A DNA stretch of 64,000 nt from Desulfococcus multivorans. GTDB taxonomy: Bacteria; Desulfobacterota; Desulfobacteria; Desulfobacterales; Desulfococcaceae. Below the pieces are notes generated by a model that was not told where the DNA came from, made no database searches, and saw only the letters and a program-made list of their open reading frames with translations. This document shows positions 1 to 64,000 of this stretch, piece by piece. Both the position numbers and the translations under genes were made by a program. Location: assembly GCF_001854245.1 (NCBI RefSeq), contig NZ_CP015381.1:3445001-3509000 (forward strand), given 5' to 3'. Every line of letters begins with the position of its first letter. Within the stretch, counting starts at the first letter, position 1.

Positions 1-2187
1 CTCGGCCCGCGGATCCGCGAAGGACCCCTTGCCGAAAAGATCGAGGGAGACCGTACCGGCGAGGCGGTCGGGGCCGCCTGCCGCAGGGATGCTGCCCAGG
101 GAAATCCCCGTCGACGTCACGCGCATCTCGTAGGTGGACCGGTCGAGATCGATGATGCCCTGTCCGTCGAGGAACTCTTCCGGGGTCACGGCCACCCGAA
201 ACCGGTCGAGCCGGATGGTCCCCCCGTCCATCCGGGCGTTCATCGTCACGCCGTCCAGGGGCTGGTCGCCAAGTTCCAGCCGTCCCCCGTCCACGGTGAT
301 CGTCCCCCGGGGCCGGGCGACGCTCCCCCCGATCTCACCCGCGAGAGAAAATGTGCCGGTCATGCCGTGGACAAAATCCTCCAGACGAACGGGGTCGCCT
401 GAAAGTCGGATGTCGAGGGTCGGGTCATCCGAAAAGGCCCCGGTCCCGGGCGTCATGACCCCGACAGTGCCGGTCAGGGTCAGGCGGGATTCTCCGTTCA
501 CCACCGCAACGGGCGACAGTCCAACCCGTCCCTCGGTCATCGTGATCCGGGCATCCACGTCACCGATGCGGTTGGATCCCACGGCAAGCCCTTCACCCGA
601 AATGTCCGCCCGCAGGTCCGGAGAACGCGCCGGGCCATCGGCCTTGACGGTGCCGGCGAACCGGCCTTTGATATCTCCGATTTCAAGAAAGTCTCCCGGC
701 GCGACGTTTTCGAGAGCGAGGGCGAGATCCACCGGCAAACCCGGACGGACCTTGGGGACGTCGCCCGGACGGTTCTCCAGGAGGGTGATGCTGCCTCGGA
801 CGGTCGCCCGGGACCCCCTGTTCTTCAACGTCAGGGTCGAAATCGCGACGGTGCCGCTTTGGTCCAGGTCGGCCTCGAGAAGAACATCTCCCAGGACGGC
901 CCCCGGCGCGACGAGCCGTTTTCCGGAGACAGCGAGCGTCGCCGTGGGGCGGTCCGGGCTGCCGCCCATGGAAAGATTCGCCGACAGCCCCCCGGCGACG
1001 CCCTCGATGCCCGCCGGAGACAGGAGCGCCGCCAGATCAGGCGCCTGAAGGGCGAGATCGCCCTTCAGACCCACGGCGAAAAGTGCCCGATCCGCCGACA
1101 GGAATCCCCGGGGAAAAGCGGCCGCCAGATCGGCGTCCCCCTGGACGGACAGGGTTCCGAGACGGGAGATGATCGACAGGGGGGCGATATGGAGATGCCT
1201 GTCCGCCAGGGAAAGGTGCAGATCGATCCGATCCACGGGAAAGCCGCCCAGAAGACCGCCGCCATAATCAAGCTTCACTGTGGCGTCGGGATCGCTGAGG
1301 GGCCCCTTTGCCGAGAGGTGCATCGCCGCGCTGCCGCTCAGTTCGGGATCGAGGTTAAGCACGTCCCGGATCTCGGCAAGGGCCAGATCCGCATCGAGCG
1401 TGAGATCGAGAACCGGATCGTCGCCCAGTCGATCCACGGCTCCGGCGAGTCGGATATGGGTCTTGCCGGCCGAAAGCGCCAATATAACGGATGAAAGCCG
1501 GTCGGCGTTCAGGTCTGCCGCAGCCTCGAATTGATCGATGGGGCCGGTGAAAGCCGGACTTTCGATATCGCCGCCGAGGATGCCGATCCGAAGGCGTCCT
1601 GTCGGAGTCGACGACGACAGGGCGTCAATCTGCATGGAAACACCTTCCAGCGAAACGGCCAGAGGCGCTTCGGGATCCTTGTATGAAAACACGCCGTTGG
1701 TCAGACGAAAACGGTCGACGACCACCTCGACGGCGGACTGACCGGGTGTCTCGGCCGGTTCCGACGCCCGGGGCTCCGGTTCGGGGAAGGCCCCCATGAG
1801 GTTGAGCCGGCCCCTGGCATCCACCGCGAGGTCTGCCCAGGGCGCCTCGACGCGCACCGCCTTCACGGCAATCACGCCCTTCAGCAACGCCCTCCAGGAG
1901 ACGTCGATACGGAGATGATCGAGTCCGGCCAGCCGCTCCTGTTCGGGGCCTTCCACCAACAGATCACGGATGTCGACACGGCCGGCCAGCAATGAAAAAT
2001 CGAGGTTTCCCCACCTCACGGCCCCCGGAAGAATCCGGTCGACATGTTGTTGAAGGCGCTTCTGGGCCTGGGGGGTCTTGAGATATGAAACGCCGCCCAC
2101 CAGCACCAGCATCAGCAGCCCTGAAACCGTAACCACGGCGATAAGGGCGGTTCGAACCCATCTACCCATCTTGGAATCCTGCTCCAT
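1..2187 (-). CDS. tamB: TamB/AsmA-like envelope biogenesis protein, 3' end outside the window
   Basis: The frame is open from an ATG at 2187 to the left edge of the window, giving the first 729 residues without a stop. Residues about 13-36 form one membrane anchor (ALIAVVTVSGLLMLVLVGG). It is followed by TamB-like wording (YLKTPQAQKRLQQHVD, then 'GAVRWGNLDFSLLAGRVDIRDL'-type text) and long stretches of alternating hydrophobic and polar residues expected of a periplasmic beta-helical protein. TamB-family proteins are anchored in the inner membrane and span the periplasm, helping lipid transport or outer-membrane protein assembly. The C-terminal DUF490 region would lie beyond the edge, so AsmA-family membership is safer than TamB itself. 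The plus-strand frames over this stretch are shadows. Confidence 0.72.
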   Translation of the reverse strand, partial: MEQDSKMGRWVRTALIAVVTVSGLLMLVLVGGVSYLKTPQAQKRLQQHVDRILPGAVRWGNLDFSLLAGRVDIRDLLVEGPEQERLAGLDHLRIDVSWRALLKGVIAVKAVRVEAPWADLAVDARGRLNLMGAFPEPEPRASEPAETPGQSAVEVVVDRFRLTNGVFSYKDPEAPLAVSLEGVSMQIDALSSSTPTGRLRIGILGGDIESPAFTGPIDQFEAAADLNADRLSSVILALSAGKTHIRLAGAVDRLGDDPVLDLTLDADLALAEIRDVLNLDPELSGSAAMHLSAKGPLSDPDATVKLDYGGGLLGGFPVDRIDLHLSLADRHLHIAPLSIISRLGTLSVQGDADLAAAFPRGFLSADRALFAVGLKGDLALQAPDLAALLSPAGIEGVAGGLSANLSMGGSPDRPTATLAVSGKRLVAPGAVLGDVLLEADLDQSGTVAISTLTLKNRGSRATVRGSITLLENRPGDVPKVRPGLPVDLALALENVAPGDFLEIGDIKGRFAGTVKADGPARSPDLRADISGEGLAVGSNRIGDVDARITMTEGRVGLSPVAVVNGESRLTLTGTVGVMTPGTGAFSDDPTLDIRLSGDPVRLEDFVHGMTGTFSLAGEIGGSVARPRGTITVDGGRLELGDQPLDGVTMNARMDGGTIRLDRFRVAVTPEEFLDGQGIIDLDRSTYEMRVTSTGISLGSIPAAGGPDRLAGTVSLDLFGKGSFADPRAE

Positions 2188-2442
2188 GATTGTTGTCGTT
2201 CGGATGCGCGAAGCTGCGAAAAAATCGTCCCAACGGGCACCGAATCTACACCATCGCCTCGTTCGAATCAATTTTTTCTTTGATATCGGCACGCCACCGG
2301 CTATAGTCGAAGATATCGGCCGTGCCGAAAACCGTGGCGGTTACGGCGGCTTTTGCAGTTCCACCGAATGGACATCGCCCGGCGCCGTCCGTCGCCGGCG
2401 GTGATGCCCAAGGATAAAAACCTGAAGGGAGAGGGGAAGACC

Positions 2443-4014
2443 ATGATGAGAAGCACCGTAATCCGGCTCATTATCGCATTCATTCTCTTGCCGCCTTCGA
2501 TCGGGCTCTCGGCCCGGGCGCCGGTGAGCGAGGCCACCGAGGCGTGCCTGGGATGCCATTCGTCCCTCCACCCGGGCATCGTGGAGGAGTGGCAGAAAAG
2601 TCGCCACGCCCGGGTCGCTCCCCGGGACGCCCTGAGGGAAAAGCCCATCGCTCGCAGGATTTCCGCCACCGACATCCCAGATCGCCTGAAATACGTTTCC
2701 GTGGGATGCGCCGAATGCCATACCCTGCGCGTCGAGCATCACGCCGACGCCTTCATCCACAACGAGGTGGAGATCCACGTCGTTGTGAGTCCCCGGGACT
2801 GTGCCGTCTGCCACGTCACCGAAGCCGACGAATACGCCGAAAACATCATGGCGCATGCCCGGGGAAACCTCGTGGACAACCCCGTGTTCCAGGATCTCCA
2901 GCTGAGCATCATCGGCACTCCCGTTATGAGCGACGCCGGCATCCGGTACGAGCCCGCCGATGCGGACACCCGGGCCGAAGCCTGCGAGTATTGCCACGGT
3001 ACCCGCCTCGTCCACAAAGGGATGGAGACCCGAAACACCGACATGGGAGAGATGGAATTTCCGAGAATCGACGGGTGGCCCAACCAAGGCGTGGGCCGCA
3101 TCAATCTCGACGGCAGCCTGGGCTCCTGCGCCGCCTGCCACACCCGCCACGCCTTTTCCATCGAAGCGGCCCGAAAACCGTACACCTGCGGGGAATGCCA
3201 TGTCGGCCCCGATGTTCCGGCCTATAAGGTCTACACCGCCAGCAAGCACGGCAACATTTTTTCCGCCGCAGGCGCCGATTGGGATTTCGCCGCCGTTCCC
3301 TGGACCATCGGCAAGGACTTCACGGCACCCACGTGCGGGGCCTGCCACATGAGCCTTCTGGTCAACACCGACGGTCAAACCGTCGTGCAAAGAACCCACG
3401 CCATGAGCGATCGCCTTGCCTGGCGGATCTTCGGCCTGCCCTTCAGCCACCCCCACCCGCGACGGCCGGAAACCAGCATTATCCGAAACCGGGACGGTCT
3501 CCCCCTGCCGACGGATTTCGACGGGACCCCGGCTTCGGAATTCCTGATCGCCCCCCTCGAGCAGGAAACCCGTAACCGTACCCTCCAGGCGGTCTGTCTG
3601 GGGTGCCACGGCAAGGCCTGGGTGGACGGTCACTGGAAACGCTTCGAGAATACCCTCGAAACGACCGACCGCGACATCCTGACGGCCACCCGCCTCATGG
3701 AAGAGATCTGGGCGCGGGGATATGCCCAGGGTCTCGCGCAGCAGGCCAGCCCCTTTGACGAGGCGATCGAACGGACCTGGTGCGACAGCTGGCTCTTCTA
3801 CGCCAACACCGTTCGATTTGCCTCGGCCATGGCCGGCGGCGGGGATTTCGGGGTTTTCGCCGACGGTCGATATCAGCTCTCCCGCCGCATCCGTGAACTT
3901 GCGGACGAGCTGGCGCTGCGGAAGCGGCTGTTCCCGCCGCCCGAACCCATCACCCGGAACGGCGCGCCGCGGCGCGCCGCGGACCCTGGCGGGAGAATCG
4001 CCCTTCGACGATAA
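2443..4014 (+). CDS. octaheme c-type cytochrome, hydroxylamine oxidoreductase-like
   Basis: The 523-aa product has a signal peptide (MMRSTVIRLIIAFILLPPS) and eight CxxCH heme-binding motifs, at about residues 35, 89, 120, 181, 229, 249, 298 and 385. Eight hemes in a protein of about 520 aa match the HAO/octaheme nitrite reductase family, which acts in the periplasm on hydroxylamine or nitrite. After the last heme motif the first tyrosine is near residue 427, so I cannot confirm the crosslinking tyrosine of oxidising HAOs; a reductive role is an inference. The frame opens 30 codons earlier, but GGAGAGG just before 2443 and the signal peptide favour this start. It is divergent from tamB and close to a siroheme-decarboxylase gene. 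The C-terminal coding DNA carries a tandem GGCGCGCCGC repeat (3961-3980). Confidence 0.8.
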   Translation: MMRSTVIRLIIAFILLPPSIGLSARAPVSEATEACLGCHSSLHPGIVEEWQKSRHARVAPRDALREKPIARRISATDIPDRLKYVSVGCAECHTLRVEHHADAFIHNEVEIHVVVSPRDCAVCHVTEADEYAENIMAHARGNLVDNPVFQDLQLSIIGTPVMSDAGIRYEPADADTRAEACEYCHGTRLVHKGMETRNTDMGEMEFPRIDGWPNQGVGRINLDGSLGSCAACHTRHAFSIEAARKPYTCGECHVGPDVPAYKVYTASKHGNIFSAAGADWDFAAVPWTIGKDFTAPTCGACHMSLLVNTDGQTVVQRTHAMSDRLAWRIFGLPFSHPHPRRPETSIIRNRDGLPLPTDFDGTPASEFLIAPLEQETRNRTLQAVCLGCHGKAWVDGHWKRFENTLETTDRDILTATRLMEEIWARGYAQGLAQQASPFDEAIERTWCDSWLFYANTVRFASAMAGGGDFGVFADGRYQLSRRIRELADELALRKRLFPPPEPITRNGAPRRAADPGGRIALRR

Positions 4015-4022
4015 AACGACGC

Positions 4023-4037
4023 CGCCGGATACCGGCG
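4023..4037. other. short GC-rich hairpin between convergent genes
   Basis: CGCCGG and CCGGCG arms with a three-base loop (ATA) lie in the 24-base gap between the convergent octaheme cytochrome and radical SAM genes. There is no T-tract on either side, so it is only a weak terminator candidate. Confidence 0.3.
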
Positions 4038-4038
4038 C

Positions 4039-5382
4039 TCAACCCTCCTGAACCAGATTTTTGAGACGGGTCAGGATCTCCCAGGCAAACCCCTCGGGCA
4101 TGCAGGGGAAGACGGCGTTGTTGGTATAGACGGGGTCCGCCTCGATATCGTAGCGGGACGCCGCCACGGCCGCCGGCCAGAGGTCCGTATGGGGAATGGG
4201 TGTGTAGTGGGCGATCACCGGTGTGATGCCGCTTGCCTTGACCGTAAGGACGGCACGTTCGACATCTGAAATCGGCTGCCCGGGGAGCCCGGCCAGAAGA
4301 TAGGCGCCCAGACGGTCTTTATCGAAGCCCGCGCGCAGGAGACAGACCGCGGCCTCCCGGAACTGGCGTTCATCGACCTTCCGGTCCAGGGCCGAACGGC
4401 GATCAAAGGCCGTGGTCTCAAGCCCCAGCCGGAGGGTCTCGAACCCCGCCCGGAGCATCAGATCTGCCAGGGATCCGTCGATCTCCCGGATGTGAACGGC
4501 GTTGGGCGTATGAAACCGGACGGGACGCCGGGTTGCGATCACCCCTTCCAGAATGGGGACGATGTGCCGCTCGGGATGGATAAGCAGGGCGTCGTCGTAG
4601 AAGACGAACTCCGTTACACCGTGACGATCATGCCAGAAGCGGATCTCGTCGACCACGCGCTCCGGTCGCCGTGTCCGGCGTCGCGGTTCCAGATATCGGG
4701 AGGCGCAGTAGGCGCAGGCAAACGGGCATCCCCGGGAGGTGAGCAAGGGGATGTAGCCGATGGTTCGTTGCAGGTCGAAAGCGGGATAGGGGTAGGCGTC
4801 GAGATCTCCGGGATCGAACCGCCATTGGGGTCGAAATCCCGTAAGGACTTCGATCCAGCGGAACAGGCTTTCCGGGCCGTCTCCGGCCGCGACCCGGTCC
4901 GCCCCGGCATGCGCTGCTGCGTGATCCCTGCACAGGGTGGCGTAAACGCCCCCCAGAAGCACCGGAACCCCGGGAAACCGACGGCGAAGCCGCCCGATCG
5001 TCTCCCGGACTCCCGGGTACCAGTAGGTCATCAGGGAGGTGACCAGAATCAGATCCGGCGGCGGAACGGCCTCCAGATCCGCGTCAAGCCATGGGGGCTC
5101 GATGCCGTAGCGGCTGAAATGTCGGGGAATGTCGTAAAACCCCGGCGGCTTGGGAATCCGGCGTTTGTGATAGGGTCCCCGGCCGTGACGGGCTGAGGGA
5201 TCCTGGAGCGGGGCCTCGGGATGAAACCGATCCAGGCAATCGATGTAGGAGATCCCCATGCCGTGCTCCCGCAGAAGGGCGGCAAGGATGAGCAGTCCCA
5301 GGGGCTTTGCCCAGAAGTCGTAGGCGGCGAAGTCGTGGATCCAGGGGTTGACGAGGAGAATCTGGGGGGGCTTTGCGTTCAC
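4039..5382 (-). CDS. B12-binding-type radical SAM protein
   Basis: This is a 447-aa protein. The N-terminal part (PQILLVNPW, KPLGLLILAALLREHG, LILVTSLMTYWYPGV, VLLGGVYATL) reads like the Rossmann-type cobalamin-binding domain common in this group. A radical SAM core follows, with C219, C223 and C226 (GCPFACAYCAS) as the CxxxCxxC cluster ligands that cleave S-adenosylmethionine. I see no clear DxHxxG motif, so cobalamin binding is not certain. It probably starts at GTG 5382, 13 bases after the stop of ahbB, so the two are likely cotranscribed. The length and N-terminal domain differ from AhbC/AhbD, the known radical SAM enzymes of siroheme-dependent heme synthesis. The substrate is unknown. 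Confidence 0.78.
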   Translation of the reverse strand: MNAKPPQILLVNPWIHDFAAYDFWAKPLGLLILAALLREHGMGISYIDCLDRFHPEAPLQDPSARHGRGPYHKRRIPKPPGFYDIPRHFSRYGIEPPWLDADLEAVPPPDLILVTSLMTYWYPGVRETIGRLRRRFPGVPVLLGGVYATLCRDHAAAHAGADRVAAGDGPESLFRWIEVLTGFRPQWRFDPGDLDAYPYPAFDLQRTIGYIPLLTSRGCPFACAYCASRYLEPRRRTRRPERVVDEIRFWHDRHGVTEFVFYDDALLIHPERHIVPILEGVIATRRPVRFHTPNAVHIREIDGSLADLMLRAGFETLRLGLETTAFDRRSALDRKVDERQFREAAVCLLRAGFDKDRLGAYLLAGLPGQPISDVERAVLTVKASGITPVIAHYTPIPHTDLWPAAVAASRYDIEADPVYTNNAVFPCMPEGFAWEILTRLKNLVQEG

Positions 5383-5395
5383 CGTGAAACGGAGA

Positions 5396-5902
5396 TCAGT
5401 CCTCCGGCGACGTTGACAGGAGGTCCGGAAAGTACTGCATGGAGATCTTCTTCAACTCCTTGCGGCTGAAGAGCAGAGCGTACTCCGTTTCGCCGGTGGC
5501 CGCGGCCATTTCACCGGCGATCTCCCGGCAGGCCGCCTCGTCCGACGCATGGACCATCGTGTAGAGGTTGTAGGGCCACTCTCGCGTTGGATCCCTTCGA
5601 TAGCAGTGGCTTACGGCCCTGAAGGCCGCCATTTTCGTCCCCACCGCGTCGATTCGGGCCTCGTCCACACGCCATGCGACCATGGCATTGGCCCGGAACC
5701 CCGATCTCTGGTGCTTGAGGGTGGCGCCAAACCGGCGGATGACGCCTCGGCGGGTAAGGGCGTCAAGTGTCTCGATCACATCCTTTTCCGTCACCCCCAG
5801 CCGTTCGGCGATGGCGAGATAGGGCCGCTCCGTAATCGGTATATCCCCCTGCGTCGCGGCGATGACCTGTTTTTCGAGTTGGCTGAAATTCGGCGTCGAC
5901 AT
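5396..5902 (-). CDS. ahbB: siroheme decarboxylase subunit, AhbA/AhbB (Lrp/AsnC-like)
   Basis: The 168-aa protein has an N-terminal winged helix of Lrp/AsnC type (residues about 5-60) and the signature HCYRR (99-103) followed by WPYNLYTMVH (109-118). These are typical of the AhbB/NirD-L-G-H siroheme decarboxylase family. AhbA/AhbB together remove acetate carboxyls from siroheme to give didecarboxysiroheme, the first step of the alternative heme pathway in sulfate reducers and archaea. Only one subunit is present here; the partner would have to be elsewhere. The gene is followed by a radical SAM gene 13 bases downstream and lies close to an octaheme cytochrome, which needs heme. A true Lrp regulator is less likely because of the HCYRR/YNL motifs. 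Confidence 0.78.
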   Translation of the reverse strand: MSTPNFSQLEKQVIAATQGDIPITERPYLAIAERLGVTEKDVIETLDALTRRGVIRRFGATLKHQRSGFRANAMVAWRVDEARIDAVGTKMAAFRAVSHCYRRDPTREWPYNLYTMVHASDEAACREIAGEMAAATGETEYALLFSRKELKKISMQYFPDLLSTSPED

Positions 5903-6058
5903 GGCTGATCTTTATAAAATGTTCCCCTTCAAAAGGCAAGTTTTTTGTGCTCGGACGGCATCTGCGGATTTTCCGAAACCCGATAATGTGATATCAGAGG
6001 TCCTGAAAACAGGCCCGGACACCCGGGCCTCATCGTCAACCCCAAAGGACGGCGCAGG

Positions 6059-8230
6059 ATGTTGGTCGAACTCCAGGGACAGATCGAGCGAATCACCTAC
6101 AGCAACGAAGAAAACGGCTTCACCATCGCCCGGCTCAAGGTTCGGGGGCGGCAGGACCTGGTGACGGTGGTGGGGAACCTGGCGGCACCCATGCCGGGCG
6201 GCGTTCTCAAGATGACGGGGGAATGGATTCAGCACCCGAAATACGGAGAGCAGTTCAAGATTGCCGCTTATCACATCACGGTCCCGGCCACGACCTACGG
6301 CATCAAAAAGTACCTGGGCTCGGGCCTCATCAAGGGGGTCGGCCCCGTCATTGCCGAAAGAATCGTCGACACCTTCGGGGAAAAGTCCCTCGACATCATC
6401 GAGGAGAACATCGAGGACCTGGCCAGGGTGGAGGGCATCGGCAAAAAGCGTATCGCCATGATCCGAAAGGCCTGGGAAGACCAGAAAGAGATCCGACAGG
6501 TGATGCTCTTTCTCCAGTCCCACGGGGTCAGCGCCGCCTATGCCGCCAAGATCTTCAAGTTCTACGGGGATCGATCGATTCCGGTGGTTCGGGAAAACCC
6601 CTATCGCCTGGCCATGGACATCTTCGGCATCGGATTCATCACCGCCGACAGCATCGCATTGAACCTGGGTTTCACCAAGGATTCCCCGGTGCGGGCCGAG
6701 GCCGGGATCGTCTATGTCCTGAACCGCCTGGCCGATGAAGGCCATGTCTACTATCCATACGCACCCCTGATCGAAAAATGCCGGGAGGTGCTATCGGTGA
6801 GCCGCGAGATCCTCGTCGATGCCCTGGCCCGCCTCGAAGCCGACAAACAGATCCGCATCGAGGCGCTCAACGAGCTCCCCATCGCCTGCGAAACCGACAA
6901 CCAGGCCGTCTATCTTTCAAAATTTCACGTCTGTGAAACGGGCATCGCCAACCGCCTCAGGATCCTTCTGGCCGTGCCCAAATCCCTTCCGGCCATCGAT
7001 CCGGACAAGGCGCTGTCCTGGGTGCAGAAACGACTTGCCATCCGCCTGGCCGAGGCCCAGGAGCGCGCGGTCCGCTGTGCCGTCGACAGCAAGGTCATGG
7101 TCATCACCGGCGGGCCCGGCACCGGCAAGACCACCATCGTGAATGCCATTCTCAAGATCTTCACCGCCGCAGGCGCCCGGATGCTCACGGGTGCACCCAC
7201 CGGCCGGGCGGCCAAGCGGATGGCGGAAACCACCGGATATCCGGCCAAGACGCTTCACCGGCTTCTCAAGTTCAGTCCCGCCAGAGGCGAATTCGAGATG
7301 AACTTCGAAAACCCCCTGGACTGCGACGTCCTGATCGTGGACGAGGCCTCCATGATCGACACCGTCCTCATGCACCACCTCCTCAAGGCCGTTCCGGCAA
7401 CGGCCACATTGATCCTGGTGGGCGACGTCAACCAGTTGCCTTCGGTGGGCCCCGGAAACGTGCTGGGGGACATCATCGCCTCCGGTACGGTCCCGGTGAT
7501 CGTTCTCGAGGAGATCTTCCGCCAGGCCAGGGAAAGCGACATCGTCGTGGGCGCCCATCGGATCAACCGGGGCGAACTGCCCCGTTTCAATCCCACCGCC
7601 CCTGGAACGGACTTTTATTTCATCCGGAAAGAGGCCCCGGAGGCGGTGCTGGACATTATCCTGAAACTGGTCACGGAGCGAATCCCCCGCCGGTTCGGCT
7701 TCGACCCCGTGGACGACATCCAGGTGCTGACCCCGATGCACCGGGGCCTCGTGGGCGCAGGCAATCTCAACATCGCGCTTCAGGAGGCCCTCAACCCCGG
7801 AGAAGCGGGGGTGCTGCGGGGTCAGCGAATCTACAAGGCGGGGGACAAGGTGATGCAGATCCGGAACAACTACGACAAGGAGATCTTCAACGGAGACATC
7901 GGCCGGATCGTCCGCATCACGCCCGAGGATCAGACGCTCGTCATCGCTTTCGACGGCCGGGAGGTCGTCTACGACTACGCCGACCTGGACGAGATCGTCC
8001 TGGCCTACGCCATATCCGTCCACAAGTCCCAGGGGTCCGAGTATCCCGTTGTGGTGATGCCGGTGCTGGTCCAGCACTACATGCTGCTGCAGCGGAACCT
8101 CATCTACACCGGGGTGACCCGGGGCCGCAACCTGGTGATCCTGGTGGGAACGAAAAAGGCTCTGGCCATGGGAATTCGGAACGACAAGACCCGGCGGCGT
8201 CACACCCGGTTGCGGCACCGCCTGGGCTGA
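6059..8230 (+). CDS. recD2: RecD2-family ATP-dependent DNA helicase
   Basis: The 723-aa protein is the RecD2/YrrC type of superfamily 1B helicase, moving 5' to 3' on DNA. The order is an OB-like N-terminus (LQGQIERITY, about 1-75), helix-hairpin-helix repeats (GLIKGVGPVIAERIVD and VEGIGKKRIAMI, about 88-136), Walker A GGPGTGKT (351-358), Walker B VDEAS (427-431), GDVNQLPSVGPGNVLGD, and a C-terminal UvrD-like motif (YAISVHKSQGSEYP). RecD2 acts without RecBC in recombination and repair. It ends 9 bases before the convergent ferredoxin/ASKHA gene. The start ATG at 6059 follows AAGGAC at usable spacing. Confidence 0.92.
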   Translation: MLVELQGQIERITYSNEENGFTIARLKVRGRQDLVTVVGNLAAPMPGGVLKMTGEWIQHPKYGEQFKIAAYHITVPATTYGIKKYLGSGLIKGVGPVIAERIVDTFGEKSLDIIEENIEDLARVEGIGKKRIAMIRKAWEDQKEIRQVMLFLQSHGVSAAYAAKIFKFYGDRSIPVVRENPYRLAMDIFGIGFITADSIALNLGFTKDSPVRAEAGIVYVLNRLADEGHVYYPYAPLIEKCREVLSVSREILVDALARLEADKQIRIEALNELPIACETDNQAVYLSKFHVCETGIANRLRILLAVPKSLPAIDPDKALSWVQKRLAIRLAEAQERAVRCAVDSKVMVITGGPGTGKTTIVNAILKIFTAAGARMLTGAPTGRAAKRMAETTGYPAKTLHRLLKFSPARGEFEMNFENPLDCDVLIVDEASMIDTVLMHHLLKAVPATATLILVGDVNQLPSVGPGNVLGDIIASGTVPVIVLEEIFRQARESDIVVGAHRINRGELPRFNPTAPGTDFYFIRKEAPEAVLDIILKLVTERIPRRFGFDPVDDIQVLTPMHRGLVGAGNLNIALQEALNPGEAGVLRGQRIYKAGDKVMQIRNNYDKEIFNGDIGRIVRITPEDQTLVIAFDGREVVYDYADLDEIVLAYAISVHKSQGSEYPVVVMPVLVQHYMLLQRNLIYTGVTRGRNLVILVGTKKALAMGIRNDKTRRRHTRLRHRLG

Positions 8231-8239
8231 CGGCGCCGC

Positions 8240-10189
8240 CTATCGTCCCGCCGACCGCCTGAGGTCGAGCCGGGCCTTGAGCCTGGGAAACAACTCCAGG
8301 TCCGTGTGGGGAAGGAACAGGGAAGCGACGTAATGGTCCATATAGGACGGCGTCTCCGAAAGCTCGAAGTTGGTCATCTTCCGCGTCACCTCGACCACGT
8401 CCCGTCGAATCCGGTTGGTCAAGGCGCTCATCCGGGCGCCCATGAGCGAGGCGTTGCCGATGTAGGTGATCTTGTCGGCGTCCATCTCGGGCAGGAGGCC
8501 GATAACCATGGCCCGCGCCAGATCCACGTAGCTTCCGAACCCGCCGGCCAGATAGATCCGGTCCAGGTCCTGCATCGAGAGCCCCACCTCCTCGAGAAGG
8601 GTCTGGCATCCGCTGTAAATGGCCCCTTTGGCCCGGATCAGATTCTCGATGTCGATCTCGGTCAGCACGATATCCCGGTCGATCTGGGTATCGGCCTGTC
8701 GGACCAGGACATACTCCCAGATGCCCTCGCGTTCCCGGACGCGGTCCGTGGGCAGATTCCGCTCATATTTGCCGTTGGGGTTGACGACCCCCGCCTCGAA
8801 AAGCGCGGCGACGATGTTGATCAATCCCGAACCGCAGATCCCCTTGGGCCGGACGTTTCCGATGGTGAGGTTCATGGGTTCGAAGGTAACGGGATCGATT
8901 GAAAAGTCCTCGATGGCGCCCTTGGCCGCCCGCATGCCGAACTCGATGCCGCCCCCCTCGAAAGCCGGTCCCGCCGAACAGGCGGCACAGGCCAGCCAGT
9001 CCCGGTTTCCCACCACGATCTCCGCGTTGGTACCGATGTCCATGAAAAGCGTCAGTTCCTCGGTCCGGTAAAGTCCCGAGCCCATGACGCCGGCCACGAT
9101 GTCGCCGCCGACATAGCTGGAAACCTGGGGGTAGACAAGGGCCGTGACGTGGTCGGGAAGGTCGAGGTCGAGGTCCTTCGCCTTGATGGGCGGATAGATG
9201 GAGGCCGCCGGCACGTAGGGAGATCTCCGGATGTAACGGGGATCGACCTGGAGAAAGAGCTGGGTCATTGTCGTGTTCCCCGCCAGGGTGACGCTCGAAA
9301 TGCCGTCGGGATCGATCCCGGCCCGTTTGACGTTCTTCCGGATGAGCTTGTTGATGGTCTCCGTCACCACGTCGTGAAGACGAATGAGCCCATCCCCCTT
9401 CTCGGCGAACATGATCCGGGAGATGACATCCTCGCCGTAGCTGATCTGGCCGTTGAAATCAGCCTCTTCCGCAAGGACATTCCCCGAAACGAGATCGATC
9501 AGCTGCACATATACGGTGGTGGTCCCGATATCGACGGCCACGGCGTAATTCTCCGAGGTGGTGTCCCCGGGCTGAACGTTGATGATGACGGTCTGGCCGT
9601 CCTCGCGGACCGGTCGGGCCAGGGTGGCCGTCACCTGAAAGCCCTCCCGCCTGAGAATGTCCGGCAGTTTTCGGATCACCGGGAACTCGACCCCCAGTCG
9701 ATGCTCGTGATTTTTTAGGGTGAGAAAGCTGACGAGGCGGGTCACGTCCGGCAGATGATCCTGGGCATTGGGCTCCGGCAAGGTCAGATAGACCTTTTCC
9801 ATAGGGGGAATGAAAAGCCCTTTTTCCTTCAGTTCATCCAGATCGAAGGTCTTGACGCGGGCGGTTTTCCGGGGCGTCGGGGGAATATTGAGAACACTGG
9901 CATCGACGACGGACTCCACGGGAACCCGTACGGTGACGTCGCCGATCACCGAGGCCCGGCAGGCCAGGCGGTATCCCTTTTCCCGGTCCTCGGGTTTGAG
10001 GCGTTCGGAAAGGCCGCCCTCGACCTCACCCGCCTCGATGATCACCCGGCATTTCCCGCAGACACCCTCCCCGCCGCAGGAAGCGTTGATGTGGACGCCG
10101 GCCTCCATGGCCGCGCGGAGAAGGCTTTCGCCGTCCCGGACCTTTACCGTTCGATTCTGGGGTTGAAACGTTACAAGATGGGTATCCAT
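8240..10189 (-). CDS. RACo-type corrinoid protein reductive activator (2Fe-2S ferredoxin + ASKHA, DUF4445)
   Basis: The 649-aa protein has an N-terminal plant-type 2Fe-2S ferredoxin with ligands C38, C44, C47 and C77 (CGGEGVCGKC, then LACRA). A linker and a large C-terminal ASKHA ATPase fold follow (AVDIGTTTVYVQLID, MDIGTNAEIVVGN, YLAGGFGSYVD). This layout and length match RACo, the ATP-dependent reductive activator that returns the inactive Co(II) form of the corrinoid iron-sulfur protein to Co(I). A related activator of another corrinoid methyltransferase is possible. AcsC/AcsD, the expected client, is encoded less than 3 kb away on the other strand, which supports the call. ATG at 10189 is preceded by CGGAGGAA. 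Confidence 0.85.
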   Translation of the reverse strand: MDTHLVTFQPQNRTVKVRDGESLLRAAMEAGVHINASCGGEGVCGKCRVIIEAGEVEGGLSERLKPEDREKGYRLACRASVIGDVTVRVPVESVVDASVLNIPPTPRKTARVKTFDLDELKEKGLFIPPMEKVYLTLPEPNAQDHLPDVTRLVSFLTLKNHEHRLGVEFPVIRKLPDILRREGFQVTATLARPVREDGQTVIINVQPGDTTSENYAVAVDIGTTTVYVQLIDLVSGNVLAEEADFNGQISYGEDVISRIMFAEKGDGLIRLHDVVTETINKLIRKNVKRAGIDPDGISSVTLAGNTTMTQLFLQVDPRYIRRSPYVPAASIYPPIKAKDLDLDLPDHVTALVYPQVSSYVGGDIVAGVMGSGLYRTEELTLFMDIGTNAEIVVGNRDWLACAACSAGPAFEGGGIEFGMRAAKGAIEDFSIDPVTFEPMNLTIGNVRPKGICGSGLINIVAALFEAGVVNPNGKYERNLPTDRVREREGIWEYVLVRQADTQIDRDIVLTEIDIENLIRAKGAIYSGCQTLLEEVGLSMQDLDRIYLAGGFGSYVDLARAMVIGLLPEMDADKITYIGNASLMGARMSALTNRIRRDVVEVTRKMTNFELSETPSYMDHYVASLFLPHTDLELFPRLKARLDLRRSAGR

Positions 10190-10235
10190 AAGCGATTCCT
10201 CCGGCTGATTCTTTCAAACCAATGAGATACCCACT

Positions 10236-10263
10236 AAGATATTACAGAATGAGATAATGTAAA
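10236..10263 (-). promoter_or_regulatory. possible sigma70 promoter for the RACo-like gene
   Basis: On the minus strand TTTACA (10263-10258) is followed after 16 bases by TATCTT (10241-10236). The stretch is AT-rich and lies about 50 bases before the RACo-like start. The -10 match is only 4 of 6, and read-through from the CoA-transferase gene upstream is equally possible. Confidence 0.35.
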
Positions 10264-10301
10264 CTAAAAAAACACCATTACCGCCGAAATGGGGCGGGAC
10301 A

Positions 10302-12185
10302 TCACGTCTCCATCGTGTCAAACCGGCAGGAAAGCAGCACCATGTCGTCCTCGAACACCGTCTTGATTTTGTAGGGCAGCGTTTTGAAAAGATTGATCAT
10401 GCCCCTGTTATGGGGGGCGGTATAGGCAAACAGCCCGGCCAGACCGTTTTCCCGGGCAGCCTCGGCCAGTTTCCGCATGAGGAGTTTGCCGAGACCCCTG
10501 CCCTGGTATGCCTTGTTCACCGTAAAGGCAACCTCCGCCATGTTGCTCGCCTCATTCAGCAGGTATTCCCCCATGGCGATGACCTTCCCGAACCCGAACT
10601 CTCCCACCACCGCCACAATGGTGAGATCCTTCACATAGTCCACCTCGAGCATCTCCTCGAGATCGTCCCTCACGAAACTGTGCTTCTCGTGGAAAAAACG
10701 GGAGACGACGTCATCGGGTTCGAGATTGTAAAAATGCTCCTGGATGCGGCGTTCATCCACCGGTTTGGCGGGACGGATGACGACGGTCTCCCCGTTGATC
10801 TCCCGGACCTCCTCGAGCTTCACCGGGTAGACGCCGTGAATCGAGTCGCTGAGGGTCCTGTCCTCGCTCAACAGTCCCATCTCCTTGGCTTCGAAGAAGA
10901 GCTCCTCCCGGTACTCGGGGTGGGCGATGCTGATCATGGCCAGGGCCCGCTCCTGAAGGCTTTTCCCGAAAAGGTTGACGGCACCGTATTCCGTCACCAC
11001 ATAGTGGACGTCTCCCCTGGGGACCACCACGGCGGTATCGCCCAGGCTGGGCACGACGCGGCTGGTTTGATCTTCTCCCGACCCGGAGGTCGAGGCGAAC
11101 ATGAGGATCGATTTGCCGCCCTCGGCCAGCGCCGCCCCGCGGATAAAATCGTTGATGCCGGTGACGCCCGTGAAATAGGTTCGCGGCAGGGCATCCGCGG
11201 CTACCTGACCGGTGAGGTCCATGGCCAGGGCCACGTTCATGGAGACCATCCGATGATGTCGGGCGATGATGGTGGGGTCGTTGACATAGTCGGACGGCCT
11301 GAAATCGACCGAAGGGTTGTCGTGAAGGAACTCGTAGAGGACCTCGCCGCCGATGGCGGCACTGGCCACCATTTTACCCTCGTTGAAGCCCTTCCGCCGA
11401 TTGGTGATGACCCCCCGCGAAAAGAGGTGCATCATATCCTGGGTCAGGTATTGGCTGTGGACCCCCAGATCGTTCTTGTCGGCCAACGCCAGCAGCGTGG
11501 CCTTGGATGTGGCGCCGAGGCCGATCTGGATGGTGGACCCGTCGTCGACGAGGCGGGCGATGAGCCGGCCGATGGTGTTGGCCGCTTCGGTTTCCGGGAG
11601 GGGCTCCGTCGCCAGCAGTTCCTCCTCGTGCTCGACGATGACGTCCACATCATCCACGTGGATGAAGCTCTGACCCAGAACCCGGGGCATGCGCGGGTTG
11701 ACCTGGGCGATGACCAGATCGGCGGAAAAGGCGGCGGACAGGGTCACGTCCACGGAAACGCCGAGGCTCATCCAGCCGAAATCGTCGGGAGGGGTCACCT
11801 GAATCAGGGCCGCGTGGATCGGGAGCTGTCGGCTCTTGAAAAGCCGGGGAATCGCGGAAAGATTGACGGGCGTGATGAAACGCTTGTTCATGGCCAGCCC
11901 CCTGGCCTTCCCGGATCCCAGATAAAAGGAACGGATATTGATGCTCCGGCTTTTGGTTTTGTCGGCGATAAGCCCCAGCGGCGTCCGTTCCAGGGAAAGC
12001 AGACGGACGATCTCGAGGTCCGTGAAGACCGATGATGCCTCCGCAAGCGTCTTGACCAGGTACTGCGGCTCACCGCAGGACGATCCGATAAACACCCGCT
12101 GGCCGGGCCGGATCATTTTGACGGCCTCCTTGGCCGTTCGCTGTTTCTCGACAAAATCATCCGCCCAATAGCTCGTCTTGGCCAT
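10302..12185 (-). CDS. acetyl-CoA hydrolase/CoA-transferase fused to a C-terminal GNAT acetyltransferase domain
   Basis: This is a 627-aa fusion. Residues 1 to about 450 are a family I CoA-transferase/acetyl-CoA hydrolase of the 4-hydroxybutyrate CoA-transferase type (RPGQRVFIGSSCGEP near the start, VVTEYGAVNLFGKSLQERA around the expected catalytic glutamate). From about 470 to the end is a GNAT N-acetyltransferase domain whose acetyl-CoA loop is QGRGLG (561-566). The first domain moves CoA between acetyl-CoA and carboxylates. The second may acetylate a protein lysine or a small molecule; its target is unknown. The gene is divergent from the acs operon across a 628-base region and sits before the RACo-like gene, suggesting a role in acetate/acetyl-CoA exchange. 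AAAGGAGGG precedes the ATG. Confidence 0.87.
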   Translation of the reverse strand: MAKTSYWADDFVEKQRTAKEAVKMIRPGQRVFIGSSCGEPQYLVKTLAEASSVFTDLEIVRLLSLERTPLGLIADKTKSRSINIRSFYLGSGKARGLAMNKRFITPVNLSAIPRLFKSRQLPIHAALIQVTPPDDFGWMSLGVSVDVTLSAAFSADLVIAQVNPRMPRVLGQSFIHVDDVDVIVEHEEELLATEPLPETEAANTIGRLIARLVDDGSTIQIGLGATSKATLLALADKNDLGVHSQYLTQDMMHLFSRGVITNRRKGFNEGKMVASAAIGGEVLYEFLHDNPSVDFRPSDYVNDPTIIARHHRMVSMNVALAMDLTGQVAADALPRTYFTGVTGINDFIRGAALAEGGKSILMFASTSGSGEDQTSRVVPSLGDTAVVVPRGDVHYVVTEYGAVNLFGKSLQERALAMISIAHPEYREELFFEAKEMGLLSEDRTLSDSIHGVYPVKLEEVREINGETVVIRPAKPVDERRIQEHFYNLEPDDVVSRFFHEKHSFVRDDLEEMLEVDYVKDLTIVAVVGEFGFGKVIAMGEYLLNEASNMAEVAFTVNKAYQGRGLGKLLMRKLAEAARENGLAGLFAYTAPHNRGMINLFKTLPYKIKTVFEDDMVLLSCRFDTMET

Positions 12186-12545
12186 ACGCCCTCCTTTCCC
12201 GGTTGTTTTTCACATCAAATCTCTTTTTTCATTAAAATTTCCATTTACTTTAAATTGTCGGCAATAGCAAGAAGAACTCAGCCTTCCGAAAACCGGCGGC
12301 AGGGCAAAAAAGGTTTGGCAAATGGGTTGACATTCTGCTAAATGAACGAACATGAGAAGAGGCAGGCTATGTCTTTGCCGAGTCGACTTTCCCCCGGATT
12401 TCATGAAATTTCGAGGCCGCCGGGAGCCCGAAAACAGCGTGAGGCATCGACGCTACAACAGGATATCCGGAAAAAAAGACAACAATCCGTCGATAACCGT
12501 TGACGGCGTCTCTTAATTGCGGCCGTGAAATGTGCAAGCTACATA

Positions 12546-12574
12546 TTGACAACGTGTACGCGGTTAAATATAGT
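12546..12574 (+). promoter_or_regulatory. sigma70-type promoter of the acs cluster
   Basis: A perfect TTGACA (12546-12551) is separated by 17 bases from TATAGT (12569-12574). This is the best promoter match I see in the window. It would start transcription near 12581 and give a leader of about 230 bases before acsD. Confidence 0.6.
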
Positions 12575-12709
12575 GAATATTTCAGATTTACAATGATCAT
12601 TCAATCATTGGAAAATACGTCGGCAACTGGACGACGATTCAGAAAATCAACCTGGTGAGATTGGATAACGTGCGCGTAAAATTCAGCAATATGAACATAA
12701 TTCTGCTTC

Positions 12710-12761
12710 AAAAAGGGGGGTGATATGCTTTCGGGGGGTAAGCATACTGCCCCCTTTTTTT
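12710..12761 (+). terminator. terminator-like hairpin inside the acs leader (possible attenuator)
   Basis: A ten-base-pair lower stem (AAAAAGGGGG at 12710-12719 with CCCCCTTTTT at 12750-12759) carries a seven-base-pair upper stem (TATGCTT at 12724-12730 with AAGCATA at 12740-12746) and ends in seven T residues. It lies downstream of the promoter and 52 bases before the acsD start, with no plus-strand gene upstream to terminate. The loop contains a second GGGGGG run that could compete for the CCCCC arm, so alternative folds are possible. Conditional termination is an inference. Confidence 0.55.
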
Positions 12762-12813
12762 GTGTGTTTTCCACTAAAACCAATTCGTGAGAACATCCAG
12801 AGGAGGTACAACA

Positions 12814-14403
12814 TTGGCTTTTGAATTTTTCAAAGAATCTTATTCCGGAGCTGTAAGGAAGGTTACGCTGGGACAAGGCGACAAGGCTGTCACCGTCGGC
12901 GGCCAGACATGCTACCCGTTTTATCAGTTCGAAGGCGAGATGCCCAACAAGCCCAAGATCGCCATGGAGGTCTGGGACATGAGACCCACGGACTGGGCGG
13001 AGTCGGCACTCAAACCTTTCGAGGATGTCCTCGACGACCCGGCGGCCTGGGCGAAAAAGTGCGTTGACACCTACGGAGCGGAGATGATCGCCCTTCAGCT
13101 CAGAAGCACCGACCCCAACGACAAGGACGCGAGCCCGGCCGATGCCGCCGCGACGGTCAAAAAGGTTCTGGCCGCCGTCGACGTTCCCGTAATCGTCTGG
13201 GGAACCGCAAGCCCCAAGAAGGACGAAGAGGTCCTCAAGAAAATCGCCGAGGACTGCCAGGGCAAAAACCTGATCATCGGACCGGTGGAGGACAAGAATC
13301 ACAAGGGTATCGGCGCCGCGGCCATGGGCTTCGGTCACACCGTCATCTCGTCTTCACCCATCGACGTCAATATCGCCAAACAGATCAACATCCTCCTTGA
13401 AAACCTGGGCATGCCCATGGACCGCGTGATCGTGGACCCCACCACCGGCGGCCTCGGATACGGCATGGAATACAGCTACTCCGTCATGGAACGCCTGAGA
13501 ATGGCGGCCATGAACCAGGGCGACGACAAACTCCAGTACCCCGTCATCAACAACCTGGGCTTTGAAATCTGGAAATCCAAGGAAGCCAAGCTCAAGGCTG
13601 ATGAAGCCCCCACCCTGGGCGACCCGGAACGCCGCGGCATCCTCATGGAGGCCGTAGGCGCCGTGAGCTATCTTCTGGCCGGCTCCGACATTCTGATCAT
13701 GCGCCACCCCGAATCCGTCCGCCTGGTCAAGGCCTTCATCGATCTCGGTATCGCCGGCGGATCGGCCAAGACGGTCGCTCCCATCGAAAAGAAACTGCCG
13801 GCCGCGGAGATCGACCTGGCGGCCCTGGCCCCCGCGCCGGATCTGACGATCACCGAAGAGAAAAAGGCGGAGCCCGCTAAAAAAGCCGCTCCCAAGGCGG
13901 CCGAAGCCCCCAAGGAAGCGCCCAAGCCCGCCGCCCCGGCAGCCGCCGCCCCCGCGGCACCCGAAGCCGCCAAACCGGCGCCCGCTCCCGCAGCAGCAGC
14001 GGCTCCCGCGGTAGATCCGGCCGTCCAGGCCAAACTCGAGGCCGAGGCCAAGGCTAAAGCCGAAGCTGAAGCCAAGGCCAAACTCGAGGCCGAGGCCAAG
14101 GCCAAAGCCGACGCCGAAGCCAGGGCCAAAGCCGATGCCGAAGCCAGGGCCAAAGCGGATGCCGAAGCCAAGGCCAAAGCCGATGCCGAAGCCAGGGCGG
14201 CCGAAGTGGCCAAACGGGAATCCGAGGAGAACGCCATCCGTCAGGCCAGAGCCAAGGAGCGCGAGGAGCGTTTGAAGAAGATGGCGGAAGAGCGCGCCGG
14301 CAAGGTTGCGGCAGGGGCCGGGATGACCCCCGCGGGAATCCAGAAGAGCGAACTGGACAAACTGGTCGAAAAGATTCAATGGGTCAACGGAAGACTTTAT
14401 TAG
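12814..14403 (+). CDS. acsD: corrinoid iron-sulfur protein small subunit (CODH/ACS delta) with long repeat tail
   Basis: The 529-aa subunit carries cobalamin and the methyl group between methyl-tetrahydrofolate and acetyl-CoA synthase, as a heterodimer with AcsC. Residues 1 to about 330 form the conserved TIM-barrel part (AMEVWDMRPTDW, VIVDPTTGGLGYGMEYSYSVMER). Then come a Pro/Ala-rich linker (about 348-400) and a charged alanine-rich helix (about 402-495) built partly from 8-residue ADAEARAK units, before a short conserved-looking C-terminus. Bacterial AcsD is usually a little over 300 aa, so the tail is an addition. I place the start at TTG 12814, because AGGAGG (12801-12806) sits seven bases before it and the family N-terminus AFEFFKE follows. 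The frame extends nine codons further upstream. First gene of the acs cluster. Confidence 0.92.
   Translation: MAFEFFKESYSGAVRKVTLGQGDKAVTVGGQTCYPFYQFEGEMPNKPKIAMEVWDMRPTDWAESALKPFEDVLDDPAAWAKKCVDTYGAEMIALQLRSTDPNDKDASPADAAATVKKVLAAVDVPVIVWGTASPKKDEEVLKKIAEDCQGKNLIIGPVEDKNHKGIGAAAMGFGHTVISSSPIDVNIAKQINILLENLGMPMDRVIVDPTTGGLGYGMEYSYSVMERLRMAAMNQGDDKLQYPVINNLGFEIWKSKEAKLKADEAPTLGDPERRGILMEAVGAVSYLLAGSDILIMRHPESVRLVKAFIDLGIAGGSAKTVAPIEKKLPAAEIDLAALAPAPDLTITEEKKAEPAKKAAPKAAEAPKEAPKPAAPAAAAPAAPEAAKPAPAPAAAAAPAVDPAVQAKLEAEAKAKAEAEAKAKLEAEAKAKADAEARAKADAEARAKADAEAKAKADAEARAAEVAKRESEENAIRQARAKEREERLKKMAEERAGKVAAGAGMTPAGIQKSELDKLVEKIQWVNGRLY
14107..14202 (+). repeat. 24-base tandem repeat within acsD
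   Basis: About four copies of a 24-base unit encoding A-D-A-E-A-R/K-A-K (gcc gat gcc gaa gcc agg gcc aaa, with single-base differences) lie in a longer Ala/Lys/Glu-rich coding stretch starting near 14029. The near-identity of the units suggests recent expansion by slippage. Confidence 0.75.
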
Positions 14404-14471
14404 CCCAAACCACTCCCTTCAGTTGTTTGCAAACTGCGAGAGATAGAGATTAATGACGAGGAGGAACCTCA

Positions 14472-16490
14472 ATGGCAGTCGTTAAAAAAGATGAAAAGGC
14501 AAAAGTAGCCAATCCCCAGGATGCGTCTATCGATGCCGCAACTCAAATCATGATCAAACGTGCCCAGGACCTGGGTATCGACACCTGCTTCGACCGAAAC
14601 GTCACTCTGAAACCCTGTAGTATCGGCAACCAGGGCACCTGCTGCAAGAACTGCAGCATGGGTCCCTGCCGCCTGCCGCTTCCCAAGGACTACGACGAAG
14701 CCAACGACACCCGGAAAGGCATCTGCGGCGCCACGGCCAACACCATCGCCGCCAGAAACTTCATCCGCATGGTCGCCGGCGGCGCCGCGGCCCACTCCGA
14801 CCACGGCCGAAGCGTAGCCGAGGTCTTCCTGTCGGCGGCCCGGAAGGAGACCGACGCCTACCAGATCAAGGATGTGCGCAAGCTCCTGGAGATCGCGCCC
14901 TTCCTGGGCGTCGCCACGACAGTGGAAAAAGACGGGGCTGTCCTGGACCGGGATATTGACGAGATCGCCGTTGAGGTCGGTGAGAAGGCGATGGAGGAAT
15001 GGGGCAAGGCCGAAGGCGAGCTGGAATACCTCAAGCGGGCCCCCAAACCGCGCTACGAGCTCTGGAAAAAACAGGGCGTACTGCCGCGAAACATCGACCG
15101 CGAGATCGTCGAGATCATGCACCGGACCCACATGGGCGTCGACCAGGACTACAAGAACCTCATGAAGCAAGGGGTTCGCGCGTCCATCGCCGACGGGTGG
15201 GGCGGCTCCATGCTGGCCACCGACCTCCAGGACATCCTTTTCGGAACCCCCTATCCCCTGGCCTCCGAAGCCAACCTGGGCGTTCTCAAGGAGGATCACG
15301 TCAATATCGTCATCCACGGACATGAGCCGGTCCTCTCCGAGATGATCGTGACCACAGCCCAGAAGCCGGAAATGGTGGCATACGCCAAGTCCAAGGGCGC
15401 CAAGGGCATTCAGCTGTCGGGCATCTGCTGCACCGCCAACGAGATCCTCCAACGTCACGGCGTGCCGCTCTGCGGGACCTTCCTCCAGCAGGAGCTCGCC
15501 ATCATCACCGGTGCCGTCGACGCCATGGTGGTGGATATCCAGTGCATCTTCCAGAACGTCGCCAACGTGGCCAAGTGCTTTCACACCAAACTGATCACGA
15601 CCCACCCCATCGCCAAGATGGAGCAGGACAACGCGATTCACATCGAGTTCGACGAGCACCACGCCGTCGAGGATGCCGAGAAGATCGTGCGCATGGCCAT
15701 CGACAACTTTGCCAACCGCGGCGCCGAGGTCATGATTCCCCGCCAGAAATCCCCCATCATCGCCGGATTTGGCGTGGAATCGGTGGAATATCACCTGGGC
15801 GGCACCTTCCGCGGATCCTACTACACCCTGAACGACAACATCATCAACGGCCGTATCCGCGGCGTCGCCGGCGTCGTGGGCTGCAACAACGCCCGGGTCA
15901 AGCACAACGAGGGCCACATCACCGTCGTCAAGGAGCTCATCAAGAACGACGTCCTCGTGCTCACCACCGGGTGCAACGCCATCGCCTGCGCCATGGAAGG
16001 GCTGCTCACGCCGGAATCGGCCAAGGTCTTCTGCGGCCCCGGCCTGGCCGAGGTCTGTGAGACCGTGGGTATCCCACCGGTCCTCCATCTGGGCTCCTGC
16101 GTCGACAACAGCCGGATCCTCCTGGCGGCCACCGAGGTGGTCAAGGCCGGCGGCCTGGGCAACGACATCAGCGACCTGCCGGTTGCCGGCAGCGCCCCCG
16201 AGTGGATGAGCGAGAAGGCCATCAGCATCGGCCAGTACGTCGTGGCCTCCGGCATCTACACCGTGTTCGGCGCGGTCTTCCCGACGGCCGGCGCGCCGGT
16301 CTTCCAGCGGTATCTCTTCGAGGAGATGGAAAAGATGTACGGCGGCATGTGGGATTTCGAAGCCGATCCCGTCAAGCACGCGTGGAAGATGATCAACCAC
16401 ATCGACGCCAAGCGCAAGGCACTGGGCATCGACCAGGCCCGCGAGCGCGTCATGATGGATTTCGCCGATCGCCAGGCCCTGGACGTGTAA
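14472..16490 (+). CDS. cooS: anaerobic carbon monoxide dehydrogenase catalytic subunit
   Basis: The 672-aa Ni-Fe CO dehydrogenase (CooS/AcsA) interconverts CO2 and CO and passes CO to AcsB. The N-terminal cysteines for the B and D clusters are visible (C39, C49, then TCCKNCSMGPC at 56-66). All the C-cluster ligand contexts are present in order: HGHEP, GICCT, DIQC, VGCN, TGCNA and GSCVDN. Length is normal for the family. It lies 68 bases after acsD with GAGGAGG before ATG 14472 and is followed by acsB, so it belongs to the ACS-linked (AcsA) type rather than an energy-conserving hydrogenase-linked CooS. The long minus-strand frame opposite (688 aa) is a shadow. Confidence 0.96.
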   Translation: MAVVKKDEKAKVANPQDASIDAATQIMIKRAQDLGIDTCFDRNVTLKPCSIGNQGTCCKNCSMGPCRLPLPKDYDEANDTRKGICGATANTIAARNFIRMVAGGAAAHSDHGRSVAEVFLSAARKETDAYQIKDVRKLLEIAPFLGVATTVEKDGAVLDRDIDEIAVEVGEKAMEEWGKAEGELEYLKRAPKPRYELWKKQGVLPRNIDREIVEIMHRTHMGVDQDYKNLMKQGVRASIADGWGGSMLATDLQDILFGTPYPLASEANLGVLKEDHVNIVIHGHEPVLSEMIVTTAQKPEMVAYAKSKGAKGIQLSGICCTANEILQRHGVPLCGTFLQQELAIITGAVDAMVVDIQCIFQNVANVAKCFHTKLITTHPIAKMEQDNAIHIEFDEHHAVEDAEKIVRMAIDNFANRGAEVMIPRQKSPIIAGFGVESVEYHLGGTFRGSYYTLNDNIINGRIRGVAGVVGCNNARVKHNEGHITVVKELIKNDVLVLTTGCNAIACAMEGLLTPESAKVFCGPGLAEVCETVGIPPVLHLGSCVDNSRILLAATEVVKAGGLGNDISDLPVAGSAPEWMSEKAISIGQYVVASGIYTVFGAVFPTAGAPVFQRYLFEEMEKMYGGMWDFEADPVKHAWKMINHIDAKRKALGIDQARERVMMDFADRQALDV

Positions 16491-16563
16491 TGGGGCCGCA
16501 AGCCATGGTCGACGAATCCATTTGCAATAACACACCTAAATCCTCAACGAAGGAGGAAAGTAT

Positions 16564-18777
16564 ATGTCAAGACTAGTTGCGTTCGCCGGTATTCAGGGCG
16601 GTTACAACATCGTTTCCAAGGTCGAGGGTCGTTACAAGAGGGCTCTGGAGTCCTTTGACGCCACCACCAAGGTCGGATTCCCCAACACGGCGTATTACCT
16701 GCCGGTCATCTACTCCCTTCTGGGCCTCAAGGTCGAAACCCTCGAGGACATGAAGAAGCCCCTGGACGTCATCCGGAAGCTCCTGCCCCCCCATATCAAG
16801 GGGAGCAACCACCTGCCCTACCTCGGGCCCCTTCTGGACGCCGGCATGGCCGCCATCTTCGCCTTCGAGCTCGACGAGGCCCTCAACTACCTCGAGAAAC
16901 CGGATTTTTACTATGTTTCAGAGGAAACCGACATCGAAAACGGGAAAATCTGGCTGGGTGCGGCGGAGGATACGATCTTCCGTAAACGCGGCGTCGAGTT
17001 CGTCGACGGCTCCGCCCCCGGGTTCGCCGCCATCGTCGGCGCGGCCCCGTCCCCGGAGATCGCCAAGACCATCATCGAGGAGTATCAGAAACGCTCCATC
17101 TACGTCTTTCTGGCGGCCAATCAGAACGGGACTTCCTGCGCCCAACAGCTGATCGAGGCCGGCGTGGACATCGGCTGGCACACCAAGATCGTCCCCTTCG
17201 GGCCTGAAATCTCTTCGGCGGTTTTCGCCCTGGGCTTCGCCAACCGCGTCGCCATGGCCTTCGGCGGCGTTCCGGCCGGGGACTACAAGAAGATCCTCAT
17301 GTACAACAAGAACCGCGTCTTCGCCTTCGTCAACGCCCTGGGCGACGTCAACGCGGAGTGGGCCGCCGCGGCGGCCGGTGCCGTCAACTGGGGCTTTCCC
17401 ACCATCGCCGACACCGACATCCCCCAGATCCTGCCCACGGGTATCTGTACCTACGAGCACGTCATCGGCAACATCGCGCATGACGACATCGTGGAGAAGT
17501 CCATCGAGACCCGCGGCCTCAAGGTCACGATCGCCCAGATCGACATCCCCTGCTCCTTCGGCCCCGCCTACGAGGGAGAGCGCGTCCGCGGCAAGGACCT
17601 CTTTGTCCAGGCCGGCGGCGGCAAGACCCAGTGCACGGAGTACCTGGAACTGGCCGATATGAAGGAGATCGACGACGGCAAGGTCACGGTCATCGGCCCG
17701 GACATCCCCGACATGAAGCGCGGCGAGGTCTTTCCGCTGGGCATCTTCGTCCAGGTGGGCGGACGCGAATTCCAGAAGGATTTCGAACCGATCCTGGAGC
17801 GCCAGACCCATCACCTGGTCAACTACATCCAGGGCGTCATGCACGCCGGCCAGCGCGACATCGCCTGGGTCCGCATCAGCGACGCTGCCGTGGATAAGGG
17901 TTTTACCCTGAAAGACCTGGGCGTGGTGCTCCACGCCAAGCTCCACCAGGATTTCTCGGCCATTCTCGACAAGATCCAGGTCACGATCTACACCAAGAAG
18001 GAAGATGTGGACAAGCTGACGGCCAAGGCTCGTGCCGCCTACAAGTATCGGGACGAACGCGTCGACAAAATGACCGACGACGACGTGGAAACCTTTTACT
18101 CCTGTACCCTCTGCCAGTCCTTCGCCCCCAACCACGTCTGCACCGTCAGCCCCGAGCGGACGGGCCTCTGCGGCGCCTACAACTGGATGGACTGCAAGGC
18201 GGCCTACCAGATCAACCCCACCGGGCCCAACCAGCCCATCGAAAAGGGCGAATGCCTCGATCCCAAGCTGGGCCAGTGGAAAGGCGTCAACGAGTTCGTG
18301 TCCAAGGCCTCCCGCGGCGCGGTCACCCACTATAACTTCTACTCCCTGGTTCAAGATCCCATGACCACCTGCGGCTGCTGCGAGGCCATCGCCGCCATGC
18401 TGCCCGGCTGCAACGGCGTCATGACCGTTCACCGGGAATACACCGGCGAGACGCCCTGCGGCATGAAGTTCACGACCCTGGCCGGCGTCATGGGCGGCGG
18501 CGCGTCCTCCCCGGGGTTCGTCGGCCACTCCAAGTACAACATCACCCAGCGGAAATTCCTCGTGGGCGACGGCGGGCTGCTCCGGATGGTCTGGATGCCC
18601 AAGAGCCTGAAGGAAGAGATCCGCGAGCGGCTGCTCAAACGGGGCGCGGAGATGGGATGTCCGGACCTCATCGACCGGATCGCCGACGAGACCGTCGGTG
18701 TCACCGAGGAGGAGATCATGCCCTTCCTCAAGGAGAAGAAGCATCCGGCCCTGGATATGGAGCCGATCGTCGGGTAA
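16564..18777 (+). CDS. acsB: acetyl-CoA synthase (CO-methylating), bacterial full-length type
   Basis: The 737-aa protein condenses CO, the corrinoid-bound methyl group and CoA into acetyl-CoA. The A-cluster ligands are visible: C514, C517, C526 and C536 for the Fe4S4 cube (YSCTLCQSF, HVC, GLCG), and the C603-G604-C605 motif (TTCGCCE) that holds the proximal and distal nickels. These are offset by exactly +8 from the Moorella numbering I remember (506/509/518/528/595/597). The protein keeps the N-terminal CODH-contacting domain that archaeal CdhC lacks. It lies 73 bases after cooS, with AAGGAGG before ATG 16564. A hairpin separates it from acsC. Confidence 0.96.
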   Translation: MSRLVAFAGIQGGYNIVSKVEGRYKRALESFDATTKVGFPNTAYYLPVIYSLLGLKVETLEDMKKPLDVIRKLLPPHIKGSNHLPYLGPLLDAGMAAIFAFELDEALNYLEKPDFYYVSEETDIENGKIWLGAAEDTIFRKRGVEFVDGSAPGFAAIVGAAPSPEIAKTIIEEYQKRSIYVFLAANQNGTSCAQQLIEAGVDIGWHTKIVPFGPEISSAVFALGFANRVAMAFGGVPAGDYKKILMYNKNRVFAFVNALGDVNAEWAAAAAGAVNWGFPTIADTDIPQILPTGICTYEHVIGNIAHDDIVEKSIETRGLKVTIAQIDIPCSFGPAYEGERVRGKDLFVQAGGGKTQCTEYLELADMKEIDDGKVTVIGPDIPDMKRGEVFPLGIFVQVGGREFQKDFEPILERQTHHLVNYIQGVMHAGQRDIAWVRISDAAVDKGFTLKDLGVVLHAKLHQDFSAILDKIQVTIYTKKEDVDKLTAKARAAYKYRDERVDKMTDDDVETFYSCTLCQSFAPNHVCTVSPERTGLCGAYNWMDCKAAYQINPTGPNQPIEKGECLDPKLGQWKGVNEFVSKASRGAVTHYNFYSLVQDPMTTCGCCEAIAAMLPGCNGVMTVHREYTGETPCGMKFTTLAGVMGGGASSPGFVGHSKYNITQRKFLVGDGGLLRMVWMPKSLKEEIRERLLKRGAEMGCPDLIDRIADETVGVTEEEIMPFLKEKKHPALDMEPIVG

Positions 18778-18796
18778 GGGCCCTTAAACGAGATCG

Positions 18797-18823
18797 AGGA
18801 GCGGGATGCGGAATCCCGCTCCT
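18797..18823 (+). other. strong hairpin between acsB and acsC
   Basis: GGAGCGGGAT (18798-18807) and ATCCCGCTCC (18813-18822) pair perfectly around a five-base loop, extended by one A-T pair. Only TTT follows, so it looks more like a partial terminator or an mRNA processing or stability element than a full stop. It lies 20 bases after the acsB stop. Confidence 0.5.
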
Positions 18824-18891
18824 TTACCAAGACACCGATTCGGGCGCCGGCTCCCCGCCGGATGCCCGATAGCGAATAAGGAGATCATTTT

Positions 18892-20238
18892 ATGGCTTTA
18901 ACCGGTATTCAGATTTTTAAACTCCTGCCCAAAACCAACTGCAAGGAATGTGGGGTTCCCACATGTCTTGCATTCGCCATGAACCTGGCATCCGGGAAGG
19001 CTGAACTGGACCAGTGCCCATACGTATCCGACGAAGCCAGAGAGAAGCTCGCCGAGGCTTCCGCACCGCCGATCCTCCCCGTGGAGATCGGTAAGGGCGT
19101 GCGCAAGGTCACCGTCGGCGGTGAAACCGTCCTCTACCGCCATGAAAAAACCTTTTTCAACGCCTGCGCCTACGCCGCCGTCGTGGGCTCCGATATCCCC
19201 GACGCCGATCTCGAGGCCAAGCTCAAGGCGTGGAACGCCCTGCAATACGAGCGGGTGGGCCTCAATCTGAGACCCGAGCTGGTGGCCGTGAACGACGTGA
19301 ACGGCGACGCCGCCGCCTTCGCCAAGGTTGCCAAGACCGTGGCCGAAACCTCCGAGTTCAACGTGATCCTGATGACCGAGAAGACCGACGTCATGAAAGC
19401 CGGCATCGAGGCCTGCGGATTCAAGAGTCCCCTCATGTGCGCCGCAACGGCCGCCAACATCGATGAGTGGGGCGCCCTGGCCAAGGAGAACAACCTGCCC
19501 ATCGTCGTCAGGGCCGAATCGGTGGAAGCCCTCCAGGACCTGACCGACAAGCTGGTGGGCATGGGCCACAAGAAGATCATCCTGGATCCGGGTTCCCGGG
19601 AGATCAAGCAGGCCCTGGAGGATCAGGTGGCCATCCGGCGCTCCGCCCTCAAGAACGCGAACCGCAAGCTGGGCTTCCCCACCATCACCTTCCCCTGCGC
19701 CATGGCGGACAACCTGGAGATGGAGACCTTGATCAGCGCCATGTTCACGGCCAAATACGGCGCCGTCAACGTCATGTCCGACTTCGCCGGCGAAAGCATC
19801 TTCCCGCTGCTTCTGGAACGCCTCAACATTTACACCGACCCGCAGCGGCCCATGACGGTCACCGAGGGCATCTATCCCATCAACAACCCCGACGAGAATT
19901 CCCCGATCCTGATCACCACCAACTTCGCCCTCACCTACTTCATCGTTTCCGGTGAGATCGAAGGCAGCAAGGTGCCGTGCTGGCTGCTGATCAAGGACTC
20001 CGAGGGACTCTCCGTACTGACGGCCTGGGCCGCAGGCAAATTCTCCGGAGACGATGTCGGCATGTTCGTCAAGAAGTCGGGCATCATGGACAAGGCCAAG
20101 ACCACCGAGCTGGTCATCCCCGGGTACGCCGCGGCTATCGCAGGCGACGTGGAGGAGGAACTGCCCGGGTGGAAAATCACCGTAGGCCCGAGGGAAGCCG
20201 CCCACATTCCGGCCTTCCTGAAGGAGAAGACCAAGTAA
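18892..20238 (+). CDS. acsC: corrinoid iron-sulfur protein large subunit (CODH/ACS gamma)
   Basis: The 448-aa subunit forms the methyl-carrying corrinoid iron-sulfur protein with AcsD. The N-terminal Fe4S4 domain has C17, C20, C25 and C42 (NCKECGVPTC, then DQCP), the spacing of the Moorella protein. A TIM barrel and a C-terminal Rossmann-like cobalamin-binding domain follow. The Fe4S4 cluster takes part in reductive activation of cobalt. ATAAGGAG precedes ATG 18892. A clear terminator follows, so acsD-cooS-acsB-acsC appear to form one unit, with the acsB/acsC hairpin as an internal control point. Confidence 0.95.
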   Translation: MALTGIQIFKLLPKTNCKECGVPTCLAFAMNLASGKAELDQCPYVSDEAREKLAEASAPPILPVEIGKGVRKVTVGGETVLYRHEKTFFNACAYAAVVGSDIPDADLEAKLKAWNALQYERVGLNLRPELVAVNDVNGDAAAFAKVAKTVAETSEFNVILMTEKTDVMKAGIEACGFKSPLMCAATAANIDEWGALAKENNLPIVVRAESVEALQDLTDKLVGMGHKKIILDPGSREIKQALEDQVAIRRSALKNANRKLGFPTITFPCAMADNLEMETLISAMFTAKYGAVNVMSDFAGESIFPLLLERLNIYTDPQRPMTVTEGIYPINNPDENSPILITTNFALTYFIVSGEIEGSKVPCWLLIKDSEGLSVLTAWAAGKFSGDDVGMFVKKSGIMDKAKTTELVIPGYAAAIAGDVEEELPGWKITVGPREAAHIPAFLKEKTK

Positions 20239-20250
20239 ATCATCCACGAT

Positions 20251-20310
20251 AAATGCCGGACATCCCCCCCCGGGCTTACCTGCGGGGGGAGCCGCTTCGG
20301 CATTTTTTTA
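20251..20310 (+). terminator. rho-independent terminator after acsC
   Basis: The lower stem AAATGCCG/CGGCATTT (20251-20258 with 20298-20305) and inner stem TCCCCCC/GGGGGGA (20263-20269 with 20284-20290) are followed by a run of T residues (20303-20309). It starts 12 bases after the acsC stop and separates acsC from acsE. Confidence 0.75.
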
Positions 20311-20491
20311 TTGCATTTGTCCGCGGCTTGATAATATCTGTTCAATACCGTCGGCTGCCCCGGACGGCGCTTCCAGTTTCAGGCGTCGTATCTTTCTTTC
20401 GGGTTCCTTCGAAAGCAACTCCGTCGGGGCGGGCCGGTCGGTTGCAGTCAACCTTTTGGGTTAACTATTTTTCCGGGTAGGAGGACTTTTC

Positions 20492-21418
20492 ATGGCGAAA
20501 TTAAAAGATGTGTTGCGGCCGTTGAACGACGGTGAATTCTGGGTTATCGGAGAAAGCTTGAACGTGATCGGAAAAGAGATCGGCAAGGCGTTCAAGGAGC
20601 GGAACCCCAAGCCCATTCAGGCGGAAGCCCTGGTTCAGAAGGAAAAAGGGGTGGACCTGATCGACATCAACCTCGGACCGGCCAAGAAGGACGGTCACGA
20701 ACTGATGCCCTGGGTCGTTGAAACGGTTCAGGAGGTGGTGGACGACGTTCCTCTGGTGCTCGACACCTCCAACATCGAAGCCATCCGGGCGGCCCTGCCG
20801 AAGTGCAAGATGCCCCCCATGATCAACTCTATCATGGTTCGGCCGGCGCGCTATGAGGCAATGATTCCCATGGCCGCCGAGTTCGGCGCCGACTTCTGCG
20901 CCCTCATGTGGGGACCTGAAGGCCTGCCCCGCGACGAGAACGAGCGGGCCGCCCTTCTGGTGGAACTCATGACCGTGGCCAACGAGGCCGGGATTGAAAA
21001 CGACCAGATGTGGGTCGACGGCATCGTGACGCCGGTGAACATCCAGCAACCTCAGGCCATCTCCCTCATGAACTTCATGGACATGCTCCCCGAGATCATG
21101 CCGGGCGCCATGAGCACCTGCGGCGTCTCCAACATCTCCAGCGGGGTTCCGGACAATCTGAGACACGTCCTGAACATCACCTTCACGGTCATGCTCCATC
21201 ACCACGGCATGAAGTCCTTCATCGCCGACTGCAAGGACGACATCACCATGGACCTGGCCCACGGCAAACGTCCGGACATCATGAAAGCCATCAAGGACAC
21301 CATGGACGGCAATCCGCCGGATATGAGCAGCCTTTCCCAGGAACTTCAGCATTACGTGAAGTCGACCAACGTCATTCTCGGAAAAACGTTGTTTTCCGAC
21401 TCCTGGCTGGAAGTCTGA
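20492..21418 (+). CDS. acsE: methyltetrahydrofolate:corrinoid iron-sulfur protein methyltransferase
   Basis: The 308-aa TIM-barrel methyltransferase moves the methyl group from CH3-tetrahydrofolate to Co(I) of AcsC/AcsD. The pterin-binding contexts match the family: IGESLN, IDINLGP, LDTSN (the conserved aspartate) and GVSNISS (the asparagine proposed to help activate the substrate). It is about 45 residues longer than the Moorella protein, mainly through a segment before the C-terminal motif NVILGKTLFSDSW. TAGGAGG precedes ATG 20492. Terminators on both sides (after acsC and at 21438) make it a separately controlled gene; its promoter is probably in the 180 bases upstream, but I see no convincing boxes. 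Confidence 0.93.
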   Translation: MAKLKDVLRPLNDGEFWVIGESLNVIGKEIGKAFKERNPKPIQAEALVQKEKGVDLIDINLGPAKKDGHELMPWVVETVQEVVDDVPLVLDTSNIEAIRAALPKCKMPPMINSIMVRPARYEAMIPMAAEFGADFCALMWGPEGLPRDENERAALLVELMTVANEAGIENDQMWVDGIVTPVNIQQPQAISLMNFMDMLPEIMPGAMSTCGVSNISSGVPDNLRHVLNITFTVMLHHHGMKSFIADCKDDITMDLAHGKRPDIMKAIKDTMDGNPPDMSSLSQELQHYVKSTNVILGKTLFSDSWLEV

Positions 21419-21437
21419 TCTTCGCACGATTTCAACG

Positions 21438-21469
21438 AAGCCTCTCCCTTCGGGGCGAGGCTTTTTTTT
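21438..21469 (+). terminator. rho-independent terminator after acsE
   Basis: AAGCCTC (21438-21444) pairs with GAGGCTT (21457-21463), with inner CCC/GGG pairs around a TTCG loop, followed by eight T residues. It ends about 20 bases before the DUF3786 start, so it may also attenuate the downstream genes. Confidence 0.75.
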
Positions 21470-21488
21470 CTGGAAGGAACCTGTTTTT

Positions 21489-22109
21489 ATGGCACGAATG
21501 GATGATTATCTCAATGCGAGGAAAATCGCCGTCGATACGCTTGCGGCACAGCCCTTTGAAGCGATCAAGGGGCGCTCCGGCCTGGAATCCCCGGCTGAAA
21601 ACGAACTCAGGATCCCTTTTCTGAATCGGGTCTACCGGGTCACATACCCCGAGTTCCGGTTCGAGGACGCAACCGGCGACGGCGCGGAGATTCCGGTTCA
21701 GGAACAGGTTCTGATCCTCCACTACCTGACCGGGGGGAGCACCGCCGTCACGGAGGAGTTCATCGCATACCGGGAGATCGAGGGTGCGGCCTTTTATTTT
21801 TCCTCCTTCGTGAAACGGGCCGTCGATCCCCTTAAAAAGGTTTTCGGCCGCAACGCCGACAGTCTGGGGAAACCCGCGTCGATTCTGGGCGGCACCCCCA
21901 TCAAGGCGGGCGATGCCGGATTCGAGTTTCATGTCCTGCCGCACATCCCTGTCCAGCTGATTCTGTGGGAGGGCGACGAGGAGTTCGAACCTGAAGCCAA
22001 CATCCTCTTCAGGGAAAACATCGCGGACTTCCTTTCACCCGAAGACGTCGCCTGGTATGCCGGAATGCTGGTCTACCGACTGATTTCCCTGTTTTATCAA
22101 CACCAATGA
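21489..22109 (+). CDS. DUF3786 protein
   Basis: The 206-aa protein resembles DUF3786 in length and wording (NELRIPFLNRVYRVTYPE, EQVLILHYLTGG, LPHIPVQLILWEGDEEF, CISCA-free C-terminus ending ...DVAWYAGMLVYRLISLF). It is soluble, with no signal peptide or metal-binding cysteines. The family's function is unknown. It occurs in anaerobes, often near corrinoid or acetyl-CoA synthase genes, as here, where it follows acsE after a terminator. A folding or cofactor-handling role is a guess. AAGGAAC lies before ATG 21489. It is followed after 55 bases by the dikinase-like gene on the same strand. Confidence 0.7.
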   Translation: MARMDDYLNARKIAVDTLAAQPFEAIKGRSGLESPAENELRIPFLNRVYRVTYPEFRFEDATGDGAEIPVQEQVLILHYLTGGSTAVTEEFIAYREIEGAAFYFSSFVKRAVDPLKKVFGRNADSLGKPASILGGTPIKAGDAGFEFHVLPHIPVQLILWEGDEEFEPEANILFRENIADFLSPEDVAWYAGMLVYRLISLFYQHQ

Positions 22110-22164
22110 TGAAAAGTCCTCTGCCCACGATATCATCCCAGGACCTATCGGCGAGGAGGTTGCG

Positions 22165-25100
22165 TTGATCCGATCCCAGGCCCTCGAGGTCAATCTGGCC
22201 AGCTATCACGTCGAGGTCGAAATCGACCCGCGTTACACCGTCCTCCAGGAGGTCATGGCCAAATATTACGGCCTGATGGAGGGGATGAACACCTTTCTGA
22301 AGGAGCTTTCCCACCCCCGACGGAACCTCCAGTTTATCGTGGACGAGGCCCGGGGGTATGCCCTCAAGTATTTTTATCTGCTCAAAACGCATCCCGAAGG
22401 CCCCAGAGCAGCGTCCCTCTACGTCGATATCTTTCTCGACGCCATTCACTCCACTGCGGATCCGGAGGTTTTGAGGGATGCCATCGACAACCTTCTCCTC
22501 TTTATCCAGAAAACCGCCAAGGACGCCGGATCCGATCACATCGAACGGTTCATGCCGGTGCTGGACGACGCCTTCCGGCGCATTCGGGCCCTCGACGACG
22601 CCGCCTTTTTCCTCTTCGTCACCAGCTATTACCCCATGGAAAAAATCGGAGAGGAGCTGATCCTCCACACCAAGGAGATCGCGCTGGATCTGAAGGAGCT
22701 CAACGCCCTTCTCTTCAAGTATTTCCAGTTCACCTATGCGTATTGGCTGGGCATCGAAGATCCCATGGAATGGTTCGAGAAGCAGGTGAAACAGGTGACG
22801 GATCGGGATCGGCTCATGGATATTTTCGAGACCGTCTCCCACCGGCAGATCGAGGCACTGAAGGTCGAGCTGGACGGCATCGGCCACATCGACGTTGACG
22901 CGGCCGTCGACAAGCAGCTCTATCAGCTCAGTCAGCTTTTGACCCTGCCCGGCTACAGTCATTTTACGGACGTCTATCGGGAGATCCCCCAGAAACTGCT
23001 CCATTCCGGCAGGGATCAGAGCCAGGGAAATCGCAGAAAGGTCATTTTCCTCTTTCACATCATGAACATCGCCGGCCTCGCCCTCATCCACGAGGAGGCC
23101 CTCAGGGACATCAACCGGACCCTCGGCTGGCTCATCGGCAATGAAAAATACACCTATATCGAAAAGCTGATCAAAGACACCTTTTCGATCCTGAAGGCCC
23201 GCACCCGCGAGTTTCCCCAGACGGCGCTCTCCTGCATCCTCAACATGGGCAAGGGGCTTTACAAGACCGATGAGCTCGACCTGGTCAAATCCTTCATCAA
23301 TCACGTCAGCGAACTGGGATTCCAGGCACCCATGATCCGGGGGGTCGGCAACGACTGGCAGATTCGGGTCAACCCAGCGCACATCCAGAATATCCGGACC
23401 TGGCTGGAGCTCATCGAGCTGAACCCCAAATGGTCGACCCGCCTCCTGTCGGATCTTATCATCCACCTCTCGCTCACCGGGGTTTTCATCAAGGACACGG
23501 ACCTCTTTCCCCGGGACATCACCGGCCTGCTCAACAGCGATATCGGTCCCGTCTACAACCTGGTAAAGCAGCTGGCCCGGCTCTTTCCCGTCTATTTCAA
23601 CGACATCGGCGCCGAAGGGGCGCTCCGGGACATATCCACCAATATCGATGAGATCGCCCACCGGAAAGACCCCCTCATCCATTTTCTCAGAAAACAGGCC
23701 CACGTGGAGAGCAGCAACCGGGTGGTTTCCTTCATCGAGGCGACGCTCCGTTTCTGGCTGACCCTGGACAAGCGCCACATCGAGCCTTTCGTGCCCCCCA
23801 GCATCTTCGAACAAATCGACGCCCACGGCCGCCATGTCCGGGATCTCCACAAGATCCTGACCCACCTGCGGGAGAAGGGCCTCCATCTGCCCGAGGATCT
23901 GCTTTCCCGGGGCAAAACAGACCTGGACCGGCTTCTGGCGGATCTGCCGCCGGTTCCGGAACATGAGCTGGAGCGAATGACCCTGGCGATCCATTTCTAT
24001 CAGCTCCTCCACCGAAAATACTCCCTCATCCTGGCGCCGGAGGCCTGCGAAGACCTCAACAACTACCTCTCCCAGCTGAGATCGGACGGATTCCCCGGCG
24101 TGGACCGTCTGAACACAATGCTCCGTGAGGATGACATCTCCGGAAAACTGCACGGACTGCTGGGCTACCTCGAAGAGCTCAAGGCGCTCATTCTGTCGAA
24201 GGAGACTTACGAAATCCGGGAGGACATCTACAAAAAGCGCCACATCACGGTGGATATCCCCTCCATGTACGGCAGCTATCACGAAATGAAGTTCAATGCC
24301 CTGGGACTGACCTTTCGGGTGGAATCCGTGGTCAATGTCTGTTTCGAGGAGGTTGTCGACCAAATCGACCTGAGTCTCATCACCAAGGAGACCTTCTACC
24401 AGATTTACGGCCTGCTGAAGCTTTTCGACCGGGCGCTGAAGCTGGACGGCATCTCCTCGGTGGAATTTCAGAGCCAGATGGAGCTGCTGAAACACTCGCT
24501 CGAAACCCGCGGGTTCACCTTCACCCAGTATCTCGATATCTTCAAGGGATTCGCCCGATCGGTGTCCAATGTCATCAACGATTATTTCAACAATATTCAT
24601 GAGTACAATCTCAATCGTATCATTGCCCGGATGTCGCGAAACGAAATTCTGGACAAATACCGCATCCCCGACGGCGACGGCGACCCGGAAAAACTTCAGC
24701 ATTGGATCTCCGAGATTTTTCTCAGGGAAAAAATCGCCCTCTCCCTGGGGATCCAGCAGCTCGACCTCTTTTTGAGCCGAATCCTCACCACCCTGTTTCA
24801 CCAGTCCTACAAGCTGCCGGACAGCAAGCTGAGGCTTCTGCTCAACTACAACCCCCAACGGGCCATGACGCCTATCCGCAACCCTAAAAAATCGGCCGAG
24901 GGCATCATCCACCTGGGGAACAAGGGGAACAACCTCGTCAAGCTCAATCAGCTCGGTTTCCAGACGCCCCCCGGGTTCATCATCACCACGGAGGTCTTTC
25001 GGAGTCGGGACGTCATCGAGTCCTATCCCCCCGCCGGACAGAATTTCAAGGACCAGGTCGCCCGGCACATTCAGCTTCTCGAAGAACAGACGGGCAAACG

Positions 25101-26376
25101 TTTTGGAGACCCGGAGAACCCCCTCCTCTGTTCCGTGAGAAGCGGCTCATCCATCTCCCAGCCGGGCATGATGGACACCTTTCTGAACGTGGGCATCAAC
25201 GAGGAGATCGCCGACGGCATCGCCCGGCAGACGGGCAACACCTGGTTTGCCTGGGACAATTACCGGCGCTTTCTTCAATGCTACGGCATGGCCTTCGATC
25301 TCAAGAGAAACGACTTCGACGAGATCATGCGGCTGTTCAAAAAGGCGAAAGAGATCGCCGTGAAGCGGGGCTTTACCGGGGACCAGATGCGGGAGTTGGC
25401 CCTGGCCTACCAGAAACGGATCACCGCAGCGGGGATCACCATCATCGAAGACCCTTTCGAGCAGCTCCTCCTGACCATCAACAAGGTGCTCAACTCGTGG
25501 GAGTCGGCCAAAGCCAAGACCTACCGGAAGATCATCGGCATCTCGGACGACTGGGGTACCGCCGTCACGGTACAGGCCATGGTCTACGGAAACCTCTCCC
25601 CCGCCTCCGGCTCGGGGGTCTTCTTCACCCACAACCCCAAATGGAGCGAGGACAATCTCCGACTGTGGGGGGATTTCACCATAGGCAACCAGGGGGAGGA
25701 CGTGGTCGCGGGGCTGGTGACAACGTTGCCGATCTCCATCATCCAGCAGGAGAACGAGATGCGGGACACCGACATCACCCTGGAGACCCACTTTCCTGAA
25801 ATCTACCAGGCGCTCAAGGGGTGGGCCAACCAGTTGATCTACCACAACGGCTGGAGTCCCCAGGAAATCGAGTTCACCTTCGAAAGCCCCCGCAAGGCAG
25901 ACCTTTATATTCTCCAAAGCCGGAACATGTCGATCCGGGAGCGCAAGAAAGTCTTCACCTTCGATCTCGAGGACGCCGGGGACGAACGGGTCTTTCTGGG
26001 CAGCGGCATCGGGGTCAGCGGCGGGGCGATGAGCGGCCGCGCCGTCTTCAGCCTGGAAGAGATCGACCGGTGGCGCACCGTCGAGCCCGAGACCCAGCTC
26101 ATCCTCATCCGCGGGGATACGGTGCCCGACGACATCCAGGAAATCAACGCTGCCGACGGCCTCATGACCGCCAGGGGGGGCGTCACCTCCCACGCGGCAG
26201 TGGTCGCCCACCGGCTTGGCAAGACCTGCGTGGTCGGGTGCGTCAATCTGGTCTGCAACGAAGCCGAACGGAACGGTCTTTTCGGCGACGTCCTCATCAC
26301 CTCCGGGGACTTCGTCAGCATCGACGGTCAGGAAGGTCTGGTCTATAAAGGCTTCATGAAGATCAAGGAAGCATAG
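22165..26376 (+). CDS. large PPDK/PEP-synthase-like protein (ATP-grasp + phosphohistidine domain) with unknown N-terminal region
   Basis: In this 1403-aa protein, residues 1 to about 900 are mostly helical and I do not recognise them. From about 910 to 1290 comes a pyruvate phosphate dikinase-type ATP-grasp domain (LGNKGNNLVKLNQLGFQTPPG, SVRSGSSISQPGMMD at 990-1004, VTVQAMVYGNLSPASGSGVF). The end carries the swivelling phosphohistidine domain (GGVTSHAAVVAHRLGK, putative phosphohistidine H1343). The PEP/pyruvate-binding barrel of PPDK and PEP synthase is missing, so it cannot be an ordinary one of these. The N-terminal region may bind another phosphate acceptor, as in rifampin phosphotransferase or glucan water dikinase. 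TTG 22165 is chosen as start because GAGGAGG lies just upstream. It sits between DUF3786 and gap. Confidence 0.8.
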   Translation: MIRSQALEVNLASYHVEVEIDPRYTVLQEVMAKYYGLMEGMNTFLKELSHPRRNLQFIVDEARGYALKYFYLLKTHPEGPRAASLYVDIFLDAIHSTADPEVLRDAIDNLLLFIQKTAKDAGSDHIERFMPVLDDAFRRIRALDDAAFFLFVTSYYPMEKIGEELILHTKEIALDLKELNALLFKYFQFTYAYWLGIEDPMEWFEKQVKQVTDRDRLMDIFETVSHRQIEALKVELDGIGHIDVDAAVDKQLYQLSQLLTLPGYSHFTDVYREIPQKLLHSGRDQSQGNRRKVIFLFHIMNIAGLALIHEEALRDINRTLGWLIGNEKYTYIEKLIKDTFSILKARTREFPQTALSCILNMGKGLYKTDELDLVKSFINHVSELGFQAPMIRGVGNDWQIRVNPAHIQNIRTWLELIELNPKWSTRLLSDLIIHLSLTGVFIKDTDLFPRDITGLLNSDIGPVYNLVKQLARLFPVYFNDIGAEGALRDISTNIDEIAHRKDPLIHFLRKQAHVESSNRVVSFIEATLRFWLTLDKRHIEPFVPPSIFEQIDAHGRHVRDLHKILTHLREKGLHLPEDLLSRGKTDLDRLLADLPPVPEHELERMTLAIHFYQLLHRKYSLILAPEACEDLNNYLSQLRSDGFPGVDRLNTMLREDDISGKLHGLLGYLEELKALILSKETYEIREDIYKKRHITVDIPSMYGSYHEMKFNALGLTFRVESVVNVCFEEVVDQIDLSLITKETFYQIYGLLKLFDRALKLDGISSVEFQSQMELLKHSLETRGFTFTQYLDIFKGFARSVSNVINDYFNNIHEYNLNRIIARMSRNEILDKYRIPDGDGDPEKLQHWISEIFLREKIALSLGIQQLDLFLSRILTTLFHQSYKLPDSKLRLLLNYNPQRAMTPIRNPKKSAEGIIHLGNKGNNLVKLNQLGFQTPPGFIITTEVFRSRDVIESYPPAGQNFKDQVARHIQLLEEQTGKRFGDPENPLLCSVRSGSSISQPGMMDTFLNVGINEEIADGIARQTGNTWFAWDNYRRFLQCYGMAFDLKRNDFDEIMRLFKKAKEIAVKRGFTGDQMRELALAYQKRITAAGITIIEDPFEQLLLTINKVLNSWESAKAKTYRKIIGISDDWGTAVTVQAMVYGNLSPASGSGVFFTHNPKWSEDNLRLWGDFTIGNQGEDVVAGLVTTLPISIIQQENEMRDTDITLETHFPEIYQALKGWANQLIYHNGWSPQEIEFTFESPRKADLYILQSRNMSIRERKKVFTFDLEDAGDERVFLGSGIGVSGGAMSGRAVFSLEEIDRWRTVEPETQLILIRGDTVPDDIQEINAADGLMTARGGVTSHAAVVAHRLGKTCVVGCVNLVCNEAERNGLFGDVLITSGDFVSIDGQEGLVYKGFMKIKEA

Positions 26377-26423
26377 CAGAATAAACTCCAATCTCGATAC
26401 CCTTAAATTCGGAAAGGAGACAA

Positions 26424-27671
26424 ATGGATAGCACGTCATCAAAGCTGGGCATCAACGGACTGGGCAGAATCGGCAAACTCACCCTGTGGCACCATATCGC
26501 CCGAAAACATTTCGACGAGCTGGTGGTCAACCTCGGACGGTCGGTGGGGAAATCCATGGCGGATATCGCCCACTATGTGGAGCGGGACTCCACCTACGGC
26601 TTTCTCGCCAATTACCTTCGGGGGTACGCAGGGGGGTCGGTCATCCAGGAAATCGACGACGCGAATCAGACCCTTGTCATCGACGGCATCCGGGTTCGGT
26701 TTCTGTTGGAAAACCGCAATCCCCAGGCCATCGACTGGCAAGCGCACGACGTCCGGCTGGTGGTCGACACCACCGGTCAGTTTCTGGATCCCACCCTTCC
26801 GGGGGACCACGCCAAGGGATCCGTCCGGGGCCATCTGGAGTCCGGCGCCGAAAAGGTCGTCGTATCGGCGCCGTTCAAGATCAAGGATCAGGGACGGGAG
26901 ATGCCGACGGACGCGGTGACCACCGTGATGGGCGTCAATGATCACGATTACGACCCCCGCCGGCACCGGATCATCTCCAATGCTTCGTGCACCACCACGT
27001 GTCTCGCCCACATGATGAAGCCCCTGATCAACATGTTCGGGCCGAGAAAGATCCTCTCGGCGTCCATGGCCACGATCCATGCGGCCACGGGCTCTCAGCA
27101 GGTGCTCGACCGGTTGCCCAAGGCGGGCGCCGGGGACCTGCGGAAAAACCGGAGCATCATGAACAACATCATTCTCACCTCGACGGGGGCCGCCAAGGCA
27201 TTGCGCCTGGTCATCCCGGAAATGGAGGAGATCGGCTTCATTGCGGAGTCGGTTCGGATTCCCACCAGCTCGGGCTCTCTGGTCATCCTGGTCGTCAACT
27301 TCCAGGAGGAGCCTGAAGGGGAACCCATCCGACGGGAGACCATCAACGACGTCTATCGCCAGGCCGCCCTGCAGGATCCCCACCAATACCTCCATTTTTC
27401 GGAACAGCAGAATGTTTCCGGCGACATCATCGGAGCGCCCAGGGCCGCCGCCGTCATCGAGGGTCATGAAACCCACACCCGGACCGCCGAGGTCACCATG
27501 GACCTGAGCCGCATCCCCGGGATAGCGCCGGGGGCGCGGGAGCTGCTGAAGGAGACCGTTGTAAGGATCCCCATCACCCAGGCCGTCATCTACGGCTGGT
27601 ACGACAACGAGATGGGAAGCTACGTCAATATGCTGGGAGATCGGACGGTCACCGTCGCCGAGAGCATGTAA
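26424..27671 (+). CDS. gap: glyceraldehyde-3-phosphate dehydrogenase, long variant
   Basis: The 415-aa protein has the NAD-binding motif GINGLGRIGK (9-18), catalytic C189 in SNASCTTTC, the partner histidine H219 in ATIHAATGSQQ, and the C-terminal WYDNEMGSYVNM. It would interconvert glyceraldehyde 3-phosphate and 1,3-bisphosphoglycerate. It is about 80 residues longer than the usual 330, with an extended N-terminal half (YVERDSTYGFLANYLRGYAGG) and a substitution of the common GFGRIGR by GLGRIGK, so it belongs to a divergent branch. AAAGGAG precedes ATG 26424, 47 bases after the dikinase-like gene; the pair may be cotranscribed and act at the lower glycolysis/gluconeogenesis node. Confidence 0.87.
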   Translation: MDSTSSKLGINGLGRIGKLTLWHHIARKHFDELVVNLGRSVGKSMADIAHYVERDSTYGFLANYLRGYAGGSVIQEIDDANQTLVIDGIRVRFLLENRNPQAIDWQAHDVRLVVDTTGQFLDPTLPGDHAKGSVRGHLESGAEKVVVSAPFKIKDQGREMPTDAVTTVMGVNDHDYDPRRHRIISNASCTTTCLAHMMKPLINMFGPRKILSASMATIHAATGSQQVLDRLPKAGAGDLRKNRSIMNNIILTSTGAAKALRLVIPEMEEIGFIAESVRIPTSSGSLVILVVNFQEEPEGEPIRRETINDVYRQAALQDPHQYLHFSEQQNVSGDIIGAPRAAAVIEGHETHTRTAEVTMDLSRIPGIAPGARELLKETVVRIPITQAVIYGWYDNEMGSYVNMLGDRTVTVAESM

Positions 27672-27683
27672 GACATTTCCTCA

Positions 27684-27745
27684 ACTCAACTTTCGACTTT
27701 CACAGGCCGATTTCCGGTCAACATCATGAAAGTCGAAAGTTGAGT
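27684..27745. repeat. perfect 19-bp inverted repeat downstream of gap
   Basis: ACTCAACTTTCGACTTTCA (27684-27702) and its exact reverse complement (27727-27745) flank a 24-base spacer. Each arm contains the internal echo CTTTCGACTTTC. No T-tract follows on either strand, so it is not a typical terminator. It lies between the convergent gap and rsmA genes and could be a dispersed intergenic repeat of REP or MITE type. Confidence 0.7.
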
Positions 27746-27868
27746 CATCCCGATGACGGTAACATTGGATCGCGGTCACCTGACAGGGGCTTTCACCTGT
27801 GTGCCGCGGCTTCTCAATAACCGCAAGGTCAGGCTGACAATCAGGTATCCGCAAGATGATGGTGAGGA

Positions 27869-28723
27869 TTAACGAGGCATATTTCCAAGCGTTCGGCTCA
27901 GGGCCACGAACTCCGCCACCGTGAGCGTCTCCGCCCGGCGGGCCGGGTCGATGCCGGCCGCCGTCAGGGCCTGTTCGGCCGACGCCGCCGGGATGTGGAG
28001 TTCACTCCCGGCAAGGGCGTTGCGGAGGGTCTTGCGCCGCTGCCCGAAGGCCGCCTTGACCACCCGAAACAGGAAGGCCTCGTCCGGCGCCGGGTGCACC
28101 GGGGTTTCCCGGAACCGGATCTCGATGACCTCGGAGTCGATCTTGGGCTTGGGGAAAAAGCGGTCGGCGCCAACGGTCAAAAGAGACCGAACCTCGGCGC
28201 AGTATGCCAGCATGACCGAGAGCCGCCCGTAATCCCGCCCGCCGGGTTTGGCCATGAAGCGTCGGGCCAGTTCCTTCTGGAACATCAGCACCGCCCGGTC
28301 GATCCACCGCCGCGCTTCGATGAGACGGACCACGATCTGGGAGGAGATGTGATAGGGCAGGTTGCCGATGACCACGAGGGGACGGTCGATGCCCGCATCC
28401 CGGACGAAATTCCCCAGATCGAGCCGGAGGATGTCCGCTGTGATGACCGTGACGTTATCACACTTGTGCAGCAGAAGCTCCGTCCCAAGAAGATCGACGA
28501 GCCGACGGTCCGTCTCCACCGCATAAACATGCCCGGCAGCGCCTGCCACAGGCACCGTGAGGGCACCCAGTCCGGCACCGATCTCGAGGACGACGTCCCC
28601 GGCCGATATACCGGCCCGGTTGACGATGGCCCGCGGTATGGCGGGGTTTGTCAGAAAATTCTGGCCCAGCTGCTTTTTGGGCAGCATCTTCCATGCTTTG
28701 AGTAGGGTCACCGGTGATGTCAT
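27869..28723 (-). CDS. rsmA: 16S rRNA (adenine1518-N6/adenine1519-N6)-dimethyltransferase
   Basis: The 284-aa KsgA/RsmA methyltransferase dimethylates two adjacent adenines near the 3' end of 16S rRNA late in 30S assembly. Visible motifs are KKQLGQNFLTN (16-26), the SAM-binding VLEIGAGLGALT (45-56) and the catalytic NLPYHISS (121-128). Length is normal. ATG 28723 has no strong ribosome-binding site; an internal ATG at codon 13 (MLPKKQLGQ) is a possible alternative start. It is convergent with gap, with the inverted repeat between them. Confidence 0.93.
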   Translation of the reverse strand: MTSPVTLLKAWKMLPKKQLGQNFLTNPAIPRAIVNRAGISAGDVVLEIGAGLGALTVPVAGAAGHVYAVETDRRLVDLLGTELLLHKCDNVTVITADILRLDLGNFVRDAGIDRPLVVIGNLPYHISSQIVVRLIEARRWIDRAVLMFQKELARRFMAKPGGRDYGRLSVMLAYCAEVRSLLTVGADRFFPKPKIDSEVIEIRFRETPVHPAPDEAFLFRVVKAAFGQRRKTLRNALAGSELHIPAASAEQALTAAGIDPARRAETLTVAEFVALSRTLGNMPR

Positions 28724-29076
28724 CGTTTGTGAATATCACGAAATCCACCGTTTTTCAACACGGCGATCCGGTCGCCGCCATGAAAGCGTGAAGGCTGAAG
28801 GGGGCGGCTGCGACAGACGGAAGGACTTGTCTCCGTTCCGCCCGGAGTTGAATGATTTCGAGCCGTCGTCTTGCATTGTGTTGACTTTTTTCTAGTTTTG
28901 AAGTAATTGCCTTCAGAAATTTCAATGTCTAACTTCAGCACAAAAGGTGATGAAAAGCCCTCGATCGGGCCGGGACTCCGACCTTGCGGGCAATTCACTA
29001 TCGCGGCTCGACCGAAGTCTCCATGAGAGTTTCGGCTCTGCCGGTTATCCTTCGGAGGATCCGGGAAGGATCATCG
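28724..29076. other. intergenic region, rsmA to small winged-helix gene
   Basis: These 353 bases lie between divergent genes. An AT-rich patch near 28871-28910 contains TTGACT and TTGCAT boxes but no good -10 partner, so a promoter here is only likely by position. The frames that cross the region (for example minus 28720-28998) have no recognisable protein and poor coding character. Confidence 0.5.
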
Positions 29077-29448
29077 ATGTCGACCCGAAAGAAGAAAAAC
29101 GTCAATCTCAACGCGCTGGTCAGGATGTTCCTGCGGGAGTACAACATTCCGACCAAAAAGGACGTCGATCGATTGATGGCCAGGATCGACCGTCTCGAGC
29201 AGCTCATCAAGCTCGACATGGAAAGCAGTCGCCCCAAAAGGCCTCAACCCAAAGTCGGCAGCGGGAAAGCCGCCTCCGACGAGGTCCTGGCGGTCATCCA
29301 GGATTTCCAGAACGGCATCCAGTTCGCCAAAATCAAGGATATCACGGGATTCGAGGAAAAAAAGCTCCGAAATATCATCTACCGTCTTCACCGAATGGGA
29401 AAGATCGAACGGATCAACCGCGGCACCTACATCGCATCCCGGGAATGA
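29077..29448 (+). CDS. small winged-helix-like protein of unknown function
   Basis: I place the start at ATG 29077, with GGAAGG seven bases before it, giving 123 residues; the frame opens further upstream without a better signal. The N-terminus is basic (STRKKKNVNLN), then comes a short coiled-coil-like helix (DVDRLMARIDRLEQLIK), a Lys/Pro-rich linker, and a C-terminal part (EVLAVIQDF...FEEKKLRNIIYRLHRMGKIERINRGTYI) that reads as a winged helix with the wing at RGTY. It could bind DNA or RNA. It precedes the M16C peptidase gene by 67 bases. I do not recognise a named family. Confidence 0.65.
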   Translation: MSTRKKKNVNLNALVRMFLREYNIPTKKDVDRLMARIDRLEQLIKLDMESSRPKRPQPKVGSGKAASDEVLAVIQDFQNGIQFAKIKDITGFEEKKLRNIIYRLHRMGKIERINRGTYIASRE

Positions 29449-29515
29449 CGCGTCCGCCACCGCCCATTCCCTGGGAAGCGGACGAACCCTTCATCAAAAA
29501 ACATAAGGAACATCC

Positions 29516-32479
29516 ATGAACGCTTCAGCGGAATTTCAACATCCCAACCTGAGGGTGGAAGACCGCCTCGGCGACTATCGCGTCCGTCGCGTGGCAGAGC
29601 TCGAGGAGATCGGCGCGCGCTATATCGAGCTGGAGCACGTGCCCACCGGGGCACGACATGCCCACATCAGCCGGGACGACAATGAGAACGCCTTCAGCGT
29701 CGCCTTCAAGACCGTCCCCACGGACTCGACGGGGGTCGCCCACATCCTGGAACACACCACCCTTTGCGGCTCCCGCAAGTTCCCGGTGAGGGACCCTTTC
29801 TTTTCCATGATCAAGCGAAGCCTCAACACCTTCATGAACGCCTTCACCGCATCCGACTGGACCATGTATCCCTTCTGCACCCAGAATCGGAAGGATTTTT
29901 ACAATCTCATGGACGTCTACCTGGATGCGACCTTTTATCCCGAGCTCTCGGAGCTCAACTTCAAGCAGGAGGGGCATCGCCTGGAGCTGGAGGACGGCCG
30001 GCTGGTTTACAAGGGCGTGGTCTACAACGAGATGAAGGGGGCCATGTCCTCTCCGGACCAGGTGATGGTGCGGTCCATGTTGAAAGCCCTTTATCCGGAT
30101 ACGACCTACAGCCACAACTCCGGGGGCGACCCCGAGGTCATCCCCCGGCTGACCCACGCCCAACTCAAGGCCTTTCACCAGCGTCATTACCACCCCAGCA
30201 ACGCTTTTTTCTACACTTACGGGAGCCTTCCCCTGACGGATCACCTCGACATCATTCAGAAAAAGGTGCTGAATCATTTCACCCGCATCGATCCCGACAC
30301 CGAAGTCCCCCCCCAGCCGCGCTGGAGCGCCCCCAGAAAGGCGGCTGATCCCTATCCCATCGACCCCAACGAGGCGCCCGAAAAAAAATATCAGGTCAGC
30401 ATCGCATGGCTCACGGCGGATATCCAATCCGCCTATGACGTCCTGGTCCTCTCGCTCATGGGTGAAATCCTTCTGGGCAATGCCGCATCCCCACTCAGAA
30501 AGGCGCTCATCGATTCCGGCCTCGGTTCGTCTCTGGCCGACGGCACAGGCTTCGACGCCGATAACCGGGACACCCTCTTCGCCTGCGGCCTCAAGGACGT
30601 CAAAGGCACGGATGCCGACGTCATCGAGAAAATTGTTTTCGATACCCTGGGCGACCTGGTCCAAAAGGGTGTCGACACGGCGCTGGTCGATGCGGCGATC
30701 CACCAGCTTGAATTCCACCGCAAGGAGATCACCAACACGCCCTATCCGTACGGACTCAAGCTGTTCCTGGCGTTTTCCGGCCCCTGGTTCCACGGCGGAA
30801 ATCCCGTCAGAAGTCTGAGATTTGATGAGGATCTCTCCCGTCTGAAGGCCGCGCTTTCCGTTGAAAGCGTTTTCGAGAACTACATCCGGCGCTTCCTGAT
30901 CGACAACCCCCACCGGATCCGCTTCACCCTGGTGCCCGACCCGAAAATGGCCGGGGAGACGGAGATCCGGACGGCGGCCGAACTGGAACGGATTCAGAAA
31001 GGCCTCTCACCGGCCGAGATCGCCCGTATCAAGGCCGACCAGGAGGCCCTGAAGGCCCTCCAGGAGGCTGAGGAGAACCTTTCCGTACTGCCGACCCTGG
31101 AGATCGAGGACATCCCGCCGTCCATCCACTCCGTCGCATCCGCCGAACCTTACGGACCCGGGCCCGCGACATGGTATGCCCAGTCGACATCGGGCATTTT
31201 CTATTTCACGGCGGCCGCAGGGGTCGGAGGACTGCCGGGGAATCTGGTGCCCCTGGTGCCCTTTTTCTGCTACGCCTTTCCGAAGGTCGGCACCGCCCGT
31301 CGGGACTACATCCAGCTGGCACGTCTGATAGACCGGTACACCGGCGGTATCGGGCTCGCGGCCCACACCCGGACCCATTACGGCGAAAACCGGCCCTGTA
31401 TGCCCTTCGTCACCCTGGGCGGGAAGTGCCTCGCTCGCAACCAGGAGCGGTTGTTCGACATCCTGGCCGAGTTGGTCCACGACTTCAATTTCGCGGATCT
31501 CGCGCGACTTCGGACCCTCTTTCTGGAATACCGGGCCAATCTGGAGTCGATGATCGTCCGGAACGGCCACATCCTCGCCATCTCCCTGGCTTCCCGGAAC
31601 TTTTCGGTGTCCCGGGCCCTGAGCGAGGCGTGGCAGGGCGTCCATCAACTCAAGACCGTCAAGGCCCTTACCGAAGATCTTTCGGACGACCACCTCGCCG
31701 GGATCTCCGAACAATTGATCGCCGTCGGACGCCGGATCTTCACCCGCAGCAACATGAAGATTGCGCTGGTGGGGGAGGATGCAGTCCTCCGGGACGCGGC
31801 ATCACCGCTTTCGGGACTTCTCGGCGGCCTCGGGGCGGGCACGGGGAGCGAATTTGCCGCCCCCCCCGACGTGCTGTCCGGAACAACGGTCCCCCGGGAG
31901 GGGTGGAGCACGGGAACCGCCGTCTCCTTCGTGGCACGGAGCTTCGAAACCGCGGCAATGGAACATCCCGACGCGCCCGCTCTGGCCGTCATCGGCAAGA
32001 TGCTCCGGAGCCTCTACCTCCACAGAGAGATTCGGGAAAAAGGCGGTGCCTACGGCGGATTTTCCATATACAATCCCGAGGACGGCCTCTTCTGCCTGGG
32101 CTCCTATCGGGACCCCCACGTGGTCAACACCCTCAAGGTCTACGATCAGGCGGGCCCCTTCATCCGGTCCGGCAAATTCACGGATGAGGACGTCAAGGAG
32201 GCCGTCCTCCAGGTCTGCTCGGAGATCGACAAGCCCGATCCGCCGGGGCCGGCGGCCCGGAAGGCATTTTTCCGCCGACTCATCGGCCTCGATGACGACA
32301 TTCGCCTCGGCTTCAAGACCCGCCTTCTGGCCCTCGACCGGCAACAGATCCAGGCGGCGGCCGAAACCTGGTTCGGCGGTGCCGGACCCCAGGCGACGGT
32401 GGTCATCTCCAGCGAGGAGAAGCTGAGGGCGGCCAATGAGGAGATGGGAGACGGCCCCCTCACGCTCCACCGGATATAA
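29516..32479 (+). CDS. M16C family metallopeptidase (PreP/Cym1-like)
   Basis: The 987-aa zinc peptidase has the inverted zinc motif HILEH (H76, E79, H80, followed by TTLCGS) and the downstream glutamate context YNEMKGAMSSPD. The length and the M16C-associated middle region match presequence-protease-like enzymes, which enclose and degrade short unfolded peptides. No signal peptide is seen, so it should act in the cytoplasm. The C-terminal half (EKGGAYGGFSIYNPEDGLF) is intact. AAGGAAC lies before ATG 29516. The gene starts a same-direction run with panE, panB, trmO and the thioesterase. Confidence 0.9.
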   Translation: MNASAEFQHPNLRVEDRLGDYRVRRVAELEEIGARYIELEHVPTGARHAHISRDDNENAFSVAFKTVPTDSTGVAHILEHTTLCGSRKFPVRDPFFSMIKRSLNTFMNAFTASDWTMYPFCTQNRKDFYNLMDVYLDATFYPELSELNFKQEGHRLELEDGRLVYKGVVYNEMKGAMSSPDQVMVRSMLKALYPDTTYSHNSGGDPEVIPRLTHAQLKAFHQRHYHPSNAFFYTYGSLPLTDHLDIIQKKVLNHFTRIDPDTEVPPQPRWSAPRKAADPYPIDPNEAPEKKYQVSIAWLTADIQSAYDVLVLSLMGEILLGNAASPLRKALIDSGLGSSLADGTGFDADNRDTLFACGLKDVKGTDADVIEKIVFDTLGDLVQKGVDTALVDAAIHQLEFHRKEITNTPYPYGLKLFLAFSGPWFHGGNPVRSLRFDEDLSRLKAALSVESVFENYIRRFLIDNPHRIRFTLVPDPKMAGETEIRTAAELERIQKGLSPAEIARIKADQEALKALQEAEENLSVLPTLEIEDIPPSIHSVASAEPYGPGPATWYAQSTSGIFYFTAAAGVGGLPGNLVPLVPFFCYAFPKVGTARRDYIQLARLIDRYTGGIGLAAHTRTHYGENRPCMPFVTLGGKCLARNQERLFDILAELVHDFNFADLARLRTLFLEYRANLESMIVRNGHILAISLASRNFSVSRALSEAWQGVHQLKTVKALTEDLSDDHLAGISEQLIAVGRRIFTRSNMKIALVGEDAVLRDAASPLSGLLGGLGAGTGSEFAAPPDVLSGTTVPREGWSTGTAVSFVARSFETAAMEHPDAPALAVIGKMLRSLYLHREIREKGGAYGGFSIYNPEDGLFCLGSYRDPHVVNTLKVYDQAGPFIRSGKFTDEDVKEAVLQVCSEIDKPDPPGPAARKAFFRRLIGLDDDIRLGFKTRLLALDRQQIQAAAETWFGGAGPQATVVISSEEKLRAANEEMGDGPLTLHRI

Positions 32480-32514
32480 GATTCAGTTTTAAGGAATTAC
32501 AGGAAATCGAAATC

Positions 32515-33444
32515 ATGCGTATCGTCATTATCGGCGCCGGGGCCATGGGCTCCATCTTTGGCGCCATGCTGTCTTCCACGTCGGATGTGGTGCTGCTGGA
32601 CCTCCTGGAAAATCACATCAACACCATCACGGAGACCGGGTTGACCATCGAACGCACCGACGGGTCCCGAAGAATCTTTCGGCTTCACGGCACGACGGAT
32701 CCGGCCACCCTCGCCCCGACCTTCGATCTGGCCGTCATATTTACCAAATCCTTCGACACCCCGAAAGCCGTCCTCACGGCCGACAGCCTGCTGAAGCCGA
32801 CGGGCGTGGCCCTCACCCTCCAGAACGGTCTGGGGAACCTGGACGACATCGTCAGGGTGCTGGGCACGGAAAGAGCCCTGGTGGGCGTCACCTCCCACGG
32901 GGGCACGATCATCGCACCGGGTCATGTCCGCCACGCCGGAGAAGGCCTCACCTACATTGCAGGCGCATCGCCGGATACCCGGGGCGTCCAGGCGGTGGTC
33001 TCGGCCTTCCGGGCCGCGGGTATCGATACCGATCGGACAGATAACCCCGACACGCTCATCTGGGGCAAACTCATCATCAACGTCGGCATCAACGCATTGG
33101 CCGCCACTCTGCGGGTTCCCAACGGCGTCCTGGCCATGACGCCCGCATGCGAAATCCTCATGGCCCGGGCCGTCGATGAGGCGGTGGCCGTGGCGCGACA
33201 GCTTCATATCACCCTCCCCTACGACGACCCCCTGGCGCAGGTGAAGGCCGTCTGCCGGAAAACCGCTCAAAACCGGGCGAGTATGCTCCAGGACGTCCTG
33301 AGGGGCGCACGGACCGAGGTGGGGGTCATCAACCGGGCCATCGTCGAAAAAGGTGCGGCCCTGGGCGTGGAGACGCCCTGCAACCGCTTCCTGTCGGAGA
33401 TCATCGAAGCCCTCGAAGCAACGGCGGCCCATCGCATCGACTGA
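32515..33444 (+). CDS. panE: 2-dehydropantoate 2-reductase
   Basis: The 309-aa NADPH-dependent enzyme reduces ketopantoate to pantoate for pantothenate and CoA synthesis. It has the Rossmann motif GAGAMG (7-12) and the family's catalytic lysine context WGKLIINVGINALAA, with NRASMLQDVLRGARTEV near the C-terminus. Length is typical. It starts 35 bases after the peptidase gene and is followed 94 bases later by panB, the preceding step of the same pathway, which supports a true PanE rather than a generic ketopantoate reductase paralogue. Confidence 0.92.
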   Translation: MRIVIIGAGAMGSIFGAMLSSTSDVVLLDLLENHINTITETGLTIERTDGSRRIFRLHGTTDPATLAPTFDLAVIFTKSFDTPKAVLTADSLLKPTGVALTLQNGLGNLDDIVRVLGTERALVGVTSHGGTIIAPGHVRHAGEGLTYIAGASPDTRGVQAVVSAFRAAGIDTDRTDNPDTLIWGKLIINVGINALAATLRVPNGVLAMTPACEILMARAVDEAVAVARQLHITLPYDDPLAQVKAVCRKTAQNRASMLQDVLRGARTEVGVINRAIVEKGAALGVETPCNRFLSEIIEALEATAAHRID

Positions 33445-33538
33445 CCACGATGAACCCCGGTGCGGCCCGTCTCGATGGGGACATGGACTTGTCCCCCATT
33501 CAGTCTGATCCGAAACCATCTTCCCGAAAGGAACGCAT

Positions 33539-34378
33539 ATGACACGTAAAACGACCATCGTCGACATCAAGGCCAGAAAAAAAACCGGTCCGCCCATCAC
33601 CATGCTGACGGCCTACGACTATCCCATGGCCCTCCTCGTGGACCGGGGCGGCATCGACATGATCCTGGTGGGGGACTCCCTCGGCATGGTGGTTCTGGGC
33701 TATCCGGACACCATATCCGTCACCATGGACGAGATGGTCCACCACACCAAGGCGGTGAGTCGGGTCGCCGAACACGCCCTCGTGGTGAGCGACCTGCCTT
33801 TCGGCGCCTACAACGTTTCCATCGAGAAGGCCGTGGAGAACGCCAACCGGATAATGAAGGAGGGGCGGGCCGACGCCGTCAAGCTTGAAGGCGGCAGAAG
33901 CATGGCATCGGTGGTGGAGGCGGTCGTCCGCTCCGGAACCCCCGTCCAGGGACACATCGGCCTGACGCCCCAGACGGCGTCGGCCCTGGGCGGGTTCAAG
34001 GTTCAGGGCAAGAGCGCCGAAGCGGCGCGAACGCTCATCGATGACGCCAAGGCCCTCGAAGCCGCGGGCTGCTTCTCCATTGTCCTGGAGGCAATTCCCG
34101 CCCCCATCGCGCAGATGGTGACCGAGGCCCTCGCGATTCCCACCATCGGCATCGGCGCCGGGGTCCACTGCGACGGCCAGGTGCTGGTCATCCACGACAT
34201 GGTAGGACTCTTCGATCGGTTCACCCCGAAATTCGTCAAACAGTACGCCAAGGTCAGCGATATCATCGCATCGGCCATATCCGCCTACGCCGACGAGGTT
34301 AAAAACCGCCGGTTTCCTGAGGAGCGGCACAGCTTCACCATGAAAACCGACGAACTGGACAAACTGGAAAAGGCCTGA
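33539..34378 (+). CDS. panB: 3-methyl-2-oxobutanoate hydroxymethyltransferase
   Basis: The 279-aa enzyme transfers a hydroxymethyl group from methylene-tetrahydrofolate to alpha-ketoisovalerate, making ketopantoate. Family motifs include LTAYDYPMA, VGDSLGMVVLGY, the magnesium-binding aspartates, KLEGG, HIGLTPQ and GIGAGVHCDGQVLVIHD. AAAGGAAC precedes ATG 33539. It is directly downstream of panE. Pantothenate supply for CoA fits the heavy CoA traffic of this organism. Confidence 0.95.
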   Translation: MTRKTTIVDIKARKKTGPPITMLTAYDYPMALLVDRGGIDMILVGDSLGMVVLGYPDTISVTMDEMVHHTKAVSRVAEHALVVSDLPFGAYNVSIEKAVENANRIMKEGRADAVKLEGGRSMASVVEAVVRSGTPVQGHIGLTPQTASALGGFKVQGKSAEAARTLIDDAKALEAAGCFSIVLEAIPAPIAQMVTEALAIPTIGIGAGVHCDGQVLVIHDMVGLFDRFTPKFVKQYAKVSDIIASAISAYADEVKNRRFPEERHSFTMKTDELDKLEKA

Positions 34379-34415
34379 TAACGACCAAAGCGCCGGCCTG
34401 GAGGGAGGAAAGATC

Positions 34416-34856
34416 ATGACGACATCCTATCGAATTTATCCCGTCGGCAGGATCCACAAGAACGGCGACAAGACCTGGATCGAGATCGAGGAGGCCTACC
34501 GGGAGGCCATGGACGGGCTTTCCGGGTTCTCCCACATCACGGTGCTCTACTGGTTCCACCAGAACGACACGCCGGAGAAACGGTCCATCCTGAAGGTTCA
34601 TCCCCGAAAGGACAAGGCCAATCCCCTCACCGGCGTATTCGCCACCCACTCCCCTTGCCGTCCCAATCTCATCGCCATGACCCACTGCCGGATCACGGGC
34701 ATCGATGGGAGCCTCATCCACATCGATGCCGTCGACGCCTATGATCAGACACCCGTCATCGACATCAAGGCCTTCATTCCCATGGACAAGACAACGGCGG
34801 AGACGGTGCGGGTTCCCGACTGGGTGAACCGGCCGCGTCGACAGGATCCGGCGTAA
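34416..34856 (+). CDS. trmO: TrmO-like tRNA (N6-threonylcarbamoyladenosine37-N6)-methyltransferase
   Basis: The 146-aa protein is of the TsaA/TrmO (YaeB, UPF0066) family, which methylates t6A37 in tRNA using S-adenosylmethionine. It keeps the family signature KVHPRKDKANPLTGVFATHSP with PCRPN following, and the C-terminal DVKAF/IKAFIP-type strand. It is a short form that lacks the C-terminal extension of E. coli TrmO, like many archaeal and anaerobe homologues, some of which may act on other substrates. GGAGGAAA precedes ATG 34416; 37 bases follow panB. Confidence 0.82.
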   Translation: MTTSYRIYPVGRIHKNGDKTWIEIEEAYREAMDGLSGFSHITVLYWFHQNDTPEKRSILKVHPRKDKANPLTGVFATHSPCRPNLIAMTHCRITGIDGSLIHIDAVDAYDQTPVIDIKAFIPMDKTTAETVRVPDWVNRPRRQDPA

Positions 34857-34881
34857 GACCGACGGAAACAAGGAGACGATA

Positions 34882-35319
34882 GTGGACGACAGAACCGAAG
34901 CGATCAACGACTATATCCGGCAGGATCCCTTTGCCCGGTTCCTGGGGGCCGATGTGGAGATCCCGAAACCGGGCCATGCCCGGGTGACCCTGACGGTCAC
35001 CGACGACATGCTCAATTTCCACGGCAGCACCCACGGCGGCCTGATTTTCGCCATGGGCGACATGGCCTTCGCCGCGGCGAGCAATTCCCACGGTCGAACG
35101 GCCGTGGCGCTGAACGTGGCCATCAATTTTCTGAGGGCGACGACATCCGGGGACCGGCTCGTGGCCGAAGCGGTGGAAGAGAGCGAATCGGGGCCCGTAG
35201 CCCTCTATGACATCACCGTGCGGAACGATCGAACCGGGGCGATAGTGGCCAGGAGCCAAAACCTGGTCTATCGAAAAAAGGAGTGGTTCGTGCCCGATAC
35301 GGCGGGACAGACGCCCTGA
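34882..35319 (+). CDS. PaaI-type hotdog thioesterase
   Basis: The 145-aa single hotdog-fold protein carries the PaaI signature FHGSTHGGLIFAMGDMAFAAASNS, including the HGG loop and the aspartate on the central helix. Such enzymes hydrolyse aryl- or acyl-CoA thioesters that stall pathways. The C-terminal AxxQxxxYRKK-like strand is present. It begins at GTG 34882 with AAGGAG upstream, 25 bases after trmO. The precise CoA ester cannot be told from sequence; an aromatic-degradation context is not seen here. Confidence 0.85.
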   Translation: MDDRTEAINDYIRQDPFARFLGADVEIPKPGHARVTLTVTDDMLNFHGSTHGGLIFAMGDMAFAAASNSHGRTAVALNVAINFLRATTSGDRLVAEAVEESESGPVALYDITVRNDRTGAIVARSQNLVYRKKEWFVPDTAGQTP

Positions 35320-35407
35320 AATCGAAAGCGGCAGAGGATGTCATGAAAACCCGGTTCATTGACGCCATAAACCGCCGGGACGGCATCGGCGCTAATCCGA
35401 CTGGAGT

Positions 35408-35425
35408 CCCGGGACGCCCGGGAGG
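35408..35425 (+). promoter_or_regulatory. hairpin overlapping the ribosome-binding site of the SLC13-type gene
   Basis: CCCGGG (35408-35413) and CCCGGG (35417-35422) can pair around ACG, and the second arm overlaps GGAGG (35421-35425), the likely ribosome-binding site for ATG 35437. Folding would hide the site. Confidence 0.35.
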
Positions 35426-35436
35426 TGGAGAACAGC

Positions 35437-37305
35437 ATGGAAGCACCCCTTGAAATGACACCGGACATGCTCATGGTTTTCGGTTTTCTGGTCCTTGTCA
35501 CCGCCCTTTTCGTATTCGAGGTCGTGCGCGTCGACATGGTCGGGCTTCTGATGATGGTTCTTCTCCCGCTGTCGGGCGTCATCGAGCCCGGCCTGGCCGT
35601 CAGCGGCCTGAGCTCCAATGCCGTGGTGTCCATCATCGCGGTGATCATCATCGGAGAGGGGCTGGACAAGACCGGCGTCATGAACGTTTTTGCGCGACAG
35701 ATCATCCGGTTGGCCGGAAAAAGCGAGCGCCGGATCATGGCCCTCATCGCCGGAACCGTAGCGCTGATATCCAGCTTCATGCAAAATATCGGAGCGGCGG
35801 CACTCTTCCTCCCGGCAACCCACCGCATCTCCCATCAGCTGAACGTTCCGATCTCCAGAATCCTCATCCCCATGGGCTACTGCGCCGTCATCGGCGGATG
35901 CATCACCCTCGTGGGGTCCAGTCCCCTGATCCTCCTCAACGACCTGATGGCTTCCTGGTGGGCCAACACCCCCTCGGCCCTGGCCGACGGCAGGGCCTTC
36001 GAACCTTTCGGTCTTTTCAGCGTGGCACCCATCGGCATCGCCCTGGTCCTGGCCGCGATCCTCTACTTCGTGGTCTTCGGCAAGATCGTTCTGCCGGCAG
36101 TCCCATCCCACCCGGAAACCGACGGGTGTATCCTGAAAAACGACCTGGAATGCACCTACGGCAAGGAGATCCAGCGGGCCTATGAACTCCATGTCCCCAG
36201 GGACTTCAAAACCCGCCGGCTCGACGAGCTCAGAATCCGGCCGCTTTATCATTCCACCGTCATCTGCATCTGCAAGCGGGAGGGGCGTTACAAGGTGACC
36301 GTTCCCGCCCGGGCCGACATCATCGAACCCGGGGATGTGGTCGGGATCATCAGCAACCAGGAGCATGTGGAAAGGCTCGCGGCGGATACGGGGTGGGCCC
36401 TGTGCGATGGACTGGATCGTCTCAACGAGGTGCTCAGCCCCGATGTCGCCGGCATCACCGAGGCCGTCGTCACGCCCCGGTCGGAGTTGGTGGGAAAGAC
36501 GCTCCACGAGATCTATTTCCGGAAACGATACCATGTGAACCCGCTCGCCCTCTACCGCAAAAACCAGGTGATGCTGGAAGATATCTCGGCGACCCGGATC
36601 CAGCCCGGAGACGCCTTGCTGCTTCAGGGAGAATGGGAAAAATTCCATATTCTTCAACGAAAGCCGGATCTGGCCTTCACCGAGCACATCCCCGGCGAAA
36701 TCCTGCATCCCGAAAAGGCGGGATTCGCCATTGCCGCGGTCACGCTCGCGCTCGTTCTGGCCCTGGGCTTCAAGGTCCAGCTCTCCATCGCGCTCCTCAG
36801 CGGTGCACTATGCATGATCCTGACCGGGGTGCTCTCGCTGGACGAAGCCTATCGGGGGGTGGACTGGATGACGGTGTTTCTTTTGGCGGGACTGATTCCG
36901 CTGGGGCTCGCCTTTGAAAAAACCGGCGCCGCCTTCTATCTCTCCACCACCATCACCCATGCGATGTCGGGAGCATTGACGCCGCTGGTCGTATTCCTGG
37001 TCATCGGCCTGTTGACCTCCTTTTTCACGCTGGTGACCTCCAACATCGGCGCCGCCGTCCTGATGGTGCCCCTGGCCATGAACATGGCCCTGCAATGCGA
37101 CGCCGATCCGAGGATGGCGGCCCTTCTGGTGGGTGTGGCCGCCTCCAACACCTTCATCCTCCCCACCCATCAGGTCAACGCCCTGATCATGAAGCCCGGC
37201 GGCTACCGGGTCAAGGACTATGTCCGGGCCGGCGCCGGCATGACCCTGATCTTCATCGCGGTGGTCATGTCGATGCTCTATTTCTTCTACGGCATCCATG
37301 CCTGA
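35437..37305 (+). CDS. SLC13/DASS-type transporter with two TrkA-C (RCK-C) domains
   Basis: The 622-aa inner-membrane protein has about five N-terminal membrane helices, a cytoplasmic insert (about 230-411) with two TrkA-C domains (for example EPGDVVGIISN and QPGDALLLQGEWEKF endings), and a second set of helices. This matches the divalent anion:Na+ symporter family (SLC13 permeases) of prokaryotes, which import sulfate, dicarboxylates or tungstate-like anions. Sulfate is an attractive substrate in a sulfate reducer but is not shown by sequence. GGAGG at 35421 fits ATG 35437; the frame also offers GTG 35425. The 3' end overlaps the convergent tolC-like gene by 19 bases. Confidence 0.85.
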   Translation: MEAPLEMTPDMLMVFGFLVLVTALFVFEVVRVDMVGLLMMVLLPLSGVIEPGLAVSGLSSNAVVSIIAVIIIGEGLDKTGVMNVFARQIIRLAGKSERRIMALIAGTVALISSFMQNIGAAALFLPATHRISHQLNVPISRILIPMGYCAVIGGCITLVGSSPLILLNDLMASWWANTPSALADGRAFEPFGLFSVAPIGIALVLAAILYFVVFGKIVLPAVPSHPETDGCILKNDLECTYGKEIQRAYELHVPRDFKTRRLDELRIRPLYHSTVICICKREGRYKVTVPARADIIEPGDVVGIISNQEHVERLAADTGWALCDGLDRLNEVLSPDVAGITEAVVTPRSELVGKTLHEIYFRKRYHVNPLALYRKNQVMLEDISATRIQPGDALLLQGEWEKFHILQRKPDLAFTEHIPGEILHPEKAGFAIAAVTLALVLALGFKVQLSIALLSGALCMILTGVLSLDEAYRGVDWMTVFLLAGLIPLGLAFEKTGAAFYLSTTITHAMSGALTPLVVFLVIGLLTSFFTLVTSNIGAAVLMVPLAMNMALQCDADPRMAALLVGVAASNTFILPTHQVNALIMKPGGYRVKDYVRAGAGMTLIFIAVVMSMLYFFYGIHA

Positions 37306-38933
37306 TGCGGATCCCGGCGAAGATCCCCGGCCATTTTCACCCCCCGCCGCTCCAGAAGGCTCCCCTCGGCAAGATGCAGCCTCACGAGAGCGATGCGGTA
37401 ATTGATCACGGCCCTTACCTCGGCGATCTGGCTCAACAGGAGATCGCGCTGGGCCTGGGCGACCAGAAGCGCGGTGCTCGTCCCCACGTCATACATCTCT
37501 TTTTCGGCCCGAAGCGTCTGCTCCTCGAGTTCCCGCGTGATCCGCGACGCTGAAATCTGCTTGCGGGCGCGTTCCACCTCGTTGGCGGCGAGGCGGACGT
37601 CGAGACGGACGAGCTGCCGGAGGTTCTCCACCGCTTCGGCCGACTGTCGACGGGATGCCCGGGCCGCCAGATCACGCGCCTTGGCCGCCCGGTTTCCGAC
37701 ATACCGGCTCAGGCGAATGCCCACCGCCGCATCGTAGGTGTCGCCGTCCAGTTCGCGGAACGCATCGGGAAAGGTGTCGGCGAAGCCGGTCTTACCGAGA
37801 ACGACGAAGAGGTCGAGGAGCGGCAGAAGACCGTTCCGGGTCACGATGGTTTCAAGGCGATTCTGCGTCAGCCGCAGACGGGCCTCGTTCAGATCGGCAC
37901 GAAGCTGTTCGGCGAGGCGAAGCCGATCGGCCAGATCGGTTATGGGCACAGTCGAGACAGACGGCTCGCTGGCGGTGTTGACGGCCCGATCCAGCAGCCC
38001 TTCCGGATCAGGGTCGAGGAGTCGCAGCAGCCGAAGGCGGCGCTCCTCCAGCTGGCTCCGGGCGTCGATCAGGGCCTGCTCGCGTCGGGCGACCTCGGCC
38101 CGGGCGGCCGGGGCCTCGATCTCGGGAAGCACGCCCACTTCGATGCGCTGTTCCACCTCGTCCCGCTGTTGCCGGGCTACGGCAAGGGACTGTTCGTAGA
38201 TGGCGATCTCCTTCCGGGCCAGGGCCATATTCCAGTAGGCAATCTCCGTATCGGCCGCCAGGGCCTCGGTGAATCCCCGCAATTCATACACGCTTGCGGC
38301 GGTATCGAGCTCGGCCTGGCGCACGCTGACCAGGTTCACCGCAGGACCGAATCCTCTGAGGAGTGACTGGGTGACGCTCACCCCCAGGCGGGCGATCTGC
38401 TGTTCCGGCGCCCGGTTGGAGATGCTCCTTTCATGGGAGACGGAGGCCTCCACACGGGTTCCCGACGGCAGCTGCTGACGGACCCCGCCCGCGGCAAAAG
38501 CGTCATGTCCCTTGACACTGAACTGGGTGCCGGTGGACCGGGCGGTCTCGCTCGCCTCCTCCTCGGCGTATTCGAATTCTCCAAATATCTCAGGATCGAA
38601 GTTTCCACGCTCGATCTGCTCGAAGGTGCCGGCGATCACCGGGCCGAGCCGTCGCACACGGAGGTCCCGGTTGTTGGCGAGGGAAAGCATCACAGCCTGT
38701 TCCACCGACAGGTCGAGGGGGCCGTCTTTCGGAAATTCCGCGGGGGAAAGCGCGTCGGGACGCGGTTGAAGCACGTCGGGAACAGCCACGGGTTCGGCGT
38801 CGTCTTCGGCAATATGGACATCGAAATCCGGCGTGAAAACAGGCCGATGATCCGGCATCATGCACCCGGACATCAGGATCGCCCACATTACCGCGGCCGG
38901 TATCAGGCATCCGGAGCAGCTCTGCCGTCTCAA
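37287..38933 (-). CDS. TolC-family outer-membrane efflux lipoprotein (RND system)
   Basis: The 548-aa outer-membrane factor begins with a lipoprotein signal whose lipobox ends at C24 (ILMSGC). The mature part shows paired TolC-type repeats with long coiled-coil helices ([29 protein letters not shown] and [16 protein letters not shown] regions). It would form the exit duct for the RND pump encoded just upstream. The start is TTG 38933, whose codon overlaps the TGA of the pump gene, so translation is probably coupled. It ends inside the 3' end of the convergent SLC13-type gene. Confidence 0.88.
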
Positions 38934-41900
38934 TGGTCGCGTCCTTTGGGTTCGGGATGAAAGATCAGGTAAACGGCCGGAATGAGCATCAGCGTAATCA
39001 GGGTCGATCCCGTAAGCCCGCCCACAACCGCCCGCGCCAGCGGGGCCTGGGCGTCGGCGCCTTCACCGATCCCAAAGGCCAGGGGCAGGAGGGCGAGGAT
39101 GGTCGTCAGCGTCGTCATCAGGATCGGCCGCAGACGGCGCCGTCCGGCCTCGGTCACGGCCTTCCGGGGGCTCATGCCCTCCCCCTGCAGGCGCCCGGCC
39201 TGATCCACCAGCAGAATCGCGTTGTTGACGACAATCCCCCCGAGCATGATGCAGCCGATGTAGGACTGCAGGTTCAGCGTCGTGTCGGTCAGGAAGAGGG
39301 TCACCAGCACCCCCACCGCCGCCAGGGGCACCGAGACCATGACGATGACGGGATCCCGAAGCGATTCGTACTGACAGGCGAGCACCATGTACACGAAGAC
39401 CAGGGCCAGGACCAGGGACAACACGAGTTCGCGAAAAGCCTTCTGCTGCTCCTCGAAGGTGCCGGCCACCTGAAGATCGTACTCGACAGGCCGGGGGATC
39501 CCCTCCAGCCGGGCCTGGACGGCCTTTGCCGCAGTGCCCAGATCCCCGTCCGTGACGTTGGCCCTGACCGTGACGATTCGCTGCTGGTCCTTCCGGTCGA
39601 TATAAATGGGCCCCTCACCCGCCCGTGTTGCAACGAGGTTCCGGAGGGCCACCGACTCGCCTGCGGCGGCGGTAAGGGTCAGGTCGAGAATTTCGTCCAG
39701 GGAACGCTTCTCAACGTCCTCAAGCTGCACGAAGATCCGATAGGCGTTGCCGCCCGTCCGGTACTCGCCGGCACGGGAGCCGGCCACGGCGGTTTCCAGC
39801 ACCTCGGTCACGTCGCGGACGCTCAAGCCGAGATCGGCGGCCTTGGCACGGTCCACATAAATCTCCTGCTGGGGCATACCCCCCTCATTCTCCACGTCGA
39901 TGTCGGTGAGTCCCGGAATTCCGGCAACCGCCGCAGCGACCCTCTGGGAGAGAAGATTCAGCGTTTCCAGCTCAAAACCGCGGATCTCGATGGTCAACCC
40001 CTCTTCCCCCCCCAGAATCCGCTCCAGAAGAAACTGTCCCTGGGGCGCCTGGGTGCGGATCGCCATGCCCGGAATCCTGCCCGTGAGGCGGCGCCGGAGA
40101 TCATTGGCGATCTCCACATTGGATCGGGTCCGTTGACCCGCGGGCTGCAGGGAGATGCGGATCTCCCCCTCGGAGGACTGACCGGGGCGCCATCCAGTGG
40201 CGCCAAGGCTGGCCACCCACGAGACAGCCTCCGGCACGGCCGCCGTGATAATGTCTTCCATGCGCCGGACTTGTCGGTCCAGCAGGTCAAGCCGGATGCC
40301 GATCTCCATCTCACCCGTGACGCGCACCTCCCCCTCGTCGCTGGGGGGAAGGAATTCAGATCCGATCATCGGCAGCAGAAGGAGACTCCCGCCGAGCGCA
40401 GCGACGGAGCCCGCCACGATAAGGCCCCGGTGATCCAGCACCCAGCCGATCACATCGCGGTAGCCGCTGTTGAGGCCCTCAAAGAGCCGATCCAGAGCAG
40501 CCCCCCATCGGGCGATCCGGGCCGGGAGGGGGCGAAGGCGGGTCCCGGCCGGACGGAGGAGCCTCGAGGCGAGCATCGGCGCCAGGCTGAGGGAAACGAG
40601 AAGGGAGCAGACCAGCGAAAAGATAATCACGTAAGCCAGCTCCTGGAACAGAATGCCCGATACGCCGCGGACAAAGGCCATCGGCAGAAAAACCACCAGT
40701 GTGGTGATGGTGGAGGCCACAATGGCCGGGCCGACCTCCTGAGCCCCGTTCACCGCGGCATCCGTGGGCGTTTCACCGTTCTCGGCGGCGCGCCGGACGA
40801 TATTCTCCAGAACCACCACGGAGCTGTCCACCATCATACCGACCCCCAGCGCCAGGCCGCCAAGGGTCATCAGGTTCAGGGTGAAGCCCCCGAAATAGAT
40901 GAGCGCGAAGGTGGCGACGACCGAGATGGGAATGGCCACGGATATGACGATCGTGCTCCTGATATTGCGCAGGAAAAAGAGGAGCACCGCAACAGCCAGC
41001 CCGCCGCCGTAAAGCACCGACTGCGCGACGTTGGCAATCGATCTTTCGATGAAGTTGCCCTGGTTGATCACCGGAATGACCCGAACCTGGGGAAAGGCGT
41101 CGTTCACCGCATCGATCTCGGCGAGAACGCGCCGTGAAACCTCTACGGTATTGGCGTCGGCCTGTTTGCGGATCCCAACCCGGAGACCCCGTTCGCCGTT
41201 GACGCGGACGATGCGCGTCCGCTTTTCGTAGGTGTCCCGAACATCGGCCACCTGACCGAGGGTCACCACGGCGCCCCCCTGCCGGAAAACCGCGGTATTG
41301 CGGATCTGGTCGAGATCCGTGAACTCGGCGGGCGCCCGGATCGTGACCTCATGCCGACCCGACTCGATCTGACCCGCCGGCAGGTCGATATTGGCGTTTT
41401 GAAGGGCATCGACGATCCGATTCAAGGGAAGCCCCAGGGCCTTGATCCGGTCGGGGTCCAGCGCGATGCGCACCTCCCGGGTGTACTCACCCCAGAGGTC
41501 CACCTGCGCGACCCCCGGTATGCGCGAGAACCGGTACCGGATCCGGTCCTCGATGAGCTGGGTGAGCTCCACGGGGTCGAGACTGCTGGAGATGCCGAGA
41601 ATGACCACTGGAAATCCGGCGATGTCGAACTTGCTGACCCTGGGACGCACGATGTCGTCGGGCAATTCGTTGATCTCATCCTCGAGTTTGGACTGGACAT
41701 CGAGGGCCGCGGTGTCGATGTCCGTGCCCCACACGAAGTTGACCCGGACGATGCTGCTTCCCTCGGACGAGGTGGACGTGATCTCTTCCACTCCCGGGAC
41801 CGTAGCGACGATTTCCTCGATGATCTGGGTGACCCGCCGCTCCATGACCTCGGGGCTCGCCCCCTCGTACTCGGTTCGGATGGAGACGGTGGGCAGTTCG

Positions 41901-42019
41901 ATGCTGGGCAGCAGGTCGATGCGCAGGCGGCTCAGGGAGACGGCACCCACGATGACAACGATGAGGGTGACCATGATGGTGAGGATGGGCCGATCCACGC
42001 TGAATTTCGGCAGGGTCAT
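38930..42019 (-). CDS. RND efflux pump, AcrB/HAE1 family
   Basis: The 1029-aa inner-membrane pump has the RND duplicated layout: TM1 at the start ([21 protein letters not shown]), large periplasmic loops, and twelve membrane helices in two halves. The TM4 motif [16 protein letters not shown] holds the proton-relay aspartate. Motifs such as [19 protein letters not shown] and the C-terminal [18 protein letters not shown] are typical of the HAE1 group that exports hydrophobic or amphiphilic compounds rather than metal ions. ATG 42019 overlaps the stop of the membrane fusion gene by four bases, and its own stop overlaps the tolC-like start, so all three are coupled. Confidence 0.93.
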
Positions 42020-43215
42020 CCGATGCCTCCGCCGCTCTTCCCGGCGTCGTCGGGAATCGTGACGGGCGATCCGTCTTCGAGCAGCTGCTGCCCCAGAATC
42101 ACGACCCGTCCGTCAAGGTCTTCCCCCGCCACCTGAACGCGTCCGGCCTCGCGAATACCCACGGTGACGCTGCGCCATGAGACCGACCGCCCCGCCGCAT
42201 CGACGACAAACACCCCGGTCCGGTCCCCTCGCGATGTCAGGGCTTCCTCCGGAACGATCACGGCGTCCTCGGCCCGGTCGAGTACCACGGTGGCCCGGAT
42301 GAACATACCGGGTTTGAGCCGATGCCGGGGGTTTTCGATGGTCAACTCCACCTTGGCCTGCCGGGTGGCCTCCTGGAAGATCGGGGCGATGCGGTCCACC
42401 CGCCCTTCGAACCGCTCGCCCGGATAGGCGTCGGTGGTCAGGGTGACGCTCTGAGAGAGCTCCAGGCGCGCGTAGTCCTTCTCGGTCACGAAGATGACCC
42501 CGATCAACGGATCGAGGTCGACGATGGCCATCAGCGGCGTGTTGGCGGAGACGGTGTCGCCTTCCTCGACGTAGCGCTCGGCCACGACGCGCAGGGCGTC
42601 CGATCCCGTCCACCCCGCCGTCACCCGGGTGTAGCCGAGACGGATGTTGGCTGCCGCCAGAGCGGCCTCGGCTTTGGTCACATGGGCCCGGGCCACCTCG
42701 AGCTGCGCCTTTTTGGCCAGTTGATTGGCCCGGGCCGTGTCCATCTGGGCATCCGAGGTCACACCCCGCTTCCGAAGCGTTTCGATGCGGGCCAGCTCGC
42801 GGCCTGCGATCTCGAGGGCGCTTTCCGCCTCGGCAAGATTGGCGCGGTTCACCGCCAGTTCGGCCCGGGCCTCGGCCACCGCCTGGACATATTCGTCGTC
42901 ATCCAGGGCCGCCACGACCCGGCCTCTTGAGACGGTGTCGGCCAGATCGACGAAAACCGCTTCGATGCGCCCGCTCACCTTCGGCGCCACCACGAACTTT
43001 GCCGGGGCCTCCAGGGCGCCGCTGAATGTGCGGCTGAGCACGATGGGGCCACGCTGAATCGGGGCCACTGCGACAGGAGCGGGCTGCGGCCCGCCGCTCT
43101 GTTTTTCGGGATCCCCGCCCCCCTGGAGTTTGTTGTAGATCATCCAGCCCAAGGCGGCGACCACTGCCGCAACCACCGTCAACACCGCCAGGCGTCCTGC
43201 TCCGATAGGTTTCAC
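42016..43215 (-). CDS. RND periplasmic adaptor (membrane fusion protein)
   Basis: The 399-aa adaptor has an N-terminal membrane anchor ([20 protein letters not shown]), a lipoyl/barrel-sandwich part ([22 protein letters not shown]), a coiled-coil hairpin ([26 protein letters not shown]) and beta-barrel and membrane-proximal domains. It links the pump to the outer-membrane duct. I place the start at GTG 43215 because GAGG sits six bases upstream and the anchor follows at once. The frame stays open to 43338, but the extra residues (rich in Arg and Pro) do not look like part of the family. First gene of the minus-strand efflux operon. Confidence 0.88.
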
Positions 43216-43842
43216 CAATATCCTCACTCCGTCGTTTCGGGATCGTTGCACATCCGACGATCCTGTTGCCTTCCGCCGAGGTCGGCACGGCGGATCCGTC
43301 CTCGCACGTGCCTTCCAGGGCTCACCATCCATTACCACAGGCGGAATGCCCTTCGCAACCGATGCCTCTCGCAGCCGGGAAAAGTCTCATCCATATTTTC
43401 AATTTCCAGTACCGAGGGGACGACCCATGCCCCGCGCGGTTTCGATCAAATGCCGCTGAAGCCTGCTCCGGGCGGCCTGGAAACCCGGGTTGAGATATCA
43501 AACGTGTTGACACCGGTACAGGCCTCTCGTATGTTGCCGTTTTGAAAAATCGAGCGATTCATTGACGCTTCCCCGGTCCGAGCATCCCTTTCCGGCCGAC
43601 AACGCCCCTCCTCCCCGACGGCTTTGGAAGCGTCATCGATACCGTGAGATCCGGGCTGCCGGGGAAGCCAAAAGACACCCGGCAGATCCAGGTGTAACCC
43701 AATGCATCGAAACGCCGACTGATACTATATCACTCAGCCCGTCATCACCACGACATCCGAAGGTTGAAGGTATCCAATGGATCGGAACGGTTCGCGTCAG
43801 TTCTACCAGGACTGTTGACATGAATGAAACGGCATTGAAACC
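43216..43842. other. divergent intergenic region between two efflux operons
   Basis: About 630 bases separate the RND operon (minus) from the ABC efflux operon (plus). A plus-strand promoter match lies at 43507-43535, with an imperfect TATCAA-n5-TTGACA inverted repeat over its -35 box. No regulator gene is encoded here or next to either operon. Small open frames on both strands show no recognisable protein. Confidence 0.55.
43507..43535 (+). promoter_or_regulatory. candidate sigma70 promoter of the ABC efflux operon
   Basis: TTGACA (43507-43512), a 17-base spacer and TATGTT (43530-43535). It would give a leader of roughly 300 bases. The imperfect inverted repeat TATCAA-ACGTG-TTGACA (43496-43512) overlaps the -35 box and could be a repressor site. 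Confidence 0.45.
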
Positions 43843-45354
43843 ATGAAACGCAATGATGACATTTTCGCCCGCCGGCTGCAAGGCCGGATCCGCACCGCGA
43901 TTGGCGGCCTGATCGTCTGTTGGCTGCTCATCTGGGGCTGTGCGCCGGTGGGCCCCGACTATGTGAAACCGGACATCCGGACGCCCGACGCCTGGTACGC
44001 CCGCCCGCCGGTCTCCGAGAGCTCCGGGAAATCCGATGCCGGGGTCTTGGCGCGCTGGTGGGAGACCTTCGATGATCCGGCCCTCACCGCCCTGATCGAC
44101 GCGGCCGTCCGCCGAAATCTGGACATGAAACAGGCCCTTTCCCGCGTTCGGGAGGCCCGGGCCCGTCAGCGCGGCCGCCGTGCAGACCTGTTTCCAGCCG
44201 TCGACGCCGCTGCCTCGGCGAGCAAAAGCCGAAGCAGCGGGAAGAGCGGCGCCGGCGGCACATCCGAACTCTACTGGAGCGGTGTCGATGCCGCATGGGA
44301 GCTCGACGTCTTCGGGGGCCTGCGACGGTCCCTCGAGGCGTCCCAGGCGGATCTGGCGGCCGATGAAGCGGATTTCCAGGACGTGAAAATCTCACTGATG
44401 GCCGAGGTGGCCCTCAACTACATCGACGTCAGAACCTACCAGGCCCGGCTCGCCGTCTCCAGGTCCAACGTGGCGACCCAGGAGGAGACCTGGGCGCTGC
44501 TGGACACGGTCCACCGTTCCGGCCTGGGCGACGGGCTGGCCGCGGAACAGGCGCGGTACAACCTGGAAAGCAGCCGATCCAGGATCCCCGACCTGAAAAC
44601 CGGGCTGGCACAGGCCCTTAACCGGCTGGACATCCTGACGGCCCGGCCCCCGGGATCGGTCCATGAAATGCTGTCCGCGGCACGTCCTCTGCCCGAGGTC
44701 GCCATCCAGGCCGCCATCGGCGTCCCGGCGGACCTTCTGCGCCGCCGCCCCGACATCCGCAGGGCGGAACGGATCCTGGCGGCGGAAACCGCCCGGGTCG
44801 GCGTGGCCGAAGCCGAACGGTATCCCCGGTTTACCCTGGACGGCACCATCGGGCTGGAGGCCCTCTCCCTCGGGGATCTCCTCCAGACTTCGTCCCGGCA
44901 ATGGCGCATCGGACCCGCCCTCAATTGGCGGATATTCGACGCCGGCGCCATTCGCAGCGGCATCGAAATTCAGACTGCCATCCAGGAGCAGGCGATGCTG
45001 GCCTACGAAACAGCGATCCTGAACGCTCTGGAGGAGGTGGAGAACGCCTTGGTCGCCTATGTCCGGGAACAGGAAAAGCTCACGGCCCTGAAAGCGGCCA
45101 CCCGCTCGGCCCGGTCGGCGGCCGATCTGGCCGAACAGCGCTTCGTGTCGGGTCTCGTCGGGTTCACCGACGTGCTGGATGCCCAGCGATCCCTGCTCAC
45201 CTTCGAGGACGATGCGGCAGCGAGCCGGGGCGCGGTATTCGCCAATCTCGTGCGCCTCTACAAGGTCCTCGGCGGTGGATGGGACGTTGTTCGACCGGCC
45301 GCTTCCGAAACCCAACCCCTCATCCCAGTGGAGAGCCATGAAACAACCCCCTGA
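43843..45354 (+). CDS. NodT-family outer-membrane efflux lipoprotein
   Basis: The 503-aa protein has an N-terminal signal and a lipobox ending at C33 (LLIWGC), followed by APVGPDYVKP, the hallmark of NodT/OprM-type outer-membrane factors. Two TolC-like repeats are intact (LSRVREARARQRGRRADLFPAVDAAAS and RRRPDIRRAERILAAETARVGVAEAERYPRF). It would be the exit duct for the MacAB-like transporter that follows. No good ribosome-binding site precedes ATG 43843; a nine-codon frame (43820-43846) ends in an overlapping ATGA, so coupling to a tiny upstream frame is possible. It overlaps macA-like by 17 bases. Confidence 0.9.
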   Translation: MKRNDDIFARRLQGRIRTAIGGLIVCWLLIWGCAPVGPDYVKPDIRTPDAWYARPPVSESSGKSDAGVLARWWETFDDPALTALIDAAVRRNLDMKQALSRVREARARQRGRRADLFPAVDAAASASKSRSSGKSGAGGTSELYWSGVDAAWELDVFGGLRRSLEASQADLAADEADFQDVKISLMAEVALNYIDVRTYQARLAVSRSNVATQEETWALLDTVHRSGLGDGLAAEQARYNLESSRSRIPDLKTGLAQALNRLDILTARPPGSVHEMLSAARPLPEVAIQAAIGVPADLLRRRPDIRRAERILAAETARVGVAEAERYPRFTLDGTIGLEALSLGDLLQTSSRQWRIGPALNWRIFDAGAIRSGIEIQTAIQEQAMLAYETAILNALEEVENALVAYVREQEKLTALKAATRSARSAADLAEQRFVSGLVGFTDVLDAQRSLLTFEDDAAASRGAVFANLVRLYKVLGGGWDVVRPAASETQPLIPVESHETTP

Positions 45355-46611
45355 AACCGACATCCGGAAAACGCTGGGCATCGGCGCCACCCGAAGTCGC
45401 GCCCGCCGCAGACGATGGATCATCGGGGCGGGTGTCGCCCTTCTTCTCCTCATCGCCGCGGTCACAATATGGCGCATGAAGGCGGATAGGAACGCCCTCA
45501 CCTACATTACCCGACCCGCGACCCGCGGCGACCTGGTGGTCACCGTCACGGCCACCGGAAACCTCGCCGCCACCAACGAGGTGATGGTGGGCAGCGAGCT
45601 GTCGGGCATCATCAAGACGGTAGAGGTTGACTACAACGACCCGGTGGAAAAGGGGCAGCCACTGGCCCGACTGGACGATATCAAGTTCAGGGCCGCTGTT
45701 ATGAAGTCCCGCGCCGCCCTCGCCTCGGCCCGGGCCAGGCTCGAGGAGGCCGGGGCAACCCGGGTGGAAACGGAAAAGCGCCTCGCCCGGTACCGGAAGA
45801 CCCGTGCCATGACCGGCGGAAAACTGCCCTCCGTGGAAGAGCTCGAGACCGCGGAAGCCGCCCTGGCCCGGGCCGTCGCCGCGGTGGGCGTCGCCCGGGC
45901 GGCCATTGACGAAGCCGACGCCCAACGGGTCGAAGACGAAGCCAACCTGGCCAGGACGATCATATACTCTCCGGTCAACGGCATCGTGCTGAACCGTGAC
46001 GTGGATCCGGGGCAGACCGTGGCCGCTTCCCTTCAGGCTCCCGTGCTCTTCACCCTGGCCGAGGACCTGCGCCGGATGGAGCTCCAGGTGGACGTTGACG
46101 AGGCCGACGTGGGCCAGGTGAAGGAGGGGCAATCCGCCGAATTTACCGTGGACGCCTATCCCGACCTCACCTTCAGAGCCGGCATCACCCAGCTGCGATT
46201 CGGGGCCCAGGACACCGACGGCGTCGTCACCTACACGGCCATCATGAATGTCGACAACCCCGATCTGCTGCTGCGGCCGGGAATGACGGCAACGGCGGAC
46301 ATCACGGTGGAGCGCCGGACCGACGCCCTCCTGGTGCCCAACGCAGCCCTCCATTTCACGCCGCCCCAGCCCAAAACGTCCCAACGCCGCGGTTTGATGG
46401 GGGCGATCCTGCCGCGTCCGCCCCATTCCAGAAAACCCAGGGCCGGTTCGGATGAAACTCCCGACGCCAGGCAGGTATGGGTTTTGAAGGATGGCCGTCC
46501 CGTACCGGTGCCCGTAACCGTCGACGCCACCGACGGGTCCCTCACCGCCGTCACCGGCGGCGCGCTCAACGCCGGGCAGGCGCTGGTGGTGGACGCCGTG
46601 GGAGAGGCGTC

Positions 46612-46615
<4 letters not shown>
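45338..46615 (+). CDS. MacA-like periplasmic adaptor of an ABC efflux system
   Basis: The 425-aa protein has one N-terminal membrane anchor (about 28-46), a lipoyl-like domain (VMVGSELSGIIKTVEVDYNDPVEKGQPLARLD), a coiled-coil hairpin (SRAALASARARLEEAG...ELETAEAALARAVAAVG) and beta-barrel parts (TVDAYPDLTFRAGITQLRF). The MacA-type reading is supported by the downstream ATPase and permease. The start ATG 45338 lies within the last codons of the NodT gene; the frame extends upstream but that part is the shadow of NodT. It overlaps the ATPase gene by four bases (ATGA). Confidence 0.9.
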
Positions 46616-47339
<724 letters not shown>

Positions 47340-47340
<1 letters not shown>

Positions 47341-48551
47341 TGCTCTGGGAAACCTGTATGTTGGCCCAGCGGGAGATCCGCCGCAACGTGCTGCGCTCCG
47401 CACTCACCATTCTGGGCATCGTCATCGGGGTCGGCGCCGTCATTACCATGGTGACCCTTGGGGACGGCGCCACCGCCAAGGTCGCCGGCGACATCGGGAA
47501 ACTGGGCAGCAACATGCTCCAGATTCGACCCGGACAGGGATTCCGGGGGCCCGGGGGGGCAAGATCCGATGCCAGGCCCTTCGAGGCCGCCGATGCCGCG
47601 GCCGTAGCGCGTCAGATCCCCGGTCTTTCGGCCGTGGCGCCGACGGCGAGTCAGACCGTCCAGGCCATTTACGGCAACGCCAACTGGTCCACCTCGGTGA
47701 CCGGCAGCACGTCGGCGTATCTCGAGGTCCGGGACTGGGACATCGGGGCGGGCCGAAACTTCACAGGCGGGGAAATCCGCTCCGGAAAGGCGGTCTGTCT
47801 TCTGGGCGCAACGGTAAAGGAGGCCCTTTTCGGCAGGGCGGAGGCGGTGGGGGACACCATCCGGTTAGGCCGGATCTCCTTCAAGGTCATTGGTCTCCTG
47901 GCGGAAAAGGGGCAGTCCAGCTTCGGCATGGACCAGGACGACATCGTGCTGATCCCCCTCAGGACCCTCCACCGCCGGCTTGCGGGAAACACCGACGTCA
48001 CCGCCATCATGGTGTCGGCGAAAAGCGGCGTCGCCACCGAAACGGTCCAGGCCAATATCGAACGCCTGATGCGTCAGCGCCGGGGCATCTCCCCGGGCAA
48101 GGAAGACGATTTCACCGTCCGCGACATGAAGGAGATCATCGCCACCCTCACCGGCACCACACGAGTCCTGACGGGACTCCTGGCGGCCGTGGCCGCCGTG
48201 AGCCTGCTGGTGGGCGGCATCGGCATCATGAACATCATGCTGGTGTCGGTCACGGAACGCACCCGGGAGATCGGCACCCGGTTGGCCATCGGCGCACTCG
48301 AGCGGGACGTCCTGCTCCAGTTTCTGGTGGAAGCGGTGGTCCTTTCCGCCTTTGGCGGCCTCACGGGCATCATTCTGGGACTCGGGGCGGCGATGGCGGG
48401 GGCACGGATGATGGGCATTCCTTTTGTCTTCAACGCCGGCATCGTTGGGGCTGCGTTCTTCTTTTCCGGCGCCGTGGGCGTGGTCTTCGGCTATTTCCCG
48501 GCCCGGAAGGCCGCCCGGTTGAACCCCATCGAGGCGCTCCGGGCCGAATGA
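47340..48551 (+). CDS. ABC transporter permease, MacB type
   Basis: The 403-aa protein has one membrane helix at the N-terminus (ALTILGIVIGVGAVITMV), a large periplasmic domain, and three C-terminal helices with the FtsX-like region (LVGGIGIMNIMLVSVTERTREIGTRLAIGA). This is the MacB permease layout without the fused ATPase. With the adaptor and NodT duct it would expel antibiotics, peptides or lipids across both membranes. The four genes overlap or abut, so they form one operon. It ends 12 bases from the convergent CHASE2 gene. Confidence 0.93.
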
Positions 48552-48563
48552 GGATCCATCATC

Positions 48564-50753
48564 CTAATCCGCACTCGCCGAAGGTTGTCGTCCCAGGGCC
48601 AGAAGGGTGACATCGTCGCGGAGGCCGTCGGCCGACGTGAAGCTTTCGATCTCCATCCTGATCTCGTCGATGAGGTGGCGGGGGGCAGCGCAAAAGGCGC
48701 CGGCCCTCCGGACAAGGCGTTCTCGGGTAAACAGTCGCCCCGCGGGGTTGCAGGCTTCGGTCACGCCGTCGGTGTAGGCCAGGAGGGTCTCCCCGGGGCC
48801 GATGCGGACCCGGAGCACCGTGAAGGACGCCTCCCGGAAAGCCCCCACCGCCGCCCCCGTGGGCGCCAGACGCGCCTTGATCCCGAGGCCGCTTACGATC
48901 AGCGGCGGTTCGTGGCCGCCGTTGATGTAGAAAAGCTCTCCGGTCTCGGTATCGAGAATTCCGAAGAAGAGGGTGGCGAACATGGCGTCCTTTTCGTGGG
49001 TGACGGCAATGTATTCGTTGACGGAGCGGATCGTTTTCGCAAGGACCCGTGAAGGGTCGAAATTTTCCGGACCCCGCGCGGCGCCGCAGTCGACGCCGGA
49101 TGCCCGGGAGAGGATACGTACAAGGCTCCTGAATATGGCCATGTAAAGGGCGGCCCCCACCCCTTTGTCGCACACGTCGGCAATCACCACCCCCATGTAC
49201 CTGGGGTCTTCAAAACAAAAGGCATCATAGAAATCCCCCGACACGTGACGGGCGGCATGAAAATGCGCGGCGATCTCCCATCCCCCGACCTCCGGCAGAA
49301 TCGTCGGGAAAAAACCGGCTTGAATCCGGCGACCGATGTCGAGCTCGTGCTCCGCCCGATGCCGGGCCTGTTCGGTACGGGCAAAGTGCATGGCCCGCTC
49401 CGCGGCGATCGCTGCCAGGATGAAAACGCAGGTCAACCCCGCCGTGAACAAAGGCGCTGAAAAGGGCGGGAGAGTCAAAAACATCGTGAAGGCAATTGCG
49501 CCGGTTCCCAGATAGAGGCCGGACAGCACCAGGGTTCCCAGTATCAAGCCTGTGGACGAACAGATCAGGGACAACCCGAATATACCGATGGCCAACACCG
49601 CAGCAGCCCCTATGCCGACTCCCGGGGACAGGGTGCGCAGGAACGTCTCCGAAAGAATATTCCGGATGACGGCGGCGTGGACGGCCCCCGTCGTGAGACG
49701 CTTTTGCCCCCCGGCGGGTCGGACCTTGACCTCGGCAGCCACGTTTTCGGCAATGACGGCGATTTTTCCGGCGAGATCCCGCTCCAACCGTGCCCTCACG
49801 CCCGGGTCTTCAGCGGCCCGAAAGATCTCCCGATAGCTGTAATGGGCCGTCCGGGTCGGAATGTCGTTGAAATTGACAAGCATGCGGCCGCGACGGTCAA
49901 CGGGAATCACGATGTCCCGGCCCGGCGCCCCGGGGGCGGTTTTGGCACCTTTGAGGATGATCTGTTTTTCAGGGTCGACCTCGATGTCCGCAGGTAAAAC
50001 GCCCAGGTAATCACAGGCCGCCAGAAGCGAGAGGCTCGGGTAGAAGGCGCCCCGGTGGCGAACAAACAGGGGCAGGCCTCTCAGAATGCCGTCGGCATCG
50101 GCGGGAAGGTTCAAAAATCCGATGCCCGCAGCGGCTTTCGCCAGGTGCGAGGCCGTCATCCGGGGGTGACGGCCGACAAAGACGTCATCAGAGGACGAGA
50201 CGACGGACGCGGCCCAGTCTTCGGGGTCCGCGGCGTCCCCTCGGGCCGAGCCCCACACCCCGTTCACGGGAGGCTCGAGGGACCCGAACACCATCCCCAG
50301 GTAGACGCGCCGGGCGGCCCTTACCGCCGCCGTCATCCGCCGATCGTTTTCATCCCCGAGATGCTCCTCGAAAACGAAATCGACAATCTGACTTCTGATC
50401 TTTACCGCGGCGAGATTGTCGATGATCCGGGCGTGGTGGGAGCGATCGTAATAGAAATTGGCATCGATGTAGACAATGGGATCCGACGCGCCGGAAAGGG
50501 CGTCGCCGGCAGACACGCCTTCCGTCGGCATACCCTTCAGTTCGGCCAGGCGGTCGACCAGGGTTGCGTCCAGCCGTTCATAAAGATCACCTCCCCCCCA
50601 TTGGGCGGCGGCGGCCAGGACAAATGCCGACACCGCCAGGACGAGACGAATTTTCACTTTGGCGAAATCCGCGAGCGCCACCGGTATCTCCCTCTCCGTC
50701 AAGCGGGCGTCGCCATCCCCGCTTTCGTCGGGGGTGCGCATCGACGGTTTCAA
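48564..50753 (-). CDS. CHASE2-domain sensor with SpoIIE/PP2C-type serine phosphatase
   Basis: The 729-aa membrane receptor has an N-terminal helix (about 33-51) and a periplasmic CHASE2 domain up to about 345 (DPIVYIDANFYYDRSHHARIIDNL...VDFVFEEHLG). About three membrane helices follow near 375-450, then a cytoplasmic SpoIIE/RsbU-like phosphatase starting with ELDIGRRIQAGFFPTILP. The metal-binding aspartates are visible in HVSGDFYDAF (near 505) and VVIADVCDKGVGAALYMA. Such proteins dephosphorylate anti-sigma-factor antagonists; I see no STAS or anti-sigma gene nearby. The start is either TTG 50753 or ATG 50741. It lies 10 bases after the YceI gene. Confidence 0.87.
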   Translation of the reverse strand: MKPSMRTPDESGDGDARLTEREIPVALADFAKVKIRLVLAVSAFVLAAAAQWGGGDLYERLDATLVDRLAELKGMPTEGVSAGDALSGASDPIVYIDANFYYDRSHHARIIDNLAAVKIRSQIVDFVFEEHLGDENDRRMTAAVRAARRVYLGMVFGSLEPPVNGVWGSARGDAADPEDWAASVVSSSDDVFVGRHPRMTASHLAKAAAGIGFLNLPADADGILRGLPLFVRHRGAFYPSLSLLAACDYLGVLPADIEVDPEKQIILKGAKTAPGAPGRDIVIPVDRRGRMLVNFNDIPTRTAHYSYREIFRAAEDPGVRARLERDLAGKIAVIAENVAAEVKVRPAGGQKRLTTGAVHAAVIRNILSETFLRTLSPGVGIGAAAVLAIGIFGLSLICSSTGLILGTLVLSGLYLGTGAIAFTMFLTLPPFSAPLFTAGLTCVFILAAIAAERAMHFARTEQARHRAEHELDIGRRIQAGFFPTILPEVGGWEIAAHFHAARHVSGDFYDAFCFEDPRYMGVVIADVCDKGVGAALYMAIFRSLVRILSRASGVDCGAARGPENFDPSRVLAKTIRSVNEYIAVTHEKDAMFATLFFGILDTETGELFYINGGHEPPLIVSGLGIKARLAPTGAAVGAFREASFTVLRVRIGPGETLLAYTDGVTEACNPAGRLFTRERLVRRAGAFCAAPRHLIDEIRMEIESFTSADGLRDDVTLLALGRQPSASAD

Positions 50754-50763
50754 GGCGGTTCTT

Positions 50764-51351
50764 CTATTGCCGGATGCCCTCGACGCTCACCGTTATATCG
50801 ACCGCGTCGCTGACGCCGTTCAACATGAAATTCATCCCCCAGGCGCTCCGCTGGATGGTGAAGACGGTCTCAAACCCGATGCGATACTGTCCCCAGGGGT
50901 CCTTTCCGGCACCGGTCCGCCGCACCACCGCCGTCACGGGACGGGTTTTCCCCAGAAGGGTGAGATCGCCCGCCACCGCAAAGGTCTCGTCTCCGGTCTT
51001 TTTTATGGACGTACTCCTGAAGGTGATGGCCGGGTGCTGCTCGACATCAAAGAAATCAGCGCTCTTGAGGTGCTGATCCCGTTTTTCGACATCCGTATCA
51101 ACGGAGGCGACATCCACCGACATCTCCACCCGGCTCTTCTCCGGCGCGGCGTCGTCCCACTGGATGACGCCTGCAGGTCCTGGAAAGCGACCGTAAGAAT
51201 ACCCGATGTCAAGATGCTTTACCCGAAACAGGACATAGGAATGGACCGGATCCACCTGATAGGTCTCTGCCGCAGCCGTTGCACCCGAAAGCAACATTCC
51301 TGCCAGGAGACTTCCAATCCACAACCCCGTTACATCGCGTTTTATACTCAT
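50764..51351 (-). CDS. periplasmic YceI-family protein
   Basis: The 195-aa protein has a cleavable signal peptide (WIGSLLAGMLLSGATAAA) followed by the YceI lipocalin-like fold: ETYQVDPVHSYVLFRVKHLDIG at the start, VDVASVDTDVEKRDQHLKSADFFDVEQHP in the middle, and FTIQRSAWGMNF near the end. YceI proteins bind isoprenoid or amphiphilic lipids in the periplasm. I start it at ATG 51351, which leaves a normal signal peptide; the open frame extends 15 codons upstream. Being 10 bases before a CHASE2 sensor gene suggests it may present a ligand to that receptor, which is inference. Confidence 0.9.
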   Translation of the reverse strand: MSIKRDVTGLWIGSLLAGMLLSGATAAAETYQVDPVHSYVLFRVKHLDIGYSYGRFPGPAGVIQWDDAAPEKSRVEMSVDVASVDTDVEKRDQHLKSADFFDVEQHPAITFRSTSIKKTGDETFAVAGDLTLLGKTRPVTAVVRRTGAGKDPWGQYRIGFETVFTIQRSAWGMNFMLNGVSDAVDITVSVEGIRQ

Positions 51352-51479
51352 GCTGCATTCCTTTCCTTGGAGAGTGGGGGATGAATCGAAGATCAAAGCT
51401 TTAAGGTAAAAAATGATTTCGGTTTGTCAACAGCGGGCGACAGGGATATCGAGGTCGGACAGGGAAGGATCGACGAAGG

Positions 51480-52394
51480 TCAGGCCTGCTTCTCGTGATT
51501 CAGTGATAGCGACATCTCTTCATATACCACCACCCGATCGCGGCCGCCTTGTTTCGCGGCATACATCGCTTCGTCTGCTCGGGCGATATGCCCCTCGATG
51601 GATATATCGATTACCATTTTGGTGATACCGAAAGAGGCCGTGACGTTCAGTGAGCATTCTTCATCCACATCGATGTTCAGGGATGCAAGACCCGTTCGCA
51701 GACGGTTCATGATATGCTTTGCCCTCTCCAGATCGGTGTTGGGCAGACAGATCAGAAATTCTTCACCGCCATAGCGACATATCGAATCATAGGGCCGTAT
51801 TTTATGGTTGAGGTATTGGGCGGTGACCCTCAGCACCCTGTCTCCCGCCAGATGGCCGTGGGTGTCGTTGATCGCCTTGAAATGGTCCAGATCCACCATG
51901 CAAATGCAGCAGGACTCATCGGTTCGGGACAATCGCGCAAGCTCGCCGTCGAGAATCCGGATAAAGGCCTGTCGATTGAGGATATCCGTCAGCGGATCGA
52001 ATTCAAACAGGGTTTTCAGGAGCTCCTCTTTGAAATCTAAAACAGCTTTTGAAAAATTCCTTTCATTTTCAATAAGGTTTTCATAGTCGCCAATGGTGAT
52101 TATCTTGCCGCATTCTATTTTTGCGGCCAGGGTATACGCGCTTTCATGCAGCTTGCGGTGGTGTTGATCTATAGCCGTAAACCCCGGATGACGGCTCAAG
52201 ACGGCGGAGGGAAGACCGCGATACCACTGGCCGAAACGGCACTGCCGGTAAGAATGTCTTGAAAAGCAGACCTCGTTCAGCGGTAAATCGAATATCAGGC
52301 TGCGATGCCAGGCGTGAAGCCACCGCTGGTGCTCGATGACCGCCTCTTCGAGTTCTTTGACGACGGCTCTCAGCTTTTCGCTTGTCAGTTGCAT
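51480..52394 (-). CDS. DgcZ-type diguanylate cyclase (CZB zinc-binding + GGDEF)
   Basis: The 304-aa protein has an N-terminal chemoreceptor zinc-binding (CZB) domain with H22, C52, H79 and H83, the same positions I recall for E. coli DgcZ. This supports ATG 52394 as start although the frame opens 41 codons earlier. The C-terminal GGDEF domain carries GGEEF (208-212) and a product-inhibition I-site RPYD (199-202), which E. coli DgcZ lacks in exact form. It would make cyclic di-GMP, inhibited by zinc. The coding DNA looks more AT-rich than neighbours. It lies downstream of a NifX-like gene and a possible small gene. Confidence 0.9.
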   Translation of the reverse strand: MQLTSEKLRAVVKELEEAVIEHQRWLHAWHRSLIFDLPLNEVCFSRHSYRQCRFGQWYRGLPSAVLSRHPGFTAIDQHHRKLHESAYTLAAKIECGKIITIGDYENLIENERNFSKAVLDFKEELLKTLFEFDPLTDILNRQAFIRILDGELARLSRTDESCCICMVDLDHFKAINDTHGHLAGDRVLRVTAQYLNHKIRPYDSICRYGGEEFLICLPNTDLERAKHIMNRLRTGLASLNIDVDEECSLNVTASFGITKMVIDISIEGHIARADEAMYAAKQGGRDRVVVYEEMSLSLNHEKQA

Positions 52395-52510
52395 CTCCAA
52401 TACCTTTTTCCAAAAAACGTCCGGCCGTCCGAAACGCTCTCGCCGGCCTCTGCTTACGGTATGGAAATGCGCCTCTTCGATCGGGTTCACGGCGCGCCGC
52501 CGTTCATACT

Positions 52511-52681
52511 TTACCACGAAAAGCGGCGCGTCTCTTCGGAATCGTCCGGATCGAGCACAGTGTTCGGAAGCCTGGAAAGCCGGTCGCTGTCGGTCCTTTC
52601 AGCAGATGAAATGGGCTTCTTATCCATATTAACATAATGCTTCACCACCGGGATAGGCAAATAGATTTTCACTGGCCCCAT
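52511..52681 (-). CDS. possible 56-aa small protein
   Basis: An open frame from ATG 52681 to TAA at 52511 encodes 56 residues starting MGPVKIYLPIPVVKHYVNMD and continuing with a polar, charged tail (SAERTDSDRLSRLPN, then LDPDDSEETRRFSW). It fills most of the 322-base gap between the NifX-like and DgcZ-type genes on the same strand. There is no strong ribosome-binding site and no recognised family. The sequence reads like a structured start and a disordered tail rather than random shadow. It could be a small partner of its neighbours or be spurious. Confidence 0.42.
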   Translation of the reverse strand: MGPVKIYLPIPVVKHYVNMDKKPISSAERTDSDRLSRLPNTVLDPDDSEETRRFSW

Positions 52682-52716
52682 CAAGATTTATCCGAAGATT
52701 CGGGACATCGTCCGGT

Positions 52717-53295
52717 CTAGGATCGCGTCATGGCGCCGCCGCATTTCGGGCAGCGCATATCAAAACAGGGAACCCCCGGCTGATGAGGCGCCGTTTCCCC
52801 ACATCCAGGGCAGACACAGGCGCCGCCCGGGCCCAGTCCTCGACCGCCGCCCCTGCCCATGCCGCGACCCCCACCGCCCATACCGCGACCGCCGCCGCCC
52901 ATGCCGCGACCGCCGCCGCCCATACCGACTCCGGAGGGGGTTCCGGTTGCGCCGGAAGAGGGGGTTGATGCCGCTCCCCCTTCACCGCTTTGGTATGTCC
53001 CCATGACCTGACGCACCGTACCGGATTTTCCGGTATAGGCCTTCACACCCGCTGCCTGCAGCACATTCGCAGCCTTGGGCCCCAGGCTGCCGGTAACGAC
53101 TGCTTCCGCCCCTGCATCGGCGACCATCTGGGCGGCCTGGACGCCCGCCCCCGAGGCATTCCCGGCGGCCTGGTTTTCCAGCGCCTCAAATTCTCCGGAT
53201 GCCGGATCCACAATGATAAAATAGGGACAACGGCCGAACCGCGGCTCAACCTGTGCATCCAGGTCGGGCCCTGTCGATGAGATCGCGATCTTCAT
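52717..53295 (-). CDS. NifX/NafY-like (orange-protein-like) protein with Gly-rich linker and zinc-ribbon tail
   Basis: The 192-aa protein starts with the dinitrogenase iron-molybdenum cofactor biosynthesis fold (MKIAISSTGPDLDAQVEPRFGRCPYF, AAQMVADAGAEAVVTGSLGPKAANVL, residues 1 to about 105). A Gly-rich linker with repeated GMGGGGR units follows, then a cysteine-rich end (CVCPGCGE, MRCPKCGG) that may bind zinc or iron. Small proteins of this family in sulfate reducers include the orange protein, which binds a Mo-Cu sulfide cluster. I start at ATG 53295, where the fold begins. It is next to copper-handling genes, but 235 bases separate it from copA, so shared control is not proven. Confidence 0.83.
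   Translation of the reverse strand: MKIAISSTGPDLDAQVEPRFGRCPYFIIVDPASGEFEALENQAAGNASGAGVQAAQMVADAGAEAVVTGSLGPKAANVLQAAGVKAYTGKSGTVRQVMGTYQSGEGGAASTPSSGATGTPSGVGMGGGGRGMGGGGRGMGGGGRGMGRGGGRGLGPGGACVCPGCGETAPHQPGVPCFDMRCPKCGGAMTRS
52841..52924 (-). repeat. 21-base G-rich tandem repeat in the NifX-like gene
   Basis: About three to four copies of a unit encoding GMGGGGR (plus-strand ccgcgaccgccgccgcccat with A/G changes) give the Gly-rich linker. The minus strand carries closely spaced runs of G and could form G-quadruplex-like structures. Confidence 0.65.
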
Positions 53296-53530
53296 CACAC
53301 GCCTCCTTGATAAAGGGTAAGTTAATAAAGCTTGAGTTTCAGACATATGCTCATAACACCATTATAAGGATTTATCTCATTCTTTCAATCCCCCGTCGTG
53401 AAATCCCACCGTTTTTTTTGCAATGCCGTGACGATCTTACCCAAAAACGGGTTTCAACACAGGCAAATGGCGGTGCCGGGCGTCAAAGGGCCGCATTCGG
53501 CGGGAGGAAGGATCGAAGGTCGGAAGCGCT

Positions 53531-55990
53531 TCAGATCCTGGAGCGATAGAGCCGCAGGCTGTTGGTAACCACCGTGACGCTGCTGAAGGACATGGCCAGT
53601 GCTGCCATGATGGGGTGGAGGTCCCGGATGAAGGCAGGCAGAACCGTGACCGTATGGAGGGCTCCGGCCGCCACGGGGATGAGGAGGATGTTGTAGAAAA
53701 AAGCCCAGAACAGGTTCTGGCGGATGGTCGCCAGGGTGGCCCGGCTGAGCCGGACTGCAGCGGGAACGCCGTTCAGATTTCCGCTGGAGAGGATCACGTC
53801 GGCCGCCTCGATGGCGACGTCGGCGCCCCGGCCCAGGGCCAGGCCGACGTCCGCTCCGGCCAGGGCCGGGGCGTCGTTGATGCCGTCCCCCACCATAGCC
53901 ACCCTGTGTCCGGACGCCCGGAGCCGTTTCACCGCGTCGGCCTTCTCCTCGGGCCGGACCTCCGCCACCACGTCGTCCATGTGGACCTGCGCGGCGACGG
54001 CCATGGCCGTCTGCCGGTTGTCACCGGTGAGCATCAGGATCCTCAACCCCTGTGCCTTGAGAGTGTCCACGGCTTCGGAGGCTTCCGGTCGCAGGGTGTC
54101 CGCCACGGCGACAACGCCGGCGATCCGTCCCGCCTCGCCAAGCATCATAACGGTCTTCCCGTCCTGCCGCAGCCGGTCGATGGTTTCCCGGGCCGGGGAG
54201 AGATCGACGTCGGCTGATTCGAACCATCCGGGTTTTCCCAGACGCCAGTGACGGCCGTCCACGGCGGCCTCGACGCCCATACCGCCGAAAGCTTTGAAAG
54301 CCGTGGGGTCCGGAATGTCCATGCCCCGGTCCCGGGCTGCCTGAACGATCGCTTTTCCGATGGGGTGCTCGGAGCCCTTCTCCACGACGGCCAGAAGCCG
54401 CAGCAGGGCATTCTCGTCCGAAACGGCGGCGGTATTATCGACCACCACGAGATCCGTCACTCTGGGAACCCCCTGGGTCAGGGTGCCGGTCTTGTCGAAG
54501 ACGACGGTGTCGATGCGGGAGAAGATCTCCAGGGCCTCGCCGTTTCGAAACAGGATCCCCTGTTCGGCGCCCTTGCCGGTGCCGGCCATGACGGCCGTCG
54601 GGGTCGCCAGCCCCAGAGCGCAGGGACAGGCGATGACCAGCACCGCCACCAGGCGGATCATGGCCGGAACGAACGTCCCGCCCACGGCCCACCAGAGAAC
54701 GAAGGTCGCCAGGGCGACGGCGATCACCGCCGGAACGAACACTGCGGCCGTCCGGTCGGCGAGAGCCTGAATGGGAGCCTTGCTGCCCTGAGCCTCCTGC
54801 ACCAATCGGATGATCTGGGCCAGAGCGGTCTCCCGCCCCACCCGGGTCGCCTGAAAGGCGAGCATCCCCTCACGATTGAGAGTCCCCCCAAAGACGGTGT
54901 CGCCCGGCTGTTTGTCCACGGGAATCGCTTCGCCCGTCAGCATGGACTCGTCCACGGCTGACTGTCCGGCGGTGACCACCCCGTCCACGGGGATCGATCC
55001 GCCGGGCCGGACGCGGATCTCGTCTCCCGCCGCCACCCTGGCCAGAGGCACCTCCTGCTCGACGCCGTCCCGGATCACCGTCACCGATTTGGGTGTCAGG
55101 TCCATCAGCTTGCGGATGGCCTGTCCGGTCCGGCCCTTGGTACGGGCCTCCAGCATCTTGCCGAGCTTGATCAGGGTGATGATGACGGCCGAGGTCTCGA
55201 AGTAGACATGGTCCCCCAGGGCGGGGATGATCAGCACCGCCAGGGAATAAAAATAGGCGGTGGAAGATCCCATGGCCACCAGAACGTCCATGTTGGCCGT
55301 TCGATTCTTCAGGTTTTTCCAGGAGCCCACGTAATAATCCCATCCGGTATAGAACTGGACGGGGGTGGCCAGGGCCAGAAAGAGCCAGTTGACCCACGCC
55401 CCATGGCTCCAGGATCCGGTCAGACCGAAATCCCGGGCCATGCTCAAGACGAAGAGCGGGGCGGCGAAAAGTACGCCGATCCGGAATTTCCGGGTCTGGT
55501 CCCGGATCTCCGCGGCCCGGGCCGCCTGCTCGGCGTCCTCCACATCGGCAGCGTCCGCACTCTCATCGGGAAGGAGGGCCGTGAAGCCGGCCTTTTCGAT
55601 GGCCGCAGCCATTTCCTCGAGGGTGGCGAGTTCCGGCAGATAGGTTACTGAAACCCGTTCGGCGGCGAAATTGACGGATGCCGCCACGACGCCCGCCACC
55701 TTTCGGCTCAAGGTCCGTTCGATGGTCATGGCGCAGTTGGCGCAGGTCATACCGGTGACGGGAAATTCGGCCCGGGTGGTGACCACGGAAAATCCCGCCT
55801 CCCGGATCTTCTTCACTATCCGTTCCAGCGTGACCTGCCCGGGATCGAAGGTCACCCGTGCCCGCTCCGAGGCGAAATTGACGGCCGCCTCCGAAACCCC
55901 CGGCAGCCCGGCGAGGGTCCGTTCGATGGTCATGGCGCAGTTGGCGCAGGTCATCCCCGATATGGGCAGGGTGATGCTCTGTTCACTCAT
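53531..55990 (-). CDS. copA: copper-translocating P1B-type ATPase
   Basis: The 819-aa inner-membrane pump has two N-terminal heavy-metal-binding domains, each with GMTCANC (C15/C18 and C83/C86). Eight membrane helices follow, with the CPC motif in [12 protein letters not shown], the phosphorylation motif DKTGTLT, and the hinge [14 protein letters not shown] and duplicated HMA domains point to Cu(I) export from the cytoplasm. I start at ATG 55990; the frame runs 27 codons further but overlaps copZ. It lies 8 bases after copZ and is surely cotranscribed with it. No CueR/CsoR regulator is encoded nearby. Confidence 0.93.
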
Positions 55991-55998
55991 GACGCCCC

Positions 55999-56205
55999 CT
56001 ATGGTGCCGGCGGGTAGTTGATCTCCCTGAGTCGTGCGACGATGTCGGCCTCGGTGGCCGGTTTCTCCCACTCGACCGTCACCGTCCTGTCCCCGGGATT
56101 CCCCTCCACCCGAACGACCCCGGCAAGCTCACCCAGTTCATTCCGAATGGCCGCCGTGCAATGGCTGCAAGAGATATTGGGAATTGAAAAGGTCTTTTTT
56201 TCCAT
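55999..56205 (-). CDS. copZ: heavy-metal-associated domain protein, CopZ-like copper chaperone
   Basis: The 68-aa single HMA-domain protein has the metal-binding motif C13-S-H-C16 ([10 protein letters not shown]) and the ferredoxin-like fold wording [16 protein letters not shown]. The usual MxCxxC has isoleucine-serine before the first cysteine (NISCSHC). It would carry Cu(I) to the ATPase encoded 8 bases downstream. AAAGGAG precedes ATG 56205; the longer open frame upstream has no sign of being coding. Confidence 0.87.
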
Positions 56206-56342
56206 GTCCCGCTCCTTTCCGTTCCAAAGTCGTCCTGCCGTGAAACACAACAAGACGGATACCTTATCAACATAATGCACGACTCACCGTTGTCCACGAG
56301 AGAAATTTCCGGAACGCGGCCGTTAACGCCGCTGGGGAGCGG

Positions 56343-57182
56343 CTACCGGAGAGCGGCCCCCCCGTCGTGAAGCGCCGGGCACCGTCGCCGATAATAGGCC
56401 TGGGCCTTCTCCAGGGCCGCCGGATCGTCCACGCCCATGGTTTCCATCTCGTCCTCGGCCAGGACAAACCCCACCCGGAGCCCGTCGGCGTTCATGTATT
56501 CGATGATATCCGTCAGGAAATATTCCCGGATGGTCGTCAGCCGCCCGTCCCGTTCTTTCTCGACGCACTGGGGACGGGATTCGAGCACCGACAGATACGT
56601 CGTCAGCACCCCCCGTCGGACGGCGTAGATGCCGGCGTTGCAGACCTCCAAAGCCGTCCTTGCAGCCTCGGAATACTCCCGCCAGTACTTCCATTCCACA
56701 ATCCTCTGCACCTGTTCCCCATCGATCTCGAGGACCCCGTACTGCTTCTTGTCGGCCGGACGAAATCCCAGCGCCACCATGTGGTGGGTATCGAGCTTGG
56801 CGATCAGCGCCCTGTAGGTCTCCGGCCGGACAAAAGGGACGTCTCCCATGGTGATCAGGACCCGGTCGGCGGTCTGGGCCTCGAGGAAGGCCCGGACGGC
56901 CAGAAGCGCCCCGCCGGTCCCGTTCAGGGTCGGCTGCAGGCAGTAGGTCAGGGCGAAGTTCCGGGTCGCCGTTTTGACATCGTCGCACCGGTAATGTACG
57001 ATCACCGCCTTTTCCCCTTCGGGCAGAGAGCGCAGCACATGGACCAGCATGGGCTCCCGCCCCTCGAACCGGCTCTTTTCAGGGATGAGGGGCAGCAGTG
57101 TCTTGTTGCCATCGAAATCCTTCATGCGGCTGCCCCGGCCGGCAGCCATCACGATGGAGACAATATTTGAATCAGGTGTCAT
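56343..57182 (-). CDS. GlmU/NTP-transferase-type nucleotidyltransferase
   Basis: The 279-aa protein has the nucleotidyltransferase motif VMAAGRGSRM with the conserved lysine in KTLLPL (11-31), then TYCLQPTLNGTGGALLAVRAFL and VLITMGDVPFVRP, the pattern of UDP-GlcNAc pyrophosphorylases. The left-handed beta-helix acetyltransferase half of GlmU is absent, so it is a stand-alone sugar- or alcohol-phosphate nucleotidyltransferase. The nucleotide and substrate are not certain. GGAGG precedes ATG 57182, 18 bases after mnmG, suggesting cotranscription. Confidence 0.82.
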   Translation of the reverse strand: MTPDSNIVSIVMAAGRGSRMKDFDGNKTLLPLIPEKSRFEGREPMLVHVLRSLPEGEKAVIVHYRCDDVKTATRNFALTYCLQPTLNGTGGALLAVRAFLEAQTADRVLITMGDVPFVRPETYRALIAKLDTHHMVALGFRPADKKQYGVLEIDGEQVQRIVEWKYWREYSEAARTALEVCNAGIYAVRRGVLTTYLSVLESRPQCVEKERDGRLTTIREYFLTDIIEYMNADGLRVGFVLAEDEMETMGVDDPAALEKAQAYYRRRCPALHDGGAALR

Positions 57183-57200
57183 GGTTCCTCCAATCAAAGG

Positions 57201-59207
57201 TCAGACCTCCCGGTACGGCCCTTCCGGGGGACGTGACCGCAGGTCGACGGATGGGATTCCGGAAGACGTGCATCCCTTCTCCCCGGCATTTGGTTTCTCT
57301 GAGACATTCGCGTCCGGTCGAGGCACATCGGCGGACGCTCCGGCGGCCCGGACGGCGATCATGACGACCGAAATGGCCGAAGGGGTGATGCCGTCGATGC
57401 GGGAGGCCTGGCCCAGGGAGGCGGGCCGGATCCGTGTCAGCTTTTCCCGGAGTTCGTTGGAAAGCCCGTGAACGCCTCCGTAGTCAAACCCTTCGGGAAT
57501 CCGCATCGCCTCCAGGTGCCTGAATCGTTCGATTTCCCGTTGCTGGCGCCGGATATAGCCTTCGTACTTGACCTCGATTTCAACCTGCCGCGTCGTCTTC
57601 TCCGTCAAGGGGATGGGGGGCGGAGCGAAAGTCTTCACCGCGCCGTAGTCAAGCTCCGCCCGTTTCAGGAGCTGGTCCATGGGCATCCCGTTCTGAATCG
57701 GCGGGGTCCCCCGGGCGGCCAGGAATTGGTTGACGGCCGGCACCGGCTTGACCACCGCACGTCTCAGCCGCTCGATCTCCGCAGCGATACAGGCCTTGCG
57801 GTCGCGGACCTCCCGGACCGCCGCCGCATCGATCAGCCCCAGGTCGTGGCCGATCTCCATCAATCGGATATCGGCGTTGTCCTCCCGGAGCATGAGCCGA
57901 TACTCGGCCCGCGAGGTAAACATCCGGTAGGGTTCCCGGGTCCCCCGGGTCACCAGGTCGTCCACCATAACCCCCATGTAGGCCTGGGACCGATCCAGGA
58001 TGAAGGGCGGCCGCCCCATGATCCGGCAGGCGGCGTTGATGCCGGCCCAGAGTCCCTGGGCTGCCGCCTCTTCATACCCCGATGTCCCGTTGATCTGGCC
58101 GGCCATGTAGAGCCCCGATATCCGCTTGGTCTCAAGGGTCGGTTTGAGCTGAACCGGGTTGACGTAGTCATATTCGATGGCATAGGCCGGCCGCATGATC
58201 TCGGCCGCCTCCAGGCCCGGTACCGATCTGACCAGCCGGATCTGAACCTCGAGAGGCAGACTGTTGCCCAGTCCGCTGGCATAGATCTCGCGGGTATCGA
58301 CGCCCTCCGGCTCGAGGATGACGTGGTGACGGCTGCGATCCGGAAACTTGACGACCTTGTCTTCGAAAGAGGGACAGTAGCGGGCGGAGGCTCCGGTGAT
58401 TCGCCCCCCGTAAAGGGCGGAATGCCCGAGGTTGTCCAGAACGATTTTCCGGCTCTCCTCGGTGGTGTGCCCCATGTAGCTGGGCAGATGCGGTATTGAG
58501 ACCGTCCTGGTGGCAAAGGAAAAGGGCGTCACGGGCCCCGGGGCCGGGTCCTGCATGTCGAACCGCTTGAAATCGATGCTGTCCTGGTGAAGCCGCGGCG
58601 GTGTTCCGGTCTTCATCCGACCCACCTCGAATCCGAGATCCCGGAGTTGCCGGGCCAGGCCTTCGGCGGCGAATTCCCCCGCCCGACCGGCCGGAATCTG
58701 CTGAAATCCGATGTGGACCCGACCGCCCAGAAAGGTCCCGGTGGCCAGAATGACGGCCTTCCCCCGATACCCGAAACCGGTCTGGTCCATCACGCCGACG
58801 ATGCGTTCATCCGCCACCACCAGGCGTTCGACCATGGCCTGTTTGAGGTCGATGCGGGACTCGGCCTCGATAGCCTGTTTCATGGCCATGTGGTAGCGCT
58901 TCTTGTCGTTCTGGGTCCGGGAGGATTGGACCGCCGGCCCTTTCCTGGTGTTGAGCAGCTTGTAGCTGAGGGCTGTCCGGTCGGTGACGCGGGCCATCTC
59001 GCCTCCCAGGGCGTCGATCTCCTTGACCAGCTGTCCCTTGGCCATGCCGCCGATGGAGGGGCTGCACGGCATGGCCGCCACCTTGTCCAGATCGATGGCC
59101 AGCAGCAGGACGTCGAGGCCCATGCGGGCCGGCGCCAGGGCGGCCTCGCATCCGGCGTGCCCCGCGCCGACCACGATGACATCATAGGGTTTTTCGTAAA
59201 GGGTCAT
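57201..59207 (-). CDS. mnmG: tRNA uridine-5-carboxymethylaminomethyl(34) synthesis enzyme MnmG
   Basis: The 668-aa FAD enzyme modifies wobble uridine 34 of several tRNAs together with MnmE. It shows the FAD motif [12 protein letters not shown] near the start, [37 protein letters not shown] and [17 protein letters not shown]. The family usually ends near the SAISVV motif at about 620-630 aa. Here about 48 extra residues rich in Pro, Gly and Ser follow ([16 protein letters not shown]...). I start at ATG 59207 ([14 protein letters not shown]); the frame extends 34 codons upstream without family similarity. It lies downstream of sat but after a terminator. Confidence 0.94.
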
Positions 59208-59282
59208 ACCGTCTTTCCATCCCCCGTTCGGCGCCGGGTCGCCCATGCCTCCGGGCGGGAGCCGTTCGGGGTGCGTTCCACG

Positions 59283-59316
59283 AAAAAAGGGGAATGCCCC
59301 ATTCGGCACCCCCCTT
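59283..59316 (-). terminator. rho-independent terminator after sat
   Basis: On the minus strand AAGGGG plus GGTGCC pair with GGCATT plus CCCCTT, using two G-U pairs possible only in this orientation, and are followed by six T residues. It lies about 50 bases after the sat stop and before mnmG. A second small hairpin (TAACCG/CGGTTA, 59334-59349) lies between. Confidence 0.7.
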
Positions 59317-59362
59317 CGGTGTTTCTCGTTATCTAACCGGATTCGGTTACGGCGTCATCGCA

Positions 59363-60634
59363 TCAGGCGCCGTCGGCCGCCTTGTGGGTCTTGATCTCGA
59401 CCTTCTCTTCCAGGCCGGCGTAATACTCGCGCAGGATCTCAAGAACCTCCTCACGCCCGAAGTGATCGGGGATCGGGGTGCCCTCGGAGAGGCCCTTGCG
59501 GAGCTTGGTGCCGGAGAGCAGGACACGGTCATCCTTGCCGTGGGGGCAGGTCCTGAGGGAGGCCATGCCGTCGCACTTGTGGCAGTAGAAGGTCCAGTCG
59601 ATCTTCAGCGGCGTGCAGATCAGCGCTCTTCCCGGTACGGGGCAGGTATCCGCGGCATATGGGATCTTGTCGAAGATGGTCTGGGCTTCGAACATGCCGT
59701 AGAAGTCGCCGACGCCGGCGTGGTCGCGGCCGATGATCATCCGGGAGACGCCGTAGTTCTGGCGGAAGGTGGCATGGAGGAGCGCTTCGCGGGGACCGGC
59801 ATAGCGCATGTCGAGCGGGTAGCCGCCCTGCACGACCTTGTCCTGCACGAAGTAGCCCTTGACCAGGGCGTCGATGCATTTCACGCGCACCTCGGCGGGG
59901 ATGTCGCCGGGCTTCAGATTGCCCACCAGGGAGTGGATGTATACGCCGTCACAGACGTCGATGGCGATCTTGGCCAGATGCTCGTGGGAACGATGCATGG
60001 GGTTGCGGAGCTGGAGGGCGGCCACCTCTTTCCATCCCCTCTCATCGAAGATCCTGCGGGCCTCGGCGGGGCGCTGATAGACCTCGGCATACTTGGTCGG
60101 ATATTCGCCCTCGCTCAGTACCCTGACAGGTCCGGCCAGGTTGTATTTGCCCTGGGCCATGACCATCTGGACGCCGGGGTGGTCTTCCAGGGCCTTGGCC
60201 ATGAAATCGCCCTTGGAGTCCTCGCCTTCGCCCTTGTAGACCGTCTCGCACTCCCACCGTTTGTCGGCGTCGGTCATCTCGTATTTCTCGGTGATCTTCA
60301 TGGTGGCGTAAATCTCACCATCGTTCACCAGGGCGACCTCGTCGCCGATCTTGACGCTCTCGTCATTGGTGTCGAGGGTCACGGGAACCGGCCAGAAGGT
60401 CCCGTCGGCCATCAGAAAGTTTTCACAAACACCTTTCCAATCCGCCTTGGTCATGAAACCGTTCAGCGGGCTGAAGCCGCCGATACCCATCATGATCAGG
60501 TCGCCTTTGGCGCGGGCGGAAATCTCGATTTTTTTAAGCCCCTGGGCCTTTTTCTTTTCACTTTCCAGAGCAGCGCCTTCCAGCAGGCAGCAGACCAACC
60601 CTTTTCCTCCATGAGGCGGTACGAGTTCGGACAT
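59363..60634 (-). CDS. sat: sulfate adenylyltransferase (ATP sulfurylase), dissimilatory type
   Basis: The 423-aa enzyme activates sulfate with ATP to adenosine 5'-phosphosulfate in the cytoplasm, the first step of dissimilatory sulfate reduction. The nucleotide-binding motif [11 protein letters not shown] (208-218) and [10 protein letters not shown] are present, as is a metal-binding cysteine/histidine patch ([19 protein letters not shown]) found in sulfate-reducer enzymes. The N-terminus [17 protein letters not shown] and length agree with Desulfobacterota sequences. AAAGGAG lies before ATG 60634. aprBA and the qmo genes are not adjacent. It has its own terminator and is divergent from the acyl-CoA ligase gene. 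Confidence 0.95.
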
Positions 60635-60925
60635 CCTTTCAGTCTCCTTTCAAAAAGGTTTGTAGTATATAAGTCACCCGTCGCCGGTGACCTCGAAGCC
60701 AACCTATACGAAGCGGCATCCTTCGTGTCTTTCCATAAGGAATCACAATTAATCCGGAAAAAGAGATTTGTCAAGTTTAATCAAAACACCACGACAAATC
60801 CCCCTCCTGAAGGACGGCGGCGCGACGCCGACTTTCGACCCGCGTCAAGATTCGCTTGGAATAACCCATCGGCCATGATATAGGTCTAAATGTTTTGGGA
60901 AAAACATACCATTTTAGGAGGCAAG

Positions 60926-62602
60926 ATGACAGTCAGGAAGATAGAACGGACCCCGTCGGCCTACGATTATCCGCTGCTGATCAAGAATCTGCTCCGACCT
61001 CCCATGAGATATTTCCCTCACCGGGAAATCGTCTACAAAGACCGGGTCCGTTACACCTACCAGGACCTCGACAGGCGGATCGCTCAGCTCGCCCACGCCC
61101 TGAACCGTATCGGCGTCCGGAAGGGGGAGACCGTCTCCGTGATGGAGTGGGATTCCCACCGCTACCTCGAGTGCTTCTTCGCCATTCCCATGATGGGCTG
61201 CGTCCTCCATCCCATCAACATCCGGCGACCCCCCGAAAGCCTGGTCCACACCCTCAACCACGCTGAATCCCGGGTGATTCTGGCCAACGCCGATTTCTTC
61301 CCGGCCCTCGAATCCATCAAGGACCGCCTGGACGGCCCCAAAACGATCATTCTCATCACCGACGACGGCATCTTCCCCGAAACCGCCCTCACCGTTATCG
61401 GGGAGTACGAATCCATGCTGACCCAACATGACGACGTCTTTTCCTTTCCCGATTTCGACGAAAACGCCATGGCGTCCATTTTCTACAGCACCGGCGCCAC
61501 CGGCTCCCCCAAAGGCGTCTGCTTCAGCCACCGGCAGCTCGTCCTGCACACTTACGGCGTCATGGCCGGCCTCTGTGCCTATGGTTTCCATCCCTCGGTC
61601 AACGCCGACGACGTCTACATGCCCCTGACGCCCATGTTTCACGTCAACGCCTGGAGTCTCTTCTACCTCTTCACGCTCCTTGGCGCCAAGCAGGTCTATC
61701 CGGGCAAATACGACCCCAAGGCCATCCTGGACCTGATCGTCCGGGAGGGGGTCACCTTTTCTCACTCCGATACCCCCATGATCCACACCCTCGTCAACTG
61801 CCCCGATATCCGCGGATTCGGTCTCACGGGATGGAAGGTGATCGTGGGAGGCGCTCCGCTGTCCAAATCGGTCTGCCGGGCGGCGCTTTCCCTCGGCATC
61901 GACATCTGTTCGGTCTACGGCATGGCCGAAACCGGGCCTCTGCTGGCGGCCTCCCTTCTCAAGCCGGAGATGCGGTCGTGGGATCCGGAGCGGCAGGTGG
62001 ACGTCCGGTGCCGAACCGGAATTCCCTCCCCGATGGTCGATATCGAGGTGACGGATATCAAGGGAACGCCGCTTCCCCACGACGGCAAGAGCATCGGCGA
62101 GGTGGTCCTTCGGGCGCCGTGGCTGACCCAGGGATATGCCAAGGATCCCGAAAAAAGCGAAAAGCTCTGGAGCGACGGATGGCTCCACACCGGAGACATC
62201 GGCTTTATCGATGCCGACGGGTATCTTCAGATCACGGACCGGACCCGCGACGCCATCAAGGCGGGGGGGGAATGGATCGACACAATGGCCCTGGAAGATC
62301 TGATCTGTGAGCACGAGGGGATATCCGAGGCGGCGGTGGTCGCCGTTCCCGACGAAAAATACGGGGAGCGCCCCATGGCCTTCGTCGTTCTCAAGGAAGG
62401 TTACAGAGACCGGATGACCGAGGAGGATCTCAGGGAGTTTCTATCGGCGCGGGTGAAAGCGGCCGGCCTTCCCGGAAGGGGTATCCCCGACAAGATCGCC
62501 TTCGTGGAGACCATCCCGACCACCAGCGTCGGCAAAATCAGCAGAAAGCAGCTGCTCGAAAAGCAATCCCCGGTGCCCTTCGATCTGAAAAACGGCCCCT
62601 GA
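60926..62602 (+). CDS. AMP-forming acyl-CoA synthetase/ligase
   Basis: The 558-aa adenylate-forming enzyme joins a fatty or other carboxylic acid to CoA using ATP. Motifs are YSTGATGSPKGVCFSH (phosphate loop), VYGMAETGPLL, TGDIGFIDADGYLQITDRTRDAIKAGGEWI and the C-terminal lysine context TTSVGKISRKQLL. The wording is closest to medium/long-chain fatty-acid ligases. TAGGAGG just before ATG 60926 decides the start; the frame opens 12 codons earlier. It would feed acids into beta-oxidation in an organism that completely oxidises organic acids. Confidence 0.9.
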   Translation: MTVRKIERTPSAYDYPLLIKNLLRPPMRYFPHREIVYKDRVRYTYQDLDRRIAQLAHALNRIGVRKGETVSVMEWDSHRYLECFFAIPMMGCVLHPINIRRPPESLVHTLNHAESRVILANADFFPALESIKDRLDGPKTIILITDDGIFPETALTVIGEYESMLTQHDDVFSFPDFDENAMASIFYSTGATGSPKGVCFSHRQLVLHTYGVMAGLCAYGFHPSVNADDVYMPLTPMFHVNAWSLFYLFTLLGAKQVYPGKYDPKAILDLIVREGVTFSHSDTPMIHTLVNCPDIRGFGLTGWKVIVGGAPLSKSVCRAALSLGIDICSVYGMAETGPLLAASLLKPEMRSWDPERQVDVRCRTGIPSPMVDIEVTDIKGTPLPHDGKSIGEVVLRAPWLTQGYAKDPEKSEKLWSDGWLHTGDIGFIDADGYLQITDRTRDAIKAGGEWIDTMALEDLICEHEGISEAAVVAVPDEKYGERPMAFVVLKEGYRDRMTEEDLREFLSARVKAAGLPGRGIPDKIAFVETIPTTSVGKISRKQLLEKQSPVPFDLKNGP

Positions 62603-62621
62603 TCCAGGCCGGCATTGAAAC

Positions 62622-63593
62622 TCATGAAGGGGTACGAACCGTCAATCCCACGGTCAGGCGGCGACGCAGCCGGAACCAGAGGTTGAGGAGCCAGACCGCC
62701 GCCACAGCGCTGATCAGCCTCGGCACCCAGAGCCAGAAGGCCCCGATCCCCAACGGCAGAAACAGGGCCGGGTCCTCGATTACGGCGTGGTTGATGCCGA
62801 TGGAAAGATGAAGCCGGGTCAGTTCGTCCGCCGCAAAGTCGTTCTCCTTGGCCTCCTCGACGATGACCGCGGCACCGTAAGTGATGCCGAAGAGACAGGC
62901 GGTCAGCCACAGCATGCCCACCCGCCCATCGAGCCCCATGAACCGGATGACGGGCTGAAGCAGCGTGATGAGGTGGGTGATGAGCCGGAAGGCCTTCATG
63001 ATCTCCAGGACCACCATGATGGCGGTAATGACGGCGAGGATCTTGACGCTGAGCCATCCCATCCGGAGCGCCCAGTTCCCGAGAATGTCGAGAAACGGTC
63101 CCGCGGTGCCCGGGGTCGTCCCGCCGGAGAGGACGACAGTGGTGTCGGAGGGGAGAAACCGCGCCGTCACCATGACCGTGACGATGCTGGCGCCCAGGCG
63201 GAAGGCCGTGGCAATCCCGGGATGGATGCCCGAGCGACCCTGAATGATCCCCTCCTGGATCAGGTTGTGTGAAATCAGAAGAAAAATCGCGACGAGGGTC
63301 ATCTGATCGAGGGTCATGGGCAGAACCGTCATGGCGGCGACGGCGCCGTATATTCCCGTCAGCATGCCGATGATCAAGGGAAGCGCGGCAACGGCCGGAA
63401 GGCACAGCACCGCCATGAGCGGCGTGAGCAGAAAGTCGATTCTGCCGATGACGCCCCCGGCGTCCAACAGCAGCGTCAGGAAGGAAATGGGAATCAGAAT
63501 CTTCAGGATCCACAAAAATCCGAAAACCCCTTTTCTAACCCCCGCTTTTGCGGCGGGCCACAGTCTCGCTGTAACATGCATCATCAACGACAT
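62622..63593 (-). CDS. nucleoside-recognition (Gate) domain membrane protein
   Basis: The 323-aa integral membrane protein has about eight hydrophobic segments arranged as two Gate-domain repeats (GVFGFLWILKILIPISFLTLLL near the start, LSVKILAVITAIMVVLEIMKAFRL in the second half), with an intervening loop (HNLIQEGIIQGRSGIHPGIATAFRLGAS). This domain occurs in nucleoside transporters and in SpmA/SpmB and FeoB; the substrate is unknown. I choose ATG 63593 with AAGGG five bases upstream; a TTG lies one codon before it. It is convergent with the acyl-CoA ligase, 19 bases apart. Confidence 0.82.
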   Translation of the reverse strand: MSLMMHVTARLWPAAKAGVRKGVFGFLWILKILIPISFLTLLLDAGGVIGRIDFLLTPLMAVLCLPAVAALPLIIGMLTGIYGAVAAMTVLPMTLDQMTLVAIFLLISHNLIQEGIIQGRSGIHPGIATAFRLGASIVTVMVTARFLPSDTTVVLSGGTTPGTAGPFLDILGNWALRMGWLSVKILAVITAIMVVLEIMKAFRLITHLITLLQPVIRFMGLDGRVGMLWLTACLFGITYGAAVIVEEAKENDFAADELTRLHLSIGINHAVIEDPALFLPLGIGAFWLWVPRLISAVAAVWLLNLWFRLRRRLTVGLTVRTPS

Positions 63594-63733
63594 CAACGCC
63601 CTTTCGTACGAGCCCTTATCGGACTATATTCTCCGGAGCGACGGCGATAGAGGACAGGAAACAAGCGCCGCGCGCAACCGCGCGGACGCATCTTTCAAGC
63701 CCATCGGTTAGACCGGACGTGTTGAAACAGTTC

Positions 63734-64000
63734 ATGCGCCCCGCCGTATCCATCGTCATCCCGGTATTTCATGAGGCCCATATCATAAATCCCCTGGTCG
63801 GTCACCTGCTTCGTATGCCCTTCGCGGGTAAACGGGAAATCATCGTTGTTGACGGCGCCGCCTCGGGTGACTCGCTTCGGGCGATCCGGGATCCGCGGGC
63901 CGTGAAACTCCGTTCGACACGGGGGCGGGCCGTCCAGATGAACACGGGCGCCCGGCACGCCACAGGCGACATCCTGCTGTTTCTGCACGCGGACACCCGC
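63734..64000 (+). CDS. TIGR04283-like family 2 glycosyltransferase, 3' end outside the window
   Basis: The frame is open to the right edge, giving the first 89 residues. It begins MRPAVSIVIPVFHEA, continues with EIIVVDGAASGDSL, then RGRAVQMNTGARHATGDILLFLHADT. The RGRA-QMN-GA-A-GD-LLFLHADT pattern is that of the TIGR04283 group of GT-A glycosyltransferases, often found with radical SAM or selenium-linked genes. GTG 63719 and TTG 63722 are in-frame alternatives to ATG 63734. Donor, acceptor and the C-terminal part cannot be judged. Confidence 0.8.
   Translation, partial: MRPAVSIVIPVFHEAHIINPLVGHLLRMPFAGKREIIVVDGAASGDSLRAIRDPRAVKLRSTRGRAVQMNTGARHATGDILLFLHADTR

What the first reader, a model, noticed from the sequence alone, without database searches (positions are those of the whole stretch)
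12546..12813. acs leader with a strong promoter followed by a built-in terminator hairpin
The acs cluster has a near-consensus promoter, a leader of about 230 bases, and a full terminator-like hairpin with a T-tract 52 bases before acsD. No plus-strand gene precedes it, so the hairpin looks like a conditional attenuator or the expression platform of an undescribed riboswitch. A second G-run in its loop could swap partners with the first. A tiny frame (12691-12723) ends within the first G-run, so translation-coupled attenuation is another option.
Basis: partly seen in the sequence, partly recalled or inferred. Interest (0 to 1): 0.62.

Follow-up and report, generated by a model that had tools for sequence, protein, structure and literature searches.

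The report
Ribosome-binding leader before acetyl-CoA synthase genes
The RNA leader in front of the genes for carbon monoxide dehydrogenase/acetyl-CoA synthase carries a strong ribosome-binding sequence that, across an order of sulfate reducers, is kept while nearby start codons are avoided, and in this organism's family it sits beside a built-in transcription stop, which suggests that ribosome docking itself protects or switches the message.

Summary
In detail: an 11/12 promoter, a leader of about 230 nt, and a strong terminator-like hairpin before acsD. No plus-strand gene precedes it. I compared 139 acsD leaders from the same order (Desulfobacterales). The first G-run of the hairpin is this lineage's version of a conserved element, GAAAGG(A/G)GG, about 100-140 nt upstream of acsD (exact in 78/139 leaders; 0.4 expected). 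In 34-53 leaders a small covarying hairpin (AUCUAC-CGNN-GUAGAU) precedes it. The element is an extended Shine-Dalgarno sequence, yet AUG/GUG/UUG are depleted 3-11 nt after it (11 seen, 49±6 expected), while CUG is not. So ribosomes probably bind there and initiation is selected against, as in the STAB-SD mRNA stabiliser of Bacillus cry3A. Outside the order none of 20 readable leaders has it. The terminator is conserved only in the window's family (6/6, with different sequences) and scattered relatives. This window and its sister species are exceptions: an AUG follows the element and opens a 21-codon frame through the hairpin. Best reading: a ribosome-docking leader (stabiliser), coupled in this family to a terminator that ribosome binding would block. 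Conservation and start-codon avoidance are shown; docking, stabilisation and antitermination are inferred. No Rfam family or aptamer was found.

The parts
12546..12574 (+). sigma-70-type promoter TTGACA-17-TATAGT (acs operon)
   Evidence: 11/12 match; same in sister species; TTGACA-like promoters lie upstream of most leaders examined
12592..12611 (+). 5'-proximal hairpin CAATGATcattcAATCATTG
   Evidence: the sister has ATGAC..GTCAT where the window has ATGAT..ATCAT, one compensatory change; only two species, so weak
12710..12720 (+). SD-like element AAAAAGGGGGG, homologue of the order-wide GAAAGG(A/G)GG element; also 5' arm of hairpin A
   Evidence: position and sequence match to 94/139 acsD leaders; start codons depleted 3-11 nt downstream in those leaders
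12710..12760 (+). hairpin A: element pairs with CCCCCUUUUU, inner stem AUGCUU/AAGCAU
   Evidence: -26.6 kcal/mol, z -4.8; conserved in sister, -33.7
12733..12755 (+). hairpin B: G-run 2 pairs with the C-run, intrinsic-terminator-like
   Evidence: -13.4 kcal/mol; corresponds in place to the terminators of the other family members
12755..12761 (+). T7 tract
   Evidence: sequence
12725..12790 (+). 21-codon upstream frame MLSGGKHTAPFFCVFSTKTNS*, ATG 4 nt after G-run 1, runs through the hairpin
   Evidence: the sister has a 22-codon frame at the same ATG but in a shifted frame, so the peptide is not conserved
   Evidence: present; sister MNIILVKKGG*; no counterpart in other family members
12800..12807 (+). 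acsD Shine-Dalgarno sequence GAGGAGGT
   Evidence: sequence; UUG start 12814 conserved in nearly all relatives
12814..14403 (+). acsD, first gene of acsD-cooS-acsB-acsC-acsE
   Evidence: NCBIfam

Best explanation
The acsD leader is a ribosome-docking leader. Its core is an extended Shine-Dalgarno sequence (order consensus GAAAGG(A/G)GG, here AAAAGGGGGG at 12711-12720) that pairs with the 16S rRNA tail; in most of the order it has no start codon at productive spacing. A docked 30S subunit would act as a STAB-SD-type 5' stabiliser, shielding the long acs mRNA from 5' decay, helped by the covarying hairpin P1 where present. In the window's family the element is followed at 12-18 nt by an intrinsic-terminator-like hairpin, and in this species the element is itself one of two possible 5' arms. 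Docking (or initiation at ATG 12725) would cover both 5' arms and let RNA polymerase read through; an undocked leader would terminate near 12761. Shown: the sequence conservation, P1 covariation, start-codon avoidance, terminator-like hairpins in the family, and RNase J and RNase E/G genes. Inferred: 30S binding, stabilisation, ribosome-gated termination.
For: Element exact in 78/139 leaders against 0.4 expected, 0 on the reverse strand. Its one freely variable base is A or G only (43/51), both able to pair with the U of CCUCCUUUC. Start codons 3-11 nt downstream: 11 against 49.0±5.7 in dinucleotide shuffles and 48.5 in the adjacent control stretch; ATG 3 vs 14.7, GTG 1 vs 14.2, TTG 7 vs 19.6, but CTG 12 vs 11.5; holds with one leader per similarity cluster, 5.1 vs 13.7 of 34. 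No general internal pairing partner for the element (7-bp runs 14 vs 11.4; z = 0), so an external partner is likely. P1: 5 pairs and 20 cells with double changes, 0/500 shuffles, sliding lowers it. Specific to acsD leaders, one strong hit per genome, absent elsewhere in the phylum. Terminator-like hairpins in 26/139 leaders against 3.7 expected, clustered between element and acsD SD; at or near threshold in all 6 family members. RNase J 589 bits, RNase E/G. STAB-SD precedent: PMC4113751, PMC3997798.
Against: No transcript, toeprint or half-life data. The window is an atypical member: no P1, weak model score (E = 7.9 for the genome), and an ATG at initiation distance, which contradicts 'non-initiating' here. 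45 of 139 leaders, including whole families, lack the element. The own 16S tail could not be read: rRNA is not found in the held genome. STAB-SD is established in Gram-positive bacteria; a review notes that leader-bound ribosomes protect at a distance much better there than in E. coli. Terminator and stabiliser roles are separable, and either could be wrong.
Confidence: 0.5

Rival explanations
1. Translation-coupled attenuator: in Desulfococcus the element is a true SD for the frame at ATG 12725; translating ribosomes run through the hairpin and prevent termination.
For: All three leaders with ATG 3-11 nt after the element (window, sister, L006) belong to the same family of six, which also has terminators; SD spacing is near ideal.
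Against: Peptides differ and an indel shifts the frame between the sister species; three family members have no ATG there; no control codons; the rest of the order avoids starts.
Confidence: 0.17
2. Ligand-binding riboswitch or protein-binding attenuator with P1 as sensor and the hairpin or SD region as expression platform.
For: P1 covaries; the motif is specific to acsD; 25/94 element-bearing leaders have a 5-6 nt anti-SD upstream of the acsD SD against 2/45 without; a further conserved block UUAACCGGUA lies near the SD.
Against: No Rfam match; conserved core is only a 7-bp hairpin and 9 nt; the window lacks P1 and the anti-SD; the anti-SD contrast is confounded by relatedness and weak within leaders.
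Confidence: 0.13
3. Constitutive partial terminator or processing/stability hairpin: the U-tract partly follows from pairing with the A-rich SD element, and the hairpin merely sequesters that element or protects the RNA.
For: In L002, L003, L012, L032, L041 and L059 the 3' arm is simply the complement of the element.
Against: In L005, L006 and L047 a separate G-rich arm forms the hairpin followed by T-tracts, so the U-tract is not just a by-product.
Confidence: 0.15
4. Target of a trans-acting small RNA or of CsrA.
For: Purine-rich element; CCUCC-type sRNAs are known (own knowledge, no tool result).
Against: Half the elements have no GGA, which CsrA needs; neither predicts avoidance of start codons exactly at initiation spacing.
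Confidence: 0.05

Closest known systems
STAB-SD 5' mRNA stabiliser of Bacillus thuringiensis cry3A (PMC4113751)
   Same: SD-like sequence near -129 that does not direct initiation; the GAAAGG(A/G)GG element lies at a similar distance (median ~123 nt); RNase J is present.
   Different: Other phylum; conserved across an order upstream of one operon; preceded by a covarying hairpin; in this family coupled to a terminator; in the window itself a start codon follows it. Function not shown.
Intrinsic-terminator attenuators (leader-peptide or riboswitch controlled)
   Same: Promoter, long leader, terminator-like hairpin before the first gene, two mutually exclusive pairings.
   Different: No conserved leader peptide and no aptamer; the conserved part is a ribosome-binding sequence; both alternative folds end at the U-tract.
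Ribosome standby sites (own knowledge)
   Same: 30S docks upstream of the real start.
   Different: Standby sites are usually close to a structured SD and not built on a strong SD; here the docking site is about 90-130 nt upstream.

Membership tests
STAB-SD 5' stabiliser | strong complementarity to the 16S 3' tail | tested here: met
   GAAAGG(A/G)GG is the complement of CCUCCUUUC with A-U or G-U at the variable base; the tail is taken from general knowledge, own 16S not readable
STAB-SD 5' stabiliser | does not direct translation initiation | tested here: inconclusive
   start codons strongly depleted across the order, but the window and its sister have ATG at 4-5 nt
STAB-SD 5' stabiliser | near the 5' end of a stable (processed) transcript | not testable with these tools
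   no RNA ends available
STAB-SD 5' stabiliser | 30S binding blocks a 5'-3' exonuclease (RNase J) | not testable with these tools
   RNase J gene present in the genome; binding and decay not testable
intrinsic terminator | GC-rich hairpin directly followed by a U-tract, above chance | tested here: met
known riboswitch or RNA family (Rfam 15) | covariance model match | tested here: not met
leader-peptide attenuator | conserved translated short ORF overlapping the switch | tested here: not met
   no conserved uORF at or across the element; sister frames differ

The most novel reading that the evidence does not exclude
A ribosome-gated terminator: a Shine-Dalgarno sequence that needs no start codon serves as antiterminator, 30S occupancy of the leader deciding whether the acs operon is transcribed, so that CODH/ACS expression is tied directly to ribosome availability; in the rest of the order the same docking site acts as an mRNA stabiliser.
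Probability: 0.25. Interest if true: 0.8.

Novelty: new variant of a known kind. Interest (0 to 1): 0.6.

Why it matters
CODH/ACS is the central enzyme of acetate oxidation and CO2 fixation in these sulfate reducers, and I found no leader element described for it. A conserved SD under selection against initiation would be evolutionary evidence, outside Gram-positive bacteria, that bacteria use ribosome docking as a structural or regulatory device. It gives a defined set of leaders on which to test STAB-SD action and ribosome-dependent antitermination.

Tried and rejected
Rfam at gathering score and at loose E-values: nothing credible. Leader DNA elsewhere in the genome: unique. uORF after the element as the general rule: rejected, starts are depleted. 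uORF ending at the element: 34/94, no conserved peptide. Internal partner for the element: no enrichment. Anti-SD/anti-anti-SD switch: pairing with the acsD SD in 25/94 element-bearing leaders vs 2/45 without, but absent in the window and weak against shuffles; kept only as a rival. P1 loop (UACCG) kissing with CGGUA near the SD: noted, not consistent across families. Weak model hits outside acs are ordinary SDs without P1. CsrA: half the elements have no GGA. Literature: no paper found on a CODH/ACS leader element.

Full report
Observation. The promoter TTGACA-17-TATAGT (12546-12574, 11/12) and the hairpin with T7 tract 52 nt before acsD are as described. Hairpin A (12710-12760) folds at -26.6 kcal/mol, z -4.8, better than all 200 shuffles; pairing of G-run 2 with the C-run gives a conventional terminator-like hairpin B at -13.4. 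The neighbouring gene is divergent, so the hairpin does not end an upstream plus-strand gene. The downstream genes are acsD, CODH catalytic subunit, acsB, acsC and an acsE-like methyltransferase.

Comparison with relatives. acsD was located in 58 and then 291 genomes of the order, and leaders were taken from them; 139 distinct leaders were kept. Named relatives show that the order is Desulfobacterales and that the nearest relative is an uncultured Desulfococcus. I believe from memory that the 4,455,399-base genome is Desulfococcus multivorans; no tool confirmed this. What is conserved across the order is not the hairpin but GAAAGG(A/G)GG, median about 123 nt before acsD: 78 exact matches against 0.4 expected and 0 on the reverse strand; 94 with at most one mismatch against 7.8. 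The window's first G-run is this element. In 34 high-scoring cases a hairpin (A/T)ATCTAC-CGNN-GTAGAT(A/T) lies 18-40 nt upstream of it; on 53 model-aligned leaders it shows 5 pairs and 20 cells with double changes, 0 of 500 shuffles reaching that, four G-U cells among otherwise A-U or G-C pairs, and lower scores when the partner is slid.

Specificity. A covariance model of the hairpin plus element (R1) gives essentially one strong hit per genome in the order (E 1e-5 to 1e-17). The ones checked lie directly before acsD, including genomes not used to build the model. Across 395 genomes of the phylum no comparably strong hit appears outside the order. None of 20 readable acsD leaders from outside the order has the element at the expected place; one more has a mismatched copy inside an upstream gene. 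Weak hits elsewhere are ordinary Shine-Dalgarno sequences without the hairpin. The window scores only weakly at the right place (12674-12726, E 7.9): it has lost, or never had, P1. Rfam has nothing.

What the element does. It is a perfect extended Shine-Dalgarno sequence, its variable base being A or G only. Yet ATG, GTG and TTG are depleted exactly at initiation spacing, 3-11 nt downstream: 11 seen against 49.0±5.7 in shuffles and 48.5 in the adjacent control stretch. CTG, a poor start codon, is not depleted (12 against 11.5). Collapsing similar leaders to 34 clusters leaves 5.1 against 13.7 expected. The simplest reading is that ribosomes recognise the element and that initiation there is harmful. 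Internal base-pairing partners are not enriched, which argues against a general riboswitch-type switching strand. The documented counterpart is STAB-SD of cry3A: an SD-like sequence near -129 that does not direct initiation and whose 30S complex blocks RNase J1 (PMC4113751; PMC3997798). The genome encodes RNase J and two RNase E/G proteins. Its 16S tail could not be checked because no rRNA is found in the held sequence.

The terminator. Terminator-like hairpins occur in 26/139 leaders at -10 kcal/mol or better against 3.7 expected, mostly between the element and the acsD SD. All six members of the window's family have one 12-18 nt after the element, with different sequences; one of them scores only -7.8. 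In some leaders the element itself is the 5' arm (window, sister, L012, L032, L041, L059); in L005, L006 and L047 a separate G-rich arm is used. Ribosome binding at 12711-12720 would cover G-run 1 and probably G-run 2 and so block both folds. This gives a ribosome-gated attenuator, which is inference.

The exceptions. The only three ATG codons at initiation spacing in 94 leaders are in this family: window, sister and L006. In the window ATG 12725 opens a 21-codon frame through the hairpin to 12790. The sister has a frame of similar length but a different peptide because of an indel. The named frame 12691-12723 is similar in the sister (MNIILLQKGG and MNIILVKKGG) but has no counterpart in other family members.

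Open points. Some families lack the element, often where the promoter lies closer to acsD. A further block, (A)CCUCAAUCAUUAACCGGUA, 20-45 nt before acsD, is shared by many leaders and can pair with the acsD SD in some; its role is unexplained. UGA follows the element at offset 1-2 in 37/94 leaders, also unexplained.

Noticed in passing
window 13860-14320 (acsD C-terminus): AcsD here has a ~200-residue Ala/Lys/Glu-rich TolA-like C-terminal extension (529 aa). Frames of 510-590 aa are usual in this order, while many AcsD frames elsewhere in the phylum are only 310-330 aa.
   Followed up: no
acsD start codon, 12814 and relatives: acsD starts with UUG in nearly all leaders of the order, GUG in a few and AUG in very few: a conserved weak start codon.
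   Followed up: partly
20-45 nt before acsD in many relatives (e.g. L095, L106, L108, L128): Conserved block (A)CCUCAAUCAUUAACCGGUA; its ACCUC can pair with the acsD SD and its CGGUA is complementary to the P1 loop UACCG. Role unknown.
   Followed up: partly
1-2 nt after GAAAGGRGG in 37 of 94 leaders; window 12721-12723: UGA is strongly enriched directly after the element, although no conserved upstream frame ends there.
   Followed up: partly
window 10302-12185, minus strand: CoA-transferase-like protein (butyryl-CoA:acetate CoA-transferase family) with a C-terminal GNAT acetyltransferase-like part, divergent from acs.
   Followed up: no
window 21489-22109, plus strand: 206-aa frame after the acsE-like gene with no NCBIfam match.
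   Followed up: no
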